Positions 1 to 64,000 of a stretch of 64,000 nt of DNA are shown piece after piece. Origin of the DNA: Phalacrocorax aristotelis (taxonomy: Eukaryota > Chordata > Aves > Suliformes > Phalacrocoracidae); assembly GCF_949628215.1 (NCBI RefSeq), contig NC_134310.1:13405401-13469400 (forward strand), written 5' to 3'. Every line of letters starts with the position of its first letter. Within the stretch, counting starts at the first letter, position 1. The notes under the pieces are model-generated. The model was not told the origin of the DNA, did no database searches, and saw nothing but the letters and a program-made list of their open reading frames with translations. The position numbers and the translations under genes were made by a program.

Positions 1-687
1 TATATCCCACAACTCACTCAAGGATAGGGATCAGGTAGTTTCCGTTTCTTGTACACATTCTTCCTCTTCCTCCTCCTCTTCTCGTGATGGCCCTGGTTCC
101 TCGTAATCTCTTTCTAAACGAGTTGACCTTCTCTTCCATGATTTCTTCTTGCGTTTAGAGGCGACTGATACTGGCACAGGTTGGTCCCCTGGTTTAGCTG
201 CAATGCTTGGCACTGGGGTTTGAGTAGCTGCAGTGCCTGTCGTGGGGGTTTGAGTGGCCGCAGTGCTCGTCACTGGGGTTGGAGTAGCTGCAGTATCTGT
301 CGTAGGGGGTTGGGTGGCCGCAGTGCTTGTCACGGGGGTTGGAGTAGCTCCCTTCTCTTTCCCTTGGGGGTACTGAATAGTGTTAAATAGGGCTCATTAG
401 GCGTGGGCCAGACCCCAGCACATGGCAGTGATTTGTATCTCTCTGGAATTGCCAGGGTGACAACATACTTCCTCCAAATGTTCTACTAATTTTTCAGGAT
501 TCTGCACTTGTTCAGGGGTGAAGTCCCACACCACGGGGGGTGCCCACCGTCTTAGGCATTTGCCCATACTTTCCCACATACCCTGCCACGCATAGCTATC
601 GAGCCTTGGGGCAGATCTCTGGATTATATTCTTAACTTGCTTACTAACCTTAGACAGATCTGATACCATCTGCCAAAGCAATATCAA
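1..687 (-). pseudogene. Gag region of B1 with Thr/Ala/Pro repeats, broken
   Basis: Two open stretches remain: 397-687 (about 96 codons, with a WQGMWESMGKCLRRWAPP segment) and 31-333 (about 100 codons). The second has degenerate 20-residue repeats of the form PTTDTAATPTPVTSTAATQT, then a basic KRKKKSWKRRSTRLERD stretch and a run of Glu. The same order recurs at 17915-18520 and 46330-47075. No CCHC zinc knuckle is visible, in keeping with many class III elements. Role as Gag is inferred from position. Confidence 0.55.
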
Positions 688-701
688 CAGATGTTTCTTG
701 A

Positions 702-1064
702 CTACCCAAGGTACTGAAAAGTTGTTGTAATGAAGGAGGAGACATTATATAAGATGGCAGCTACGGTGCCATTCTGTATTTCCTCCATAAAAAACTTCTC
801 AGAGGAGGAGGTATAATTGCTAATTGCCTCCATGAGGTGGTAGCTGAAGTACAGTAATGGCTTCCATGCAAGACCTAAATAACCAATAACAGTCAAGGCC
901 AGTGTTTTAATAACAAGTCTCCTAGGCAAAATATCTCTAATCACTGCAGAGCACAGCAAACTGACAAAACCAACAGCAAGTTTTAACATGTACTTTACCA
1001 TCAGCATGGTAAAGACTGGACAAACTAATACTGAGAGCAGATAAATCAATGCTGTGACCAGCAA
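702..1064 (-). pseudogene. Hydrophobic leader ORF of ERV-L-like element (B1 copy)
   Basis: About 120 codons, rich in Leu/Val/Ile/Phe with two or three stretches long enough to span a membrane, then a polar segment containing NYTSSSEKFFMEEIQNG. It starts about 50 bases after the LTR. The first codons are TTG CTG; the first ATG is about 20 codons in. Homologous frames are open at the same place in three other copies here (17528, 47115, 52500), while most other parts of those copies are broken. It may be the N-terminus of Gag or a separate leader protein. I do not recognise it. Confidence 0.5.
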
Positions 1065-1088
1065 CTGTTATTATCTCAAACCCTTCGT

Positions 1089-1106
1089 GTCCCACGTTGG
1101 GCGCCA
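1089..1106 (-). promoter_or_regulatory. Primer binding site, tRNA-Lys1,2 type
   Basis: On the minus strand the 18 bases read TGGCGCCCAACGTGGGAC, about 10 bases inside the LTR. This matches the lysine-1,2 primer site known from betaretroviruses and some other ERVs. Confidence 0.75.
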
Positions 1107-1115
1107 AAAATAGAC

Positions 1116-1735
1116 TGTCATGGTTCAGCGTCAGCTGGCAACTGAACACCACGCAGCCACTCGCTCACTTCCCCCCCCACCCCTGTGGGATGGGGAAGAG
1201 AATCGGACGAGCAAAAGAACTTGTGGGTTGAGATAAGCACAGTTTAATGATTACAATAAAATGATAATAATAGTACCAATGATTATGATAATAATAACAA
1301 TAATGTTAATATAATAAAATGGAAAAGGAAGGGAAAGGGAAAAAAAGGAAAAAGAACCACGGAAACACAAACGATACAACCACTCACCACCCGCCGACCG
1401 ACGCTGCCCGTCCCCGAGCGGCAATTGCTTCCCTCCTCCCCCGGCCAGCCCCTCCCAGGTAACATACTGGGCATGACGTTACATGATATGGAATATCCCT
1501 TTGGTCAGTTTGAATCCCCTCTCTTAGCTGTGCCCCCTCCCCTCCCGACTTCTTGTGCACCCAGCAGAGCATGGGAAGCTAGACATGTCCTTGACTAGTA
1601 CAAGCGCTACCCAGCAACAGCCCAAACATCTGTGTGTTATCTCAACAGGGTTTTTTTTCCATGCTAATTTCAAAGCACAGCACTATACCACCTAGAGTGA
1701 AGAAAATTAACTCTATCCCAGCTAAAACCATGACA
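1116..1735 (-). repeat. 5' LTR of B1 (L1 type, about 620 bp)
   Basis: Bounded by TGTCATGG at the U3 end (1735 side) and ...CATGACA at the U5 end (1116 side). It contains an (AATAAT)-rich simple repeat near 1256-1320 and the conserved block read as TTAAACTGTGCTTATCTC upstream of U5, shared with the LTRs at 12653, 16888, 29924, 47533 and 58293. Confidence 0.85.
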
Positions 1736-2392
1736 CTGATTTTCCCTCAAAACTCATTCTGATTTCTTAGTCATTTCACCATTCCCTTTTTCCTCAGGCC
1801 ATTGAAACAGAGTTTCCTTTAGATTTCCCTGGAGGATCTTCATAAAACAGTGTGAGTCACTGTGATCATGGATGCTGCTATATATGTAAAAAAAATAGCC
1901 AAACTCAGTTGGATATATGCATTTAATTTAAATATAGGAAACAGGACAGATGGCACAGAATATTGTATCTGGACATAGCCCTAGAATGAAATGCTATCAC
2001 ACATTTGTCATGCACAGACATCTTGGAAAAAAATAATCACAGTGGCTAAGGTATGTCTACTTAAAACTGCTGCATTAGAAATGTATTGGGATAAGCTTAC
2101 ATATAGCAGGACTTGAAAAACGTCAGCTACAAGACAGATGTCAAAACATAAGCAATCAATGTTGGCTTTTGACTGAACTTTTCAGGTGCTGTTATTTCTG
2201 TAGAGCAGGCCCGACTGACCAAAAGAAAGGCTGTCATGCATACTTCTAATGTTGCCACACTTTGTTTTTCTAATTCTTAATTTCCTGTGTTCTCTTATAA
2301 TTTTGTGATTTGTTCTGAATGGAGAAGAGTCAGTGTAAGAAAGGAGATTTTAAAAAACGTCAAGACAGAATGATGCTTTCATGATAGAGAGG
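1736..2392. other. Unique AT-rich sequence, no feature seen
   Basis: No ORF of note, no LTR-like ends and no CR1 similarity. It separates element B1 from the LTR at 2393. Confidence 0.6.
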
Positions 2393-2940
2393 TGACCTGG
2401 TTTCAGCTGGGATAGAGTTAATTTTCTTTATAGTAGCTAGTATGGGGCTATGTTTTGGATTTTTGCTGGAAACAGTGGTGATAATGTGGAGATGTTTTAG
2501 TTGTTGCTAAGTAGCGCTTACACTAGTCAAGGACTTTTTCAGCTTCCCATGCTCTACCAGGTGCACAAGAAGCTGGGAGGGGACACAGCCAGGACAGCTG
2601 ACCCCAACTGACCAAAGGGATATTCCATAACATATGATGCCATGCTCAGTATATAAAGCTGGGGGAAGAAGAAGGAAGGGGGGGATGTTCAGAGTGATGG
2701 CGTTTGTCTTCCCAAGTAACTGTTACGCTTGATGGAGCCCTGCTTTCCTGGAGCTGACTGAACACTTGCCTCCAATGGGAAGTAGTGAATTAATTCCTTG
2801 TTTTGCTTTGCTTGTGTGCATGGCTTTTGCTTTACCTGTTAAACTGTCTTTATCTCAACCCATGAGTTTTCTCACTGGGTGCGGGGAGTGAGCGAGCGGC
2901 TGCATGGTGCTTAGTTGCTGACTGGGGTTAAACCATGACA
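2393..2940 (+). repeat. LTR, L2 type, with following ERV leader
   Basis: Starts TGACCTGG (the TGTCCTGG terminus with a substitution) and ends AAACCATGACA. A TATA-like TATATAAAG lies near 2650. It is the inverse of the LTRs at 13603 and 56122. A primer site follows directly, so it is a 5' LTR, but the element behind it is cut off by a CR1 at 3575. Confidence 0.8.
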
Positions 2941-2948
2941 GTGCTTTT

Positions 2949-2966
2949 TGGCACCCAACGTGGGGC
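2949..2966 (+). promoter_or_regulatory. Primer binding site, tRNA-Lys1,2 type
   Basis: TGGCACCCAACGTGGGGC, eight bases after the LTR end; one or two substitutions from the canonical lysine-1,2 site. Confidence 0.7.
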
Positions 2967-3574
2967 TCGAAGGCTTTGAGATAACGACAGATTTGATTGG
3001 AATGTGCTAGATGGAATTTATAGCTGTTATTGCTGTTTAGCTATTAATTGACAGGCTCCTGTGCTTGCAATGGGGCTTGCTTGCCTCACTGTATATTAGT
3101 CTAGTGCTCGTTAGTGGCTGCTTTTTGCTTTCTCTGCTTGCTGTACTGCCATACTGCTGATCATCTGACTCTGCTGTGCCTGGGAACATTTTGATAACAG
3201 CAATGGCTCATGCCTGGGCTGGCAGGTGGCCAGGGTATCACTGCTGTTTCTGTGCTCCTATACTGGAGAGGCCGGAACTCCAGTGTGAACTTGAGTCGAA
3301 GGGAATGTGACCTGTGGATGAGTCGATGTGGGAGCAGGACACCCCAAAGCATCTGTGGCTGTGTATAAGCCCATGCCAGAGCAGGTATATCTCAAAGCGT
3401 CTCTGGCCATGGTTATGTCTGTGCCGCAGCAGGTATGCAGGGATTGTGGCCCAAGGATAAGTGCACACTGGAGAAGGTACACCTTGAAGCATCATTGGCT
3501 GTGCATGAGGTCATGCTGGAGCACCTCAAAGCGTGTGGCCATGGATAAGCCCACAACAAAGCAGGTACTCCCCT
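2967..3574 (+). repeat. ERV internal leader with degenerate tandem repeats
   Basis: From about 3290 a unit of roughly 50-60 bases recurs in diverged form, recognisable by AGCAGGTA-type cores (near 3380, 3430 and 3560; a related GAGAAGGTA near 3473) and CTCAAAGCGT/CTTGAAGCAT blocks. This follows the primer site of the L2 LTR, so it belongs to that element. An 87-codon frame runs through it (3328-3591), but nothing marks it as a real protein. Confidence 0.55.
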
Positions 3575-4241
3575 GGACTTCTCCAGGATAGAACAACCCC
3601 AGCTCTTTCAGCCTTTCTTCATAGGAGAGGCGTTCCATCCCTCTGATCATCTTCATGGCCCTCCTCTGGACCTGCTCCAACAGGTCCATGTCTTTCCTGT
3701 GCTGAGGGCTCCAGAGCTGGAGCAGAGTAGAGGGGCAGAATCACCTCCCTCGACCTGCTGGCCATGCTTCTTTTTATGCACCCCAGGATGCAGTTGGCCT
3801 TCTGGGCTGTGAGAGCACATTGCCAACTCATGTCCAGCTTTTCATCCACCAGCACCCCCAAGTCCTTCTCCACAGGGCTGCTCTCAAACCCTTCATCCAC
3901 CAGCCTGTATTGATAATGGGGGTTGTCCTGACCCAGGTGCAGGACCTTGCACTTGGCCTTGTTGAACCTCATGAGGTTCACATGGGCCCACTTCTCAAGC
4001 TTGTCCAGGTCCCTCTGGATGGGATCATGTCCCTCAGGCATGTCAGCTGCACCACTCAGCTTGGTGTCATCTGCAAACTTGCGGAGGGTGCACTTGATCC
4101 CACTATGTCATTGATGAAGGTATTAAACAGTAGTGGTCCCAATACAGACCCCTGAGGGGCACCACTCATCACTGATCTCCATCTGGACATTGAGCCGTTG
4201 ACCACTACCCTCCGGATGCAACTGTCCAGCCAATTCATTAT
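3575..4241 (-). mobile_element. CR1 LINE fragment, reverse transcriptase C-terminal part
   Basis: On the minus strand the translation carries CR1 ORF2 hallmarks: [59 protein letters not shown] and [22 protein letters not shown], in two frames. It lacks both the 5' domains and the CR1 3' end, so it is truncated on both sides. It cuts off the ERV leader to its left. Confidence 0.88.
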
Positions 4242-4826
4242 TCAGTGAATAGCCATGTACCTCAGCTATTCATTAGAATAATATTCAGACTGTGGGAAGC
4301 TTTATTCCAAAAAATGTAAGGGATGTTGTAACTTTAAATTTTATAACAAACAGCTTAGGTCCCTTTTAAGATCAATTACTTAAAGCTTATTTGAAAAATA
4401 AGTTCAAAGTTGAGGTAAATGCACAGTGATTTACATTTAGATATCTTTCAATGTAGAATGGAACACCAGCTGGTATTCATGAATTTCACTGGCGGTTCCT
4501 CAGGTATCATGCCTAGTCACACATGAATGAAGGTGAAAAAGTACACAATCAATCCCTTCTACTCCATCATTTTCTAGCAGAACCCTACTGTACCAAACAT
4601 GCTTCACAAATTAGATCTATCACCCTGTCTTTGGGCATCACCTGTTGTCTCAGTCCTTGGCTTTCATGATTAACAGGTACTTTGCCCTTAGCTTAATATT
4701 GGCACTCATTGGTGATTCTTGGAGGAGATACATAATCACATTTGGTACTAGTGAATCTTTATCATGCCATAACATCTGTATGATCACAGAGTGATACTAC
4801 ATAGTGATGTATTCAAATGACAGTGC
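4242..4826. other. Unique AT-rich sequence, no feature seen
   Basis: No credible ORF, LTR terminus or RNA gene. Confidence 0.55.
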
Positions 4827-6100
4827 CTAGAGTGAATACATATTCTTTGGACTAGAGACAAAATGAGAGTGAAAGCAAGCCTGTGACTTGCTTCTTTCCT
4901 CTGGCCTGTTAGCCTGAAGAGATTCTGTTAGAGGAAAATATATCAGGCCAGATCCAATAGCTTGAGAGAGGCAAGGTTGCTGACACTGAATGTGCCCAGG
5001 TCCAATCAGTAATGAGGCTGAAGATGCCCAGCAGGCACATGCACACAGAGCACACATATGCACTACATATATATGTATACATATATACATGGCTGGCCAC
5101 ACAGATAATAGATGGACACTCAGAGCACTCACACAAACACAGACAGCACCAATGGCCTCATCCTGCTCCCCTCTCTGGCTAAGTAGGATGGAGGTCCACT
5201 AGTGAGAATATATGTACACATATATACAAGGTGGAACCCTCCAGCAACTGGGCTCAGACATAGAGTCTGCCTAGCAGCTGGCCCCTGGATCTCAGTCTCC
5301 CCAGGCTCATGTGTCCAGCACCTGGACATGAGCCCCCAAGGCAGCAGCCCCACTCCAGTTGTTGGTATAGACCTCACCCACCCTTGCTCCCAGGCTACTT
5401 TACCTCTTCACCAGCTAATCCGGCTTGATCTTCGCTAGTAATCACATACTCGCACTCGCTCCAGTTGCTAGCACCACAGACACATGGGCCCTCCAACCTG
5501 TGCACTCAGACCCCCATGCATACACACAGAATAGAGAGCCACTCACCCAGGAAAGAGTTAGAAAGCAATTTAATAAGAAGACAGGACAAACTGTGCTGAT
5601 CAGGCACAGGGCATAGCCAGACAAGCTTACTGACCAGTCAACTATTTACACTCGACCAGCTCTTTTTATCCCCTTATCCCTCTATTTTCCCACTCTTGTT
5701 CCTCCCCAATTCACCTAAACACCTCCCTTTTCCTGCCTTTGGTTACTCTCCTGAACATCCCATAAGTCCTATGCGATCCCAAACTGCTTTTCCCCTGCAT
5801 CCGATATTGTGTCCCACACCCCTAGGCAGCAACCACCTTTAGTTCGAAAGGAGATCCAAAGAGCTGCTCCAGATGACTCATGGTGATGGGTTTCACACCT
5901 GGACTGTAGGGATGATGGCTCTGCTCGGCCAGCCCTGAGAGAGGCCTGGACAAGGGATTTGTTCCTTGGGAGTCCTTGATTTGGGACATTGTGTCCCTGT
6001 ACCTATTTTTCTTTCTGCATTAAAAGAAAATGTTTAATTGATCGCTTGGTGTCATTTCACCTTCATTTACTCCAAGGGGATCATTAGAACCTTGGTCCCT
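4827..6100. other. Repeat-like sequence of unknown type, host site of provirus A1
   Basis: Short ORFs on both strands overlap each other and none looks real. Near 5058-5090 and 5210-5227 there are alternating AT/CA stretches. The part after about 5500 has LTR-like features (an AATTTAATAAGAAG block near 5567, an ATTAAA near 6019), but I could not fix LTR ends. Bases 6095-6100 (GTCCCT) are the left copy of the A1 target duplication. Confidence 0.35.
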
Positions 6101-6350
6101 TGTAGGGGAATAGACAGGGATCGGCGACCGGAAGATCACGGGATGTGACGGAAAGATAGACTCCTCCCCATAGGAGTGGCAGGAACAGGAAGCACAAGAG
6201 CTATATAAGCGTGTGACGCAGTTAAATAAACGGACATTTTGTATCCATCATATTGATGTCTGTGCATCACTGTCCCCAGGGTGGGTAGAGCCCTGTGTCC
6301 CGGAGATATGCGGCCCAAGATAAGTTCTCCCGTAGAAGCGTACAGCAACA
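6101..6350 (+). repeat. 5' LTR of A1
   Basis: 250 bp, TGTAGGGG...CAGCAACA. It has a TATA box (TATATAAG, 6202-6209) and AATAAA (6225-6230) only about 20 bases later, so transcription start and poly(A) site must be close and R short, as in ASLV. Confidence 0.95.
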
Positions 6351-6352
6351 AG

Positions 6353-6370
6353 TGGTGACCCCGACGTGAT
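6353..6370 (+). promoter_or_regulatory. Primer binding site, tRNA-Trp
   Basis: TGGTGACCCCGACGTGAT, two bases after the LTR. This is the tryptophan tRNA complement used by avian alpharetroviruses. Confidence 0.9.
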
Positions 6371-6479
6371 CGGCGGGGCGGCATGGCAAGTTCGCCGGGG
6401 GGAAAAGGTAGCTTGGGGCACGCAGGGGCGGGACGGGGAGCCGCAGGTCGGCGGGCGCGCCATGGAATCAGTCGTAAAG

Positions 6480-6481
6480 GT
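6480..6481 (+). promoter_or_regulatory. Predicted 5' splice donor in gag codon 7
   Basis: AAG|GTACTG directly after the sixth gag codon. In ASLV the env mRNA donor sits at the same point, so env uses the gag ATG. Here the donor is in phase with the open frame behind the acceptor at 11596. Confidence 0.55.
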
Positions 6482-8414
6482 ACTGAAGGGATTGGGGAAG
6501 GAATATGGTACTTCGATATCGAAGGCGCCTACCTCAAAGGCCATCCAATGGATGATTACGCAGGGGCTCATACGAAGTCCCGCAGACATATTTAATAAGG
6601 ATAATTGGGTGAGAATTAAAGAGGAGTTAGCCGAAAGGGCTATGATGGGAAAAACCCAGTACATACAGCTCTGGGGAAAGATACACCGATTACTATTGAA
6701 AGCTCGGGATGATCAGGAGACGTGGCGGCAGGCGCGGCTGTGCCTGCACGGTGCTACAGGCGACAGTAGCACGGAAATAGACCCAGGAGGGGCAGTGGGG
6801 ACGCAGACAGGGGCAAGCATCGCGGGGGATGGGAAAGAAGGGGAGAGTTCGGACGGAGTAGCCCGGCCAACTACTCAGTCTGAGGCTCCCAAAGAGGTGG
6901 ATCGGGAAGCGGCGGTGTTCCCTGTTGAGCCAGCAGGACCTTTGGAATGCCCCCCTGCATACCCCTGGGACGATTTGGCACAGGCGCAGGTGCCTGCGCG
7001 CGAGGAGGGTGACGTGGCAGCGGGCGCAGCGGGAGTGACGGAGCGGAAGGAGGAGGATGATCAGCGCCGGCAGCGGCGCCGCCCTCTGCCCGATCCTCGA
7101 GACTGGCTCCCGGGGCAACCCTTGAGATGGGAGTCGGACGAGGAGGGGGATTGGAGTGCCTGGAGGGGAGGACAGGGGGGGTATAGAACAACCTCGAGTA
7201 GCAGCGAATCAGAAGTTGGGGGAGAAACCGATGCCCACATGTGGGAAGAGGGGGCAGCTTGCCTCCAGCGCGCAAAAAAGGCATAAGGCAGCAGGGACTC
7301 GGAGGACCAATCAGAGTGAGGGAAGAGAGGGACCGCCAAAAGGGGAGGTCCGGAGCGCTGCAGCTCCGGAGGGGTCCGCGGAGGACGTGCTGCGGCAGCT
7401 GCAGCAGGTTATGCGCGCACTAGGGGAAGTAACTCGGCGGCAGACAGGACTCTTAACGAAGGGGGCGCCCCAGCAACAGTCAGTCGAGTTACCTAACTGG
7501 CGGCTGATAGCTAGAGATTGTAGCCTCGATGGAGTAAGGATAGAGATGCCTGGGATCTTCCCTGTCCGACTAGCTCCAGGAGGAGGGGTGGAGTGGACGC
7601 TGATAGATGCCAAGCTAGTGCGAAGTTTATGGCGAGAAATTAGAGAAAAGGGGCTGAAAGACGAAGGAGTAGGATTGCTGCTGGACGCTGCGCATGCAGC
7701 GCCGTTGACCCCCTCTGATGCTAAGCAGTTGGCGAAAGCAATATTGGCTCCCACAATGTACATACTTTGGAAGGAGGCAATGCACAGTGCCTGCCATGCC
7801 CTCGTACAGCAAGCGGCGGCAGTTCCGGGCCACCCGCTGAGAGGGACCACCCTTGACCGGCTCAATGGCAGAAGTCAAGGACTGGAAACCCCGCAGTTGC
7901 AAGCAGCAGAATTAAGGGGCAGGGCACTGCAAGCGGTAACGGAGAGTTCCCGCAAAGCGTATAGCGAAGTGGGCAGGTATGAGAAAAAAGCAGAACCTTG
8001 GCAAAAGATACAGCAAGGACTAGCAGAGCCATTTACAACGTTTTGTGACAGGTTGCAGAAGGCTATTATAGAATCAGAATTGCCACCAGCAGCCAAGGAT
8101 GTAGTCCTTATGGATTGCCTCCGAAATCAAGCAAATCCGCAAACACAAGATATCCTCCGCACCCTGGCGGTGGGGGCATCATTGGGTCAAACCATAAGGC
8201 ATGTCTTGCGCCAGGAGGCGTTGAATCAGCATGGCGGTGTGGGAGTGCACATCTGCCAGAACCCTGACTGTGGAAGCGAAGAAAGGGTGATGGTGCAAGC
8301 GGCCGGGGTGGGGCCGAGATGTCACTTGTGTGGACGGCAAGGGCACTTTAAAGCTGGGTGCCCGCTAGCGGAAAGGGGAGGACGTAATGGAGGAGGAGCG
8401 CGCCCAGTAGGGAG

Positions 8415-9008
8415 GTGCTGGGTGTGTGGGAAGCCAGGACACCTGGCAAGAGATTGTCCAACTACGAAGCCGGGAAACGGCCAAAGGAGGGCGAAGCGAG
8501 GGGGATTCGCGCCTCCTGTGAGTCAAATGGCCCCCATCATGGTGCCAGTGCCAGGAGCTTGGCCCACCATAGCAGGCCAAGGGGGAGTGAACCTTCAGGC
8601 AGGGGAGCAGAACCAGCAAGATTTGCAGGTTACAGCCCCCGCGTGGCCTTGGTCATAGGCTGTGACGAGAGACCCATGGCAGTGATGATTACCCCGCAAG
8701 AACCGAGTTGCCCGGCACGGATATGCCTGGGAATGTTAGTGGATACCGGGGCAGATGTCACAGTGATGCCACTCGAACGGTGGCCACCAACTTGGCCCCT
8801 TGCCATGGGAAAGCGTATAATAGGGGTAGGAGGAGAACAACAAATGAGGACTAGTACTTGCCCTGTGAAACTCGAAGTCATGGACGAGGAGGCAGGGAAG
8901 CTCCTCACGGCCGTAGTGACCATACTAGTAGCAGATGGGGTAGCAAGCCCCTTGTTAGGGCGAGACGCCCTTGCCCAGATGGGGATCGGGTTGAAATATT
9001 TAGCATAA
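8415..9008 (+). CDS. pro: pro of A1, retroviral aspartic protease
   Basis: Open for 197 codons, -1 to gag; the translated part begins at the slip site 8472-8478. The active-site motif is LVDTGADVTVM (Asp 110 of the frame, codon 8742-8744). A flap-like IIGVGGEQQ and the C-terminal LLGRDAL follow. It would cleave the Gag and Pol polyproteins as a dimer in the particle. It overlaps gag by about 240 bases and pol by about 150. It is intact, and A2 has the same frame open. Confidence 0.9.
   Translation: MLGVWEARTPGKRLSNYEAGKRPKEGEARGIRASCESNGPHHGASARSLAHHSRPRGSEPSGRGAEPARFAGYSPRVALVIGCDERPMAVMITPQEPSCPARICLGMLVDTGADVTVMPLERWPPTWPLAMGKRIIGVGGEQQMRTSTCPVKLEVMDEEAGKLLTAVVTILVADGVASPLLGRDALAQMGIGLKYLA
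8472..8478 (+). promoter_or_regulatory. Gag-pro -1 frameshift slip site
   Basis: G GGA AAC, with GGA and AAC as gag zero-frame codons, 14 bases after the second zinc knuckle. A -1 slip here enters the pro frame. The heptamer is a known betaretroviral gag-pro slip site. The A2 copy has GGGAAAT at the equivalent place (41398-41404). Confidence 0.8.
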
Positions 9009-11566
9009 GGGCCACTGCCTCAGAGGGGTTTCGTCAGCACAAGTTAGTGTGGAAAACCGAACAGCCCGTCTGGGTGGAGCAGTGGCCCCTGACAACAGAG
9101 AAAACAGAGGCTGTAAGAGCTATAGTAAAACGAGAGCACGAAGCAGGGCACCTAGAGCCCTCGATGAGCCCGTGGAACACCCCTATATTTGCTATAAAAA
9201 AGAAAGATAAAAACCAATGGAGGATGCTGCATGACCTTAGAGCAGTAAATCAGCAAATGGAGGACATGGGGCCTCTCCAACCTGGCCTACCAGATCTGAG
9301 TGCTGTCCCAAAAGGATGGCAAGTCATTGTTTTAGATATCAAAGACTGCTTCTTCAGCATTCCGCTACATCCAGATGATAGAAAGAGATTTGCCTTTACT
9401 CTGCCCGCGGTGAACCGCACAGAACCAGGTAGTAGATGGCAGTGGACAGTACTTCCGCAGGGAATGAAAAATTCTCCAGCGATCTGCCAGAGGTATGTGG
9501 CTTCTGCATTGCAGCAAGTAAGGCAACAGTATCAGGAGAGAATCTACATGATCCACTACATGGATGACATCCTCATAACTGCGCCCACCGAGGCGTTGTG
9601 TGAACAAGTCTTTTCAGACACCCAAAGGGGCCTTGCGGGACAGGGCCTCAAGGTAGCTGAGGCAAAGGTACAGCGAGGACCAGTGTGTGGATTTCTGGGT
9701 GCTAGAATACAAGGGGATTGCATACAAGCTCAGCCTATTAAACTTACACCTAGGGTTAAAAATCTACACGATGTACAGAAGCTGGTAGGAGCACTGCAGT
9801 GGTTGCGGACATTCGTGCGCGTCACCGGTGAGGAGATGCAACCTTTCTATGCATTGCTGAAAGGGACCGACCCATGGGAGCCCAGGAGTTTAGACCCTGA
9901 GACAGTCCAGCAGTTGCAGATGATAGAACGTCGAATGCAAAAGGAAGGAGTATGGCGGTGGGACCCTCAGGAGGAATTAATCACAGGTTGGATTCTGACC
10001 GCCAGTGGAGGATTAGGATTGCTATATCAAATACGGGCAGGGGAAGAAAAACCACTGCGATGGATATATCAGAAGGTTCCCAAGGATGCATTCTCCACAA
10101 AAGTCAAGGTAGCCGGGGGAATGATTTGGCATCTGCGATGGGAAAGCAAGGGAATCTTTGGGAAGGAGCCAGATAAGCTGACAGTGCTGTGGAATGGGGA
10201 GAAATGGCGGAAGGTGGTAGAGAGTGAAGAGGATATACAATTGGCAGTATACTCATACCCAGGGAAAATCGTCACAGGCACGATACAGAGGTGGGCCGAG
10301 ACAGCCAAAGTGGTGGATTTAAGTGTGGATAGTAGAGTTTTGGATACCCCTCACCCAGGACCAACATATTTCACAGACGCTTCCTCAAAGATGAACAGAG
10401 CGGCGGTAGTGTGGAAACAAGAGAATAGTTGGATGCGCCAGACGTATGAGGAGCAGGGTAAAAGTGTGCAGTGGCTAGAAGCGAAAGCGCTAGAGATGGC
10501 CCTGCGAAAGGATATAGATCGGCATATCAATGTGTGCACAGACTCCTTATACGTGTATAAATTAGTCACGTCCATGAAACAAGAGGGTGTACCACACACG
10601 GAAATTGCCTTGATGCTAGAGGTTGCTTTATCGCAGCGAGGAGCAACTGTGACAGTAATTCACATTCGCAGTCATCAGACGGGGCCTGGACCACTGATTG
10701 AGGGGAATCGCATGGCTGATGAGGCAGCCGTGGGAGTCTGGACATTGACGGAGGCGAAGAAACTGCATGAACAACTGCACCTGGGTGCTAAAGCCTTGGC
10801 AAAGGAGTGTGGCATCTCAATAAGAGCAGCAAGAGAAGTAGTAGCCACCTGTCCTTACTGTCAGCACTTGCCATTGTGGGAGGCAGGAGTCAACCCTCGA
10901 GGACTGGAAGCAAATGCTATCTGGCAGACTGACTTTACTGAATGTCCACAGTTGGCCCCCGGACGGCACCTGGCAATTACAATTGATACATATAGTGGAG
11001 TCATCATGGTTACTCAACATCGGAAGCAGACCGCAACGCATTTGACTGTGCATTGGACCACGGTAATGGCGTGGCTTGGAAAGCCCACGGAGTTAAAAAC
11101 AGATAATGGACCATGCTTTCGGGCTCGAAGTACCCAAGAATGGTGTAAAGCTTGGAATATTGTATTAAAACACGGCATTGCTTACAATAGCACGGGGCAG
11201 GCAATAGTTGAACGCGCTCATCGCACCTTGAAAGCAAAGATAATACAGCTTGGGGAGGGGGAGAGGTATAAGGGAGCTATACCCATAGCAGCTCAGCAAA
11301 CTATTTTAATGCGTGCATTATATTCGCTTAATCATTTTATACGCGGGCAGGAGCAAGTTACAGCAGTGGAGAAGCACTTTGGCAAAGCTCAAGCAGGCGA
11401 GCGCTATCCGCAGGTACGAGTAAGGTTCCCAGGCAGTGAGCAATGGGAGAGAGGATGGAAACTGAGATGCCTGGGGAGGGACTACGCTGCGGTTGAGAAT
11501 GAAGGGCGCATAGAGTGGGTGCCTGCAAAGTGTATGAAAGCAGAACTGTGCAAGGATGTACAATGA
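8858..11566 (+). CDS. pol: pol of A1 (reverse transcriptase, RNase H, integrase), intact
   Basis: 902 open codons, -1 to pro. The first 40-50 codons overlap pro and are probably not translated; I found no canonical slip heptamer in the overlap. The RT has VLDIKDCFF and YMDD (residues 234-237). RNase H begins near FTDASS (Asp 507). The integrase has a His/Cys zinc region (ending CPYC) and a D692, D749, E785 catalytic triad with the D-x35-E spacing of retroviral integrases. The copy has no stop and is the best preserved gene in the window. Confidence 0.93.
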   Translation: MPCETRSHGRGGREAPHGRSDHTSSRWGSKPLVRARRPCPDGDRVEIFSIRATASEGFRQHKLVWKTEQPVWVEQWPLTTEKTEAVRAIVKREHEAGHLEPSMSPWNTPIFAIKKKDKNQWRMLHDLRAVNQQMEDMGPLQPGLPDLSAVPKGWQVIVLDIKDCFFSIPLHPDDRKRFAFTLPAVNRTEPGSRWQWTVLPQGMKNSPAICQRYVASALQQVRQQYQERIYMIHYMDDILITAPTEALCEQVFSDTQRGLAGQGLKVAEAKVQRGPVCGFLGARIQGDCIQAQPIKLTPRVKNLHDVQKLVGALQWLRTFVRVTGEEMQPFYALLKGTDPWEPRSLDPETVQQLQMIERRMQKEGVWRWDPQEELITGWILTASGGLGLLYQIRAGEEKPLRWIYQKVPKDAFSTKVKVAGGMIWHLRWESKGIFGKEPDKLTVLWNGEKWRKVVESEEDIQLAVYSYPGKIVTGTIQRWAETAKVVDLSVDSRVLDTPHPGPTYFTDASSKMNRAAVVWKQENSWMRQTYEEQGKSVQWLEAKALEMALRKDIDRHINVCTDSLYVYKLVTSMKQEGVPHTEIALMLEVALSQRGATVTVIHIRSHQTGPGPLIEGNRMADEAAVGVWTLTEAKKLHEQLHLGAKALAKECGISIRAAREVVATCPYCQHLPLWEAGVNPRGLEANAIWQTDFTECPQLAPGRHLAITIDTYSGVIMVTQHRKQTATHLTVHWTTVMAWLGKPTELKTDNGPCFRARSTQEWCKAWNIVLKHGIAYNSTGQAIVERAHRTLKAKIIQLGEGERYKGAIPIAAQQTILMRALYSLNHFIRGQEQVTAVEKHFGKAQAGERYPQVRVRFPGSEQWERGWKLRCLGRDYAAVENEGRIEWVPAKCMKAELCKDVQ

Positions 11567-11594
11567 ATAATCCCTCTCTGAGTTGTCTCTTTGC

Positions 11595-11596
11595 AG
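11595..11596 (+). promoter_or_regulatory. Predicted 3' splice acceptor before env relic
   Basis: TCTCTTTGCAG with a pyrimidine-rich tract, 30 bases after the pol stop. Both A copies keep it. Confidence 0.5.
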
Positions 11597-11894
11597 GGTC
11601 TGCTGACATGGATCCTCATGCTAGCCGTACCATTGGGAAAAGAAATGAGCTCCTTGACAAGATCGCAAGCAATATTGCAACGAGAGCGACACTGGGAAAG
11701 GGCGGCAAAAGAGAGATATGAACTGGGATTGGACAGTAATAATTGGGGGGATCTTGTTGTGTGTAGTAATCATGGTTACTTGTGGGCTGCCATCGTTATG
11801 CTGTGTTATAAGACAAATCAGAGAGTGCCTGCGAGAGTTACATGAATATAGACCTGACCGCAATATGTATCCGCTTACGCAAGTAGCTTTGTAG
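11597..11894 (+). pseudogene. env relic of A1: signal-peptide-like start and membrane anchor only
   Basis: About 300 bases between pol and the polypurine tract. The frame after the acceptor starts GLLTWILMLAVPLG, like a signal peptide, and stops at 11845. In another frame (11718-11894) MNWDWTVIIGG is followed by a hydrophobic segment of about 20 residues and a short tail ending in TQVAL; this looks like a transmembrane-subunit anchor and cytoplasmic tail. The surface subunit and most of TM are absent. A2 has the same reduced form, so the loss preceded both insertions. Confidence 0.6.
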
Positions 11895-11908
11895 AATTTT
11901 TAGTAGCA

Positions 11909-11922
11909 TGGGGAGGGGAAGA
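11909..11922 (+). promoter_or_regulatory. Polypurine tract of A1
   Basis: TGGGGAGGGGAAGA directly before the 3' LTR; primes plus-strand DNA synthesis. Confidence 0.85.
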
Positions 11923-12172
11923 TGTAGGGGAATAGACAGGGATCGGCAACCGGAAGATCACGGGATGTGACGGAAAGATAGACTCCTCCCCATAGGAGTG
12001 GCAGGAACAGGAAGCGCAAGAGCTATATAAGCGTGTGACGCAGCTAAATAAACGGACATTTTGTATCCATCATATTGATGTCTGTGCATCACTGTCCCCA
12101 GGGTGGGTAGAGCCCTGTGTCCCGGAGATATGCGGCCCAAGATAAGTTCTTCCGTAGAAGCGTACAGCAACA
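11923..12172 (+). repeat. 3' LTR of A1
   Basis: 250 bp, differing from the 5' LTR at four positions (two G/A pairs and two C/T pairs). Confidence 0.95.
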
Positions 12173-12652
12173 GTCCCTCTTCCTCCTCCTCTCATGTTGG
12201 GGTGTGTCATATTTTATTGGTGTCATGGACAGGATCCCCTCATTGTTACTAAAGCGATCATTAAAATTAAGACTTTAATATGGTCACCTCTCTGAGAGAA
12301 GCCATGAATAAGGGGAGATAGTCCTCAGACAACTAAGGGATCTGGTCCCTATCATTGTGTGTCCATTATGGCCTCCCTGGGAGGTCCAATTGTAGCCCTT
12401 ATGACCTCATTAGGAGGTCCAACTGTAGACTGTAACCCTCTCCTGGAGAAATTAAAGGGCTATAAAGCTCGACCCTCTGCCTCTGGTATGACCTGGGCCT
12501 GTAGTAATTGGCACAATCTGCAAGCTGTAACAGACAGAAATTTCACCTTAGCTAACAAATGAAGGCTGAAGCTTGGGAAAGAAAAAGCATTGGTCTGTGG
12601 GGTTTTAGGAGCCTCCTTGGTGGCAGCACAACAGGATAAACATGATACCAAA
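12173..12652. other. Flank of A1, unidentified
   Basis: Right target duplication GTCCCT at 12173-12178. Around 12365-12430 a unit of about 30 bases ending GGAGGTCCAA(C/T)TGTAG occurs twice. A 67-codon frame (12359-12562) has no recognisable motif. It could be the tail of another ERV, but I cannot show that. Confidence 0.35.
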
Positions 12653-13252
12653 TGTCACGGTTTAGCCCCAGTCAGCAACTAAGCACCACGCAGCTGCTTG
12701 CTCTTTCCCCCCACCCCAGTGGGATGGGGGAGAGAATAAGAAGGGCCAAAGTAAGAAAACTCATGGGTTGAGATAAGAACAGTTTAATAATTAAAATAAA
12801 ATAATAACAGTAACAGTAATAATGACAATAATATCAAAAACAATATGAAAAGGAAAATAACATGACAGAGACAGGTGAAACCCCAGGGAAAAAAAAAACA
12901 AGTGATGCAATTGCTCACCACCCGCTGATGAATGCCGCTAGTCCCCGAGTCGCAATTCTTGCTTTCCCCAGCCAACTCCCTCCAGTTAATATACTGGGCA
13001 TGATGTCACATTATATGGAATATCCCTTTGGCCAGTTTGGATCAGCTGTCTTGGCTGTGCCCCCTCCCCTCCCGGCTTCTTGTGCACCTGGCAGAGCATG
13101 GGAAGCTGGAAAAGTCCTTGACTAGTATAAGCACTACTTCGCAACAACTAAAACATCAGTGTGTTCTCAACATTATTCTCATACTAAGTCCAAAGCGCAG
13201 CACTATACCAGCTACAGTGAAGAAAATTAACTCCAAAGCCAAAACCATGACA
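12653..13252 (-). repeat. 3' LTR of ERV-L-like element B3 (L1 type)
   Basis: TGTCACGG...CATGACA, 600 bp, minus orientation. The sequence on its right matches the 3' untranslated end of sister copies (57850-58292), so this is a 3' LTR. It has the same AT-rich simple repeat and U5 block as the LTR at 1116. Confidence 0.85.
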
Positions 13253-13602
13253 GTATCCACCCCTTATTCCATACCATTTACATCATGCTCAGGTCCCATA
13301 CTACCCAATACAACCTCATTAACAACCCGCCCCCTTCCCCTCCTTTGATATAATACACAGATATCATTCCCTTAGTCTATGGACCACCCCTGTAAAATGT
13401 CTGTCAAATATCCACAAATATCCACAAAATGTCCACTGAGTTAATTTAGTCCATGGCTTTGGGGTCCACCTATCATAACAGTCTTTCAGGGCAGGAGGGT
13501 TGCTTTGTGTGTGGTGTTGGATTGTTGCATGCCGAAGTTAGACCTTGTTCCATCACTGCTGCACTTTGCTCACTTTCACCAAAGTTCATTCTTCATTAAT
13601 AT
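13253..13602 (-). other. 3' non-coding tail of B3
   Basis: Non-coding sequence between pol and LTR, shared with 30526-30706 plus 33292-33515 (where a CR1 splits it), 25548-25953 and 57777-58292. No env is seen in any copy. Confidence 0.7.
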
Positions 13603-14090
13603 TGTGGCTTAGCCCCAGTCAGCAACTAAGCACCACACGGCCGCTCGCTCACTCGCCCCACCTGGCGGGATGGGGGAGAGAATCAGAAGAGTAAAAGTGA
13701 GGAAACTCGTGGGTAGAGATAAAGGCAGTTTAATAGGTAAAGCAAAAGCTGTGGACACAAGCAAAGCAAAACAAGGAATTAATTCACTCCTTCCCATTGG
13801 AGGCAGGTGTTCAGTCACCTCCAGGAAAGCAGGGCTCCATCAAGTGTAACAGTTACTTGGGAAGACAAACGCCATCACTCTGAACATCGCCACCCCTTCC
13901 TTCTTTTTCCCCCAGCTTTATATACTGAGCATGATGTCATATGGTATGGAACATCCCATTGGTCAGTTGGGGTCAGCTGTCCTGGCTGTGTCCCCTCCCA
14001 GCTTCTTGTGAACCTCGCAGAGCATGGGAAACTGAAAAAGTCCTTGACTAGTGTAAGCAGTACTTAGAAATAACTAAAACATCTCCACCC
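13603..14090 (-). repeat. L2-type LTR inserted in B3, U3 end missing
   Basis: Inverse of 2393-2940. It starts TGTGGCTT on the left but stops about 60-100 bases short of the terminus on the right, where it joins pol sequence at an A-rich run. The pol/3'-tail junction was probably lost in the same event. Confidence 0.75.
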
Positions 14091-16834
14091 AAAAAAATCA
14101 AACCCCCTTGAGGCACACATCGCATTTCTCCATCCTCCCGCATCACCCACCAAGTGCACCCAGGTCCTCGAGCAAATGCAATTCCATGAGTGGGTTAGTC
14201 TTTGCCTGAGGCAGGAAGAACCCAGACTGTTTTGCCCAGCATACTTTTTGTGTGCACTACAGGGACTCTATCCCCTTCCACAGTATGTAGGATTTCTGAC
14301 TGGGCAGGGCCAGCTTGATTGGCAGATCCCCTCGTGTTGACTAACCATGTGGCTTTTGCTAAATGTCTATCCCAGTGTTTAAATGTTCCACCCCCCATTG
14401 CTCTCAGTGTAGTTTTTCACAGTCCGTTGTACCGTTCAATTTTTCCAGACACTGGTGCGAGATAGGGGATGTGATACACCCACTCAATGCCATGCTCTTT
14501 GGCCCAGGGGTCTATGAGGTTATTTCGGAAATGAGTCCCGTTGTCTGAATCAATTCTCTCTGCGGTGCCATGTCACCACAGGACTTGTTTTCAAGACCCA
14601 GGATAGTGTTCCGGGCAGTGGCGTGGGGCATGGGGTATGTTTCCAGCCAGCCGGTGGTTGTTTCTACCATGGTAAGCACATGGCGCTTGCCTTGACGGGT
14701 TTGTGGGAGTGTGATATAGTCAATTTGCCAGGCCTCCCCATATTTATATTTCAACCATCGTCCCCCATACCACAGAGGCTTTACTTGCTTCGCTTGCTTG
14801 ATTGCAGCGCATGTGTCACATTCGTGGATAACCTGTGCAATAGCATCCATGGTCAAGTCCACCCCTCGATCACGAGCCCACCTGTATGTTGCATCTCTCC
14901 CTTGATGGCCTGAGGTGTCACGGGCCCATCGAGCTAGAAATAGTTCACCCTTATGTTGCCAGTCCAGATCCACCTCAGCCACTTCAATCTTGGCAGCCTG
15001 ATCTACCTGCTGGTTGTTCCGATGTTCTTCAGTGGCCCGACTCTTGGGGACGTGAGCATCCACATGACATACCTTTACAACCAGGTTCTCTACCGGGGCA
15101 GCAATATCTTGCCACAATGGGGCAGCCCAGATGGGTTTGCCTCTGCGCTGCCAGTTCCTCTGCTTCCACTGCTGCAGCCAGCCCCACAAGGCATTTGCCA
15201 CCATCCAGGAGTCAGTATAGAGATAGAGCACTGGCCACTTTTCCCGTTCAGCAATGTCTAAGGCCATCTGGATGGCCTTTACCTCTGCAAACTGTCTCGA
15301 TTCACCTTCTCCTTCAGCAGTTCCTGCAGCTTGTCATGTAGGACTCCATACAGCAGACTTCCATCTCCGGTGCTTTCCCAGAAGGCGACAGGACCCATCA
15401 GAGAACAAGGCATAATGCTTTTCATCTTCTGGCAGTTTGTGATAGAGCGGGGCTTGTTCAGCACGTGTCACCTCCTCCTCTGGTGATAATCCAAAATCTT
15501 TGCCTTCTGGCCAGTCCATAATCACTTCCAAGATTCCTGGGAGACTGGGGTTTCCTACTTGAGCCTCTTGGGTGATCAGTGCAACCCATTTACTCCACGT
15601 AGCATCAGTTGCATGGTGTGTAGAGGGGACGTTTCCTGGAACATCCAGCCCAGCACCGGCAGTCGGGGTGCCAGGAGCAACTGTGCTTCAGTACCAACCA
15701 CTTCTGAAGCAGCTCGAACCCCTTCATATGCTGCCAATATCTCTTTTTCAGTTGGAGTATAGTGGGCTTCGGACCCTCTGTATCCCCGACTCCAAAACCC
15801 TAGGGGTCGACCTCGGGTCTCCCCATGTGCTTTCTGCCAGAGGCTCCAGGTAGGGCCATTCTCCCCGGCTGCAGTGTAGAGCACATTTTTTACATCTTGT
15901 CCTGCCCGGACTGGCCCAAGAGCTACTGCATGAACTATTTCTCATTTAATGTGTTAAAAGGCTTGTTGTTGCTCAGGGCCCCATTTGAAATCATTCTTTT
16001 TCCGGGTCACTTGATAGAGAGGGCTTACGATCAGACTGTAATTTGGAATATGCATTCTCCAAAAACCCACAACACCCAAGAAAGCTCGTGTTTCCTTTTT
16101 GCTAGTTGGTGGAGACATGGCTGCTATTTTGTTGATCACATCCATTGGAATCTGACGACCATCATCTTGCCATTTGATTCCTAAGACCTGGATTTCTCGT
16201 GCGGGTCCCTTGACCTTACTTTGTTTTATGGCAAAACCAGCTTTCAGAAGGATTTGGACTATTTTCTCTCCTTTCTCAAAAACTTCTTCTGCTGTGTTGC
16301 CCCACACAATGATTTTGTCAATGTATTGAAGGTGTTCGGGAGCTTTTCCCTGTTCCAGTACAGTCTGAATCAGTCCATGGCAAATGGTAGGGCTGTGTTT
16401 CCACCCCTGGGGCAGTCGATTCCAGGTGTACTGGACGCCCCTCCATGTGAAAGCAAACTGTGGCCTGCACTCTGCTGCCAGAGGGATGGAGAAGAATGCA
16501 TTAGCGATATCAGTTGTGGCATACCACTTGGCTGCCTTGGCCTCCAGTTCGTATTGAAGTTCTAGCATGTCTGGCACAGCAGCACTCAATGGTGGAGTGA
16601 CTTCGTTCAGGCCACGGTAGTCTACTGTTAGCCTCCACTCTCCATTAGACTTCCGCACTGGCCATATGGGACTGTTAAAGGGTGAGTGGGTCTTACTGAT
16701 GACTCCTTGGCTCCTCAGTTGGTGAATGAGTTTATGGATGGGGATCAGAGAGTCTCTGTTGGTGTGATATTGCTGCCGGTGCACTGTTGTGGTGGCGATT
16801 GGCACCTGTTGTTTAGAACGGGATGATGAAGCAC
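14091..16834 (-). pseudogene. pol: pol of B3 (class III, ERV-L-like), broken
   Basis: On the minus strand the order is RT (15954-16886 frame, about 310 codons), RNase H (around 15240-15880) and integrase (14195-15267). RT motifs are GEWRLTVDYRGLNEV, ATTDIANAFFSIPL and RLPQGWKHSPTIC. The catalytic box reads YIDK (16314-16325), not YXDD. The frame ends at TAA 15954-15956 (WGPEQQQAF*), a stop shared with B4 and B5. The integrase keeps QIDYITLP but is broken later. The 5' part (protease, gag) is missing; the copy joins an LTR fragment at 16835. Confidence 0.88.
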
Positions 16835-16887
16835 AACCGACCCCCACAGCGAAGAGAATTAACCCCTTCTCAGCCAAAACCAGCACA
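16835..16887 (-). repeat. 53-bp U3 start of an L3-type LTR
   Basis: Read on the minus strand, TGTGCTGGTTTTGGCTGAG... matches the starts of the LTRs at 25954 and (inverted) 43673. It lies between inverted elements B3 and B4, and B4's LTR lacks its own first bases, so this is a rearrangement junction. Confidence 0.65.
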
Positions 16888-17477
16888 CTGGGACAGAGTT
16901 AGTTTTCTTCACTGCAGCTGGCATAGATCTGTGCTTTGGACTTAGTATGAAAACAAGGTTGATAACACACCGATGTTTTGGTTGTTGCTGGGTAGTGCTT
17001 ATACTAGTCAAGGACTTTTCTAGCTTCCCATGCTCTGCCAGGTGCACAAGAAGCCAGGAGGGGAGGGGGCACAGCTAAGAGAGTGGATTCAAACTGGCCT
17101 AAGGGCTATTCCATATCATGTGATATCATGCCCAGTATGTTAACTAGGAGGAGCTCTCCAGGGGAGGCAGGCAGCAATTGCAGCTCGGGGACGGGCAGCG
17201 TTGGTCAGCGGGTGGTGAGCGGTAGTATCGTTTGTGTTTCTGTTTTTTTCCTTTTTCCCTTTTTCTTTTTATTATATTATCATTATTGCTATTACTATAA
17301 TAATTATCATTATTACCATTATTTTAAAATTTTAATTATTAAACTGTTCTTATCTCAACCCACAAGTTTTTATTTTGCTTGTGCTCTTCTGATTCTCTCC
17401 CCCATCCCACAGGGTTAGGGGGAGTGAGCGAGCGGCTGCATGGTGTTTAGTTGGCCGACTGGGGCTGAACCATAACA
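16888..17477 (+). repeat. 5' LTR of B4 (L1 type, first ~14 bp missing)
   Basis: Runs from CTGGGACAGAG to ...ACCATAACA. It has an AT-rich simple repeat near 17265-17330 and the TTAAACTGTTCTTATCTCAA block. Confidence 0.8.
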
Positions 17478-17485
17478 GTCCATTA

Positions 17486-17503
17486 TAGCGCCCAACGTGG
17501 GGC
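17486..17503 (+). promoter_or_regulatory. Primer binding site of B4
   Basis: TAGCGCCCAACGTGGGGC; lysine-1,2 type with one mismatch. Confidence 0.7.
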
Positions 17504-17527
17504 ACGAAGGGTTTGAGATTATAACAC

Positions 17528-17845
17528 TTGCTGGTCACAGCATTGATTCATCTGCTCTCAGTATTAGTTTGTCCAGTCTATACCATGCTGATTGTAAAGT
17601 ACATGATAAAAATTTGTGTTGGTTTTTGTAGTTTGCCGTGCTCTGCAGTGATTAGAGATGTTTTGCCTAGGAGACTTGTTATTAAAACACTGGCCTTGAC
17701 TGTTATCGGTTATTTGGGTCTTGCATGGAAGCCATTACTGTACTTCAGCTACCACCTCATGGAGGCAATTAGCAATTATACCTCATCCTCTGAGAAGTTT
17801 TTTATGGAGGAAATACAGAATGGCACCTTAGCTACCTTCTTCTAG
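17528..17845 (+). pseudogene. Hydrophobic leader ORF, B4 copy
   Basis: 105 open codons starting TTG CTG; first ATG near 17586. It shares the long block from RRLVIKTLALTVIGYLGLAW to MEEIQNGT with B1. Two or more putative membrane spans precede a serine-rich polar tail. The frame ends in a TAG where B1 continues. No known domain recognised. Confidence 0.5.
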
Positions 17846-17879
17846 AATGTCTTCTCCTTCATTACAACAACCTTTCAGT

Positions 17880-19270
17880 ATCTTGAACATCCTTGGGTAG
17901 TTAAGATATAACTGTTGGTATTTCTTGGGCATATTGTTTCAGTTTTGCCTAAGGTTAATAAGCAATTTCAGAATATCATCGAGAGGTCTGCCGCAAGGCT
18001 CAATGGCTATGGGTGGCAGGGTATGTGGGATAATATGGGCAAATGCCTAAGGAGGTGGGCACCCCCACTGTTGTGGGAGTTCACCCCTGAACCAGTGCAG
18101 AATCCTGAGAGATAAGTAGAATATTTGGAGGAAGTATGTTGTCACGCTGGCAATTCCAGAGAGATACAAATCACTGCAATGTGCTGGGGCCTGGCCCATG
18201 CCTACTGAGCCCTGTTTAACATTCATCAGTACCCCCAAGGGGAAGAGAAGGACTCTGGATGTAAAAAGACAAAGAAAAAGAAAGCCACAAGCATTGTGGC
18301 CACTCAAACCCCCACAACAGACAATGCAGATACTCCAACTCTAGTGACAAGCATTGCAGCTAAATCAGAGGAACAACCCCTGCCAGTATCAGTCACCCCT
18401 ATACACAAGAAGAAATCTTGGAAGAGAAAGTCGACTTGTTTAGAAAGAGAGGATGGAGAAGCAGTGCCCTCATGAGGAGAGGAGGAGGAAGAAGAAGAAA
18501 TACAAGAAACGGAAACTACCTGATCCCTATCCTGGAGTGAGTTGTGGGATAGGCAAGAAGATTTTTGCCGTCCTTCAGGTGAGCATATCGTCACCTCTCT
18601 ACTCCAATGCTAGGATAATGGGGCCAGTAGTTTGGAATTAGAGGGGAAGGAAGCCAAACAACTGGGATCCCTTTCTAGGGAAGGGGGCATTGATAAAGCA
18701 ATTGGAAAAGGAACACAAGACCTCAGCCTCTGGAGGCGACTCCTGTCCGGAGTGAAGGAAAGGTATCCCTTCAAGGAAGATCGCCTAGGAAAATGGATGA
18801 CTATGGAGAAAGGTATCCAGTACCTGAGGGAACTAGCCATGCTTGAGGTGATATATAGGTACCTGGACAATCAACAGACATCCAAAGATCCAGATGAATC
18901 CCAGTGCATGTGGCAGATTTTCGTATGGAGCACACCATCGACACGTGGGAACTCATTGGCAGTAATGTCCTGGAAAGATGACGAGACACCAACAGTGGCT
19001 GAGTTGATTGATAAACTCCGGGAATATGAAGCGAATCTCTCTTCCTCGCTCATCTCTGCTGTTGAGAAACTGTAACAGGAGGTCCAGCAATTCAAAGAAG
19101 TTATGTCCTACTCCCCACCAGTGCAGACCAGTATCTCAACCATTAGGACTAAACGTCCCTTTGCTCAAGAGAAAGGATAATAATGATGGGGCACCCTATA
19201 GTTCTACCTGCATGACCACAAAGAGGACATGGAGAAGTGGGATGGAAAACCTACCTCAGCCCTAGAGGCA
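17880..19270 (+). pseudogene. gag region of B4, broken
   Basis: Open pieces at 17915-18115 and 18632-19075 plus broken frames between. In order: a WQGMWDNMGKCLRRWAPP segment, Thr/Pro repeats (about 18300-18350), a basic KKKSWKRKST stretch, an acidic run, and a 147-codon piece with WRRLLSGVKERYPFKED and SWKDDETPTVAELIDKLREY. No zinc knuckle. Gag identity rests on position between primer site and protease. Confidence 0.6.
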
Positions 19271-19477
19271 TGGGCACGTGAGCTGCAAGGGAAAAAAATC
19301 ACTCAGGGATGTCTCCAGGAAAGCTGCTGCTCCAGTTTCCAGTGAGCAAGTCCCCAGACAGAGCAGTTGAAGTGCTGATTTTATTTCTGATTTAATAGAC
19401 ACACTTGTGATTCATATGTACAGGAAGTGAGTAATAAATACCGTGATCAGGACTAGAGGGGCCCTGCCTCCAGCCAG

Positions 19478-19798
19478 GTGGAAGAAAGGGATAACCGGGT
19501 TTACTGGACTATGTGGCTCCGATGGCCTGGCACATCCGACCCACAGGAGTACAAGGCTTTAGTGGACACCAGTGCACAGTGCACCTTAATGCCATCAAAC
19601 TATATAGGGGCAGAACTAATCAGCATTGCTGGAGTGACAGGGGGATCCCAAGAGCTAACTCTATTGGCGGCCGAAGTGAGCCTAACCAGGAATGAGTGGC
19701 AAAAGCACCCCATTGTGACTGGCCCAGAGGCTCCATTCATCCTTGGCATAGACTACCTCAGGAGAGGGTATTTCAAGGACCCAGAAGTGTACTCGTAG
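19478..19798 (+). pseudogene. Protease of B4, active site altered
   Basis: Retropepsin-like, 106 codons. ALVDTSAQCTLMPS replaces the DTG of B5 with DTS. A GVTGGSQEL flap-like segment and FILGIDYLRRGYF follow. A stop at 19798 separates it from RT, whereas B5 continues further. Confidence 0.8.
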
Positions 19799-21754
19799 GC
19801 TTGTATTCGAGTTGCCTTGGAGATAAAGGAAACTATACAGCTGTCTACCTTGTCTGGCCTCTCGAAGGACCCTTCTGTTGTGAGGTTGCTGAAGGCCAAA
19901 GAACAACAGGTGCCAATCGCCACCACTACAGTGCACCGGTGGCAATATCGCACCAACAGAGATTCCCTGATTCCCATCCATGAACTCATTCATCAACTGA
20001 GGAGCCAAGGAGTCATCAGTAAGACCCACTCACCCTTTCACAGTCCCATATGGCCAGTGCAGAAGTCTAATGGAGAGTGGAGGCTAACAGTAGACTACCG
20101 TGGCATGAATGAAGTCACTCCACCGTTGAGTGCTGCTGTGCCAGACATGTCAGAACGTCAATAGGAACTGGAGTCAAAGGCAGCCAAGTAGTATGCCACA
20201 ATTGTTAGCGTTAACGCATTCTTCTCCATCCCTCCGGCAGCAGTGTGCAGGCCACAGTTTGCTTTCACATGGAGGGGTGTCCAGTACACCTGGAATCGAC
20301 TGCCCCAGGGGTGGAAACACAGCCCTACCATTTGCCATGGAGCGATCCATAATTCTTTGGAACAAGGTTGAGCTCCCGAACACCTTCAATACATTGACAA
20401 AATCATTGTGTGGGGCAACACAGCAGAAGAAGATTTTGAGAAAGGAGAGAAAATAGTCCAAATCCTTCTGAAAGCTGGTTTTGCCATAAAACAAAGTAAG
20501 GTCAAGGGACCCGCACGAGAAATCCAGTTCTTAGGAATCAAATGGCAGGATGGTCGTCGTCAGATTCCAATGGATGTGATCAACAAAATAGCAGCCATGT
20601 CTCCACCAACCAGCAAAAAGGAAACACGAGCTTTCTTGGGTGTTGTGGGTTTTTGGAGAATGCATAGTCCAAATTATAGTCTGATCGTAAGCCCTCTCTA
20701 TCAAGTGACCCGGAAAAAGAATGATTTCAAATGGGGCCCTGAGCAACGACAAGCCTTTTAACACATTAAGCAAGAAATAGTTCATGCAGTAGCTCTTGGG
20801 CCAGTCCGGGCAGGACAAGATGTAAAAAAATGTTCTCTACACTGCAGCCGGGGAGAATGGCCATACCTGGAGCCTCTGGCAGAAAGCGCCAGGGGAGACC
20901 CGAGGTCGACCCCTAGGGTTTTGGAGTCGGGGATACAGAGGGTCCAAAGCCCACTATACTCCAACTGAAAAAGAGATATTGGCAGCATATGAAGGGGTTC
21001 GAGCTGCTTCAGAAGGGGTTGGTACTGAAGCACAGCTCCTCCTGGCACCCCGACTGCCAGTGCTGGGCTGGACGTTCAAAGGGAACGTCCCTTATACACA
21101 TACAGGCAACTGATGCTACATGAAGAAAATGGGTTGCACTGATCACCCCGCGGGCTCGAGTAGGAAACCCCAGTCACCCAGGAATCTTGGAAGTGATCAT
21201 GGACTGGCCAGAAGGCAATGACTATGGATTATCACCAGAGGAGGAGGTGACACGTGCTGAAGAAGCCCCGCTCTATCACAAACTGCCAGAAGATGAGAAG
21301 CAATATGCCCTGTTCACTGATGGGTCCTGTCGCCTTGTGGGAAAGCACCGGAGATGGAAGGCTGCTGTATGGAGTCATATATGGCAAGTAGCAGAAACTG
21401 CTGAAGGAGAAGGTGAATCGAGCCAGTTTGCACAAGTAAAGGCCATCCAGCTCACCTTAGACATCACTGAATGGGAAAAGTGGCCAGTGCTCTATCTCTA
21501 TACTGACTCCTGGATGGTGGCAAATGCCTTGTGGGGCTGGCTGCAGCAGTGGAAGCAGAGGAACTGGCAGCGCAGAGGCAAACCCATCTGGGCTGCCCCA
21601 TTGTGGGAAGATATTGCTGCCTGGGTATAGAACCTGGTTGTCAAGGTATGTCATGTGGATGCTTACGTCCCCAAGAGTCGGGCCGCTGAAGAGTTATCGA
21701 AACAACCAGCAGGTAGATCAGGCTGCCAAGATTTAAGTGGCTGAGGTTGATCTG

Positions 21755-22064
21755 TGTAGAAAATTAATTTGCAAGTAACTTAGCGCTGTTTGACATGTCC
21801 TTGAGCTGAAGCAGCGCGGCAGTAAAAAACAGAGACAGGAGCACGGGAATGTCAAGAAGGAATTAAATAAGCTTAAACAAGTAAGTAACGCGAATAGAAC
21901 AGCCTATTAGAATATAGTATAAGGCGCGTGCTTAGAGCTAGCTGACGAATAACAGAAACTGATCACGTGGAGAGTGTGTCGAAAAGATATATAAGCAGTG
22001 AAAAGCTGGCAATAGAGGTCTTCTGTGGAACATCTGTCAGGAGTCCGTGACATTCATCCCTGCA
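21755..22064 (+). repeat. 5' LTR of element C
   Basis: TGTAGAAA...CCCTGCA, 310 bp. TATA-like ATATATAAG near 21987. Not similar to the A or L1-L3 LTRs. Confidence 0.85.
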
Positions 22065-22066
22065 AA

Positions 22067-22084
22067 TGGTGACCCCTGACGTGG
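22067..22084 (+). promoter_or_regulatory. Primer binding site of element C
   Basis: TGGTGACCCCTGACGTGG, two bases after the LTR. It is close to the tRNA-Trp site with one extra T; the tRNA is uncertain. Confidence 0.6.
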
Positions 22085-22210
22085 GAGAGCAATGCTGACA
22101 AGCAGCATCCGTAGGGACCCCAGCCAGACGAATCAAGATGACGGTGGGACCGTAGCTCTAATCCTGGGACATCACCTTGATATTAGAGGTGAGCAGCTGG
22201 GGCAATAACC

Positions 22211-23905
22211 ATGGGAGCTAATCTCTCTGCCTAAGAAGGGGCGATTGTTAAGTTACTGATTCAGTTATTGAGCAAACGAGGCATTAAATATGATACTTTT
22301 AAAGTAAAGTTATTCCTGAAATTCCTGCAACAGCATGGGGCTCCATCAACAGCCTCAGCAGTGTTCAATGTTAAAACCTGGGAAGAAGCAGGGACAATAG
22401 TATGGGAGGCTGCCTGCTGGGGGAATGAGACTGCCAAGGAGGTGATGACCACCTGGTGGCTGGTGCTGGACACATTAAAGTCCTGGCAAGCGGAGAAAAG
22501 GGTGGAAACCATTGCTGTGCAGAAAGTGACCGGAGGCGTGGACAGGGGCGGTGAGACTCCCTGTAGGGACTCCCTGCCAGAAAATGACATAGTAGATTTA
22601 GACGCAGACACCGAGCTGTTGCCATCGCCCCTGTTAAAGCCGACGGCTCCGCCGTCCATACCACCCATGACAGCTGTTTTACAGCTGCCAGTGCCCTTTG
22701 ATCCCCAGGACCGATGGAAACAACTGCAACAAGATGCAATAAGGGAGGAAGGGGCGGCAGGACTAGTCTTTCCAGTATTGATCAGAGATGGAGGACCCAA
22801 TGACTGGGGCCCTTTTCTATGGGTTCTAATAAAAGAATTAAGAAAAACAGTAACTACATACAGGCTTGCAGCTCTATTTTCCCAATCTTTGCTTTAAAAT
22901 GTGATGACAGGGCAATTATTGTGTCCCTATGATTTACGAACAATAGCGGCTATGATATTAACCCCAACGCAGAAGTTGTTGTCAGAGCAAAAATGGAGGG
23001 AACTTTGTGAACAAGCTGCCCTTCAAAATTTAGAACGATGGCAAGAAGACCCTCTCTTAGGGGCAGGCATATCACAGTTAATGGGCACGGATCCTGTAGC
23101 GGACCTGCGCCTACAGGCACGGTTGGATGAGAATATACTCCAACAGTCTGCCACTCTTGCGCTTCAAGCTATGTTAAAAATTCCAGAAGCCAGAAAGCCA
23201 TCTCTATCATTTACTCGAGTCCAACAGCAGCCAACCAAACCCTATATGCAGTTTGTGGATCGCTTGCGGGATGCATTAGACAAGCAGATAGACAACAGAG
23301 AAGCAAAAGAATTGCTGCTGTTGAAATTAGCGGTAGAAAATGCAAATACTGATTGTAAAAAGATATTACAAATGCTGCCAATCAATACTAACCTGGTGCA
23401 AATGATCAAGGCTTGCAACCATGTAGGCTCTATTGCTCATCAAATGGAGTCCTTAGCATCAGCCTTTGCAGCAGCTTTAACAATGAATAGGGACACGAAG
23501 AAGTGGTGCTACCGCTGTGGAAGCCCAGGCCACTTAGTTATTGAGTGCCCTCAAAAAAGACAAGGAGGGGGAGCCCCTAGCGCGCCCGCCACACCATCCA
23601 CGCTTTGCCCAAGGTGTGGTAAAAGATGCCATTGGGTGAGCCAGTGCAGATCCAAATATGATGCAGACAGACAGCCCCTGCCAATGTGGCAGGGAAACGG
23701 GAGGCGGAGCGTGGGGCAAGGTCGCACAATGACACAAGCTCCCTCATCACAAGAACCAAAGCAGGGCCCCCCGATGGGAATAGCGTCACATGTGATGGTT
23801 GCACAATCTCCAACTCCATCTGGAATGCAGCCACCCTGCTTACCACCATGGGCGCCCTCTCTGCCAGCACCGGAGGGAGTGCCGGACTGGATGTCACCAC
23901 AGTAG
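22211..23905 (+). pseudogene. gag: gag of element C, two in-frame stops
   Basis: One frame of about 565 codons from ATG 22211 (MGANLSA, glycine 2 fitting N-myristoylation). TAA at 22232-22234 and TAA at 22895-22897 interrupt it. The matrix-like part has GIKYDTFKVKLFLKFLQQHG; a capsid part follows, with a major-homology-like region around QPTKPYMQFVDRLRDAL, then two CCHC knuckles (CYRCGSPGHLVIEC and CPRCGKRCHWVSQC). This is the standard betaretroviral layout. Confidence 0.9.
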
Positions 23906-24579
23906 AAGACTTAACTCTCTGGGGCACACATGTACATCACATTCCATTGAATGTGAAGGGGCCAATTGGGGGAGGCTGTAGTGCACTGTTGCTAGGTCAT
24001 TCCAGTACCACCATGACAGGCCTGTTTGTCCTCCCCAGAGTAATTGATGCTGATTGTAGTGGCCAAATACAAGCTATGGTTTGGACACCGGCCCCACTGC
24101 TGACAGTTCTGAAAGGAACCCAAATTGCGCAATTAATACTTTTTCGAGCAATAGTACTTACAGCCAGTGAAACAAGCCGCGGCTCTGCTGGGTTTGGATT
24201 GACAGGGCAACCAGCTGTTTTTTGGACATGAGATATCACACGACATCATCCAACCATACATGTAACCCTGTGGAATCCTACCGAGCAGCCACAGACGAGC
24301 CAATGCACGATGCTAGTAGATACAGGCGCAGATGTTACAGTTATCGCGGCCAAAGATTGGCCTTCCACATGGCCTACAACATCCCCAGCTAGCGGATTAG
24401 TAGGAGTCGGAGGCCTATCCAGCACATTTCAAAGTTCTACAATCTTCACGATAAAGACCCAAGAGGGAACGACATGTACTGTTCATCCTTACATCACACC
24501 GATTCCCATCAGCCTGCTGGGACATGATGTGATGGGACGGCGCAGATTTACCATCTCCACCCCTGAACATTTTCGGTAG
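23686..24579 (+). pseudogene. dUTPase-protease of element C, one in-frame stop
   Basis: One frame, -1 to gag. The N-terminal half is a trimeric-type dUTPase: GSAGLDVTT, LLGHSSTTMTGLFVLP, VIDADCSGQIQAMVW and KGTQIAQLI correspond to its motifs. TGA at 24229-24231 falls between the domains. The protease half has MLVDTGADVTVIAAKDW, a VGVGG flap and SLLGHDVMGRR. A dUTPase fused before the protease is typical of betaretroviruses and limits dUTP incorporation during reverse transcription. The A family has no such domain. Confidence 0.9.
23692..23698 (+). promoter_or_regulatory. Gag-pro -1 frameshift slip site of C
   Basis: G GGA AAC in the gag zero frame, after the second zinc knuckle, leading into the dUTPase-protease frame. 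Same heptamer and relative place as in A1. Confidence 0.8.
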
Positions 24580-24645
24580 CGTCCATTGAGGCGCAACCGC
24601 CACTCCGCCTCAAATGGACAAGAGAGACCCCCGTATGGGTGGATC
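24580..24645 (+). pseudogene. First codons of pol of element C
   Basis: In the frame -1 to protease, PPLRLKWTRETPVWVD matches the usual start of retroviral RT; the sequence then breaks into the LTR end. Confidence 0.7.
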
Positions 24646-25547
24646 CCTGCAGATCTGGACTGGCAACATAAGGGTGAACTATTTCTAGCTCGGTGGGCCC
24701 ATGACACCTCAGACCATCAAGGGAGAGATGCAACATACAGGCGGGCTCGTGATCGAGGGGTGGACTTGACCACGGATGCTATTGCACAGGCTATCCACGA
24801 ATGTGAAACATGCGCTGCAAACAAGCAAGTGAAGTGGGTAAAGCCTCTGTGGTATGGGGGATGATGGCTGAAATATAAATATGGGGAGGCCTGGCAAATT
24901 GACTATATCACACTCCCACAGACCCGCCAAGGCAAGCGCCATGTTCTCACCATGGTAGAAGCAACCCCCGGCTGGCTGGAAACATATCCTGTCCCCCATG
25001 CCACTGCCCAGAACACTATCCTGGGTCTTGAAAACCAAGTCCTGTGGCGACATGGCACCCCAGAGAGAATTGAGTCAGACAATGGGACTCATTTCCGAAA
25101 TAACCTCATAGACACCTGGGCCAAAGAGCACGGCATTGAGTGGGTGTATCACATCCCCTATCTCGCACCAGCCTCTGGGAAAATTGAACGGTACAATGGA
25201 CTGTTAAAAACTACACTGAGAGCAATGGGGGTGGAACATTTAAACACTGGGATACACATTTAGCAAAAGCCGCGTGGTTAGTCAACACGAGGGGATCTGC
25301 CAATCGAGCTGGCCCTGCCCAATCAGAAATCCTACATACTGTGGAAGGGGATAGAGTCCCTGTAGTGTATGCAAAATATATGCTGGGCAAAACAGTCTGG
25401 GTTATTCCTCCTTCTGGCAAAGGCAAACCCATTCATGGGATTGCTTTTGCTCGAGGACCTGGGTGCACTTGGTGGGTGATGCGGGAGGATGGAGAAATCC
25501 GATGTGTGCCTCAAGGGGATTTGATTTTGGGAGAAAACAGTCAATGA

Positions 25548-25953
25548 ACTGAATGGCACAATGCGAACTGCTATATAATATTGTGTGTCACCTCTGTGTT
25601 GTATCAATTATACCATAGTACAAGCCTCCCAATCCATGGAAGATAAACTGTCAAACAAGCAAAGTACAGCAGTGATGGAATGATGACTGACTTGGTATGC
25701 AGCAACCCAACACCACACACCATCTCTCCCACCCTGAAAGACTGATACGAGAGATGGAGCCCAGAGTCATGGACTGGGTGAACTCAATGGACTTTTTAAT
25801 GGACACTTTACAGGCAAGGTCCATAGACTAAGGGAATGATGTCTGTGTATTATGTTAAAGGATGGGAAGGGGAGGGATGGTGGTTGGTAAGGTTGTATTG
25901 GATCGTATGGAACCTGGGCATGGTGTAAATGGTATGGAATAAAGGGTGGAGAA
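25548..25953 (+). other. 3' non-coding tail of B4
   Basis: Same tail as 57777-58292 and, inverted, 13253-13602. It runs directly into the 3' LTR. No env. Confidence 0.65.
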
Positions 25954-26699
25954 TGTGCCGGTTTTGGCTGAGAAGGGGTTAATTCTCTTCACTGTGGGGG
26001 TCTGCTACCTTTCCATCTTCCCGAGCTCTGCCCCTATCGTCAGGAGGCTGAGAGGGGCAGGGCCATGGTGGGGGCGGCTGACCGCGACTGGCCAACGGCA
26101 TATTCATTCCATACCATGTGACACCTTGACCAGTATATTAAGGGGGGGGCAGTTTGCGGCTCGAAAAGGCACGGCGTCAGGTCGGCAGGCAGTGAGCAGC
26201 TTGTCGCATGCAGTTTGTTTCGGTGGTTCATTCCCCTCCCCCCTCCCTTCCCCCTCCCGGGTTTCGCGCCTCTCATTGTTTTCCTTTCCATTGCATTCTT
26301 CTTGTTGTTTTTTTTTTAATTTTAATTATTAAACTGTTCTTATCTCAACCCACGAGTGTTACCCTTCTGATTCTCTCCCCATCTACTGTTGGGGGAGTGA
26401 GCGAGTGTTGCTGTACGCTTCTACGGGAGAACTTATCTTGGGCCGCATATCTCCGGGACACAGGGCTCTACCCACCCTGGGGACAGTGATGCACAGACAT
26501 CAATATGATGGATACAAAATGTCCGTTTATTTAGCTGCATCACACGCTTATATAGCTCTTGCGCTTCCTGTTCCTGCCACTCCTATGGGGAGGAGTCTAT
26601 CTTTCCGTCACATCCCGTGATCTTCCGGTCGCCGATCCCTGTCTATTCCCCTACAAGCGAGCGACTGTGTGGGGCTGAGCTGCCGGCTAAACCACGACA
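25954..26699 (+). repeat. L3-type LTR at the 3' end of B4, split by a solo LTR
   Basis: TGTGCCGG...CCACGACA; about 490 bp without the 256-bp insert (A LTR plus duplication). TATA-like TATATTAAG near 26132. Same type as 43180-43673. Confidence 0.82.
26406..26655 (-). mobile_element. Solo A-family LTR
   Basis: Exact 250-bp inverse of the A1/A2 LTR, flanked by AGCGAG (26400-26405 and 26656-26661). No internal sequence, so the provirus was removed by LTR-LTR recombination. Confidence 0.95.
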
Positions 26700-28377
26700 G
26701 ACGTGCATTCTCAGACTTGTTTAGTTTTTCCTCCATATGAGGTTCTTTCCAATGCAAACAATTATATTCTGTGTTTATCTGATCCAAAGCTTTCTTGGTT
26801 GCTTAAAACAAATTTGGTATCTAGTTCTCTGGGACAGTTTAGTTCTCTGCCGTGTTTCATACTGGATATTTTAGTTTAAAAGAAACAGATAAAATAAGTC
26901 GAAGAAAACCACTAACAATGTGATTTGATTGCTGTACTATTTTAATAATTACCTTTGTGTTTCTATTGTGTGCTTCTTGGTCACTGTTCTACTTTACTTC
27001 TAAGGTTAAAGCCTACTAAATTGAGTCTATTTGAATCTCCCATTACACAAGCGTACATTTAGGGCTTTTCCCCCCACATCCTTTATTTAGATTAACTATG
27101 TTAATGACACTTAGAGTTTACACTTCAAACATATCAGAGTTAAGAGTGTACTTATGATTCTCAGAATACCATGCCTACATTACACAATATAGGTCTTGAA
27201 TATTATATAACACTAATTCAAGTACATAGGCCTGAGTTGTTTTTACAGCAGAAATCAAACTTAAATTCAAGGTCTGTCTTGAGTAACTCAAACTCTGCTT
27301 CACTATAGAATGGAAATGGATGTTTTTGTGGATTTGATTCTTCATATCTTACATTTTTATGTACTACCTTGATTTCTAGTCCATCATCCCAGAAAATGAC
27401 ACTAATTCATTAGTAGCCACACAAGACAGTGCTTTGTTTTATTACCTGTTTAACTATGCTTACTATTCAGTTAAGATTGGAAGTATGTCAGTCATTAGTC
27501 ATATTAGTCAAAAGACCACACAAATGAAAAAACTGTCCTACCTCAAACTAATAAATTGGAAAGATTAATTAGGAAATGGATGTCTGCAGTAGAAGACAAC
27601 TATATCTCTGCTCAAGCCCCAAATACAAATATCTAACTCTTAATGTGATTGACCTCAGCCCAGTAATAAGGATAATTAACAATACAAAGCCTCTTTCCCT
27701 GTAAACTGTTTTGCTGATTTTTAGAAACACAAATCTTCCTGCCTCTAGAACAACAGCATTCCTTAGGAAAGTAGCCTTTGACTCATTTGGAATGACAGCT
27801 AGTAAATTACTGATAGCAAGGCTTTCCTTAACCTGCTTTGGATTTCTATTGGCCTTTATCCCATAGTAGATAATCTGTTGACTTACATGAAGTGTTCTGA
27901 AGTACCAGTGTATTCAGGAATCTGTGATAGAGAAAAGCAGTCAAATTCCCTGTGCCGAGTTATACATTGCCCCTAAAAGTGCAGGTGTGCCTAACTGGCT
28001 TATTCACGAGTCTCAGCTTAGATTACACTTTTCCAGGCATTTGAGAAGACTATTACTATTAATACAACTTTTTGTTTCATGTCCTCACCTGTGTAGACTC
28101 CATTGGCCTGCACTGTGTGGAGAACATAAGCCACATGGAGTCTGCTGTTAGCCTGCATTTGTAAAGCCCACCCTTCAACAGCTGTAATAACTTTGATCCA
28201 AGGACTGGATACAAGCACAAAGTTAAGATGACATTCTATAGCCAGTTTGGAGAAAGGACGCTATGTGTAAGTATGAGATAACACAGTCTCTGCCAGGCCT
28301 CTGACTCCAATCCTTGTATAGGGACAGGACAGAAGTATTGTACTTGTCTATGCAAATCACAATATAACCAGCCAGTC
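26700..28377. other. Unique AT-rich DNA, no feature seen
   Basis: Short ORFs only; no LTR ends, CR1 or Polinton similarity recognised. Probably older intergenic sequence. Confidence 0.55.
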
Positions 28378-28942
28378 AAAAGAGGTGATTATCCCACTGT
28401 ATTTAGCATTGGTGCAGCCTCACCTTGTGCACTGTGTGCAGTTCTGGGCCCCACAATTTAAGGAGGATGTAAAGGTACTTGAATGCATCCAGAGGAGGGC
28501 AACAAAGCTGGTGAAAGGGCTGGAAAAAATGTCCTATGAAGAGTGGCTAGGGACTTTGGGGCTGTCTGGTTTGGAGAAAAGGAGGCTGAGGGGTGACCTC
28601 ATTGCTCTCTACAGCTTCCTGAGGAGGGGAAGTGGAGAGGGAGATGCTGACCTCTTCTCCCTGGTATCCAGTGACAGGACACTCGGGAATGGTTCAACCC
28701 TGCACCAGGGGAGGTTTAGACTAGCCATTACGAAGCATTTCTTTACTGTGAGAAGGTGGTCAAACACTGGAACAGGCTTCCTAGAGAGGTGGTCAATGCC
28801 CCAAGCCTATCAGTGTTTAAGAGGCATTTGGACAATGGCCTTACTAACATGCTTTAGCTTTTGGTCAGCCTTGAAATGGTCAGGCAGTTGGACTAGATGA
28901 TCATTGTAGGTCTCTTCCAACTGAAATAATCTGTTCTAATCA
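28378..28942 (+). mobile_element. CR1 LINE 3' fragment
   Basis: A 171-codon frame (28385-28900) carries CR1 ORF2 C-terminal motifs ([57 protein letters not shown]). The 3' part ends in GACTAGATGATCATTGTAGG and TCTCTTCCAACTG, the usual CR1 3' end. 5' truncated. Confidence 0.9.
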
Positions 28943-29923
28943 GACCATTGGCTCGGGTAGGGGGGGTTCCAGGACAGACAAGAGTTCTAGCAACCTCACA
29001 CTTCCTTGGGTATCAATATCTAGAATCAGCATAAAATATATTTTGAAATGCTGTTCAATTTTTCAGCTTGCAGTTCTCTTCTCTGCACTATAAGAAAGTG
29101 CAGTAATGCAAATACACAATTTATAAATGGGAAAACTGAAGCTGAGAACCATCTGTTCATGATGCCATTGGATTTGGCTGCTGTAGCTCTACTCACCTCC
29201 TTTTCCCTTATCTTGTGGCCTGGACCCAGTTGTGTGAGAGGCAGAAGAGCCCCTTTATCAGCAGGAGATAAATGCTGTGCTGAGAAGAGGATTAATAAGA
29301 ATTTAGCTATTAGTGAAGCATCTTCAAACAGTAAAGGTAACCCAGTCAATTGAAAATTGTTAAACAGCTAGGTTATTTTAGCCAGTTTAAGTCAAATATA
29401 ACCTTTCCTCCCTAAACTGTTCTACCAAAAAGCATCACATTTTAAGTCACTCTTAAACCTTGTAACTTACTGGAAGTAAAGCAAGATAAGTACTCAGACT
29501 TTTTGAAATCAAAACTTTGAAACATAAACACTTGCTTTGAGAGAGAGTAGGCAGATTGGCTGTTGTCTGCATTATTGAGCAATGGCAAAAGACTGTGTTT
29601 GGATAGAAAATAAATTTTAAACCCAGCTTTGGGGACTAAGCTAGGACACCTGGCAGGGCTTGATAGGGTTCCACTTTAGCAGTCTTTCATGTGTTGGGAA
29701 ACATAACCACTTACAAGGGGAGAAAAGACAGATTTTTGTTGGACAGCCATAGAGGTTCAAAGACTCTTTTGAACTCCTTAGAGACCGCTTTCACTTTTAA
29801 CTGAGGTCATAAACTCAGTGCTCAGGCCTTTTAAGGAGTAATGAAAATTATTTATTTGAAGTGCATCGAGTTAAATGATTAAAACTTTACCAAACAGCTG
29901 AAATAAGGCTTAACCTTCACAGG
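28943..29923. other. Unique sequence, no feature seen
   Basis: Two opposing ORFs of about 100 codons (29026-29353) shadow each other and have no recognisable motif. Confidence 0.5.
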
Positions 29924-30525
29924 TGTCATGGTTTAGCTACAGGCAACAACTAAGCACCATACAGCTGCTTGCTCACTCCCCCCACCCCAGTGGACTAGGA
30001 GAGAGAACTGGAAGAGCGAAAGTAAAAACTCATGGGTTAAGATAAGAACATTTTCATAATTAAAAAAAAACAGTACTAGTAATAGTAATAGCAATAGCAA
30101 TAGTAATAATGATATAATGAAAAGGAAAAAAACATGACAGAGAGAGGGAAAACCCAGAGGAAAGAAACAAGTGATGTAAACGCTCACCACCCACTGACCG
30201 ACACCACCGGTCCCCGAGCCGCGATCGCTACTTCCCCTGGCCAACTCCCCCCCAGTTAATATACTGGGCATGATGTCATATGATATGGAATATCCCTTTG
30301 GCCAGTTTGGATCAGCTGTCTTAGCTGTGCCCCCTCCCCTCCCAGCTTCTTGTGCACCTGGCAGAGCATGGGAAGCTGGAAAAGTCCTTGACTAGTACAA
30401 GCACTACTTAGCAACAACTAAAACATCAGTCTGTTCTCAACATTATTCTCATACTAAGTCCAAAGCGCAGCACTATACCAGCTACAGTGAAGAAAATTAA
30501 CTCTATCCCAGCCAAAACCATGACA
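29924..30525 (-). repeat. 3' LTR of B6 (L1 type)
   Basis: TGTCATGG...CATGACA, closely similar to 12653-13252, followed by the same non-coding tail. Confidence 0.85.
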
Positions 30526-30706
30526 GTATCCACCCCTTATTCCATACCATTTACATCATGCTCAGGTCCCATACTATCCAATACAACCTCATTAACAACC
30601 CGCCCCCTTTCCCATCCTTTGATAAAATACACAGATATAATTTCCTTAGTCTATGGACCACTCCTGTAAAATGTCCATAGAGAGTCCACAAATATCCACA
30701 AAATGT

Positions 30707-33291
30707 CACAGAATCACAGAATGGTAGGGGTTGGAAGGGACCTCTAGAGATCATCTTGTCCAACCACCCTGCTTGAGCAGGGACACCTAGAGAAGGGGGC
30801 ACAGGAGTGCCTCCTCTTTTGAATGTCTCCAGGAAAGGAGATTCTACAACCTCTCTGGGTTCCACTGCTCTGTCACCCTCACAGGAAATAAGTTTTTCCT
30901 CATATTCAGGTGGAACTTCCTGTGTTCCAACTTATGCCCATTGCCCCTTGTCCTGTTGTTCGGCACCACTGAAAAGAGTCTGGCCCCATCCTCCTGACAT
31001 CCACCCTTTAGATATTTATGAGCATTGATAAGATCCCCCCTCAGTCTTCTCCAGGCTGAACAAACCCAGGTGTCTCAGCCTTTCCTCATAAGGGAGATGC
31101 TCCAGTCCCCTGATCATCTTTGTAGCTCTCTACTGGACTTGCTCAAGCAGTTCCCTGTCCTTCTGAAACTGGGCGGGGGCTCAAAACTGGACACAGTACT
31201 CCAAATGTGGTCTCACTAGGGCAGAGTAGAGGAGGAAGATAACCTCCCTCGACCTGCTGGCCACACTCCTTTTAATGCAGCCCAGGATACCGTTGGCCTT
31301 CTTGGCCACAAGGGCACATTGTTGGCTCAGGGTCAGCTTGCTGTCCACCAGCACTCCCAGGTCCTTCTCAGTAGTGCTGCTTTCCAGCAGGTCAGCCCCC
31401 AACCTGTATTGGTGCATGGGGTTGTTCCTCCCCAGGTGCAGGACCTTACACTTGCTCTTGTTGAATTTCACAAAGTTCCCCTCGGCCCAGCTCTCCAGCC
31501 TGTCCAGGTCTCGTTGGACGGCAGCACAGCCTTCTGGCGTATCAGCCACTCCTCCCAGCTTGGTATCATCAGCGAACTTGCTGAGGTTACACTCTATCCC
31601 TTCGTCCAGGTCATTGATGAATATATTGGACAGGACTGGACCCAGCACAGACCCCTGGGGAACACCGCTAGTTACAGCCCTCCAACCAGACTCTGTCCCG
31701 TTAGTCACGACCCTCTGAGTTCTGTTGTTGAGCCAGTTCTCTAGCCATCTCACTGTCCACTCATCTAACCCACACGTCCTTAGCTTGCCTATGAGGATGC
31801 TATGGGAGACAGTGTTGAATGCCTTACTGAAGTTGAGATAAAAAACATCCACTGCTCTCTCTTCATTGACCCAGCTAGTCACACCATCATAGAAGGCTAT
31901 CAGGTTGGTGAATCCATGTTGACTACTTCTGATAACCTTCTTTTCCTCTACATGCCTGGAGATGACCTCCAGGATGAACTGCTCCATCACCTTTTTGGGG
32001 ATGGAGTTGAGGCTGACTGGCCTATAGCATCCCAAGTCCTTCTTCTTGCCCTTTTTGTAGATTGGAGTGATATTTGCTTTCCTTCAGACCTCGGGCACCT
32101 CTCCTGTCCTCCACGACCTTTCAAAGATGATGGAGAGTGGCTCAGCAAGAACATCCGCCAGCTCCTTCAGCACTTGTGGGTGCATCCCATCAGGGCCCAT
32201 GGATTTGTGAGGATCTGGTTTGCCTAGGTGATCTCTGACCCAAACCTCCTCATCCGATGGGAAGTCCTCCTTTCTCCAGATTTTCTTCTCTCTCTTCTGG
32301 GGTAGGGATGCCTGAGGGCCAGCCTTAGCAGTAAAGACCAAAGCAAAGAAGGCACTCAGTAACTATACCTTCTCTGCATCCTGAGTCTCCAGGGCCCCAA
32401 CCTTGTTCAGCAGCAGGCCCACAGTATCCCCAGTCTTCTTTTTACTGCTGATGTATTTAAACAAGCCCTTCTTGTTATCCTTGACATTCCTTGCCCGATT
32501 TAATTCCAAGTGGGCCTTGGCCTTCCTCATTGCATCTCTGCATCACTGACAACATTCCTGTATTCTTCCCAAGGGGCCAGTCCCTTTTTCCACATGCTGT
32601 GAACCTCCCTTTTCCATTTGAGTTTCACTAGAAGCTCCTTGCTCATTCATGCAGGTCTCCTGGCTCCTCTGCCTGACTTCTTCCTCCTAGGGATGCACCA
32701 ATCTTGAGCTCAGAGGAAGTGGTCCTTGAATATTGACCAGCTCTCTTGGACAGCCCTGCCTTCCAGAGCCCTAGCCCATGGGATTCCTCCTAGCAGGTCT
32801 TTGAAGAGGCCAAAGTTGGCCCTCTTGAAGTCCAGGATTGTAATTCGACTCGTAGCCATGCTTCTACTTAGCAGTATCGTGAACTCGACCATCTCATGGT
32901 CACTGCAGCCAAGGCTACCCCCAACTCTCACATCCTCAACCAGCCCTTCCTTGTTCGTTACTAAAGGTCAAGAAGCACATCCTGCCTCGTTGGCTTCTCC
33001 ACCACCTGTATCAAAAAGTTGTCCTCGATGCTCTGCAGGAACCTTCTAGATCGTGCATGGCTTGTCGTATTGCCATTCCAACAAATATCAGGGCATTTTA
33101 AGTCCCCCACGAGGACCAGGGCCTGAGATTTTGAGGGTACTTCCAGATGTCTGTAGAAGGCTTCATCAACTTCCTGTTCTTGATCAGGTGGCCTGTAGCA
33201 AATGTCCATGACAGTGTTGCCCATATTTGGCTGTCCCTTAATTTTTACCCACCAGCTCTCAATTTGTTCTCCTTCCACTCCAAGGCAGAGC
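30707..33291 (-). mobile_element. CR1 LINE, 2.6 kb, 5' truncated
   Basis: Inserted in the non-coding tail of B6; the tail resumes at 33292 in step with 13253-13602. The 3' end (left) has CACAGAATCACAGAATGG and GGTTGGAAGGGACCTCTAGA. Minus-strand pieces of the endonuclease C-terminus (32961-33305) and RT (31181-32035, about 284 codons) remain. Confidence 0.92.
31181..32035 (-). pseudogene. CR1 reverse transcriptase fragment
   Basis: Motifs in order: [54 protein letters not shown] (catalytic Asp pair present), [29 protein letters not shown]. Frames before and after are broken. Confidence 0.88.
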
Positions 33292-33515
33292 TCCACTGAG
33301 TCCATTGAGTCAGTTTAGTCACAGAGTCCTTTGTCCAGTGAGTTCATTTAGGGCATGACTTTGGGCTCCATATATCGTAACTGCCTTTAACGGCAGGACA
33401 GATGGCGTGTGTGGTGCTAGATTGTTGCATGCTGAAGTTAGTCGTTGTTCTATCACTGCTGCACTTTGCTCGCTTTCATCAAAGTTCGTTCTCCATTATT
33501 TTGGAAGATTCCCAC

Positions 33516-34126
33516 TGTGATAACATTGATATGGCATATAGCCACCTGTAAGGGACTAGAAACTTGTCTCAACATTGCCGGCAGAATGGCTTGACTACCA
33601 AGGCTTCACCATGACGGCAACTGAGGAAGTTCTACCCAACAGGAACATATATATATATATATCTTGATGTCTCGGAGCACATAGGCCCAGTACTCTGCAC
33701 ATGCGCCTGGCCCCAGGGTCATATTACAACATATGGGAGGGGGGCTTGGACCCCCTGGAACCCTCTGGAACCGTTGAGTACCCTCTAGTGATGATATTGC
33801 GCATGCGCCCCACTGCCGAGTGGGAGCTGTGGCTATGCAAAACAGCTCATTGACTATGCAACAGGACAATGCTATAAAAGGCGGAACCAGTGGAGACCAG
33901 TTGGAACGTTCCCCCACCAGACTGAAGATACATTGGACTGACGGGATGCCGCAGATCCGTGGTGGTAGCTATTGTAACTCTCTGTCTCTCTTTTTCCTTT
34001 TTTTTCCTCTTTCTCTCCTTTTCTCTTGCGTACTTGTTGGCGGCCAAATAAAGTGACTTGTCACTTGACTCCATTTTCAGTCTTAATTCTGTTCCCAAGA
34101 ATACAACAAACCTGGTCACGATAACA
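33516..34126 (+). repeat. Solo-type LTR of a different ERV family
   Basis: About 610 bp from TGTGATAACATTG to ...CACGATAACA. It has TATAAAA (33873-33879), AATAAA (34047-34052), a pyrimidine-rich stretch between them and an (AT)n run near 33648-33661. No relation to the A, C or L1-L3 LTRs seen. I could not find a target duplication; the right edge is uncertain by a few bases. Confidence 0.65.
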
Positions 34127-34288
34127 CATCCAATTGAACATGACTCAGAAGTTAAGCCCAGCCGCCCCTTGCCACCCAGAATTATCTGAGGTTGGTTAGA
34201 AAGCAATGGGGCTCAACCTCTGCCAAATTGTGCAACCCAACAGTGGATCGTGACACCACCATAGGAGTGATGACATACAACATTATAT
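34127..34288. other. Unassigned spacer
   Basis: About 160 bases between the LTR and the next CR1. It may be leader sequence of the ERV that left the LTR; no primer site recognised. Confidence 0.3.
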
Positions 34289-34365
34289 CACAGAATCACA
34301 CAGAATCACAGGTTGGAAGGGACCTCTGAGATCATCTAGTCCAACCTTTCCAGGAAGAGTACAGT

Positions 34366-35571
34366 CTAGACAAGATGGGCCAGCACCCTGTCCAGGCGAC
34401 TCTTGAAGGTGTCCAACGTGGCCGAGTCAACCACTTCCTTGGGGAGATTATTCCAATGGTTGACTGTCCTCACTGTGAAAAATTTTCCTCTCATGTCCAG
34501 TCGGAATCTCCCCAAGAGCAACTTGTGTCCATTCCCCCTTGTCCTTTCCGTGTGACTCCGTGTAAGAAGGGACTCTCCATCTTCTTTGTAGCTACACCTT
34601 AAGTACTGGTACATGGTGATGAGATCCCCTCTAAGCCTCCTTTTCTCAAGGCTGAACAAACCCAGTTCTCCCAGCCTAGCCTCATATGGCAGGCTTCCCA
34701 GTCTTTTGATCATCTTGGTGGCCCTTCTCTGGACCAGCCTGTCCACATCCTCTTTGTATAGCGGGGACCAGAACTGTACACAGTACTCCAGGTGTGGCCT
34801 GACAAGCACTGAGTAGAGTGGGATAATGACTTCTTTCTCTCTGCTGGTGATGCCCTTTTTGATGCAACCCAGCATCCTGTTGGCCTTCTTGGCTGCAGCA
34901 GCATGCTGTCCGCTCATGTTGAGCTTCCTGTCCACCGGGAACCCCAGGTCCCTTTCCACAGAGCTGCTCTCCAGCCAGGTGGATCCCAGTCTGTGCTGCA
35001 CTCCCAGATTATGTTTTCCCAGGTGCATGATCTTACACTTGTCCTTGTTGAACTTCTTAAGGTACTTGTTATCCCACTCTTCCACCCTATCCAGATCTCC
35101 CTGCAGAGCAGCTCTCCCTTCTGGAGTGTCTACTTCCCCACTCAATTTGGTGTTATCCGCAAACTTCATCAGGCTACACTTGATCCTGTTATCCATATGA
35201 CTTATGAAGATGTTGAAAAACATTGGGCCCAATATTGATCCCTGGGGGACTCCACTTGTGACAGGTTGCCACTTTGAAAAAGAGCTATTTATCACCACCC
35301 TTTGGGTGCAGTCTCTCAGCCAATTCCCCATCCACTGCACAGACCACTTCTCTAGGCCATAACGCATCATTTTCTCCAGGAGGAGGCTGTGGGGAACCGT
35401 ATCAAAGGCCTTGGAGAAGTCCAGGTAGACAATGTCCACCGCCCGCCCCATGTTAACCAAGTAGGTCACTTTGTCATAGAAGGCCACCAGGTTTGTCAAG
35501 CATGATCTTCCCTTAGTGAAGCCATGTTGGCTTTTCCCAGTGACGTGCTTCATTTGACTTGTGATCATCAA
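34366..35571 (-). pseudogene. CR1 reverse transcriptase, catalytic Asp changed
   Basis: 401 open codons to the end of ORF2. Motifs: [50 protein letters not shown], then FADNTKLSG where other copies have FADDTKLSG, so the second catalytic aspartate is asparagine. Confidence 0.9.
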
Positions 35572-36779
35572 TCCCCCAGGAGGATTCTTTCCATAACTTT
35601 CCCAGGGATTGAAGTAAGGCTGATGGGCCTATAATTACCCGGATTGTCCCTCGAGCCCTTCTTGTAGATAGGGGTAACATTTGCCTTCCTCCAGTCCTCT
35701 GGGACATCCCCCGTTCTCGAAGATTATGGAGAGTGGCTTCACAATGATGTCAGCCAGCTCTCTCAACACCCTTAGGTGGATGGCAACAGGGCCCATCGAT
35801 TTGTAGGGGTCAAGCTCCTGTAGTAATTCATGTACTAACTCTTCCTTCACAGATGGTGGGTCTCTGTTTGGAGCAACCAGGAATTTCATCCCCAAAGCCT
35901 GGGACCCGACAGTACTGGTAAAGACAGAGGTGAAGAAGGCGTTGAGGACCTCTGCCTTTTCAGCATCGTTGGTGACTGACTCTCCACTTCTGTTTAACAG
36001 TGGGCCTATGTTTTCCTTCTGTTTCTGCTTGTGGTTGACATGCCTGAAGAACCCTTTCTTGTGATTTTTGACATCTACGGCCAGTTTCAATTCGAGCTGG
36101 ACTTTTGCTTTTCTAACTGCATCTCTGCACACTCTGGCAATGCCCTTGTAGCTCTCAACAGATAACCCTCCACTTCTCCATCTCTGGTACGCTTCTCTTT
36201 CGGATTTGAATAGACCCAGGAGCTCATGGTTGAGCCAAGGGGGCCTCTTGCTCCACTTACTTCCCTTTCCTTTATAGGGGATAAATTGGCTTTGTGCTTC
36301 CAAGAAATTTCTTGAAGAACTCCCAGCACTTACTAGCTCCTTTATCTTCCATGGAAGCATCCCACAGAATCCCTCCCAACTGAGCCCTGAGTGAGCTGAA
36401 GTTTCCCCTTCTAAAATCTAGAACCCTTGTATTAGTACTGACCTTCAGCATGCTCAGCAGGATCCCAAACTCCACAATATTGTGATCACCACAGCCAAGG
36501 CTACCACTGACCAAGATATTACAAAGCAGGTTTTCTTGGTTTGTGGATAGCAAGTCCAGCAGTGACCTCCTTCCTGGTTGGTACATCTAACATTTGTATG
36601 AGGAAACAGTCCTCTATGCATTCCAGGAACTTGGTGGATGCCATGCGAGCTACTGTATTGTTCTTCCAGCAGATGTCTGGGTAGTTGAAGTCACCCATCA
36701 GGACCAGGTTCTGTCAGCCAGAAGCTTTCTTTAGTGTCCCAAGTATCACTTCGCCAGCATCGTCATCGTGGTTAGGAGG

Positions 36780-37238
36780 TCAGTAGCAGATGCCCACTGT
36801 GAGGTCCTGCTTGGAGATGACCCCTCTGACTTTAACCCAGAGGCATTTGATAGAGCAGTCGCAATCACCATAGTTGACTTCGATACATTCAAGTTTTTCC
36901 TTAATGTAGAGTGCGACTCCTCCACCTCTTCTACCCTGCCTGTCCTTACAAAAGAGTCTGTAACTGTCCATTGCGATCCCCCAGTCAGTTGAGTTGTCCC
37001 ACCATGTTTCAGTTACTCCTATGATGTCATACCCCTCTGAGTGGGCACGGAGCTCCAGTTCCTCCTGTTTGTTACCTAGACTGCATGCATTTGTATACAT
37101 ACACTTGAGGTGATTACTCTTCTGTTTCACATCTTGGGAGACAGCTAAGGAACCTTTGTCACCACACTGCTTGGCCTGACTTACTCCCCTGTTGGACGTG
37201 CTGGTGTGAGCATTTTTGCAACGGATCCCACCCCCCAA
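36780..37238 (-). pseudogene. CR1 endonuclease N-terminal fragment
   Basis: 152 codons of apurinic-type endonuclease: MYTNACSLGNKQEELE, DIIGVTETWWDNS (catalytic Glu), GGGVALYIKE, and VGICY at the end. Confidence 0.85.
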
Positions 37239-37575
37239 GTCCTTCAGTTTAAAGCCCGCCTCACCAAGTTAGCCAGCCTACTGCTGAAGATTCCCTTACC
37301 CCTTTTGGACAGGTGGATTCCATCCCTCCCTAGCATGTTGTAGTCATTGAACACACCCCATTGTCATAAAAGCCAAACCCCTCACGGTGGCACCAGCCAC
37401 GTAGCCAGGAGTTGATATACATTATGCACCTGTTTCTGGCTGCTCCCTTCCCTCAAACTGGCAAAATGGAGGAGAAGCTAACTTGGATGCCAATATTTTT
37501 CACTTGCTCCCCTAGGGCTCGAAAGTCTTTCTTGATTTTACCCAGCTTAAAGATGAGGAAAATGTGCAGGATCTG

Positions 37576-39230
37576 AAAATAATGGTTGCTTCCACCATTG
37601 TAAGCACATGGCATTTGCCTTGACGGGTTTGTTGGAATATGATATAATCAATTTGCCAAGCCTCCCCATATTTATGTTTCAGCCATCTGCCTCCTTACTA
37701 GGGAGGCTTTAACCGCTTGACTTGCTTGATTGCAGCGCATGTTTCACATTCATGAATAACCTGTGCAATAGCATCCATGGTCAAGTCCACCCCTTGATCA
37801 TGAGCCCATCTGTAGGTTGCATCGTTTCCTTGATGGCAGCCTGATGCACCTGCTGTTTGTTTTCATTTACCTCAGTGCCCTGACTCTTGGGTACGTGAGC
37901 ACCCACATGACATACTTCCACGACCAGGTTCTCTACCTGGGCAGCAATATCTTGCCACAATGTGGCAGCCCAGGTGGATTTGTCTTGGCACTGCCAGTTG
38001 CTCTGCTTCCATTGCTAGTAACCACCCCACAGGGCATTTGCCAGCTGGATGGCCTTTACTTCTGCAAACTGGCTCGATTCACCTTCTCCTTCAGTAGTTT
38101 CTGCGACTTGTCATATAGGACTCCATACAGCAGCCTTCCATCTCCAGTACTTTCCTACAAGATGACAGGACTCATCATTAAAGAGGGCGTACTGCTTCTC
38201 ATTTTCTGGCAGTTTGTTATACAGTGGGGCTTCTTCAGCATGTGTCACCTCCTCTGATGATGATAATCCAAAATCTTTGCCTTCTGGCCAGTCCATGATT
38301 GCTTCCAAGATTCCTGGGCAACTGGGGTTTCCCATTCGAGCCCGCTGGGTGATCAGTGCAACCCATTTACTCCACATAGCATGAGTTGCATGGTTTGTAG
38401 AGGGGACATTTCCTTTGAACATCCTGCCCAGCACTGGCAGTCGGGGTGCCAGGAGGAGCTGTGCTTCAGTACCAACCACTTCTGAAGCAGCTTGGCTGCC
38501 TTTGACTGCAGTTCATATTGAAGTTCTAGCATGTCCAGCACAGCAGCACTCAGTGGCACAGTGACTTCGTTCAGGCTATGATAGTCTACATTAAGCCTCC
38601 ACTCTTCATTAGACTTCCGCACTGGCCATATGGGACTGTGAAGAGGTGAGTGGGTCTTACAGATGACTCCTTGGTTCTCCAGTCAGTGAATGATCTCATG
38701 GATGGGAGTCAGGGAGTCTCAGTTGGTGCAATATTGCTGCCGGTGCACTGTTGTGGTGGTGATTGGCACCTGTTGTTCTTTGACCTTCAGCAACCCCACA
38801 ACAGAAGGGTCATTCGAGAGACCGGGCAAGGTAGACAGCTGTTCAGTTTCCTCCGTCTCCAAGGCAGCTACACCAAAAGCCCACTTGTAACCTTTTGGGT
38901 CCTTGAAATACCCTCTCCTGAGGTAGTCTGTGCCAAGGATGCACAGAGCCTCTGGGCCAGTCACGATGGGGTGCTTCTGCCACTCATTCCCAGTTAGGCT
39001 CACTTCGGCCTCCAGTACGCTTAGCTCTTGGGATCCCCCTGTCACTCCAGCAATGCTGATTGGTTCTACCCCTATATAGTTTGATGGCATTAAGGTGGGT
39101 CAGATGTGCCAGGCCATTGGATCCACACAGTCCAGTAAACCCGGTTATCCCTTTCTTCCACCTGGCTGGAGGCAGGGCCCCTCTAGTCCTGATCATAGTA
39201 TTCATCACTCACTTCTTGTAAGTAAGAATC
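37576..39230 (-). pseudogene. pol: pro-pol of B6, deleted
   Basis: Pieces of integrase (37576-37900), RNase H (38040-38480), RT N-terminus (38500-38720) and protease (38719-39208). The RT catalytic region is missing: sequence jumps from RNase H to the LNEVTVPLSAAVLDML segment near 38490. About 40 bases spanning the protease DTG are also missing near 39095. Confidence 0.82.
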
Positions 39231-39354
39231 ACAAGTGTCTCTATTAGGATCAGTAATAAAATCAGCACTTATGCTCCTCTCTCTGGGGATTTGCTTACTG
39301 GAAACTGGAGCAGCAGCTTTCCTGGAAGAACCCCCGAGTGACTGTTTTCCCTTG

Positions 39355-39604
39355 TGTAGGGGAATAGACAGGGATCGGCGACCGGAAGATCACGGGATGT
39401 GACGGAAAGATAGACTCCTCCCCATAGGAGTGGCAGGAACAGGAAGCGCAAGAGCTATATAAGCGTGTGACGCAGCTAAATAAACGGACATTTTGTATCC
39501 GTCGTGTTGATGTTTGTGCATCACTGTCCCCAGGGTGGGTAGAGCCCTGTGTCCCGGAGATATGCGGCCCAAGATAAGTTCTCCCACAGAAGCGTACAGC
39601 AACA
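39355..39604 (+). repeat. 5' LTR of A2
   Basis: 250 bp; primer site for tRNA-Trp follows at 39607, as in A1. Confidence 0.95.
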
Positions 39605-39715
39605 AGTGGTGACCCCGACGTGATCGGCGGGGCGGCATGGCAAGTTCGCCGGGGGGAAAAGATAGCTTGAGGCACGCAGGGGTGGGACGGGGAGCCGCAG
39701 GTCGGCGGGCGCGCC

Positions 39716-41430
39716 ATGGAATCAGTCGTAAAGGTACTGAAGGGATTGGGGAAGGAATATGGAACTTCGATTTCGAAGGCGCCTACCTCAAAGGCCATCC
39801 AATGGATGATTACGCAGGGGCTCATACGGAGTCCCGCAGACATATTTAATAAGGATAATTGGGTGAGAATTAAAGAGGAGTTAGCCGAAAGGTCTATGAT
39901 GGGAAAACCCCAGTACATACAGCTCTGGGGAAAGATACACCGATTACTATTGAAAGCTCGGGATGATCAGGAGACGTGGCAGCAAGCGCGGCTGTGCCTG
40001 CACGGTGCTACAGGCGACAGTAGCCCGGAAATAGACCCAGGATGGGCAGTGGGGACGCAGACAGGGGCAAGCATCGCGGGGGATGGGGAAGAAGCGGAGA
40101 GTTCGGACGGAGTAGCCCGGCCAACTACTCAGTCTGAGGCTCCCAAAGAGGTGGATCGGGAAGCGGCGGTGTTCCCTGTTGAGCCAGCAGGACCTTTGGA
40201 ATGCCCCCCTGCATACCCCTGGGATGATTTGGCACAGGCGCGGGTACCTGCGCGCGGGGAGGGGGACGTGGCAGCGAACGCAGCGGGAGTGACGGAGCGG
40301 AAGGAGGAGGATGATCAGCGCCGGCAGCGGCGCCGCCCTCTGCCCGACCCTCGAGACTGGCTCCCGGGGCAACCCTTGAGATGGGAGTCGGACGAGGAGG
40401 AGGATTGGGGTGCCTGGAGGGGAGGACAGGGTGGGTATAGATCAACCTCGAGTAGCAGCGAATCAGAAGTTGGGGGAGAAACCGATGTCCACATGTGGGA
40501 AGATGGGGCAGATTGCCTGCAGCGCTCAAAAAAGAGGCATAAGGCAGCAGGGACTCGGAGGACCAATCAGAGTGAGGGAAGAGAGGGACCGCCAAAAGGG
40601 GAGGTCCGGAGCGCTGCAGCTCCGGAGGGGTCCGCGGAGGACGTGCTGCGGCAGCTGCAGCAGGCTATGGGCGCACTAGGGGAAGTAACTCGGCGGCAGA
40701 CAGGACTCTTAACAAAGGGTGCGCCCCAGCGACAGTCAGTCGAGTTACCTAACTGGCGGCTGATAGCCAGAGATTGTAGCCTCGATGGAGTAAGGATAGA
40801 GATGCCCTGGATATTCCCTGTCCGGATAGCTCCTGGAGGAGGGGCAGGGAGCTGCAAGCGGTAACGGAGAGTTCCCGCAGAGCGTATAGCGAAGTGGGCA
40901 GGTATGAAAAAAAAGCGGAACCTTGGCAAAAGATACAGCAAGGACTAGCAGAGCCATTTACAACGTTTTGTGACAGGTTGCAGAAGGCTATTATAGAATC
41001 AGAATTGCCACCAGCAGCCAAGGATGCAGTCCTTATGGATTGCCTCCGAAATCAAGCAAATCCGCAAACACAAGATATCCTCCGCACCCTGGCGGTGGGG
41101 GCATCATTGGGTCAAACCATAAGGCATGTCTTGCGCCAGGAGGCGTTGAATCAGCATGGCGGTGTGGGAGTGCACATCTGCCAGAACCCTGACTGTGGAA
41201 GCGAAGAAAGGGTGATGGTCCAAGTGGCCGGGGCGGGGCCGAGATGTCACTTGTGTGGACGGCAAGGGCACTTTAAAGCTGGGTGCCCGCTAGCGGAAGG
41301 GGGAGGACTTAATGGAGGAGGAGCGCGCCCAGTAGGGAGGTGCTGGGTGTGTGGGAAGCCAGGACGCCTGGCAAGAGATTGTCCAGCCACAAAGCTGGGA
41401 AATGGCCAAAGGAGGGTGAAGCGAGGGTGA
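39716..41430 (+). pseudogene. gag: gag of A2, 331-bp microhomology deletion
   Basis: Opens at ATG 39716 and, unlike A1, reads across the 7278-equivalent site. At about 40841 a segment equal to 7589-7919 of A1 is missing; GGGG flanks both ends of the lost piece. 331 is not a multiple of three, so the frame changes and stops at 40862. The C-terminal part with both zinc knuckles is open from 40894 to a TGA at 41428, earlier than in A1. The slip site is GGGAAAT. Confidence 0.9.
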
Positions 41431-41933
41431 TTCACGCCTCCTGTGAGTCAAATGGCCCCCATCATGGTGCCAGTGCCAGGAGCTTGGCCCACCATAGTGG
41501 GCCAAGGGGGAGTGAACCTTCAGGCAGGGGAGCAGAACCAGCAAGATTTGCAGGTTACAGCCCCCGCGTGGCCTTGGTCATAGGCTGTGACGAGAGACCC
41601 ATGGCAGCGATGATTACCCCGCAAGAGCCGAGTTGCCCGGCACGGATATGCCTGGGAATGTTAGTGGATACCGGGGCAGATGTCACAGTGATGCCACTCG
41701 AACGGTGGCCACCAACTTGGCCCCTTGCCATGGGAAAGCGTATAATAGGGGTAGGAGGAGAACAACAAACGAGGACTAGTACTTGCCCTGTGAAACTCGA
41801 AGTCATGGACGAGGAGGCAGGGAAGCTCCTCACGGCCGTAGTGACCATACTAGTAGCAGATGGGGTAGCAAGCCCCTTGTTAGGGCGAGACGCCCTTGCC
41901 CAGATGGGGATCGGGTTGAAATATTTAGCATAA
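41340..41933 (+). CDS. pro: pro of A2, open
   Basis: 197 codons, same motifs as A1 (LVDTGADVTVM, IIGVGGEQQ, LLGRDAL). Open, but its expression depends on gag and the altered slip site. Confidence 0.85.
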   Translation: MLGVWEARTPGKRLSSHKAGKWPKEGEARVIHASCESNGPHHGASARSLAHHSGPRGSEPSGRGAEPARFAGYSPRVALVIGCDERPMAAMITPQEPSCPARICLGMLVDTGADVTVMPLERWPPTWPLAMGKRIIGVGGEQQTRTSTCPVKLEVMDEEAGKLLTAVVTILVADGVASPLLGRDALAQMGIGLKYLA

Positions 41934-44900
41934 GGGCCACTGCCTCAGAGGGGTTTCGTCAGCACAAGTTAGTGTGGAAAACCGAACAGCCCGCCTGGGT
42001 GGAGCAGTGGCCCCTGACAACAGAGAAAACAGAGGCTGTAAGAGCTATAGTAAAACGAGAGCACGAAGCAGGGCACCTAGAGCCCTCGATGAGCCCGTGG
42101 AACACCCCTATATTTGCTATAAAAAAGAAAGATAAAAACCAATGGAGGATGCTGCATGACCTTAGAGCAGTAAATCAGCAAATGGAGGACATGGGGCCTC
42201 TCCAACCTGGCCTACCAGATCTGAGTGCTGTCCCGAAAGGATGGCAAGTCATTGTTTTAGATAACAAAGACTGCTTCTTCAGCATTCCGCTACATCCAGA
42301 TGATAGAAAGAGATTTGCCTTTACTCTGCCCGCGGTGAACCGCGCAGAACCAGGTAGTAGATGGCAGTGGACAGTACTTCCGCAGGGGATGAAAAATTCT
42401 CCAGCGATCTGCCAGAGGTATGTGGCTTCTGCATTGCAGCAAGTAAGGCAACAGTATCAGGAGAGAATCTACATGATCCACTACATGGATGACATCCTCA
42501 TAGCTGCGCCCACCGAGGCGTTGTGTGAACAAGTCTTTTCAGACACCCAAAGGGGCCTTGCGGGACAGGGCCTCAAGGTAGCTGAGGCAAAGGTACAGCG
42601 AGGACCAGTGTGTGGATTTCTGGGTGCTAGAATACAAGGGGATTGCATACAAGCTCAGCCTATTAAACTTACACCTAAGGTTAAAAATTTACACGATGTA
42701 CAGAAGCTGGTAGGAGCACTGCAGTGGTTGCGGACATTCGTGCGCGTCACCGGTGAGGAGATGCAACCTTTCTATGCATTGCTGAAAGGGACCGACCCAT
42801 GGGAGCCCAGGACTTTAGACGCTGAGGCAGTCGAGCAGTTGCAGATGATAGAACGTTGAATGCAAAAGGAAGGAGTATGGCAGTGCGACCCTCAGGAGGA
42901 ATTAATTGCAGGTTGGATTCTGACCGCCGGTGGAGGATTAGGATTGCTATATCAAATACGGGCGGGGGAAGAAAAACCACCGCGATGGGTATATCAGAAG
43001 GTTCCCAAGGATGCGTTCTCCACAAAAGTCAAGGTAGCCGGGGGAATGATTTGGCATCTGCGACGGGAAAGCAAGGGAATCTTTGGGAAGGAGCCAGATA
43101 AGCTGACAGTGCCGTGGAATGGGGAGAAATGGCGGAAGGTGGTAGAGAGTGAAGAGGATATACAATTGGCGGTATATTCTGTTGTGGTTTAGTGGCAGCT
43201 CAGCCCCACATAGTCGCTCGCTCACTCCCCCACCGGTAGATGGGGGAGAGAATCAGAAGGGTAACGCTCATGGGTTGGGATAAGAACAGTTTAATAATTA
43301 AAATTAAAAGAAACTGCAGTAGAAATGCAATGTAAAGGAGAACAACGAGAGGCGCAAAGCCCCGGGGGAGGGGGAAAGGAGGGGAGAGGGGGAACGAACC
43401 GCCGAAACAAACCGCACGCGCCGCAGCCGCTCGCCGCCCACCGACCCGACGCCGCGCCGCCTCCGCGCTGCCACTGCCCCCCCTCAATATATTGGTCATG
43501 GTGTCACATGGTATGGAATGAACCTGCCATTGGCCAGTCGGGGTCAGCCGTCCCCACCATGGCCCTGCCCCTCCCAGCTCCCCCCCCGCCACGCGGCAGA
43601 GCGCGGGAAGCTGGAAAGGTAGCCGACCCCCACAGTGAGGAGAATTAACCCCTTCTCAGACAAAACCAGCACAACTCGTACCCAGGAAAAATCGTCACAG
43701 GCACGGTACAGAGGTGGGCCGAGACAGCCAAAGTGGTGGATTTAAGTGTGGATAGTAGAGTTTTGGATACCCCTCACCCAGGACCAACATATTTCACAGA
43801 CGCTTCCTCGAAGACGAACAGAGCGGCGGTAGCGTGGAAAGAAGAGAATAGTTGGATGCACCAGACGTATGAGGAGCAGGGTAAAAGTGTGCAGTGGCTA
43901 GAAGCGAAAGCGCTAGAGATGGCCCTGTGAAAGGATAGAGATCGGCGTATCAATGTGTGCACGGACTCTTTATATGTGTATAAATTAGTCACGTCCATGA
44001 AACAAGAGGGTGTACCACACACGGAAATTGCCTTGATGCTAGAGGTTGCTTTATCGCAGCGAGGAGCAACTGTGACAGTAATTCACATTCGCAGTCATCA
44101 GACGGGGCCTGGACCACTGATTGAGGGGAATCGCATGGCTGATGAGGCAGCCGCGGGAGTCTGGACATTGACGGAGGCAAAGAAACTGCATGAACAACTG
44201 CACCTGGGTGCTAAAGCCTTGGCAAAGGAGTGTGGCATCTCAATAAGAGCAGCAAGAGAAGTAGTAGCCACCTGTCCTTACTGTCAGCACTTGCCATTGT
44301 GGGAGGCAGGAGTCAACCCTCGAGGACTGGAAGCAAATGCTATCTGGCAGACTGACTTTACTGAATGTCCACAGTTGGCCCCCGGACGGCACCTGGCAAT
44401 TACAATTGATACATATAGTGGAGTCATCATGGCTACTCAACATCGGAAGCAGACCGCAACGCATTTGACTGTGCATTGGACCACGGTAATGGCGTGGCTT
44501 GGAAAGCCCACGGAGTTAAAAACAGATAATGGACCATGCTTTCGGGCTCGAAGTACCCAAGAATGGTGTAAAGCTTGGAATATTGTATTAAAACACGGCA
44601 TTGCTTACAATAGCACGGGGCAGGCAATAGTTGAACGCGCTCATCGCACCTTGAAAGCAAAGATAATACAGCTTGGGGAGGGGGAGAGGTATAAGGGAGC
44701 TATACCCATAGCAGCTCAGCAAACTATTTTAATGCGTGCATTATATTCGCTTAATCATTTTATACGCGGGCAGGAGCAAGTTACAGCAGTGGAGAAGCAC
44801 TTTGGCAAAGCTCAAGCAGGCGAGCGCTATCCGCAGGTACGAGTAAGGTTCCCAGGCAGTGAGCAATGGGAGAGAGGATGGAAACTGAGATGCCTGGGGA

Positions 44901-44989
44901 GGGACTACGCTGCGGTTGAGAATGAAGGGCGCATAGAATGGGTGCCTGCAAAGTGTATGAAAGCAGAACTGTGCAAGGATGTACAATGA
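41783..44989 (+). pseudogene. pol: pol of A2, stops plus LTR insertion
   Basis: Same frame throughout. TGA at 42857-42859 (after the RT), TGA at 43928-43930 (in RNase H), and an L3 LTR between 43179 and 43674. YMDD is intact near 42482; the I of VLDIKD is N. The integrase part (43955-44989, 344 codons) is open and nearly identical to A1. Confidence 0.92.
43180..43673 (-). mobile_element. Solo L3-type LTR in A2 pol
   Basis: TGTTGTGG...CCAGCACA, about 494 bp, minus orientation. The flanks ATTC and ACTC fit a 4-bp duplication with one mutation when compared with the empty site in A1 (near 10250). It shows that the L3 family was active after A2 inserted. Confidence 0.88.
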
Positions 44990-45019
44990 ATAATCCCTCT
45001 CTGAGTTGTCTCTTTGCAG

Positions 45020-45298
45020 GGTCTGCTGACATGGATCCTCATGCTAGCCGTACCATTGGGAAAAGAAATGAGCTCCTTGACAAGATCGCAAGCAATATTG
45101 CAACGAGAGCGACACTGGGAAAGGGCGGCAAAAGAGAGATATGAACTGGGATTGGACAGTAATAATTGGGGGGATCTTGTTGTGTGTAGTAATCATGGTT
45201 ACTTGTGGGCTGCCATTACAAATCAGAGAGCGCCTGCAAGAGTTACATGAATATAGACCTGACCGCAATATGTATCCGCTTACGCAAGTAGCTTTGTA
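45020..45298 (+). pseudogene. env relic of A2
   Basis: Same splice acceptor, signal-like and anchor-like pieces as A1; about 18 bases are missing in the anchor/tail region near 45215. Confidence 0.55.
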
Positions 45299-45327
45299 GA
45301 ACTTTTAGTAGCATGGGGAGGGGGAGA

Positions 45328-45577
45328 CGTAGGGGAATAGACAGGGATTGGCGACCAGAAGATCACGGGATGTGACAGAAAGATAGACTCCTCCCCATAG
45401 GAGTGGCAGGAACAGGAAGCGCAAGAGCTATATAAGCGTGTGACGCAGTTAAATAAACGGACATTTTGTATCCATCATATTGATGTCTGTGCATCACTGT
45501 CCCCAGGGTGGGTAGAGCCCTGTGTCCCGGAGATATGCGGCCCAAGATAAGTTCTCCCATAGAAGCGTACAGCAACA
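45328..45577 (+). repeat. 3' LTR of A2
   Basis: 250 bp, first base changed (CGTAGGGG). A polypurine tract precedes it. Confidence 0.93.
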
Positions 45578-45583
45578 CCCTTG

Positions 45584-47100
45584 CAGCTCACGTACCTGTG
45601 CCTCTAGGGTCGAGGTAGGTTTCCCATCCCACTGCTTCATGTCCTCTCCATGGTTACGCAGGTAAATTCACAGGATGCCCCATCGTGTGTATCTTCTCTC
45701 TTGAGCAAAGGGACACTTACTCCTAATGGCTGAGATACTGGTCTGTACTGGTGGGGAGTGGAACATATCTTCTTCGAGCTGCTGAACCTCTTGGGATAGT
45801 TTCTCCACAGCAGACTAGCGAGGAAGAGATATTTGCTTCATACTACTGGACTTTATCAATCAACTCCGCCACCGTTGGTGCCTCGTCATCTTTCCAGGAC
45901 ATTACTGCCAATGAGTTTGCATGCGAGGATGGTGCACTCCATACACACTTCTGCCACATGGGTCATGTGCACTGGGCTTCATCTGGATCTTTGGATGACT
46001 GTTGATCGTCTAGGTCACCATAAATCACCTCAAGTATAGCTGGTTCCCTCAGGTACTGGATACCTTTCTCCATGGACATCCATTTTCCTAGGTGAAATAC
46101 AATATCTTCCTTGAAGGGGTACCTTTGACACCTGACAGGATTCACCTCCAGAGGCTGAGGGCTTGTGTCCTTTTTCCAATTGCTTTATCAATGCCCCCTT
46201 CCCTAGAGAGGGATCGCAATTGTCTAGCTTCCTTCCCCTCTAATTCCAGGCTACTGGCCTCATTATCCCAGCATTGGAGCAGCCAGGTGACAATGTGCTC
46301 ACCTGAACAACGGCCAAAATCTTTTCGCATATCCCACAACTCACTCAAGGATAGGGATCGGGTGGTTTTTGTTTCTTGTACAAGTTCTTCCTCTTCCTCC
46401 TCCTCTCCTTGTCCTGGCCCTGATCTTTCACCATCTCTTTCTAAACGAGTTGACTTCCTCTTCCAGGATTTCTTCTTGTGTATAGGGGTGACTGATACTG
46501 GCATGGGTTGATCCTCTCATTCAGCTGCAATGCTTGTCACCGGGGTTGGAGTAGCCGCAGTGCCTGTCGTGGGGGTTTGACTGGCCACAGTGCTGGTCAC
46601 TGAGTTTGGAGTAGATGCAGCATCTGTCATGGGGGTTTTGAGTGGCCTCAGTGCTTGTCACAGAGGTTGAAGTAGTTGCAGTGCCTGTCACCAGGGTTGG
46701 AGTGGCTGCAGTGGTTCTTGCTTTCCTTGTCTTTGTCTTTTTAGGTCCAGAGGTCTTCTCTTCCCCTTGCGGGTACTGAATAGTGTTAAATAGGGCTCAA
46801 TAGGCATCGGCCAGGCACCAGCACATTGCAGTGATTTGTATCTCTCTGGGATTGACAGGGTGACGACATAGTTCCTTCAAATAGTCTACTAATTTTTCAG
46901 GATTCTGCAGTTGTTCAGGAGTGAAGTCCCACAACACTTGGGGTGCCCACCGTCCTAGGCATTTGCCCATACTATCCCACATACCCTGCCACCCATAGCT
47001 ATCCAGCCTTGGGGCAGATCTTTGGATGATATTTTTAAATCGCTTATTATCCTTCGAGCTGAAATGGTGTGCCAAAGCAATGTCAACAGATATAGCTTAA
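45584..47100 (-). pseudogene. gag region of B6, broken
   Basis: Minus-strand order as in B4: 46797-47075 (WQGMWDSMGKCLGRWAPQ), Thr/Ala/Pro repeats (about 46530-46715), KKKSWKRKSTRLERD, acidic run, ERDGERSGPGQG, then LSLSREGGIDKAIGKR-type and SWKDDEAPTV-type segments. Stops in several places; A2 sits at its distal end. Confidence 0.6.
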
Positions 47101-47114
47101 CTACCCAAGGATGT

Positions 47115-47393
47115 TCAAGATACTGAAAAGTAAGTTGTTGTAATGAAGGAGGAGGCATTATAGAAGATGGTAGCTAAGGTGCCATTCTGTATTTCCTCCA
47201 TAAAAAAACTCTCAGAGGAGGAGGTATAATTGCTAATTGTCTCCATGAGGTTGTACCCGACGTACAGTAACGGCTTCAATATAAACTTCAAATACCAAAT
47301 GAGACTCAAGGAGAATCTTTTGAAAACATGTCTCCCAGGCAAAACATCACTAATCACTGCAGAGCACAGCAGACCACAAAAAACCAACAGCAA
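47115..47393 (-). pseudogene. Hydrophobic leader ORF, B6 copy
   Basis: 92 codons, diverged but with the same ISNYTSSSESFFMEEIQNG tail and hydrophobic stretches before it. The 5' part of the frame is lost by frameshift. Confidence 0.5.
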
Positions 47394-47502
47394 TCTTGAA
47401 CAGGCACAGCAAATACAAGAGCATGGTGCAGATTGGATAAACTATATATTGAGAACAGAGTCTATGCTGTGACCAGCAACTGTTATTATCTCAACCCTTT
47501 GA

Positions 47503-47520
47503 GCCCCACGTTGGGCACCA
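47503..47520 (-). promoter_or_regulatory. Primer binding site of B6
   Basis: Minus strand TGGTGCCCAACGTGGGGC, lysine-1,2 type with one mismatch. Confidence 0.7.
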
Positions 47521-47532
47521 AAAAGGACTCTT

Positions 47533-48130
47533 GTGGTTCAGCCCCAGTCAGCAACTAAACACCACGCAGCCGCTTGCTCAGTCCGCCCACCCTTCTGGGA
47601 TGGGGGAGAGGATCGGAAGAGCAAAAGGGGAAAAACTTGTGGGTCGAGATAAGAACAGTTTAATAATTAAAATAATAAAACAATGATAATAATATTGATT
47701 ACGATAATAATAGCAATAATGATAATATCATAAAAAGGAAAAGGGAAAAAGGGGAAAAAAACAGAAACACAAACGATACTACCGCTCACCACCCGCTGAC
47801 CAACGCTGCCCGTCCCCGAGCTGCAATTGCTGCCTGCCTCCCCTGGAGAGCTCCTCCTAGTTAACATACTGGGCATGACATTACATGATATGGAATAGCC
47901 CTTAGGCCAGTTTGAATCCGCTCTCTCAGCTGTGCCCCCTCCCCTCCTGGCTTCTTGTGCACCTGGCAGAGCATGGGAAGCTAGAAGAGTCCTTGAGTAG
48001 TATAAGTGCTACCTAACACACAGATGTTTTGGTTGTTGCTATCAACCTTGTTTTCATACTAAGTCCAAAGCACAGCTCTATGCCAGCTGCAGTGAAGAAA
48101 ATTAACACTATCCCAGCTAAAACCATGACA
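47533..48130 (-). repeat. 5' LTR of B6 (L1 type)
   Basis: About 598 bp; AT-rich simple repeat at 47660-47735. Its outer edge abuts the upstream side of the Polinton polymerase relic. Confidence 0.85.
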
Positions 48131-48390
48131 CGCCACCAAAATTATAGGCAAAAAGTGGTGCTATTTAGTTGATTGAAATAACAGCAACAATAATCTCTGT
48201 TTTACTGGGAGTCTCGCATCACTTAGAGCTGTGAGGGACCTCACATGCAGCATTGTTTAGCAGAGCAAAATAACTACATGAAAAACAGGTGTTTTGTGCA
48301 CAGGAACGTCATGTTGACTGACATCTTTTTATTTGAGGATCTGCTATATGTTAATATATGGCTCATCCTCCTATCTGAGGGGAAAAAGGG

Positions 48391-49122
48391 TTGACGGATT
48401 TTTACGCCAAACAACAGTCTTACATATCCAAGACCTGTTTCCTCCTTTTGCATGATGAACACTATTATGGTGTTAAGGAAGTCAGGAAGGTATTTGGGGT
48501 GAGAAATTTTTTTGAGCTTTGTCATACATTGCATAACCAAGGACATAGCTGTAAATATTATTGCCAGCTCTTCTTGTCTTGTCACTGTGTATTTAATTTG
48601 GGAACAAGGATAAGGTGCCCCAGCTGCACACTGCTGTACATATCTGTCTAATGCTTACAGAGGCACAAGGCCATGTCTATCAAAAAGCAAATTAGTTGTT
48701 CGGCTATGGTTTTCTGTGAAAAGTGTAAGGCCTATGTAGAAAACCAGCACAAATATAAAGTCTGGAAGTGAAGAATGTTCTATAAACAGATCTGTCATGT
48801 AAACCAGAACCAGTGTTTCATGCCTGTGATCAAAAATCCACGAGAAGGGTGGGGCTATATTATCTATGACACGGAATGTATGCAGGAAAACAGAACGCAT
48901 ATCCCAAACTACATTTTTGTCATGGAGTTAGCACCAGATGCCCCTTGGGATGAAGGGGCAGAAAGGAAAACTAAATGAGAATGGGAATTTAAGGGGGCCA
49001 CACATCTTGTGGACTTTATTCAGTTGTTTATGGACGCAAAGTTTTGGGGCTACACTTTCCTAGCACATAATGTCAAAGGCTATGATGAAAAGTAGCACAA
49101 TGAGCTGTAGGTAATCCATGAG
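48391..49122 (+). pseudogene. Polinton DNA polymerase B, N-terminal piece
   Basis: All in one frame with about five stops (first at 48649). A Cys/His-rich, zinc-finger-like region (HDEHYYGVKEVRKVFG, then CHTLHNQGHSCKYYC) is followed by the exonuclease domain: Exo I IIYDTECMQ (Asp 48868-48870, Glu 48874-48876) and Exo II AHNVKGYDE (Asp 49084-49086). The CR1 interrupts soon after Exo II. The sequence from 48131 to 48390 probably belongs to the same gene but is too eroded to read. The protein would replicate the element's DNA, protein-primed in this family. Confidence 0.88.
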
Positions 49123-51508
49123 ATTCGTAGAATGCACTCACGATAACTTCTTGAGCCAGGTAATAGACAGCCCTATGCAAGGGGATGCAATACTAGACCT
49201 GATGGTCACCAATGCAAGTGAGCTCATCAGTGACATCAAAACTGGAGGCAGCCTGGGCTGCAGTGATCATACATTGGTGGAGTTCACACTCCTGAGGGAT
49301 ATGGGAAAAGCTAGGAGTATAGTCAGGACCCTACATTTTTAGGAAAGCGGGCTTCCAGCTCTTCAAGGAGGTAGTCAGCAGGACCCCCTGGGAAATGGTC
49401 CTCAGGGGCAAGGGAACAGAAGGGAGCTGGCAGATCTTTAAGGATGTGTTCCATACAGAGCAAGAGCTGTTGGTTTCCAGGTGTAAGACATCAGGCAAGG
49501 AAAGGAAGAGACCAGCATGGCTGAGTTGAGACATGCTGGTCAAACAAAAGAGCAAGAGGGAACTGCACAGGCAGTGGAAGCAGGGCCAGGTATCCTGGGA
49601 AGAGTATAGGGATGCTGCCCGATTGTGTAGGGATGGGGTCAGGAGGACCAAGGCATGGCTGGAGCTGAATTTGGCAAGGGTTGCAAAGAATAACAAGAAA
49701 GGCTTCTACAGGTACGTCAACCAGAAAAGGAAAGTTAAAGAAAGCATACCCCGCACTGATGAACAAGAATGGTGGCCTAGTATCAACAGACAAGGAGAAG
49801 TCTGAGGTACTCAACAACTTTTTTGCCTCAGTCTTCACTGGTAACCTCTCTCTGCTCACCCCTCAAAAGCCAATGGACCACAGGATGGAGACCAGGGGGA
49901 TAAAGTCCTTCCCACTGTAGAGGGAAGATCAGGTTCATGACTACCTGAGGAACCTGGATATACACAAGTCTATGGGACCTGACGAGATGCATCCCAGAGT
50001 CCTGAGGAAATTGGCTGATGTAGTTGCTAAGCCACACTCCATGATATTTGAAAAGTCATGGCAGTCAGGTCAAGTCCCTGGGGACTGGAAGAAGGGAAAC
50101 ATTGCACCCATCTTTAAAAAGGGTAGAAAGGAGGACCTGGGGAACTACCATCCTGTCAGCCTCACCTCTGTGCCTGGGAGGATCATGGAACAGGTCCTCC
50201 TAGAAACTATGCTAAGGCACATGGAGGACAAGGAGGTGATTTGAGGCAGCCAGCATGGCTTTACCAAGGGCAAGTCCTGCCTGACCAACCTCGTGGCCTT
50301 CTATGATGGAGTGACTACATCAGTGGACAAGGGAAGAGCTATGGATGTCATCTATCTGGACTTCTGTAAGGCCTTTGACATGGTCCCCCACAGCATCCTT
50401 CTCTCTAAACTGGGGAGATACAGATTTGATGGGTGGACTGATCGGTGGATAAGGAACTGGCTGGATGGTTGCATCCAGAGGGTAGTAGTCAATGGCTTGA
50501 TGTCCAGATGGAGACAGGTGACGAGTGGTGTCTCTCAGGGGTCCGTACTGGGACCAGTACTATTAAATATCTTCATCAATGACATAGACAGTGGGATCGA
50601 GTGCACCCTCAGCAAGTTTGCAGATGACACCAAGCTGAGCGGTGCAGTTGACACACCAGAAGGACAGGATGTCATCCAGAGAGACCTGGACAAGCTGGAG
50701 AGGTGGGCCTATGAGAACCTCATGAGGTTCAACAAGGCCAAGTGCAAGGTTCTGCAAATGGGTCAGGGCAACCCCCGGTATCAATACAGTCTGGCTGCTG
50801 AAGTGATTGAGAGCAGCCCTGCAGAGAAGGACTTGGGGGTACTGGTGGATGAAAAGCTGGACATGAGCTGGCAATGTGCACTTGCAGCCCAGAAAGACAA
50901 TTGTATCCTGGGCTGCATCAAAAGAGGTGTGGCCAGCAGGTCGAGGGAGGTGATTCTCCCCCTGTACTCCACTCTCGTGAGATCCCAGTTGGAGTACTGC
51001 ATGCAGCTCTGGAGCCCTCAACACAGGAAAGACATGGAACTGTTGGAGCGGGTCCAGAGGAGGGCCACAAAAATGATCCGAGGGCTGGAGCACCTCTCCT
51101 GTGAGGACAGGCTGAGAGAGTTGGGGTTGTTCAGCCTGGAGAAGAGAAGGCTATGGGGAGACCTTATTGCAGCCTTTCAGTATCTAAAGGGGGACTATAG
51201 GAAAGATGGGGGCAACCTCTTTAGCAAGGCCTGTTGTGACAGTACAAGGGGTTATAGTTTTAAACTAAAGGAGGGTAGATTTAGACTGGATATAAGGAAA
51301 ATAATGTTTACTACGAGGGTGGTGGAACACTGGAACAGGTTGCCCAGAGAGGTAGTAGCTGCCCCATCTCTGGAAACATTCAGGGTCAGGTTGGATAGGA
51401 CTTTGAGCAACCTGATCTAGTTGAAGATGTCCCTGCTCACTGCAGGGGGGTTGGACTAGATGACCTCTAAAGGTCCCTTCCAACCTAAACAATTCTATGA
51501 TTCTATTG
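49123..51508 (+). mobile_element. CR1 LINE, 2.4 kb, inserted in Polinton polymerase
   Basis: Begins in the endonuclease C-terminus (VECTHDNFLSQVIDSP, GSLGCSDHTLVEFTLL) and ends with CAATTCTATGATTCTATTG after the GGTTGGACTAGATGACCTC block. 5' truncated. The start is uncertain by about 10 bases. Confidence 0.93.
50293..51420 (+). pseudogene. CR1 reverse transcriptase, long open fragment
   Basis: 375 codons to the end of ORF2: [44 protein letters not shown] (catalytic Asp pair present), [32 protein letters not shown], and the C-terminus ending RTLSNLI. The N-terminal RT is in other frames (49972-50244). Confidence 0.9.
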
Positions 51509-51765
51509 TTTCTTTGTTGTTAGTCAGCTCTGAACAAAAAAATGGATGTGCAATTAAGCCCCCATGGAGGTAACCTCATGTGCATAGAAGTACCCAGCCT
51601 AAATATACATTTCATAGACTCTAAATTTTTACTCATGAGAATAAGGAACCTACACCAAGCTTTGAGTATGGAGGGCTGCAAAAGTTATTTCCCCTCTTTT
51701 TTCAACACTGCTGAAAATCAAAGTTATGTGGGCCCTCTTGCTCAGCCAGAATATTATGGTGTGGT
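51509..51765 (+). pseudogene. Polinton DNA polymerase B, second piece
   Basis: From about 51540: GGNLMCIEVPSLNIHFIDSK, then YFPSFFNTAENQSYVGPL and PEYYGV, typical of Polinton polymerases between Exo II and Exo III. No stop until the ERV cuts in at 51766, between the codons for Val and Asp. Confidence 0.88.
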
Positions 51766-52377
51766 GTCCTGGTTTTGGCTGAGATAGAGTTAATTTTCTT
51801 CCTAGTAGCTGGTATAGTGCTGATGGCACATTGATGTTTTAGTTGTTGTTAAGTAGCAGCCAAGTGTTGCTAAGTAGCACCTGTAGTAGTTAGAGACCTT
51901 TCCAGCTTCCCATGCTCTGCCACTGCACAAGAAGCTGAGAGGGGAGGGGCCACAGCCAAGACAGCTGACCCAAACTGGCCAATGGGATATTCCATACAAT
52001 ATGACATCATCATCAGTATATTAACAGGGGGAGTTGGTGTACAGGGTGGAGCAGTTGTGGATCAGGAATTGGTGGCGTTGGGGTTGGTCTGTGGGTGGTG
52101 AGTAGCTGTATCATGTGTTGTTTGCTTTGGTTGTTTATTCCCCTATCCCCTCCCCCCCCCCCGCCCAGGTTTTGCTTCTCTCTTGTTATTTTTCCTTTTC
52201 ATTGCATAATTATTGTTTTTTTATTACTATTGTTTTATTTTAATTATTAAACTGTTTTTATCTCAACCCACAACCTTTCTCACTTTTACCCTTCTCATCT
52301 CCTCCCTCATCCCACAGTGGGGGAGTGAGCGAGCAGCTGTGTGGGGCTGAGTTGCTGGCTGGGGCTAAACAACAACA
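51766..52377 (+). repeat. 5' LTR of B5
   Basis: TGTCCTGG...AACAACA, 612 bp, most like the L3 type. A possible primer site (TGGTACCAAACATGGGGC, 52386-52403) follows and is several mismatches from the lysine site. Confidence 0.82.
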
Positions 52378-52499
52378 GTCTCTTTTGGTACCAAACATGG
52401 GGCTCAAGGGTTGGAGATAATAACAGCTGCTGGTCACAGCACCATGTTCTCGTTTTTGCAGTTGGTGTTAAAGATTGGTGTTGGTTTGTTTAGTCTGCT

Positions 52500-52814
52500 G
52501 TGATTAGTAACATTTTGCCTAAGAGATTTGTTATACAAACACTCATATTAAGCTTTATCTGGTATTTGGGGTTTTTGCTGAAACTGTTACTGTACTTTGC
52601 ATGCCACCTTGTTGAGGCAATTAGCAATTATACCTCCTCCTCTGAGAGACTTTATATGGAGGAAGTACAGAATAGTATCTTTGCAACTTTGTTCTATGAT
52701 GTCTCTGCCTTTATTAAAACAACCTTTTTGTACCTTGAACATCCTTGGGTTCAAGACAGATATATTTGGAGAATGTATGTTCTTACCTTGGGAAATGTAC
52801 AGAGACACAGATAA
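52500..52814 (+). pseudogene. Hydrophobic leader ORF, B5 copy
   Basis: 104 codons, the most diverged of the four copies, yet open. ISNYTSSSERLYMEEVQN is preserved after two hydrophobic stretches; FLYLEHPWV extends further than in B4. The start lies in sequence without an upstream ATG. Confidence 0.5.
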
Positions 52815-54080
52815 CTGCAATTTGCTGGGGCCTGGCCCATGCGTACCAAGCCCTGCTCAACAGTATTCAGTGCTCCCAAGGGGAAGAGAAGGTCTCTGGA
52901 TTGAAATGCAAAGTGACTGGCACTGTAGACAATCCAGACCTGATGACAGGCACTGCAGCCCCTCAAACCCCCACGACAAGTACTGGAGCTGGCTCAGAGA
53001 ATCAACCTGTACCAGTATCAGTTGCCCCCATACACAAGACGAAATATTGGAAGCAGACGTCAACTCATTTAGAAGGGGATGATGAAAAAGCAGGGTCGTC
53101 ACGGTGAGAGGAGGAAGAAGTCATAAATGAAATAGAGACCACCTGATCCCTGTCCTTGAGCAAGTTGTGAGATAGGCGAAAAGATTTCAGCCATCGTTCA
53201 GGTGAGCACATTGTCACCTGGCTGCTCCGATGCTGGGATAATGGGTCCAGCAGTCTGGAACTAGAGGGAAAAGAAGCCAAACAATTGGGATCGCTTTCTG
53301 GGGAAGGGGGCGTTGACAAAGCAATTGGGAAAAAGAACACAAGCCCTCAGCCTCTGGAGGCGACTCCTGTCCGGAGTGAAGGAAAGGTATCCCTTTAAAG
53401 ATGATGTTACATATCACCTAGGAAAATGGACAACTATGGAGAAAGGCATCCAGTATCTAAGGGAATGAGCTGTGCTTGAGGTGATTTATGGTGACCTGGA
53501 CGATCAACGGTCATCCAAAGATCCAGATGAAGCCGAGTGCACACGACCCATGTGGCGGAAGTTTATACAGAGCGCACCATCTTTGCATGCAGACTTATTG
53601 GCAGTGATGTCCTGGAAAGATGACGAGACACCAACAGTGGGGGAGGTGATTGATAGACTCCAGGATTACGAAACAAATATCTCTTCCTCGCTAGTCTCTG
53701 CTGTTGAGAAACTATCCCAAGAGGTCCAGCAACTCAAAGAAGATATGTCCTGCTCCCCACCTTGACAGAGTAGTGTCTCAGCTGTTAGGAATGAGCGTCC
53801 TTTGGCTCAAAGGAGGGGATACACACCACGGGCCACCCTATGGTTCTACCTGTGTGACCACAGAGAGGAGGGCATCAGGAGGTGGGATGGCAAGCCTACC
53901 TCGAACCTACAGGCACGAGTGCGTGAACTGCAAGGAAGAACAGTCACTCAGGGAGGCTTTTGCAGGAAAACCACTGCTCCAATTTCCAGTGAACAAGTCC
54001 CCAGACAGAGGAGTAGAAGGGCTGATTTTATTTCTAAGTGTAATAGAGAGACTCCTGATTCACATTTACAGGAAGTGAGT
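52815..54080 (+). pseudogene. gag region of B5, broken
   Basis: Compared with B4, the segment encoding WQGMWD...LRRWAPP is deleted. Remaining: short Thr/Ala/Pro repeat (52930-52990), TKYWKQTSTHLEGDDEK, and 53472-53765 (97 codons, SWKDDETPTVGEVIDRLQDY, SSSLVSAVEKLSQEVQQLKE). A WDGKPTSNLQARVRELQ segment lies further on. Confidence 0.58.
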
Positions 54081-54125
54081 TGTGACTGCCATGATCAAGA
54101 CTAGAGGGGCCCTGCCTCCAGCCGG

Positions 54126-54608
54126 GTGGAGGAAAGGGATAGCCAGGCTTACTGGACTGTGTGGATCCGATGGCCTGGCACGTCCGACCCACAGGAGTAT
54201 AAAGCTTTAGTGGACACCGGCGCACAGTGCACCTTAATGCCATCAAACAATATAGGGGTAGAACCCATTAGCACTGCTGGAGTGACAGGGGGATCCCAAG
54301 AGCTAACTGTATTGGACGCCAAAGAGAGCCTCACCGGGAATGAGTGGCAAAAGCACCCCATTGTGACTGGCCCAGAGACTCCGTTCATCCTTGGAATAGA
54401 CTACCTCAGGAGAGAGTATTTCAAGGACCCAAAAGTGTACACGTGGGCTTTTGTTCGAGTTGCCTTGGAGATAGAGGAAACTAAACAGCTGTCTACCTTG
54501 TCTGGCTTCTCGAAGGACCCTTCCGTTGTGAGGTTGCTGAAGGTCAAAGAACAACAGGTGCCAATCGCCACCACAACAGTGCACCAGCGGCAATATCACA
54601 CCAACTGA
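54126..54608 (+). pseudogene. Protease of B5, active site kept
   Basis: 160 codons: ALVDTGAQCTLMPS (DTG intact), GVTGGSQELTVLDA, FILGIDYLRREYF, then the linker to RT ending in a TGA at 54606-54608. Best protease among the ERV-L-like copies; its parent polyprotein is broken. Confidence 0.82.
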
Positions 54609-57600
54609 GATTCCCTGATTCCCATCCATGAACTCATTCACCGACTGGAGAGCCAAGGAGTCATCAGTAAAACCCACTCACCCTTTAACAGTCCCATATG
54701 GCCAGTGCGGAAGTCTAATGGAGAGTGGAGACTAACAGTAGACTATCGTGGCCTGAATGAAGTCACTCCACCTTTGAGTGCTGCTGTGCCAGACATGCCA
54801 GAACATCAATAGGAACTGGAGTCAAAGGCAGCCGAGTGGTATGCCACAATTGATATTGCTAATGCATTCTTCTCCATCCCTCTGGCAGCAGAGTGCAGGC
54901 CACAGTTTGCTTTCACATGGAGGGGTGTCCAGTACACCTGGAATCGACTGCCCCAGGGGTGGAAACACAGTCCTACCATTTGCCATGGACTGATTCAGAC
55001 TGTACTGGAGCAGGGAGAAGCTCCAGAACACCTTCAGTACGTTGACGAAATCATGATGTTGGGCAACAGAGCAGAAGAAGTTTTTGAGAAAGGAGAGGAA
55101 AGAGTCCAAATCCTTCTGAAAGCTGGTTTTGCCATAAAGCAAAGTAAGGTCAAGGGACCCGCACAGGAGGTCCAGTTCTTCGGAATGAAATGGCAAGATG
55201 GACGTTGTCAGATCCCAATGGATGTGATCAACAAAATAGCAGCCATGTCTCCACCAACTAGCAAAAAAGAAACACAAGTTTTTTTGGGCGTTGTGGGTTT
55301 TTGGAGAATGCATATTCCACACTACAGTCTGATCGTAAGCCCTCTCTATCAAGTGACCCGGAAAAAGAATGATTTCAAATGGGGCCCTGAGCAACGACAA
55401 GCCTTTTAACACATTAAACGAGAAATAGTTCATGCAGTAGATCTTGGGCCAGTCTGGGCAGGACAAGATGTAAAAAATGTGCTCTACACTGCAGCCGGGG
55501 AGAATGGCCCTACCTGGAGCCTCTGGCAGAAGGCACCAGGGGAGACCCGAGGTCGACCCCTAGGGTTTTGGAGTCGGGGATACAGAGGGTCCGAAGCCCG
55601 CTATACTCCAACTGAAAAAGAGATTTTGGCAGCATATGAAGGGGTTCAAGCTGCCTCAGATATTGTTGATACTGAAGGACAGTTGCTCCTGGCACCCCGA
55701 CTGCCGGTGCTGGGCTGGACGTTCAAAGGAAACGTTCCCCTCCACACACCATGCAACTGATGCTACGTGGAGTAAATGGGTTGCACTGATCACCCAGCAG
55801 GCTCGAGTAGGAAACCCCAGTCGCCCAGGAATCTTGGAAGTGATTATGGACTGGCCAGAAGGCAAAGATTTTGGATTATCACCAGAGGAGGAGGTGACAC
55901 GTGCTGAAGAAGCCCCACTGTATAACAAACTGCCAGAAAATGAGAAGCAGTATGCCCTGTTCACTGATGGGTCCTGTCGCCTTCTGGGAAATCACTAGAG
56001 ATGGAAGGCTGCTGTATGGAGTCCTATATGACAAGTCACTGAAACTGCTGAAGGAGAAGTTGAATCAAGCCAGTTTGCAGAGGTAAAGGCCATCCAGCTG
56101 GACTTGGACATCACTGAACAGTATCGTGGTTTAGCCCCAGTCAGCAACCAAGCATCACACAGCCGCTTGCTCACTCCCCCTGGTGGAACGGGGAAGAGAA
56201 TCAGAAAAGTACAAGTGAGGCAACTCAGGGTTTGAGATAGACAGTTTAATAGGTAAAGCAACAGCTGCTCGCAGAAGCAAAGCAAAACAGGGAATTCATT
56301 CGCTACTTCCCACAGGCATGCAGGTGTTCAGCCATCACCAGGAAAGTAGGGCTCCATCATGTGTAACAGTTACTTGGGAAGACTAACGCCATTACTCCAA
56401 ACGTCACCCCCTTCCTCCTTCTTCCCCCATCTTTCTATACTGAGCATGACGTCATATGGTATGGAATATCCCACTGGTCAGTTTGGGTCTGCTGTCCTGG
56501 CCGTGCCCCCTCACAGCTTCTTGTGCACCTAGCAGAGCATGGGGAGGTGAAAAAGTCCTTGACCAGTCTAAGTGCTACTTAGCAACAAGTAAAACATCTC
56601 CACATTTTCACCACTGTTTCCAGAAAAATCAAAAACATAATCCCATGCTAGGTACTATGAAGAAATTTAACTCTATCCCAGCTGAAACCAGGACAATGGG
56701 AAAAGTGGCCAGTGCTCTGTCTCTATACTGACTCCTGGATGGTGGCAAATGCCCTGTGGGGGTGGTTACAGCAGTGGAAGCAAAGCAACTAGCAGCGCAG
56801 AGGCAAAGCCATCTGGGCTGCTGCCTTGTTGCAAGATATTGCTGCCTGGGTAGAGTACCTGGTTGTGAAAGTACGTCATGTGGATGCTCACGTCCCCAAG
56901 AGTCGGGCCACTGAAGAACATCGAAACAACCAGCAGGTGCATCACTCTCCTAAGATTGAAGTGGCTCAGGTGGATCTGGACTGGCAGCATAAGGGTGAAT
57001 TATTTCTAGCTCGGTGGGCCCATGACACCTCAGGCCATCAAGGGAGAGATGCAACATACAGGTGGGCTTGTGATCGAGGGGTGGACTTGACCATGGACAC
57101 TATTGTGCAGGTTATTCATGAACGTGAAACATGCGCTGCAGTCCAGCAAGCGAAGCGGGTAAAGCCTCTGTGGTATGGGGGACGATGGCTGAAGTATAAA
57201 TATGGGGAAGCCTGGCAGATTGACTATATCACACTACCAAAAACCCACCAATGCAAGCACCATGTGCTTACAATGGTAAAAGCAACCACCATCTGTCTGG
57301 AAACATATCCTGTGCCCCATGACACCACCCAGAACACTATCCTGGGTCTTGAGAAACAAGTCCTGTGGCGACATGGCACCCCAGAGAGAATTGAGTCAAA
57401 CAATGGGACTCATTTCCAAAATAACCTCATAGACACCTGGGCCAAAGAGCACGGCATTGAGTGGGTGTATTGCATCCCCTATCACGCGCCAGCCTCTGAA
57501 AAAATTGAATGGTACAATGGACTTTTAAAGACTACACTGAGAGCAATGGGGGGTGGAACATTTAAACACTGGGATACACATTTAGCAAAAGCCACGTGGT

Positions 57601-57776
57601 TAGTACACACATGGGGATCTGCCAACCGAGCTGGCCCTGCCCAGTCAGAACCGTTATGTACTGTGGAAGGGGATAGAGTCCCTGTAGTGCATGTAAAAAG
57701 TGTGTTGGGCAAAACCGTCTGGGTTATTTCTGTCTCGGGCAAAGGCAAACCCATTCATAGGATTGTTTTTGCTTGA
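54609..57776 (+). pseudogene. pol: pol of B5, broken and split by an LTR
   Basis: RT: GEWRLTVDYRGLNEV, TAG near 54810 (same site as B4), ATIDIANAFFSIPL, then YVDE (55038-55049) in place of YXDD, and TAA 55407-55409 shared with B3 and B4. RNase H (YALFTDGSC) is near 55960-55980. After the LTR, the integrase (56826-57776, 316 codons) is open: QIDYITLP, ESNNGTHF (second catalytic Asp now Asn) and KIEWYNGLLK. Confidence 0.88.
56122..56694 (-). mobile_element. Solo L2-type LTR inserted in B5 RNase H
   Basis: About 573 bp, inverse of 2393-2940, ending CAGGACA next to ATGGGAAAAGTGG, where pol resumes in step with B4 (21470). The left terminus is mutated. Confidence 0.85.
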
Positions 57777-58292
57777 GGACTTGGGTGCCCTTGGTGGGTG
57801 ATGGGGGAGAGTGGAGGAGTTGGGTGTGTACCTTAAGTGGATTTGATTTTGGTTGAAAACAGCCAATGAACTGAATAATATGCTGTTAATTGCCGTATAA
57901 TGTTGGATGTCGTCACTACTACGGTTGTTGTCTGCCATATCAATGGTATCATGGTGGGAAACTCCCAAATTAATAAAATAGACTTTTCATTGAACTAAGC
58001 AACGTGCAGCGGTGATGGAACAAGGACTGGTTTCAGCATGCAACAATCCAGCACCACACACGGCGTCTCTGAAAGAATTGTACAATAGATGGAATCCGAA
58101 GTCATGGACTAAATTAACTTGCTGTATGTTTCTGTGGACATTTTACAGGGGTGGTCCATAGACTTGGGGAATGATAAATGAAATCTGTATATTCTATTAA
58201 AGGATGAGAAGGCGGGTAGGGGTTACTGTAGTTGTATTGGATAGTATGGGACCTGAGCATGATGTAAATGATATGGAGTAAGGGGTGGATAC
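57777..58292 (+). other. 3' non-coding tail of B5
   Basis: Matches the tails of B3, B4 and B6. No env frame. Confidence 0.7.
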
Positions 58293-59021
58293 TGTCGTGG
58301 TTTTAGCTGGGATAGAGTTAATTTTCTTCACTGCAGCTGGCATAGTGCTGTGCTTTGGACTTTAGTATGAAAACAAGGTTGATAACACACAGATGTTTTG
58401 GGCTCTTGCTGGGTAGTGCTTATACTAGTCAAGGACATTTCTAGCTTCCCATGCTCTGCCAGGTGCACAAGAAGCTGGGAGGGGCGGGGGCACAGCTGAG
58501 AGAGTGGATTCAAACTGGCCAAAGGGATGTTCCATATCATCTAATATCACACCCAGTATGTTAACTGGGAGGAGCTGTCCAGGGGAGGGAGGCAGCAATC
58601 GCGGCTTGGGAACCAGCAGTGTCAGTGGGTGGTGAGCGGTTGTATCGTTTGTGGTTTTGGTTTTTTAATTTTTCCATTTTCCTTTTTCTGATATTATTGT
58701 TATTATTTTTATTATCATAATCATTTTTATATTATTTTATTCTAATTATTAAACTGTTCTTATCTCAACCCACAAGTTTGTTGGGTTTTGTTTTGCTTTT
58801 GTTCTTCCGATTCTCTCCCCCATCCCACAGGGGTGGGCAGAATGAGCATGTAGCTGCATAGTGTTTAGTTGCTGACTGGGGCTGAACCACAACTGTCTTT
58901 ATCTCAACCCATGAATTTTCCTTTTTTTTTTTTTCTGATTCTCTCTCCCATCCTATTGGGGTGGGGGTGTGAGTAAACAACTGTGTAGTGTTTAGGTGCC
59001 TGCTGGGTTAAATCACAACAG
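58293..59021 (+). repeat. 3' L1 LTR of B5 plus an extra LTR tail
   Basis: 58293-58893 is an L1 LTR (TGTCGTGG...ACCACAAC). From 58894 the R/U5 part of an LTR repeats (TGTCTTTATCTCAACCC...AATCACAACA), so the end carries one LTR and the last 127 bp of another. Confidence 0.75.
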
Positions 59022-60451
59022 GTGGACAATATAATGCCTGAAGAGAAAAATCAGTTCTTGGCATGGCACACAGGGAGAAGATTTTTGACTTGCAAAAAGA
59101 ACTAAGTTGCTATTGCCAGCAAGATGTAAAAATTTTGAGGGAGGCCTGCCAGTTTTACAGGAATGAGATTATGGTCATGGCTGGTTGTACATTCTGTGAG
59201 AAAGAAGGCAGGGAAAAGGTGAAGGTTTATTCCTGTATAGATCCCTTTCAGTGTACTGCACTGGCCTCTACTTGCATATCCACTTACTAGTTTATGTTCC
59301 TTAAACCTAATATGATTTCACTCCTTCCTCTGGATGGTTATCGTCAGAGAAAAAAAAGAGATATTCAACCCTTTCTATTCAATGGTTTCTGTATCTGGCT
59401 ATTCAAATCAGTCATGCATTACAAGGTGGTGAATATCAAGTGGGATCCTACTTCTTGGATGGCTATGCAGTCATTGATGGGGTGCTGACAGCTTCTGAAT
59501 TTGATGGGTGATTTTTCCATGGCTATACTGAATGCTACCATGAAATAGATGGGAATCCTCTGGTGGGGCCACCTTTGGCTATTTGTATTACACAATGCAA
59601 CAAAAGATGGCCCACCTAAAGAGAGCAGGTTTTAACATCAGAACTATATAGGAGTATGAGTGGGTTGCTATGATGAAATCAGATGGGGAGCTTGCAGAGT
59701 TCTTAGGACCAGACTCCCCACATCACTGGTCCTCAGAGATTAACTTTTTGGTGGCAGGACAAATGCCATTTGTCTGCATTACAAAGCAGCCGCTGATGAA
59801 AAGATACATTACTATGATTTTACTAGCCTCTATCCGTTCATCAACAAAACAAAAAACAATACCCCATGGGGCACCCTGAAGTTATTTTTGAGAATTTCGA
59901 CACCCTGCCTGGCCTACTTTGGGATGTTCAAAGGAAAGGTGTATCCACCTCATAGGCTCTTTTTTGCTTGTGCTGCTTCACCATGGCATATGCATGCCTA
60001 GAGCTTTAGGATCTCTTAGATGCCCTGCAAGACCGTTGCCTTTATTGTGACATGGATTCTGTGATATTTGTGAGTCATCCAGGGGACTGAAACCCCTGGC
60101 TGGGTGACTATTTAGCCAAGTTTCCACCAGGTGAGCACATCATGGAATTTGTGTCATCAGGGCCCAAATCCTATGGCTACTTGCAGTCTGGAGGAAAATG
60201 TTGTTTAAAGGTTGAAAGCATCCCTCTAAATGCAACAAAACAAAAAATAAATTTTGAGGCACTGAGGGATTTCATGTTGGATTACAGCATGTATCCACAC
60301 AGTGACAACCTTAAAAAGATCATGATAGAGTAGCACTCTATAATCAGGACCAAGCAGAAGTGGGCGACTGAAACCAGGCCCACCCACGCAGAAGGTGGTC
60401 TATGACAAAAGAGTACTGACTAAAAATTTTAAAAGCTTCCCCTATGGTTTT
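59022..60451 (+). pseudogene. Polinton DNA polymerase B, C-terminal piece
   Basis: Continues from 51765. Exo III-like SCYCQQDVKILREACQ (near 59110-59145), a conserved GSYFLDGYAVIDGVLTASEF segment (near 59432-59492), palm motif A YYDFTSLYPFINK (Asp 59816-59818), motif C YCDMDSVIF (60043-60069; one usual Thr is Met), and a C-terminal KSFPYGF ending at TGA 60449-60451. At least five frameshifts and several stops. Both catalytic aspartate motifs remain readable. Confidence 0.9.
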
Positions 60452-60459
60452 TGATCAAG

Positions 60460-61118
60460 GGCATGTGCCGGAAGCACCCCTTTTCTGCTATTCTGGCAGG
60501 GCCTAGCAACTATGGGAAAAGTTATTTTGTAAAAAGTCTTTTGGAGAATGTCAACTGTTTGCTGTATGTTATGCCTGAGAATATTGTGTGGTGTTACAGT
60601 TGTTGGCAGCCTTTGTATTGAGAACTGCTCTGTAAATATCCTTTTATCAAATTTGTGGAGGACTTACCTGAAAGTCTCAGTGATAACCTTTTATTTTCTC
60701 CTAATAAAGTAAATTTGGTTGCAATCAATGATTTGATGAACTCTGTGAGAGCTATGAAATTGAGAAAGCTTTTACTAAGTATGTGCATCACAGGAATCTC
60801 AGCATCCTGTACATTGTCTAGAATGTTTTTTATCAGGGTAAAAAGAGCTGCACCATCACTCTCAACACAAAATATATGGCGCTAGTTCAGAACCCCTGAC
60901 ATAAGCTCCAGGTTGCATCCCTAGCCAGGCAGATGTAACCTGGCAAGGCCTGGTTTGTTTTAGAACCATTTGAAGATGTTACGCAAGTACCCTATGGGTA
61001 CCTGGTTGTTGATTTAAATGCTTCTGTGCTGTGGGCTTTTAGGCTAAGAACTGGTCTCTTCCCACCAGAGCGGCCTGCCATTTACATATTGGGAAAAAAG
61101 ACTAGTGTTCAGAAATAG
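60460..61118 (+). pseudogene. Polinton packaging ATPase (FtsK/HerA-like)
   Basis: Starts a few bases after the polymerase stop with MCRKHPFSAILAGPSNYGKS; GPSNYGKS is the Walker A loop (about 60503-60526). A Walker B-like VNLVAINDLM follows near 60710. Downstream are a FYQGKKSCTITLNTKYMALV-type segment and, after shifts, VPYGYLVVDLN and LRTGLFPPE, typical of the family's C-terminus. One stop near 60618 and shifts near 60755. Would pump DNA into capsids. Confidence 0.82.
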
Positions 61119-61194
61119 AGAGTACATGTAGCAGTTGCTTCTGAAGACAAACGCCTTAATAATGAAAGCTAAGAGAAAGGAAGATGGTGGAAGG

Positions 61195-61483
61195 CATTTA
61201 TTGCACAACATCATATAGTATGGAATAACCCTTATCCCTTTGGTCAGTTTGGGTCAGCTGTCCTGGCTATGTCCCCTCCCAACCTCTTGCCCACCCCAAG
61301 CCTACCGGCCTTTGGGAGTGGGGAGGGTTGGAGAGACAGCCTTGATGCTGTGCTGTCACTGCTCAGAAGTAGCCAGAGCATTGGTGTGTTATCATCAACA
61401 CCTTTCTAGCTACAAATACAAAGCACGGCACTATGAAGGCTGCTGTGGGGAAAGCTAACTCCATCCCAACCAGACCCAATACA
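61195..61483 (-). repeat. ERV LTR fragment inside the Polinton
   Basis: Minus strand from TGTATTGGGTCTGGTTGGG; similar to the U3 halves of the L1-L3 LTRs (GGTCAGTTTGGGTCAGCTGTCC on the plus strand). The 3' part is missing. It truncates the capsid gene to its right. Confidence 0.7.
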
Positions 61484-61844
61484 GTGGGACAGAGGTAGCA
61501 GTTGTTGCTCTGGATTATCAGTTGGTCCCCCAGCTTAATGTCCAGCTGGCTAAAATTAGAGGACAGTGGGTAATTCACAAGGCCCATGGCCTCACCAGCA
61601 TCCAAGATTAGACCTGTCAGCTTTTACAATCTTGCAGCAAAGGTACAGCAAGGTGTTGTTCAGATCTTTGTGATCTTCCCCATTCTCAGCTATGAAAAAG
61701 TCCAGAGGTGTAGACTCTAACAGTGGAAAGTGGAAGCACCTCAATAAACAGGCCTTTCTCAGTGCTGATGTGCACTGGGGACACTTCAAACAAATCCAGC
61801 TTGGGTTTGGTACATTCTTCTGAGCAGCCATGAATGAAAGCCAT
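61484..61844 (-). pseudogene. Polinton capsid protein N-terminus (F54H12.2-like, probable hexon-like major capsid)
   Basis: Start ATG at 61844 on the minus strand: MAFIHGCSEECTKPKLDLFE. Then in shifted frames LDFFIAENGEDHKDLNNT, LYLCCKIVKAD, GLVNYPLSSNFSQLDIKLGD and LIIQSNN. This is the family widely labelled F54H12.2-like, found beside pX and penton-like genes in Polintons. Cut after about 115 residues by the LTR fragment. Assignment as major rather than minor capsid is inferred from gene order. Confidence 0.75.
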
Positions 61845-61849
61845 CCTTT

Positions 61850-62261
61850 TAAAAATATATTTCCTTTTCTAGATGTAGAACAAGACACCTTTCTCTGGGT
61901 TATCCATTTCTTTTGCACTACTCGGCCTGGCTTGTTCTTTTTCTTCTTCTTGTCCTGGTCAGACTGTTGTCTGGCACTCCTGATTTGCTGGCATTTCCAA
62001 CTTTTCCATGGCAACCTTGGAAACATGTCCAAACACGTTTTCCGCAATATCTTGAGCGGCACTTTTAACGTGTGGCTTAACAATTTTCAAACTCCTTTTC
62101 AAAACCTGGATGGCCTTTTTGAGCAGGCTACAGAATATATCTCCGACACCTGCACCATCCATCAGAAGGACGTCTTGAAAACTAAGACGACCATTACCAA
62201 CCTGGGCTCTATAACAACTCACATACAAGGAAGGGTCCCCATAATTTTTTACTACTACCAT
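61850..62261 (-). pseudogene. Polinton pX-like core protein
   Basis: ATG at 62261; 100 codons open to 61959, then a shifted basic tail (KKKKKNKPGR). NYGDPSLYVSCYRAQVG followed by GAGVGDIFCSLLKKA and KPHVKSAAQDIAENV resembles the adenovirus pX/mu-like protein of adintoviruses: a Gly-rich turn, an amphipathic stretch and a basic end. It sits between the two capsid genes as expected. Confidence 0.72.
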
Positions 62262-62274
62262 TTTGGCGGGGTTT

Positions 62275-62850
62275 TTTTAAAACTATCAGAGGTCCGTGTA
62301 GAGGTAGAGCAAGCTAAACCCTCTGGTGATGTCTGCCAAAAAGGGAACTTTCTTAGTGGCAACACCCAGAGAAGCCCCCAAAACATGTGCCAGATCCCCA
62401 GCTGTAGAAAAAAATGTAAGGCTTTTCATCCATCTTGAGCTTTGATTTCCTTATGATGGGGTCATAGACCAGGCCCACTGGTGGAGAGTAAACAGCTGAA
62501 GCTTTCTTGTGGAGGTTAAGAAGATGGTTCATACATTCCATCAACATGAAGAGGGACAGATAGCCTTTCTGCAAAGTACACTGCCATATCTTGTCCTGCA
62601 GTGCTATTTCAAAGATGGTGACTTCATTGATGTTATTCCACCAGTGCAGGTACTGTATTTACGCCACACTCACCTCCCACTTGCCTGAGAGCTCGAGGGA
62701 TCTCACCAGCTGTACGGTAAAGTCTGAGCTGGTGTTTTGTGGGAAGATTCTGGTGCTGGCATTGCTAGGTACCATTATGTATAAGCCCGTCTGCCATCCT
62801 TCCCCTTCCCTCTGCTCCACTGCTGTTTTCCCAAAAGCAGGTTCATTCAC
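62275..62850 (-). pseudogene. Polinton penton-like (minor capsid) protein, partial
   Basis: Minus strand: LYIMVPSNASTRIFPQNTSS and FTVQLVRSLELSGKWEVSVA, then in other frames HWWNNINEVTIFE and LVYDPIIRKSKLKM. These match the N-terminal domain of the Polinton single jelly-roll/penton-like family. Only about 190 residues remain, so the C-terminal half appears deleted before pX. The plus-strand ORFs of 202 and 114 codons here are antisense shadows. Confidence 0.68.
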
Positions 62851-63091
62851 CCAGTGTGCAAAACGCCAAACTACACACAGAGTGGAGGTATTTTATTCAG
62901 TTCATTTTTGCACAAAGATGGGTGCTAGGTGGTAATTCCACAAAGCTAACACACTGCACTAAGAAACTACAAGGCATTTATAGAGTTAAATGTGTCAGTA
63001 ACAGCTAATATCCACACCCCCCAGCTAATCAGTGGTTAGTTTATTTCTCACTTATCGTAAAGGTACAGCTCCCTTTAAATTTACCACCCAT
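62838..63091. repeat. Direct repeat, left copy (LTR-like)
   Basis: About 250 bp repeated at 63290-63541. Begins near GTTCATTCACCCAGTGTGCAAA; shared core GCAAAACGCCAAACTACACA. On the minus strand it has TATAAA and AATAAA-like signals in LTR order. Confidence 0.7.
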
Positions 63092-63289
63092 GCTCAGAGA
63101 GTAAGGGGCTTATTTGAGTAGGGGGTTTTCTGGCCTATGGGAGTGATTTTTAGTATTATAATGAGGATAAGCGCCTAGTGGGTGCTTAGTTTTAGTTCTT
63201 ATCAACATGCATAAAAATCCCAATTAGTTGTCCTCCTTGACTTCATACTTTATTGCCCAGCTTTTGGTGTCGTCTTGTTATCCTGAAAA

Positions 63290-63541
63290 GTGGGTTCGTT
63301 CACCTGGTGTGCAAAACGCCAAACTACACACAGAGCAGAGGTATTTTACTAAAGTCATTTTTGTGCCAAGATTGGTGCTAGGTGGTAACCCACAAAGCTA
63401 GCACCCCACACTGAGAAACTGCAAGGCATTTATACAGTTAAATATGTCAATCACAGCTAATATTCACATGCCTCAACTAATAATTGGTTAATTTCTTTCT
63501 CACTTGGATGTAACAGTACAGCTCACTTTTAATTTATCATG
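63290..63541. repeat. Direct repeat, right copy (LTR-like)
   Basis: Diverged copy of 62838-63091, same orientation, about 200 bp of other sequence between them. Could be the remains of two LTRs of an unrecognised ERV. Confidence 0.7.
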
Positions 63542-63909
63542 CTGACCCCAACTGGCCAATGGGATATTAATTCCATACCATGTGACACCATGACCAGTAT
63601 ATTAACCAGGGCAGCTGCTGTGTGGTGGGGTAGTTGTGGCTCAAGGACTGGTGGTATCTGGTTGGTGAGTGTCTGTGACATGCATTTTGTTTTGGTTGTT
63701 CATTCCCCCCCTCACCCGGCCTGGGTTTTGTGCCTCTCATTGTTTTCCTTTCCATTGCATTATTGTTGTTGTCATTGTTTTATTTTAATTATTAAACTGT
63801 TCTTATCTCAATGCAGGAGCTTTACCCTTCTGATTCTTCCCCCCCCATCCTGCCGGTGGGGGAGTGAGCAAGTAGCTGTGTGGGGCTGAGTTGCTGGTTA
63901 AACCACAAC
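63541..63909 (+). repeat. L3-type LTR, 5' truncated
   Basis: From GCTGACCCCAACTGGCCAAT to ...TTAAACCACAAC, with a TATATTAA-type box near 63597 and TTAATTATTAAACTGTTCTT; matches the 3' three quarters of 26041-26699. No primer site follows. Confidence 0.75.
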
Positions 63910-64000
63910 GGAGGGTGTTGTTTCTTTCTTACCAGCTGGGGTCCTGGTTTTAGTTCCATCTTTATTGGAGTCACATTATTGGCTTATCCTGGCGTTCCTG
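63910..64000. other. Window end, no feature seen
   Basis: 91 bases without recognisable motif. Confidence 0.4.

Follow-up and report, generated by a model that had tools for sequence, protein, structure and literature searches.

The presence, in what is very probably a bird genome, of neighboring stretches that resemble parts of a viral polymerase, a packaging ATPase and capsid proteins raises the question of whether they are the remains of a single endogenous virus and in what state these have survived. Within the window, i.e. the entire stretch of 64,000 nucleotides that was analyzed, the segment from 48.18 to 62.82 kb contains polB- and packaging-ATPase-like pieces on the plus strand, followed by penton-, pX- and hexon-like remnants on the minus strand. 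These genes form two converging modules, polB and ATPase on one strand and hexon, pX and penton on the other, as in the gene order of vertebrate Mavericks. With a probability of roughly 0.94, we interpret the locus as a dead endogenous Maverick (Polinton; a beta-adintovirus-like virus), which has kept parts of five genes, every one of them with a broken frame. A tblastn comparison was made between 21 test pieces, selected by us as likely coding frames and partly overlapping in different frames, and nine previously matched stretches of this genome; every piece found a relative at a cut-off of E<=1e-3 (77 alignments), as opposed to none of the 21 on reversed DNA. A first-pass annotation had proposed a Polinton/adintovirus relic with virion genes, a view upheld by the paralogs in the same genome, the gene order and the turtle relatives of the hexon-like gene in a sister copy. 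The start that it had proposed, at position 48131, proved to be the edge of an LTR; polymerase-related DNA begins at about 48177, where the match is weak (E=5.7e-4).

The polB gene extends over three blocks on the plus strand. The first (48177..49090), to which the first-pass annotation had assigned the zinc region, Exo I and Exo II, has a broken frame and relatives in the genomic stretches L031, L032, L033 and L034, with its first part also represented in L018. The second (51518..51764), assigned to the linker, matches positions 551-803 of L032, directly after block 1, and the third (59023..60451), said to comprise Exo III, motif A and motif C, again has a broken frame and is represented by paralogs in L030-L034. 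The Pfam profile DNA_pol_B_2 matches the motif-A piece at 59744-59998 (E=7.7e-7; 28.8 bits at a cut-off of 25.8), and the sequences P0006 and P0007 match the window at block 3, with a best E value of 2.5e-45; a search of PDB sequences with the motif-A piece returned only a ribosomal protein (E=0.43). The neighboring genes point to the protein-primed subtype of family-B polymerases.

The blocks are separated by two large inserts. One of them, 2.4 kb in length (49091..51517, left edge approximate; plus strand), includes a long reverse-transcriptase frame at 50245-51420 and belongs to a type of non-LTR retrotransposon that we take to be CR1. The other, a nested ERV of 7.3 kb with LTRs (51765..59022, plus strand), begins at an LTR edge that is common to other LTR copies in the window. 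In the paralog at C36:45.77 Mb (L032), blocks 1, 2 and 3 directly follow one another without either insert, and we therefore consider both CR1 and ERV to have been inserted later; the copies at C36:53.48 Mb (L034) and C3:112.62 Mb (L031) likewise lack both. At the CR1 junction, homology to L032 stops at window position 49069 and restarts at 51518, the two ends being 15 bp apart in L032, and at the ERV junction it stops at 51764 (L032 803) and restarts at 59023 (L032 801). The resulting 3-base overlap is the only candidate for a target-site duplication at the ERV, and none was convincing at the CR1. Dating by LTR divergence (51765-52381 versus 58293-58898, K=0.39) was abandoned, as these LTRs may not be one pair. 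The claim that the polymerase lies in three blocks split by two later insertions was thus borne out, with the correction that there is a further gap between motifs A and C, near 59.94-60.0 kb, where about 0.6 kb that is present in L030, L031 and L032 is absent from the window.

Adjoining polB is a packaging-ATPase-like remnant (60463..61115, plus strand) with a Walker-A-like stretch near 60490-60530, which has relatives at C1:134.34 Mb (L027) and in L030 and L032, coming after polB in the latter two as well. The gene modules are separated by a repeat (61173..61496), which on inspection is probably a solo LTR; a reading frame that spans it is found again at C35:11.4806 and 13.381 Mb, apart from pieces of the element. 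On the minus strand, there follows a hexon-like (F54H12.2-like) remnant with a broken frame (61497..61844), related to L026:8601-8927 and L017:977-1126, whose gene we presume, from the gene order, to encode the major capsid protein. Farther along L026, again on this strand, the hexon-like region of the copy on C1 shows 59-74% identity to turtle proteins (Chelydra, Malaclemys, Mauremys and Pangshura), all but one of the four bearing the name F54H12.2-like. The next remnant (61872..62261, minus strand), which we take from its position to be pX-like (PW), has relatives in L017, L026 and L033, and the last (62289..62820, minus strand), presumably penton-like (minor capsid) on the same grounds, also has relatives in the genome. 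The position of both fits vertebrate Mavericks, in which penton and PW/pX stand between the integrase and major capsid genes. Its piece at 62356-62658 has 13 matches in the genome, the window itself among them, and returned no relative in a protein search whose length rule hides full-length relatives. The ATPase-, penton-, pX- and hexon-like pieces lie at the places given in the first-pass annotation, but the hexon-like gene is reduced to its N-terminal part (61.50-61.84 kb) and the penton-like gene lacks its C-terminal part.

Pfam was run on 20 pieces, ten of them all from the window and the other ten including two from it, and named only the polymerase piece, and none of the ATPase, penton and pX pieces, above its cut-off. 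Matches to PPV_E1_C (E=0.028) and Adeno_IVa2 (E=0.15), both with the ATPase-like piece, and to DDE_Tnp_ISL3, PDDEXK_4 and HEAT_EF3_N were all below the cut-off and set aside. At E<=0.01, integrase-like, PZ-like and mid-hexon queries matched nothing in the window or in its flanks (30 kb to the left, 20 kb to the right), a search that very diverged remnants could escape. The integrase test relied on one query, which we assume to be integrase-like and to which Pfam gave no match; this query has 17 matches in other copies, on C1, C2, C26, C35 and C36. Because repeats fill the expected place of the integrase gene, its absence is best read as a loss. The element is bounded on the left by an ERV LTR (47523..48131, minus strand), one of a family of LTRs in the window, several of which have a common end, and on the right by two adjacent copies, 82% alike, of a repeat (62824..63539). 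The flanks, proposed earlier as the place to look for integrase and terminal repeats, yielded no integrase match and no recognizable terminal repeats, both edges being later LTR-type repeats. A single piece served as the query in five scans of viral contigs and a two-row alignment in a sixth; no relative was found, but these scans say little because they required near-exact words.

Polymerase or penton remnants are found at eleven other places in the genome, with the C19 cluster counted as one and the inverted copy excluded. The copy at C1:134.33 Mb contains penton, pX and hexon and then ATPase on the other strand, i.e. the order of the window in opposite orientation, and three sister copies (C36:51.60, C36:52.02 and C35:11.51 Mb) carry integrase-like remnants directly before penton. 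The element is dead and represents one relic among a scattered family. The contig containing the window, C35, is probably the W chromosome, and C36 is probably the Z chromosome. C35 harbors a cluster in which the window element is joined by remnants at 13.25 Mb and between 11.42 and 11.51 Mb, and by an inverted half copy. We consider it plausible, if at somewhat less than even odds, that the several C35 copies go back to one insertion multiplied on that chromosome rather than to separate insertions. Consistent with this idea, of the nine copies compared, the two others on C35 are nearest to the window (JC distances of 0.20 and 0.24 versus 0.30-0.46 for the other seven, in a comparison that omitted the third C35 remnant, at 11.48 Mb), and an 11.4-kb inverted repeat contains the right part of the element; however, in the regions examined, the copy at 11.51 Mb shows one half of the element and the one at 13.25 Mb the other. 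It is less likely than not that C35, as the W chromosome, holds its cluster of Maverick relics as a refuge for DNA-virus fossils, multiplied by inverted and segmental duplication on the W.

The possibility that the host has kept one of the genes (exaptation), which would then still make a protein, is very slight. Some frames of about 100 amino acids are still open (e.g. 62356-62658), and the third codon position shows the most differences in eight of nine comparisons with sister copies, the pooled counts being uneven (863, 841 and 1000 over 3538 codons, in comparisons that all include the changes of the window itself and thus lack independence). However, all genes are broken, the third-position skew is only mild and not significant in any single comparison (lowest p=0.079, threshold p<0.05), and a mild excess of this kind is also expected from divergence during virus life and from the choice of alignments by protein similarity. 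Still less credible is a chance juxtaposition of separate, unrelated viral or transposon fragments, which would suit surroundings crowded with nested retroelements but is largely refuted by collinear copies with the same order and strands, at C1:134.33 Mb and, for polB followed by ATPase, in L032 and L030.

For a single, dead Maverick, the following history may be proposed. A Maverick would have entered the germ line of one of the bird's ancestors, lost its function after integration and decayed through stops, frame changes and deletions, which may have removed about 0.6 kb of polB, the center of the element with most of hexon and probably protease, PZ and PM, and the integrase end. Retroelements would then have broken up the element: CR1 and ERV are seen inside polB, and the repeats observed between the modules and at both edges may likewise belong here, the former probably as an LTR. 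Mavericks are thought to use polB for protein-primed replication, the ATPase for packaging, hexon and penton for the capsid and integrase for insertion, and the living element would have worked in the same manner. At present, it most likely has no role.

Avian Mavericks have been described previously in a degraded state, among them two loci in kiwi that hold seven of the eight core genes (Nino Barreat and Katzourakis, 2021, PMC8097293), and the locus agrees with them in its genes, gene order and decay, whereas it differs in retaining parts of five genes, in being split by CR1 and ERV, and in that it may lie on the W. In chicken and turkey, Polinton remnants are found on chromosomes 2 and Z, with polB on Z and integrase and capsid on the autosome (Guizard et al., 2016, PMC4992247); similarly, the genome studied here carries polB remnants on the probable Z, C36, and integrase-like remnants on C36 and four further contigs. 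There is also a likeness to turtle Mavericks such as the adintovirus of the Terrapene box turtle (a beta-adintovirus), as turtle proteins resemble the hexon-like remnant on C1, but the box-turtle element is reported to be intact (PMC8097293), whereas the window element is dead. Given the loci in kiwi and the remnants in chicken and turkey, the importance initially attached to an avian copy with many virion genes was overstated, and the locus is a further specimen of the known avian Maverick relics. According to the published picture (PMC9683012), Mavericks were present in the ancestors of birds, and those known to date from avian genomes seem degraded; the locus leaves this view unchanged. Together with the eleven other remnant places, this well-resolved locus enlarges the record of Mavericks in birds, and its nested CR1 and ERV supply a relative order of events.

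The element in the window is a real but dead Maverick, as the first-pass annotation had recognized. Its polymerase pieces are found where they had been placed, in three blocks on the plus strand (48177-49090, 51518-51764 and 59023-60451), and the piece bearing motif A (59744-59998) matches DNA_pol_B_2 with E=7.7e-7. When used as a query against the genome, the motif-A piece yielded six matches among 13 candidates scored, corresponding to the window, C35:13.25 Mb, C3:112.62 Mb and three sites on C36. In a comparison with nine stretches of the same genome, all 21 pieces covering the whole element had a relative at E<=1e-3 on forward DNA, as against 0/21 on the same DNA reversed; since the partly overlapping pieces were chosen as likely coding frames after the matches were known, and the stretches had all been matched beforehand, this control addresses chance matches and does not represent an independent sample.

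The annotation had further proposed a single polymerase gene split by a later CR1 and a later ERV, a reading upheld by the sister copies. In L032 (C36:45.77 Mb), blocks 1, 2 and 3 are consecutive, with the ATPase pieces next. At the ERV site, the homology of the window to L032 ends at 51764 and restarts at 59023, joining adjacent L032 bases with a 3-base overlap, and at the CR1 site, it ends at 49069 and restarts at 51518, the two ends being separated by 15 bp in L032. Two other polymerase-bearing copies, L034 (C36:53.48 Mb) and L031 (C3:112.62 Mb), likewise lack both inserts, indicating that one gene was interrupted later by both. The proposal nevertheless has to be amended, because L030, L031 and L032 carry ~0.6 kb, located between motifs A and C, that is absent from the window, revealing an additional internal loss in its polymerase gene.

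As also proposed, virion-gene pieces follow the polymerase: ATPase-like pieces at 60463-61115 and then, with ascending coordinate and on the opposite strand, hexon-, pX- and penton-like pieces, the hexon remnant being a putative one named from gene order. In the copy at C1:134.33 Mb, penton, pX and hexon pieces share a strand and are separated by ~2.8 kb from the ATPase on the opposite one, whereas the corresponding gap measures 0.4 kb in the window and is filled by a repeat, which argues that the element's centre has been lost. The lost part comprises most of the hexon and, probably, the protease, PZ and PM as well. The C1 copy also has, between hexon and ATPase, a 134-aa open frame (L027:919-1320), possibly PZ by its position, which matches nothing in the window or in its flanks. 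In vertebrate Mavericks, as described in PMC8097293, module 1 (polB, ATPase, PM and PZ) and module 2 (integrase, minor capsid, PW, major capsid and protease) both face the centre. In yet another copy (L033:1396-1752, at C36:13.9 Mb), a polymerase remnant abuts a pX remnant of the opposite strand, a deletion that fused both modules.

The penton piece (62356-62658) gave 13 matches among 18 candidates, of which one is the window itself, another its inverted copy and two are rows for the single locus C35:11.51 Mb. Five penton remnants are clustered in a 65-kb stretch of a small contig (C19:893193-958579), each with 48% identity to the window's piece and a 130-aa frame with one TGA, and two of them, when compared, proved to differ at a single residue; this cluster looks like a segmental duplication carrying a Maverick relic. 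A putative integrase-like frame at C36:51.60 Mb had no Pfam match. It produced 17 matches among 23 candidates scored, counting the query itself and some loci in two rows, and directly precedes a penton remnant at three sites. An integrase in the flanks, for which a search had been suggested, was not found, with no match to this query at E<=0.01 in the window, 30 kb to its left or 20 kb to its right.

The right part of the element lies inside an inverted repeat of ~11.3-11.4 kb that begins at 61781 and extends beyond the window end, its other arm running from C35:13404334 down to C35:13392955. The arms share 96.5% identity overall, rising to 99.96% in the first 2220 bp, and the left one stops within the hexon remnant, against ERV sequence. 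A young duplication, gene conversion or an assembly error could each account for this arrangement. Elsewhere in the window (6000-45600), there are several ERV pieces in both orientations; as they are 93-98% alike among themselves, they are probably much younger than the Maverick.

JC distances between the window and nine sister copies range from 0.20 to 0.46, the shortest being those to the two other C35 copies included in this comparison, which did not cover the third C35 remnant (11.48 Mb). Birds accumulate ~2e-9 substitutions per site per year; at this rate, the copies would have parted roughly 50-115 million years ago, a figure that is not an insertion date. The third codon position was the most changed in eight of nine comparisons, with a skew that was significant in none of them (lowest p 0.079). 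Summed over the nine copies (3538 codons), differences at positions 1, 2 and 3 numbered 863, 841 and 1000, counts that are uneven, yet not independent, since the window's own changes are common to all nine. Such a pattern fits mostly neutral decay after integration, with a constrained phase indicated during the virus's life. Outside this genome, the C1 copy's hexon piece matches five proteins (59-74% identity), four of them from turtles and three of these named F54H12.2-like. A polymerase frame from L030 matches two proteins among 28 candidates, both of which also match block 3 of the window (best E=2.5e-45). Scans of viral contigs, sensitive only to near-exact words, returned no relative.

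The window occupies C35:13405401-13469400 in an assembly of 1.279 Gb in 352 contigs, with C1 at 219.2 Mb, C36 at 78.9 Mb and C35 at 31.3 Mb. Its size and its content of CR1 elements and ERVs are consistent with a bird genome, in which C36 is probably the Z and C35 the W chromosome. The W chromosome appears, in the portion of PMC8097293 covered, only within a reference about platyfish, and with the literature on this point covered in part, we claim no novelty for a W-linked avian Maverick copy. Degraded bird Mavericks have already been described, according to PMC8097293, PMC9683012 and PMC4992247; Maverick relics in birds are a known kind, to which the window adds one more.
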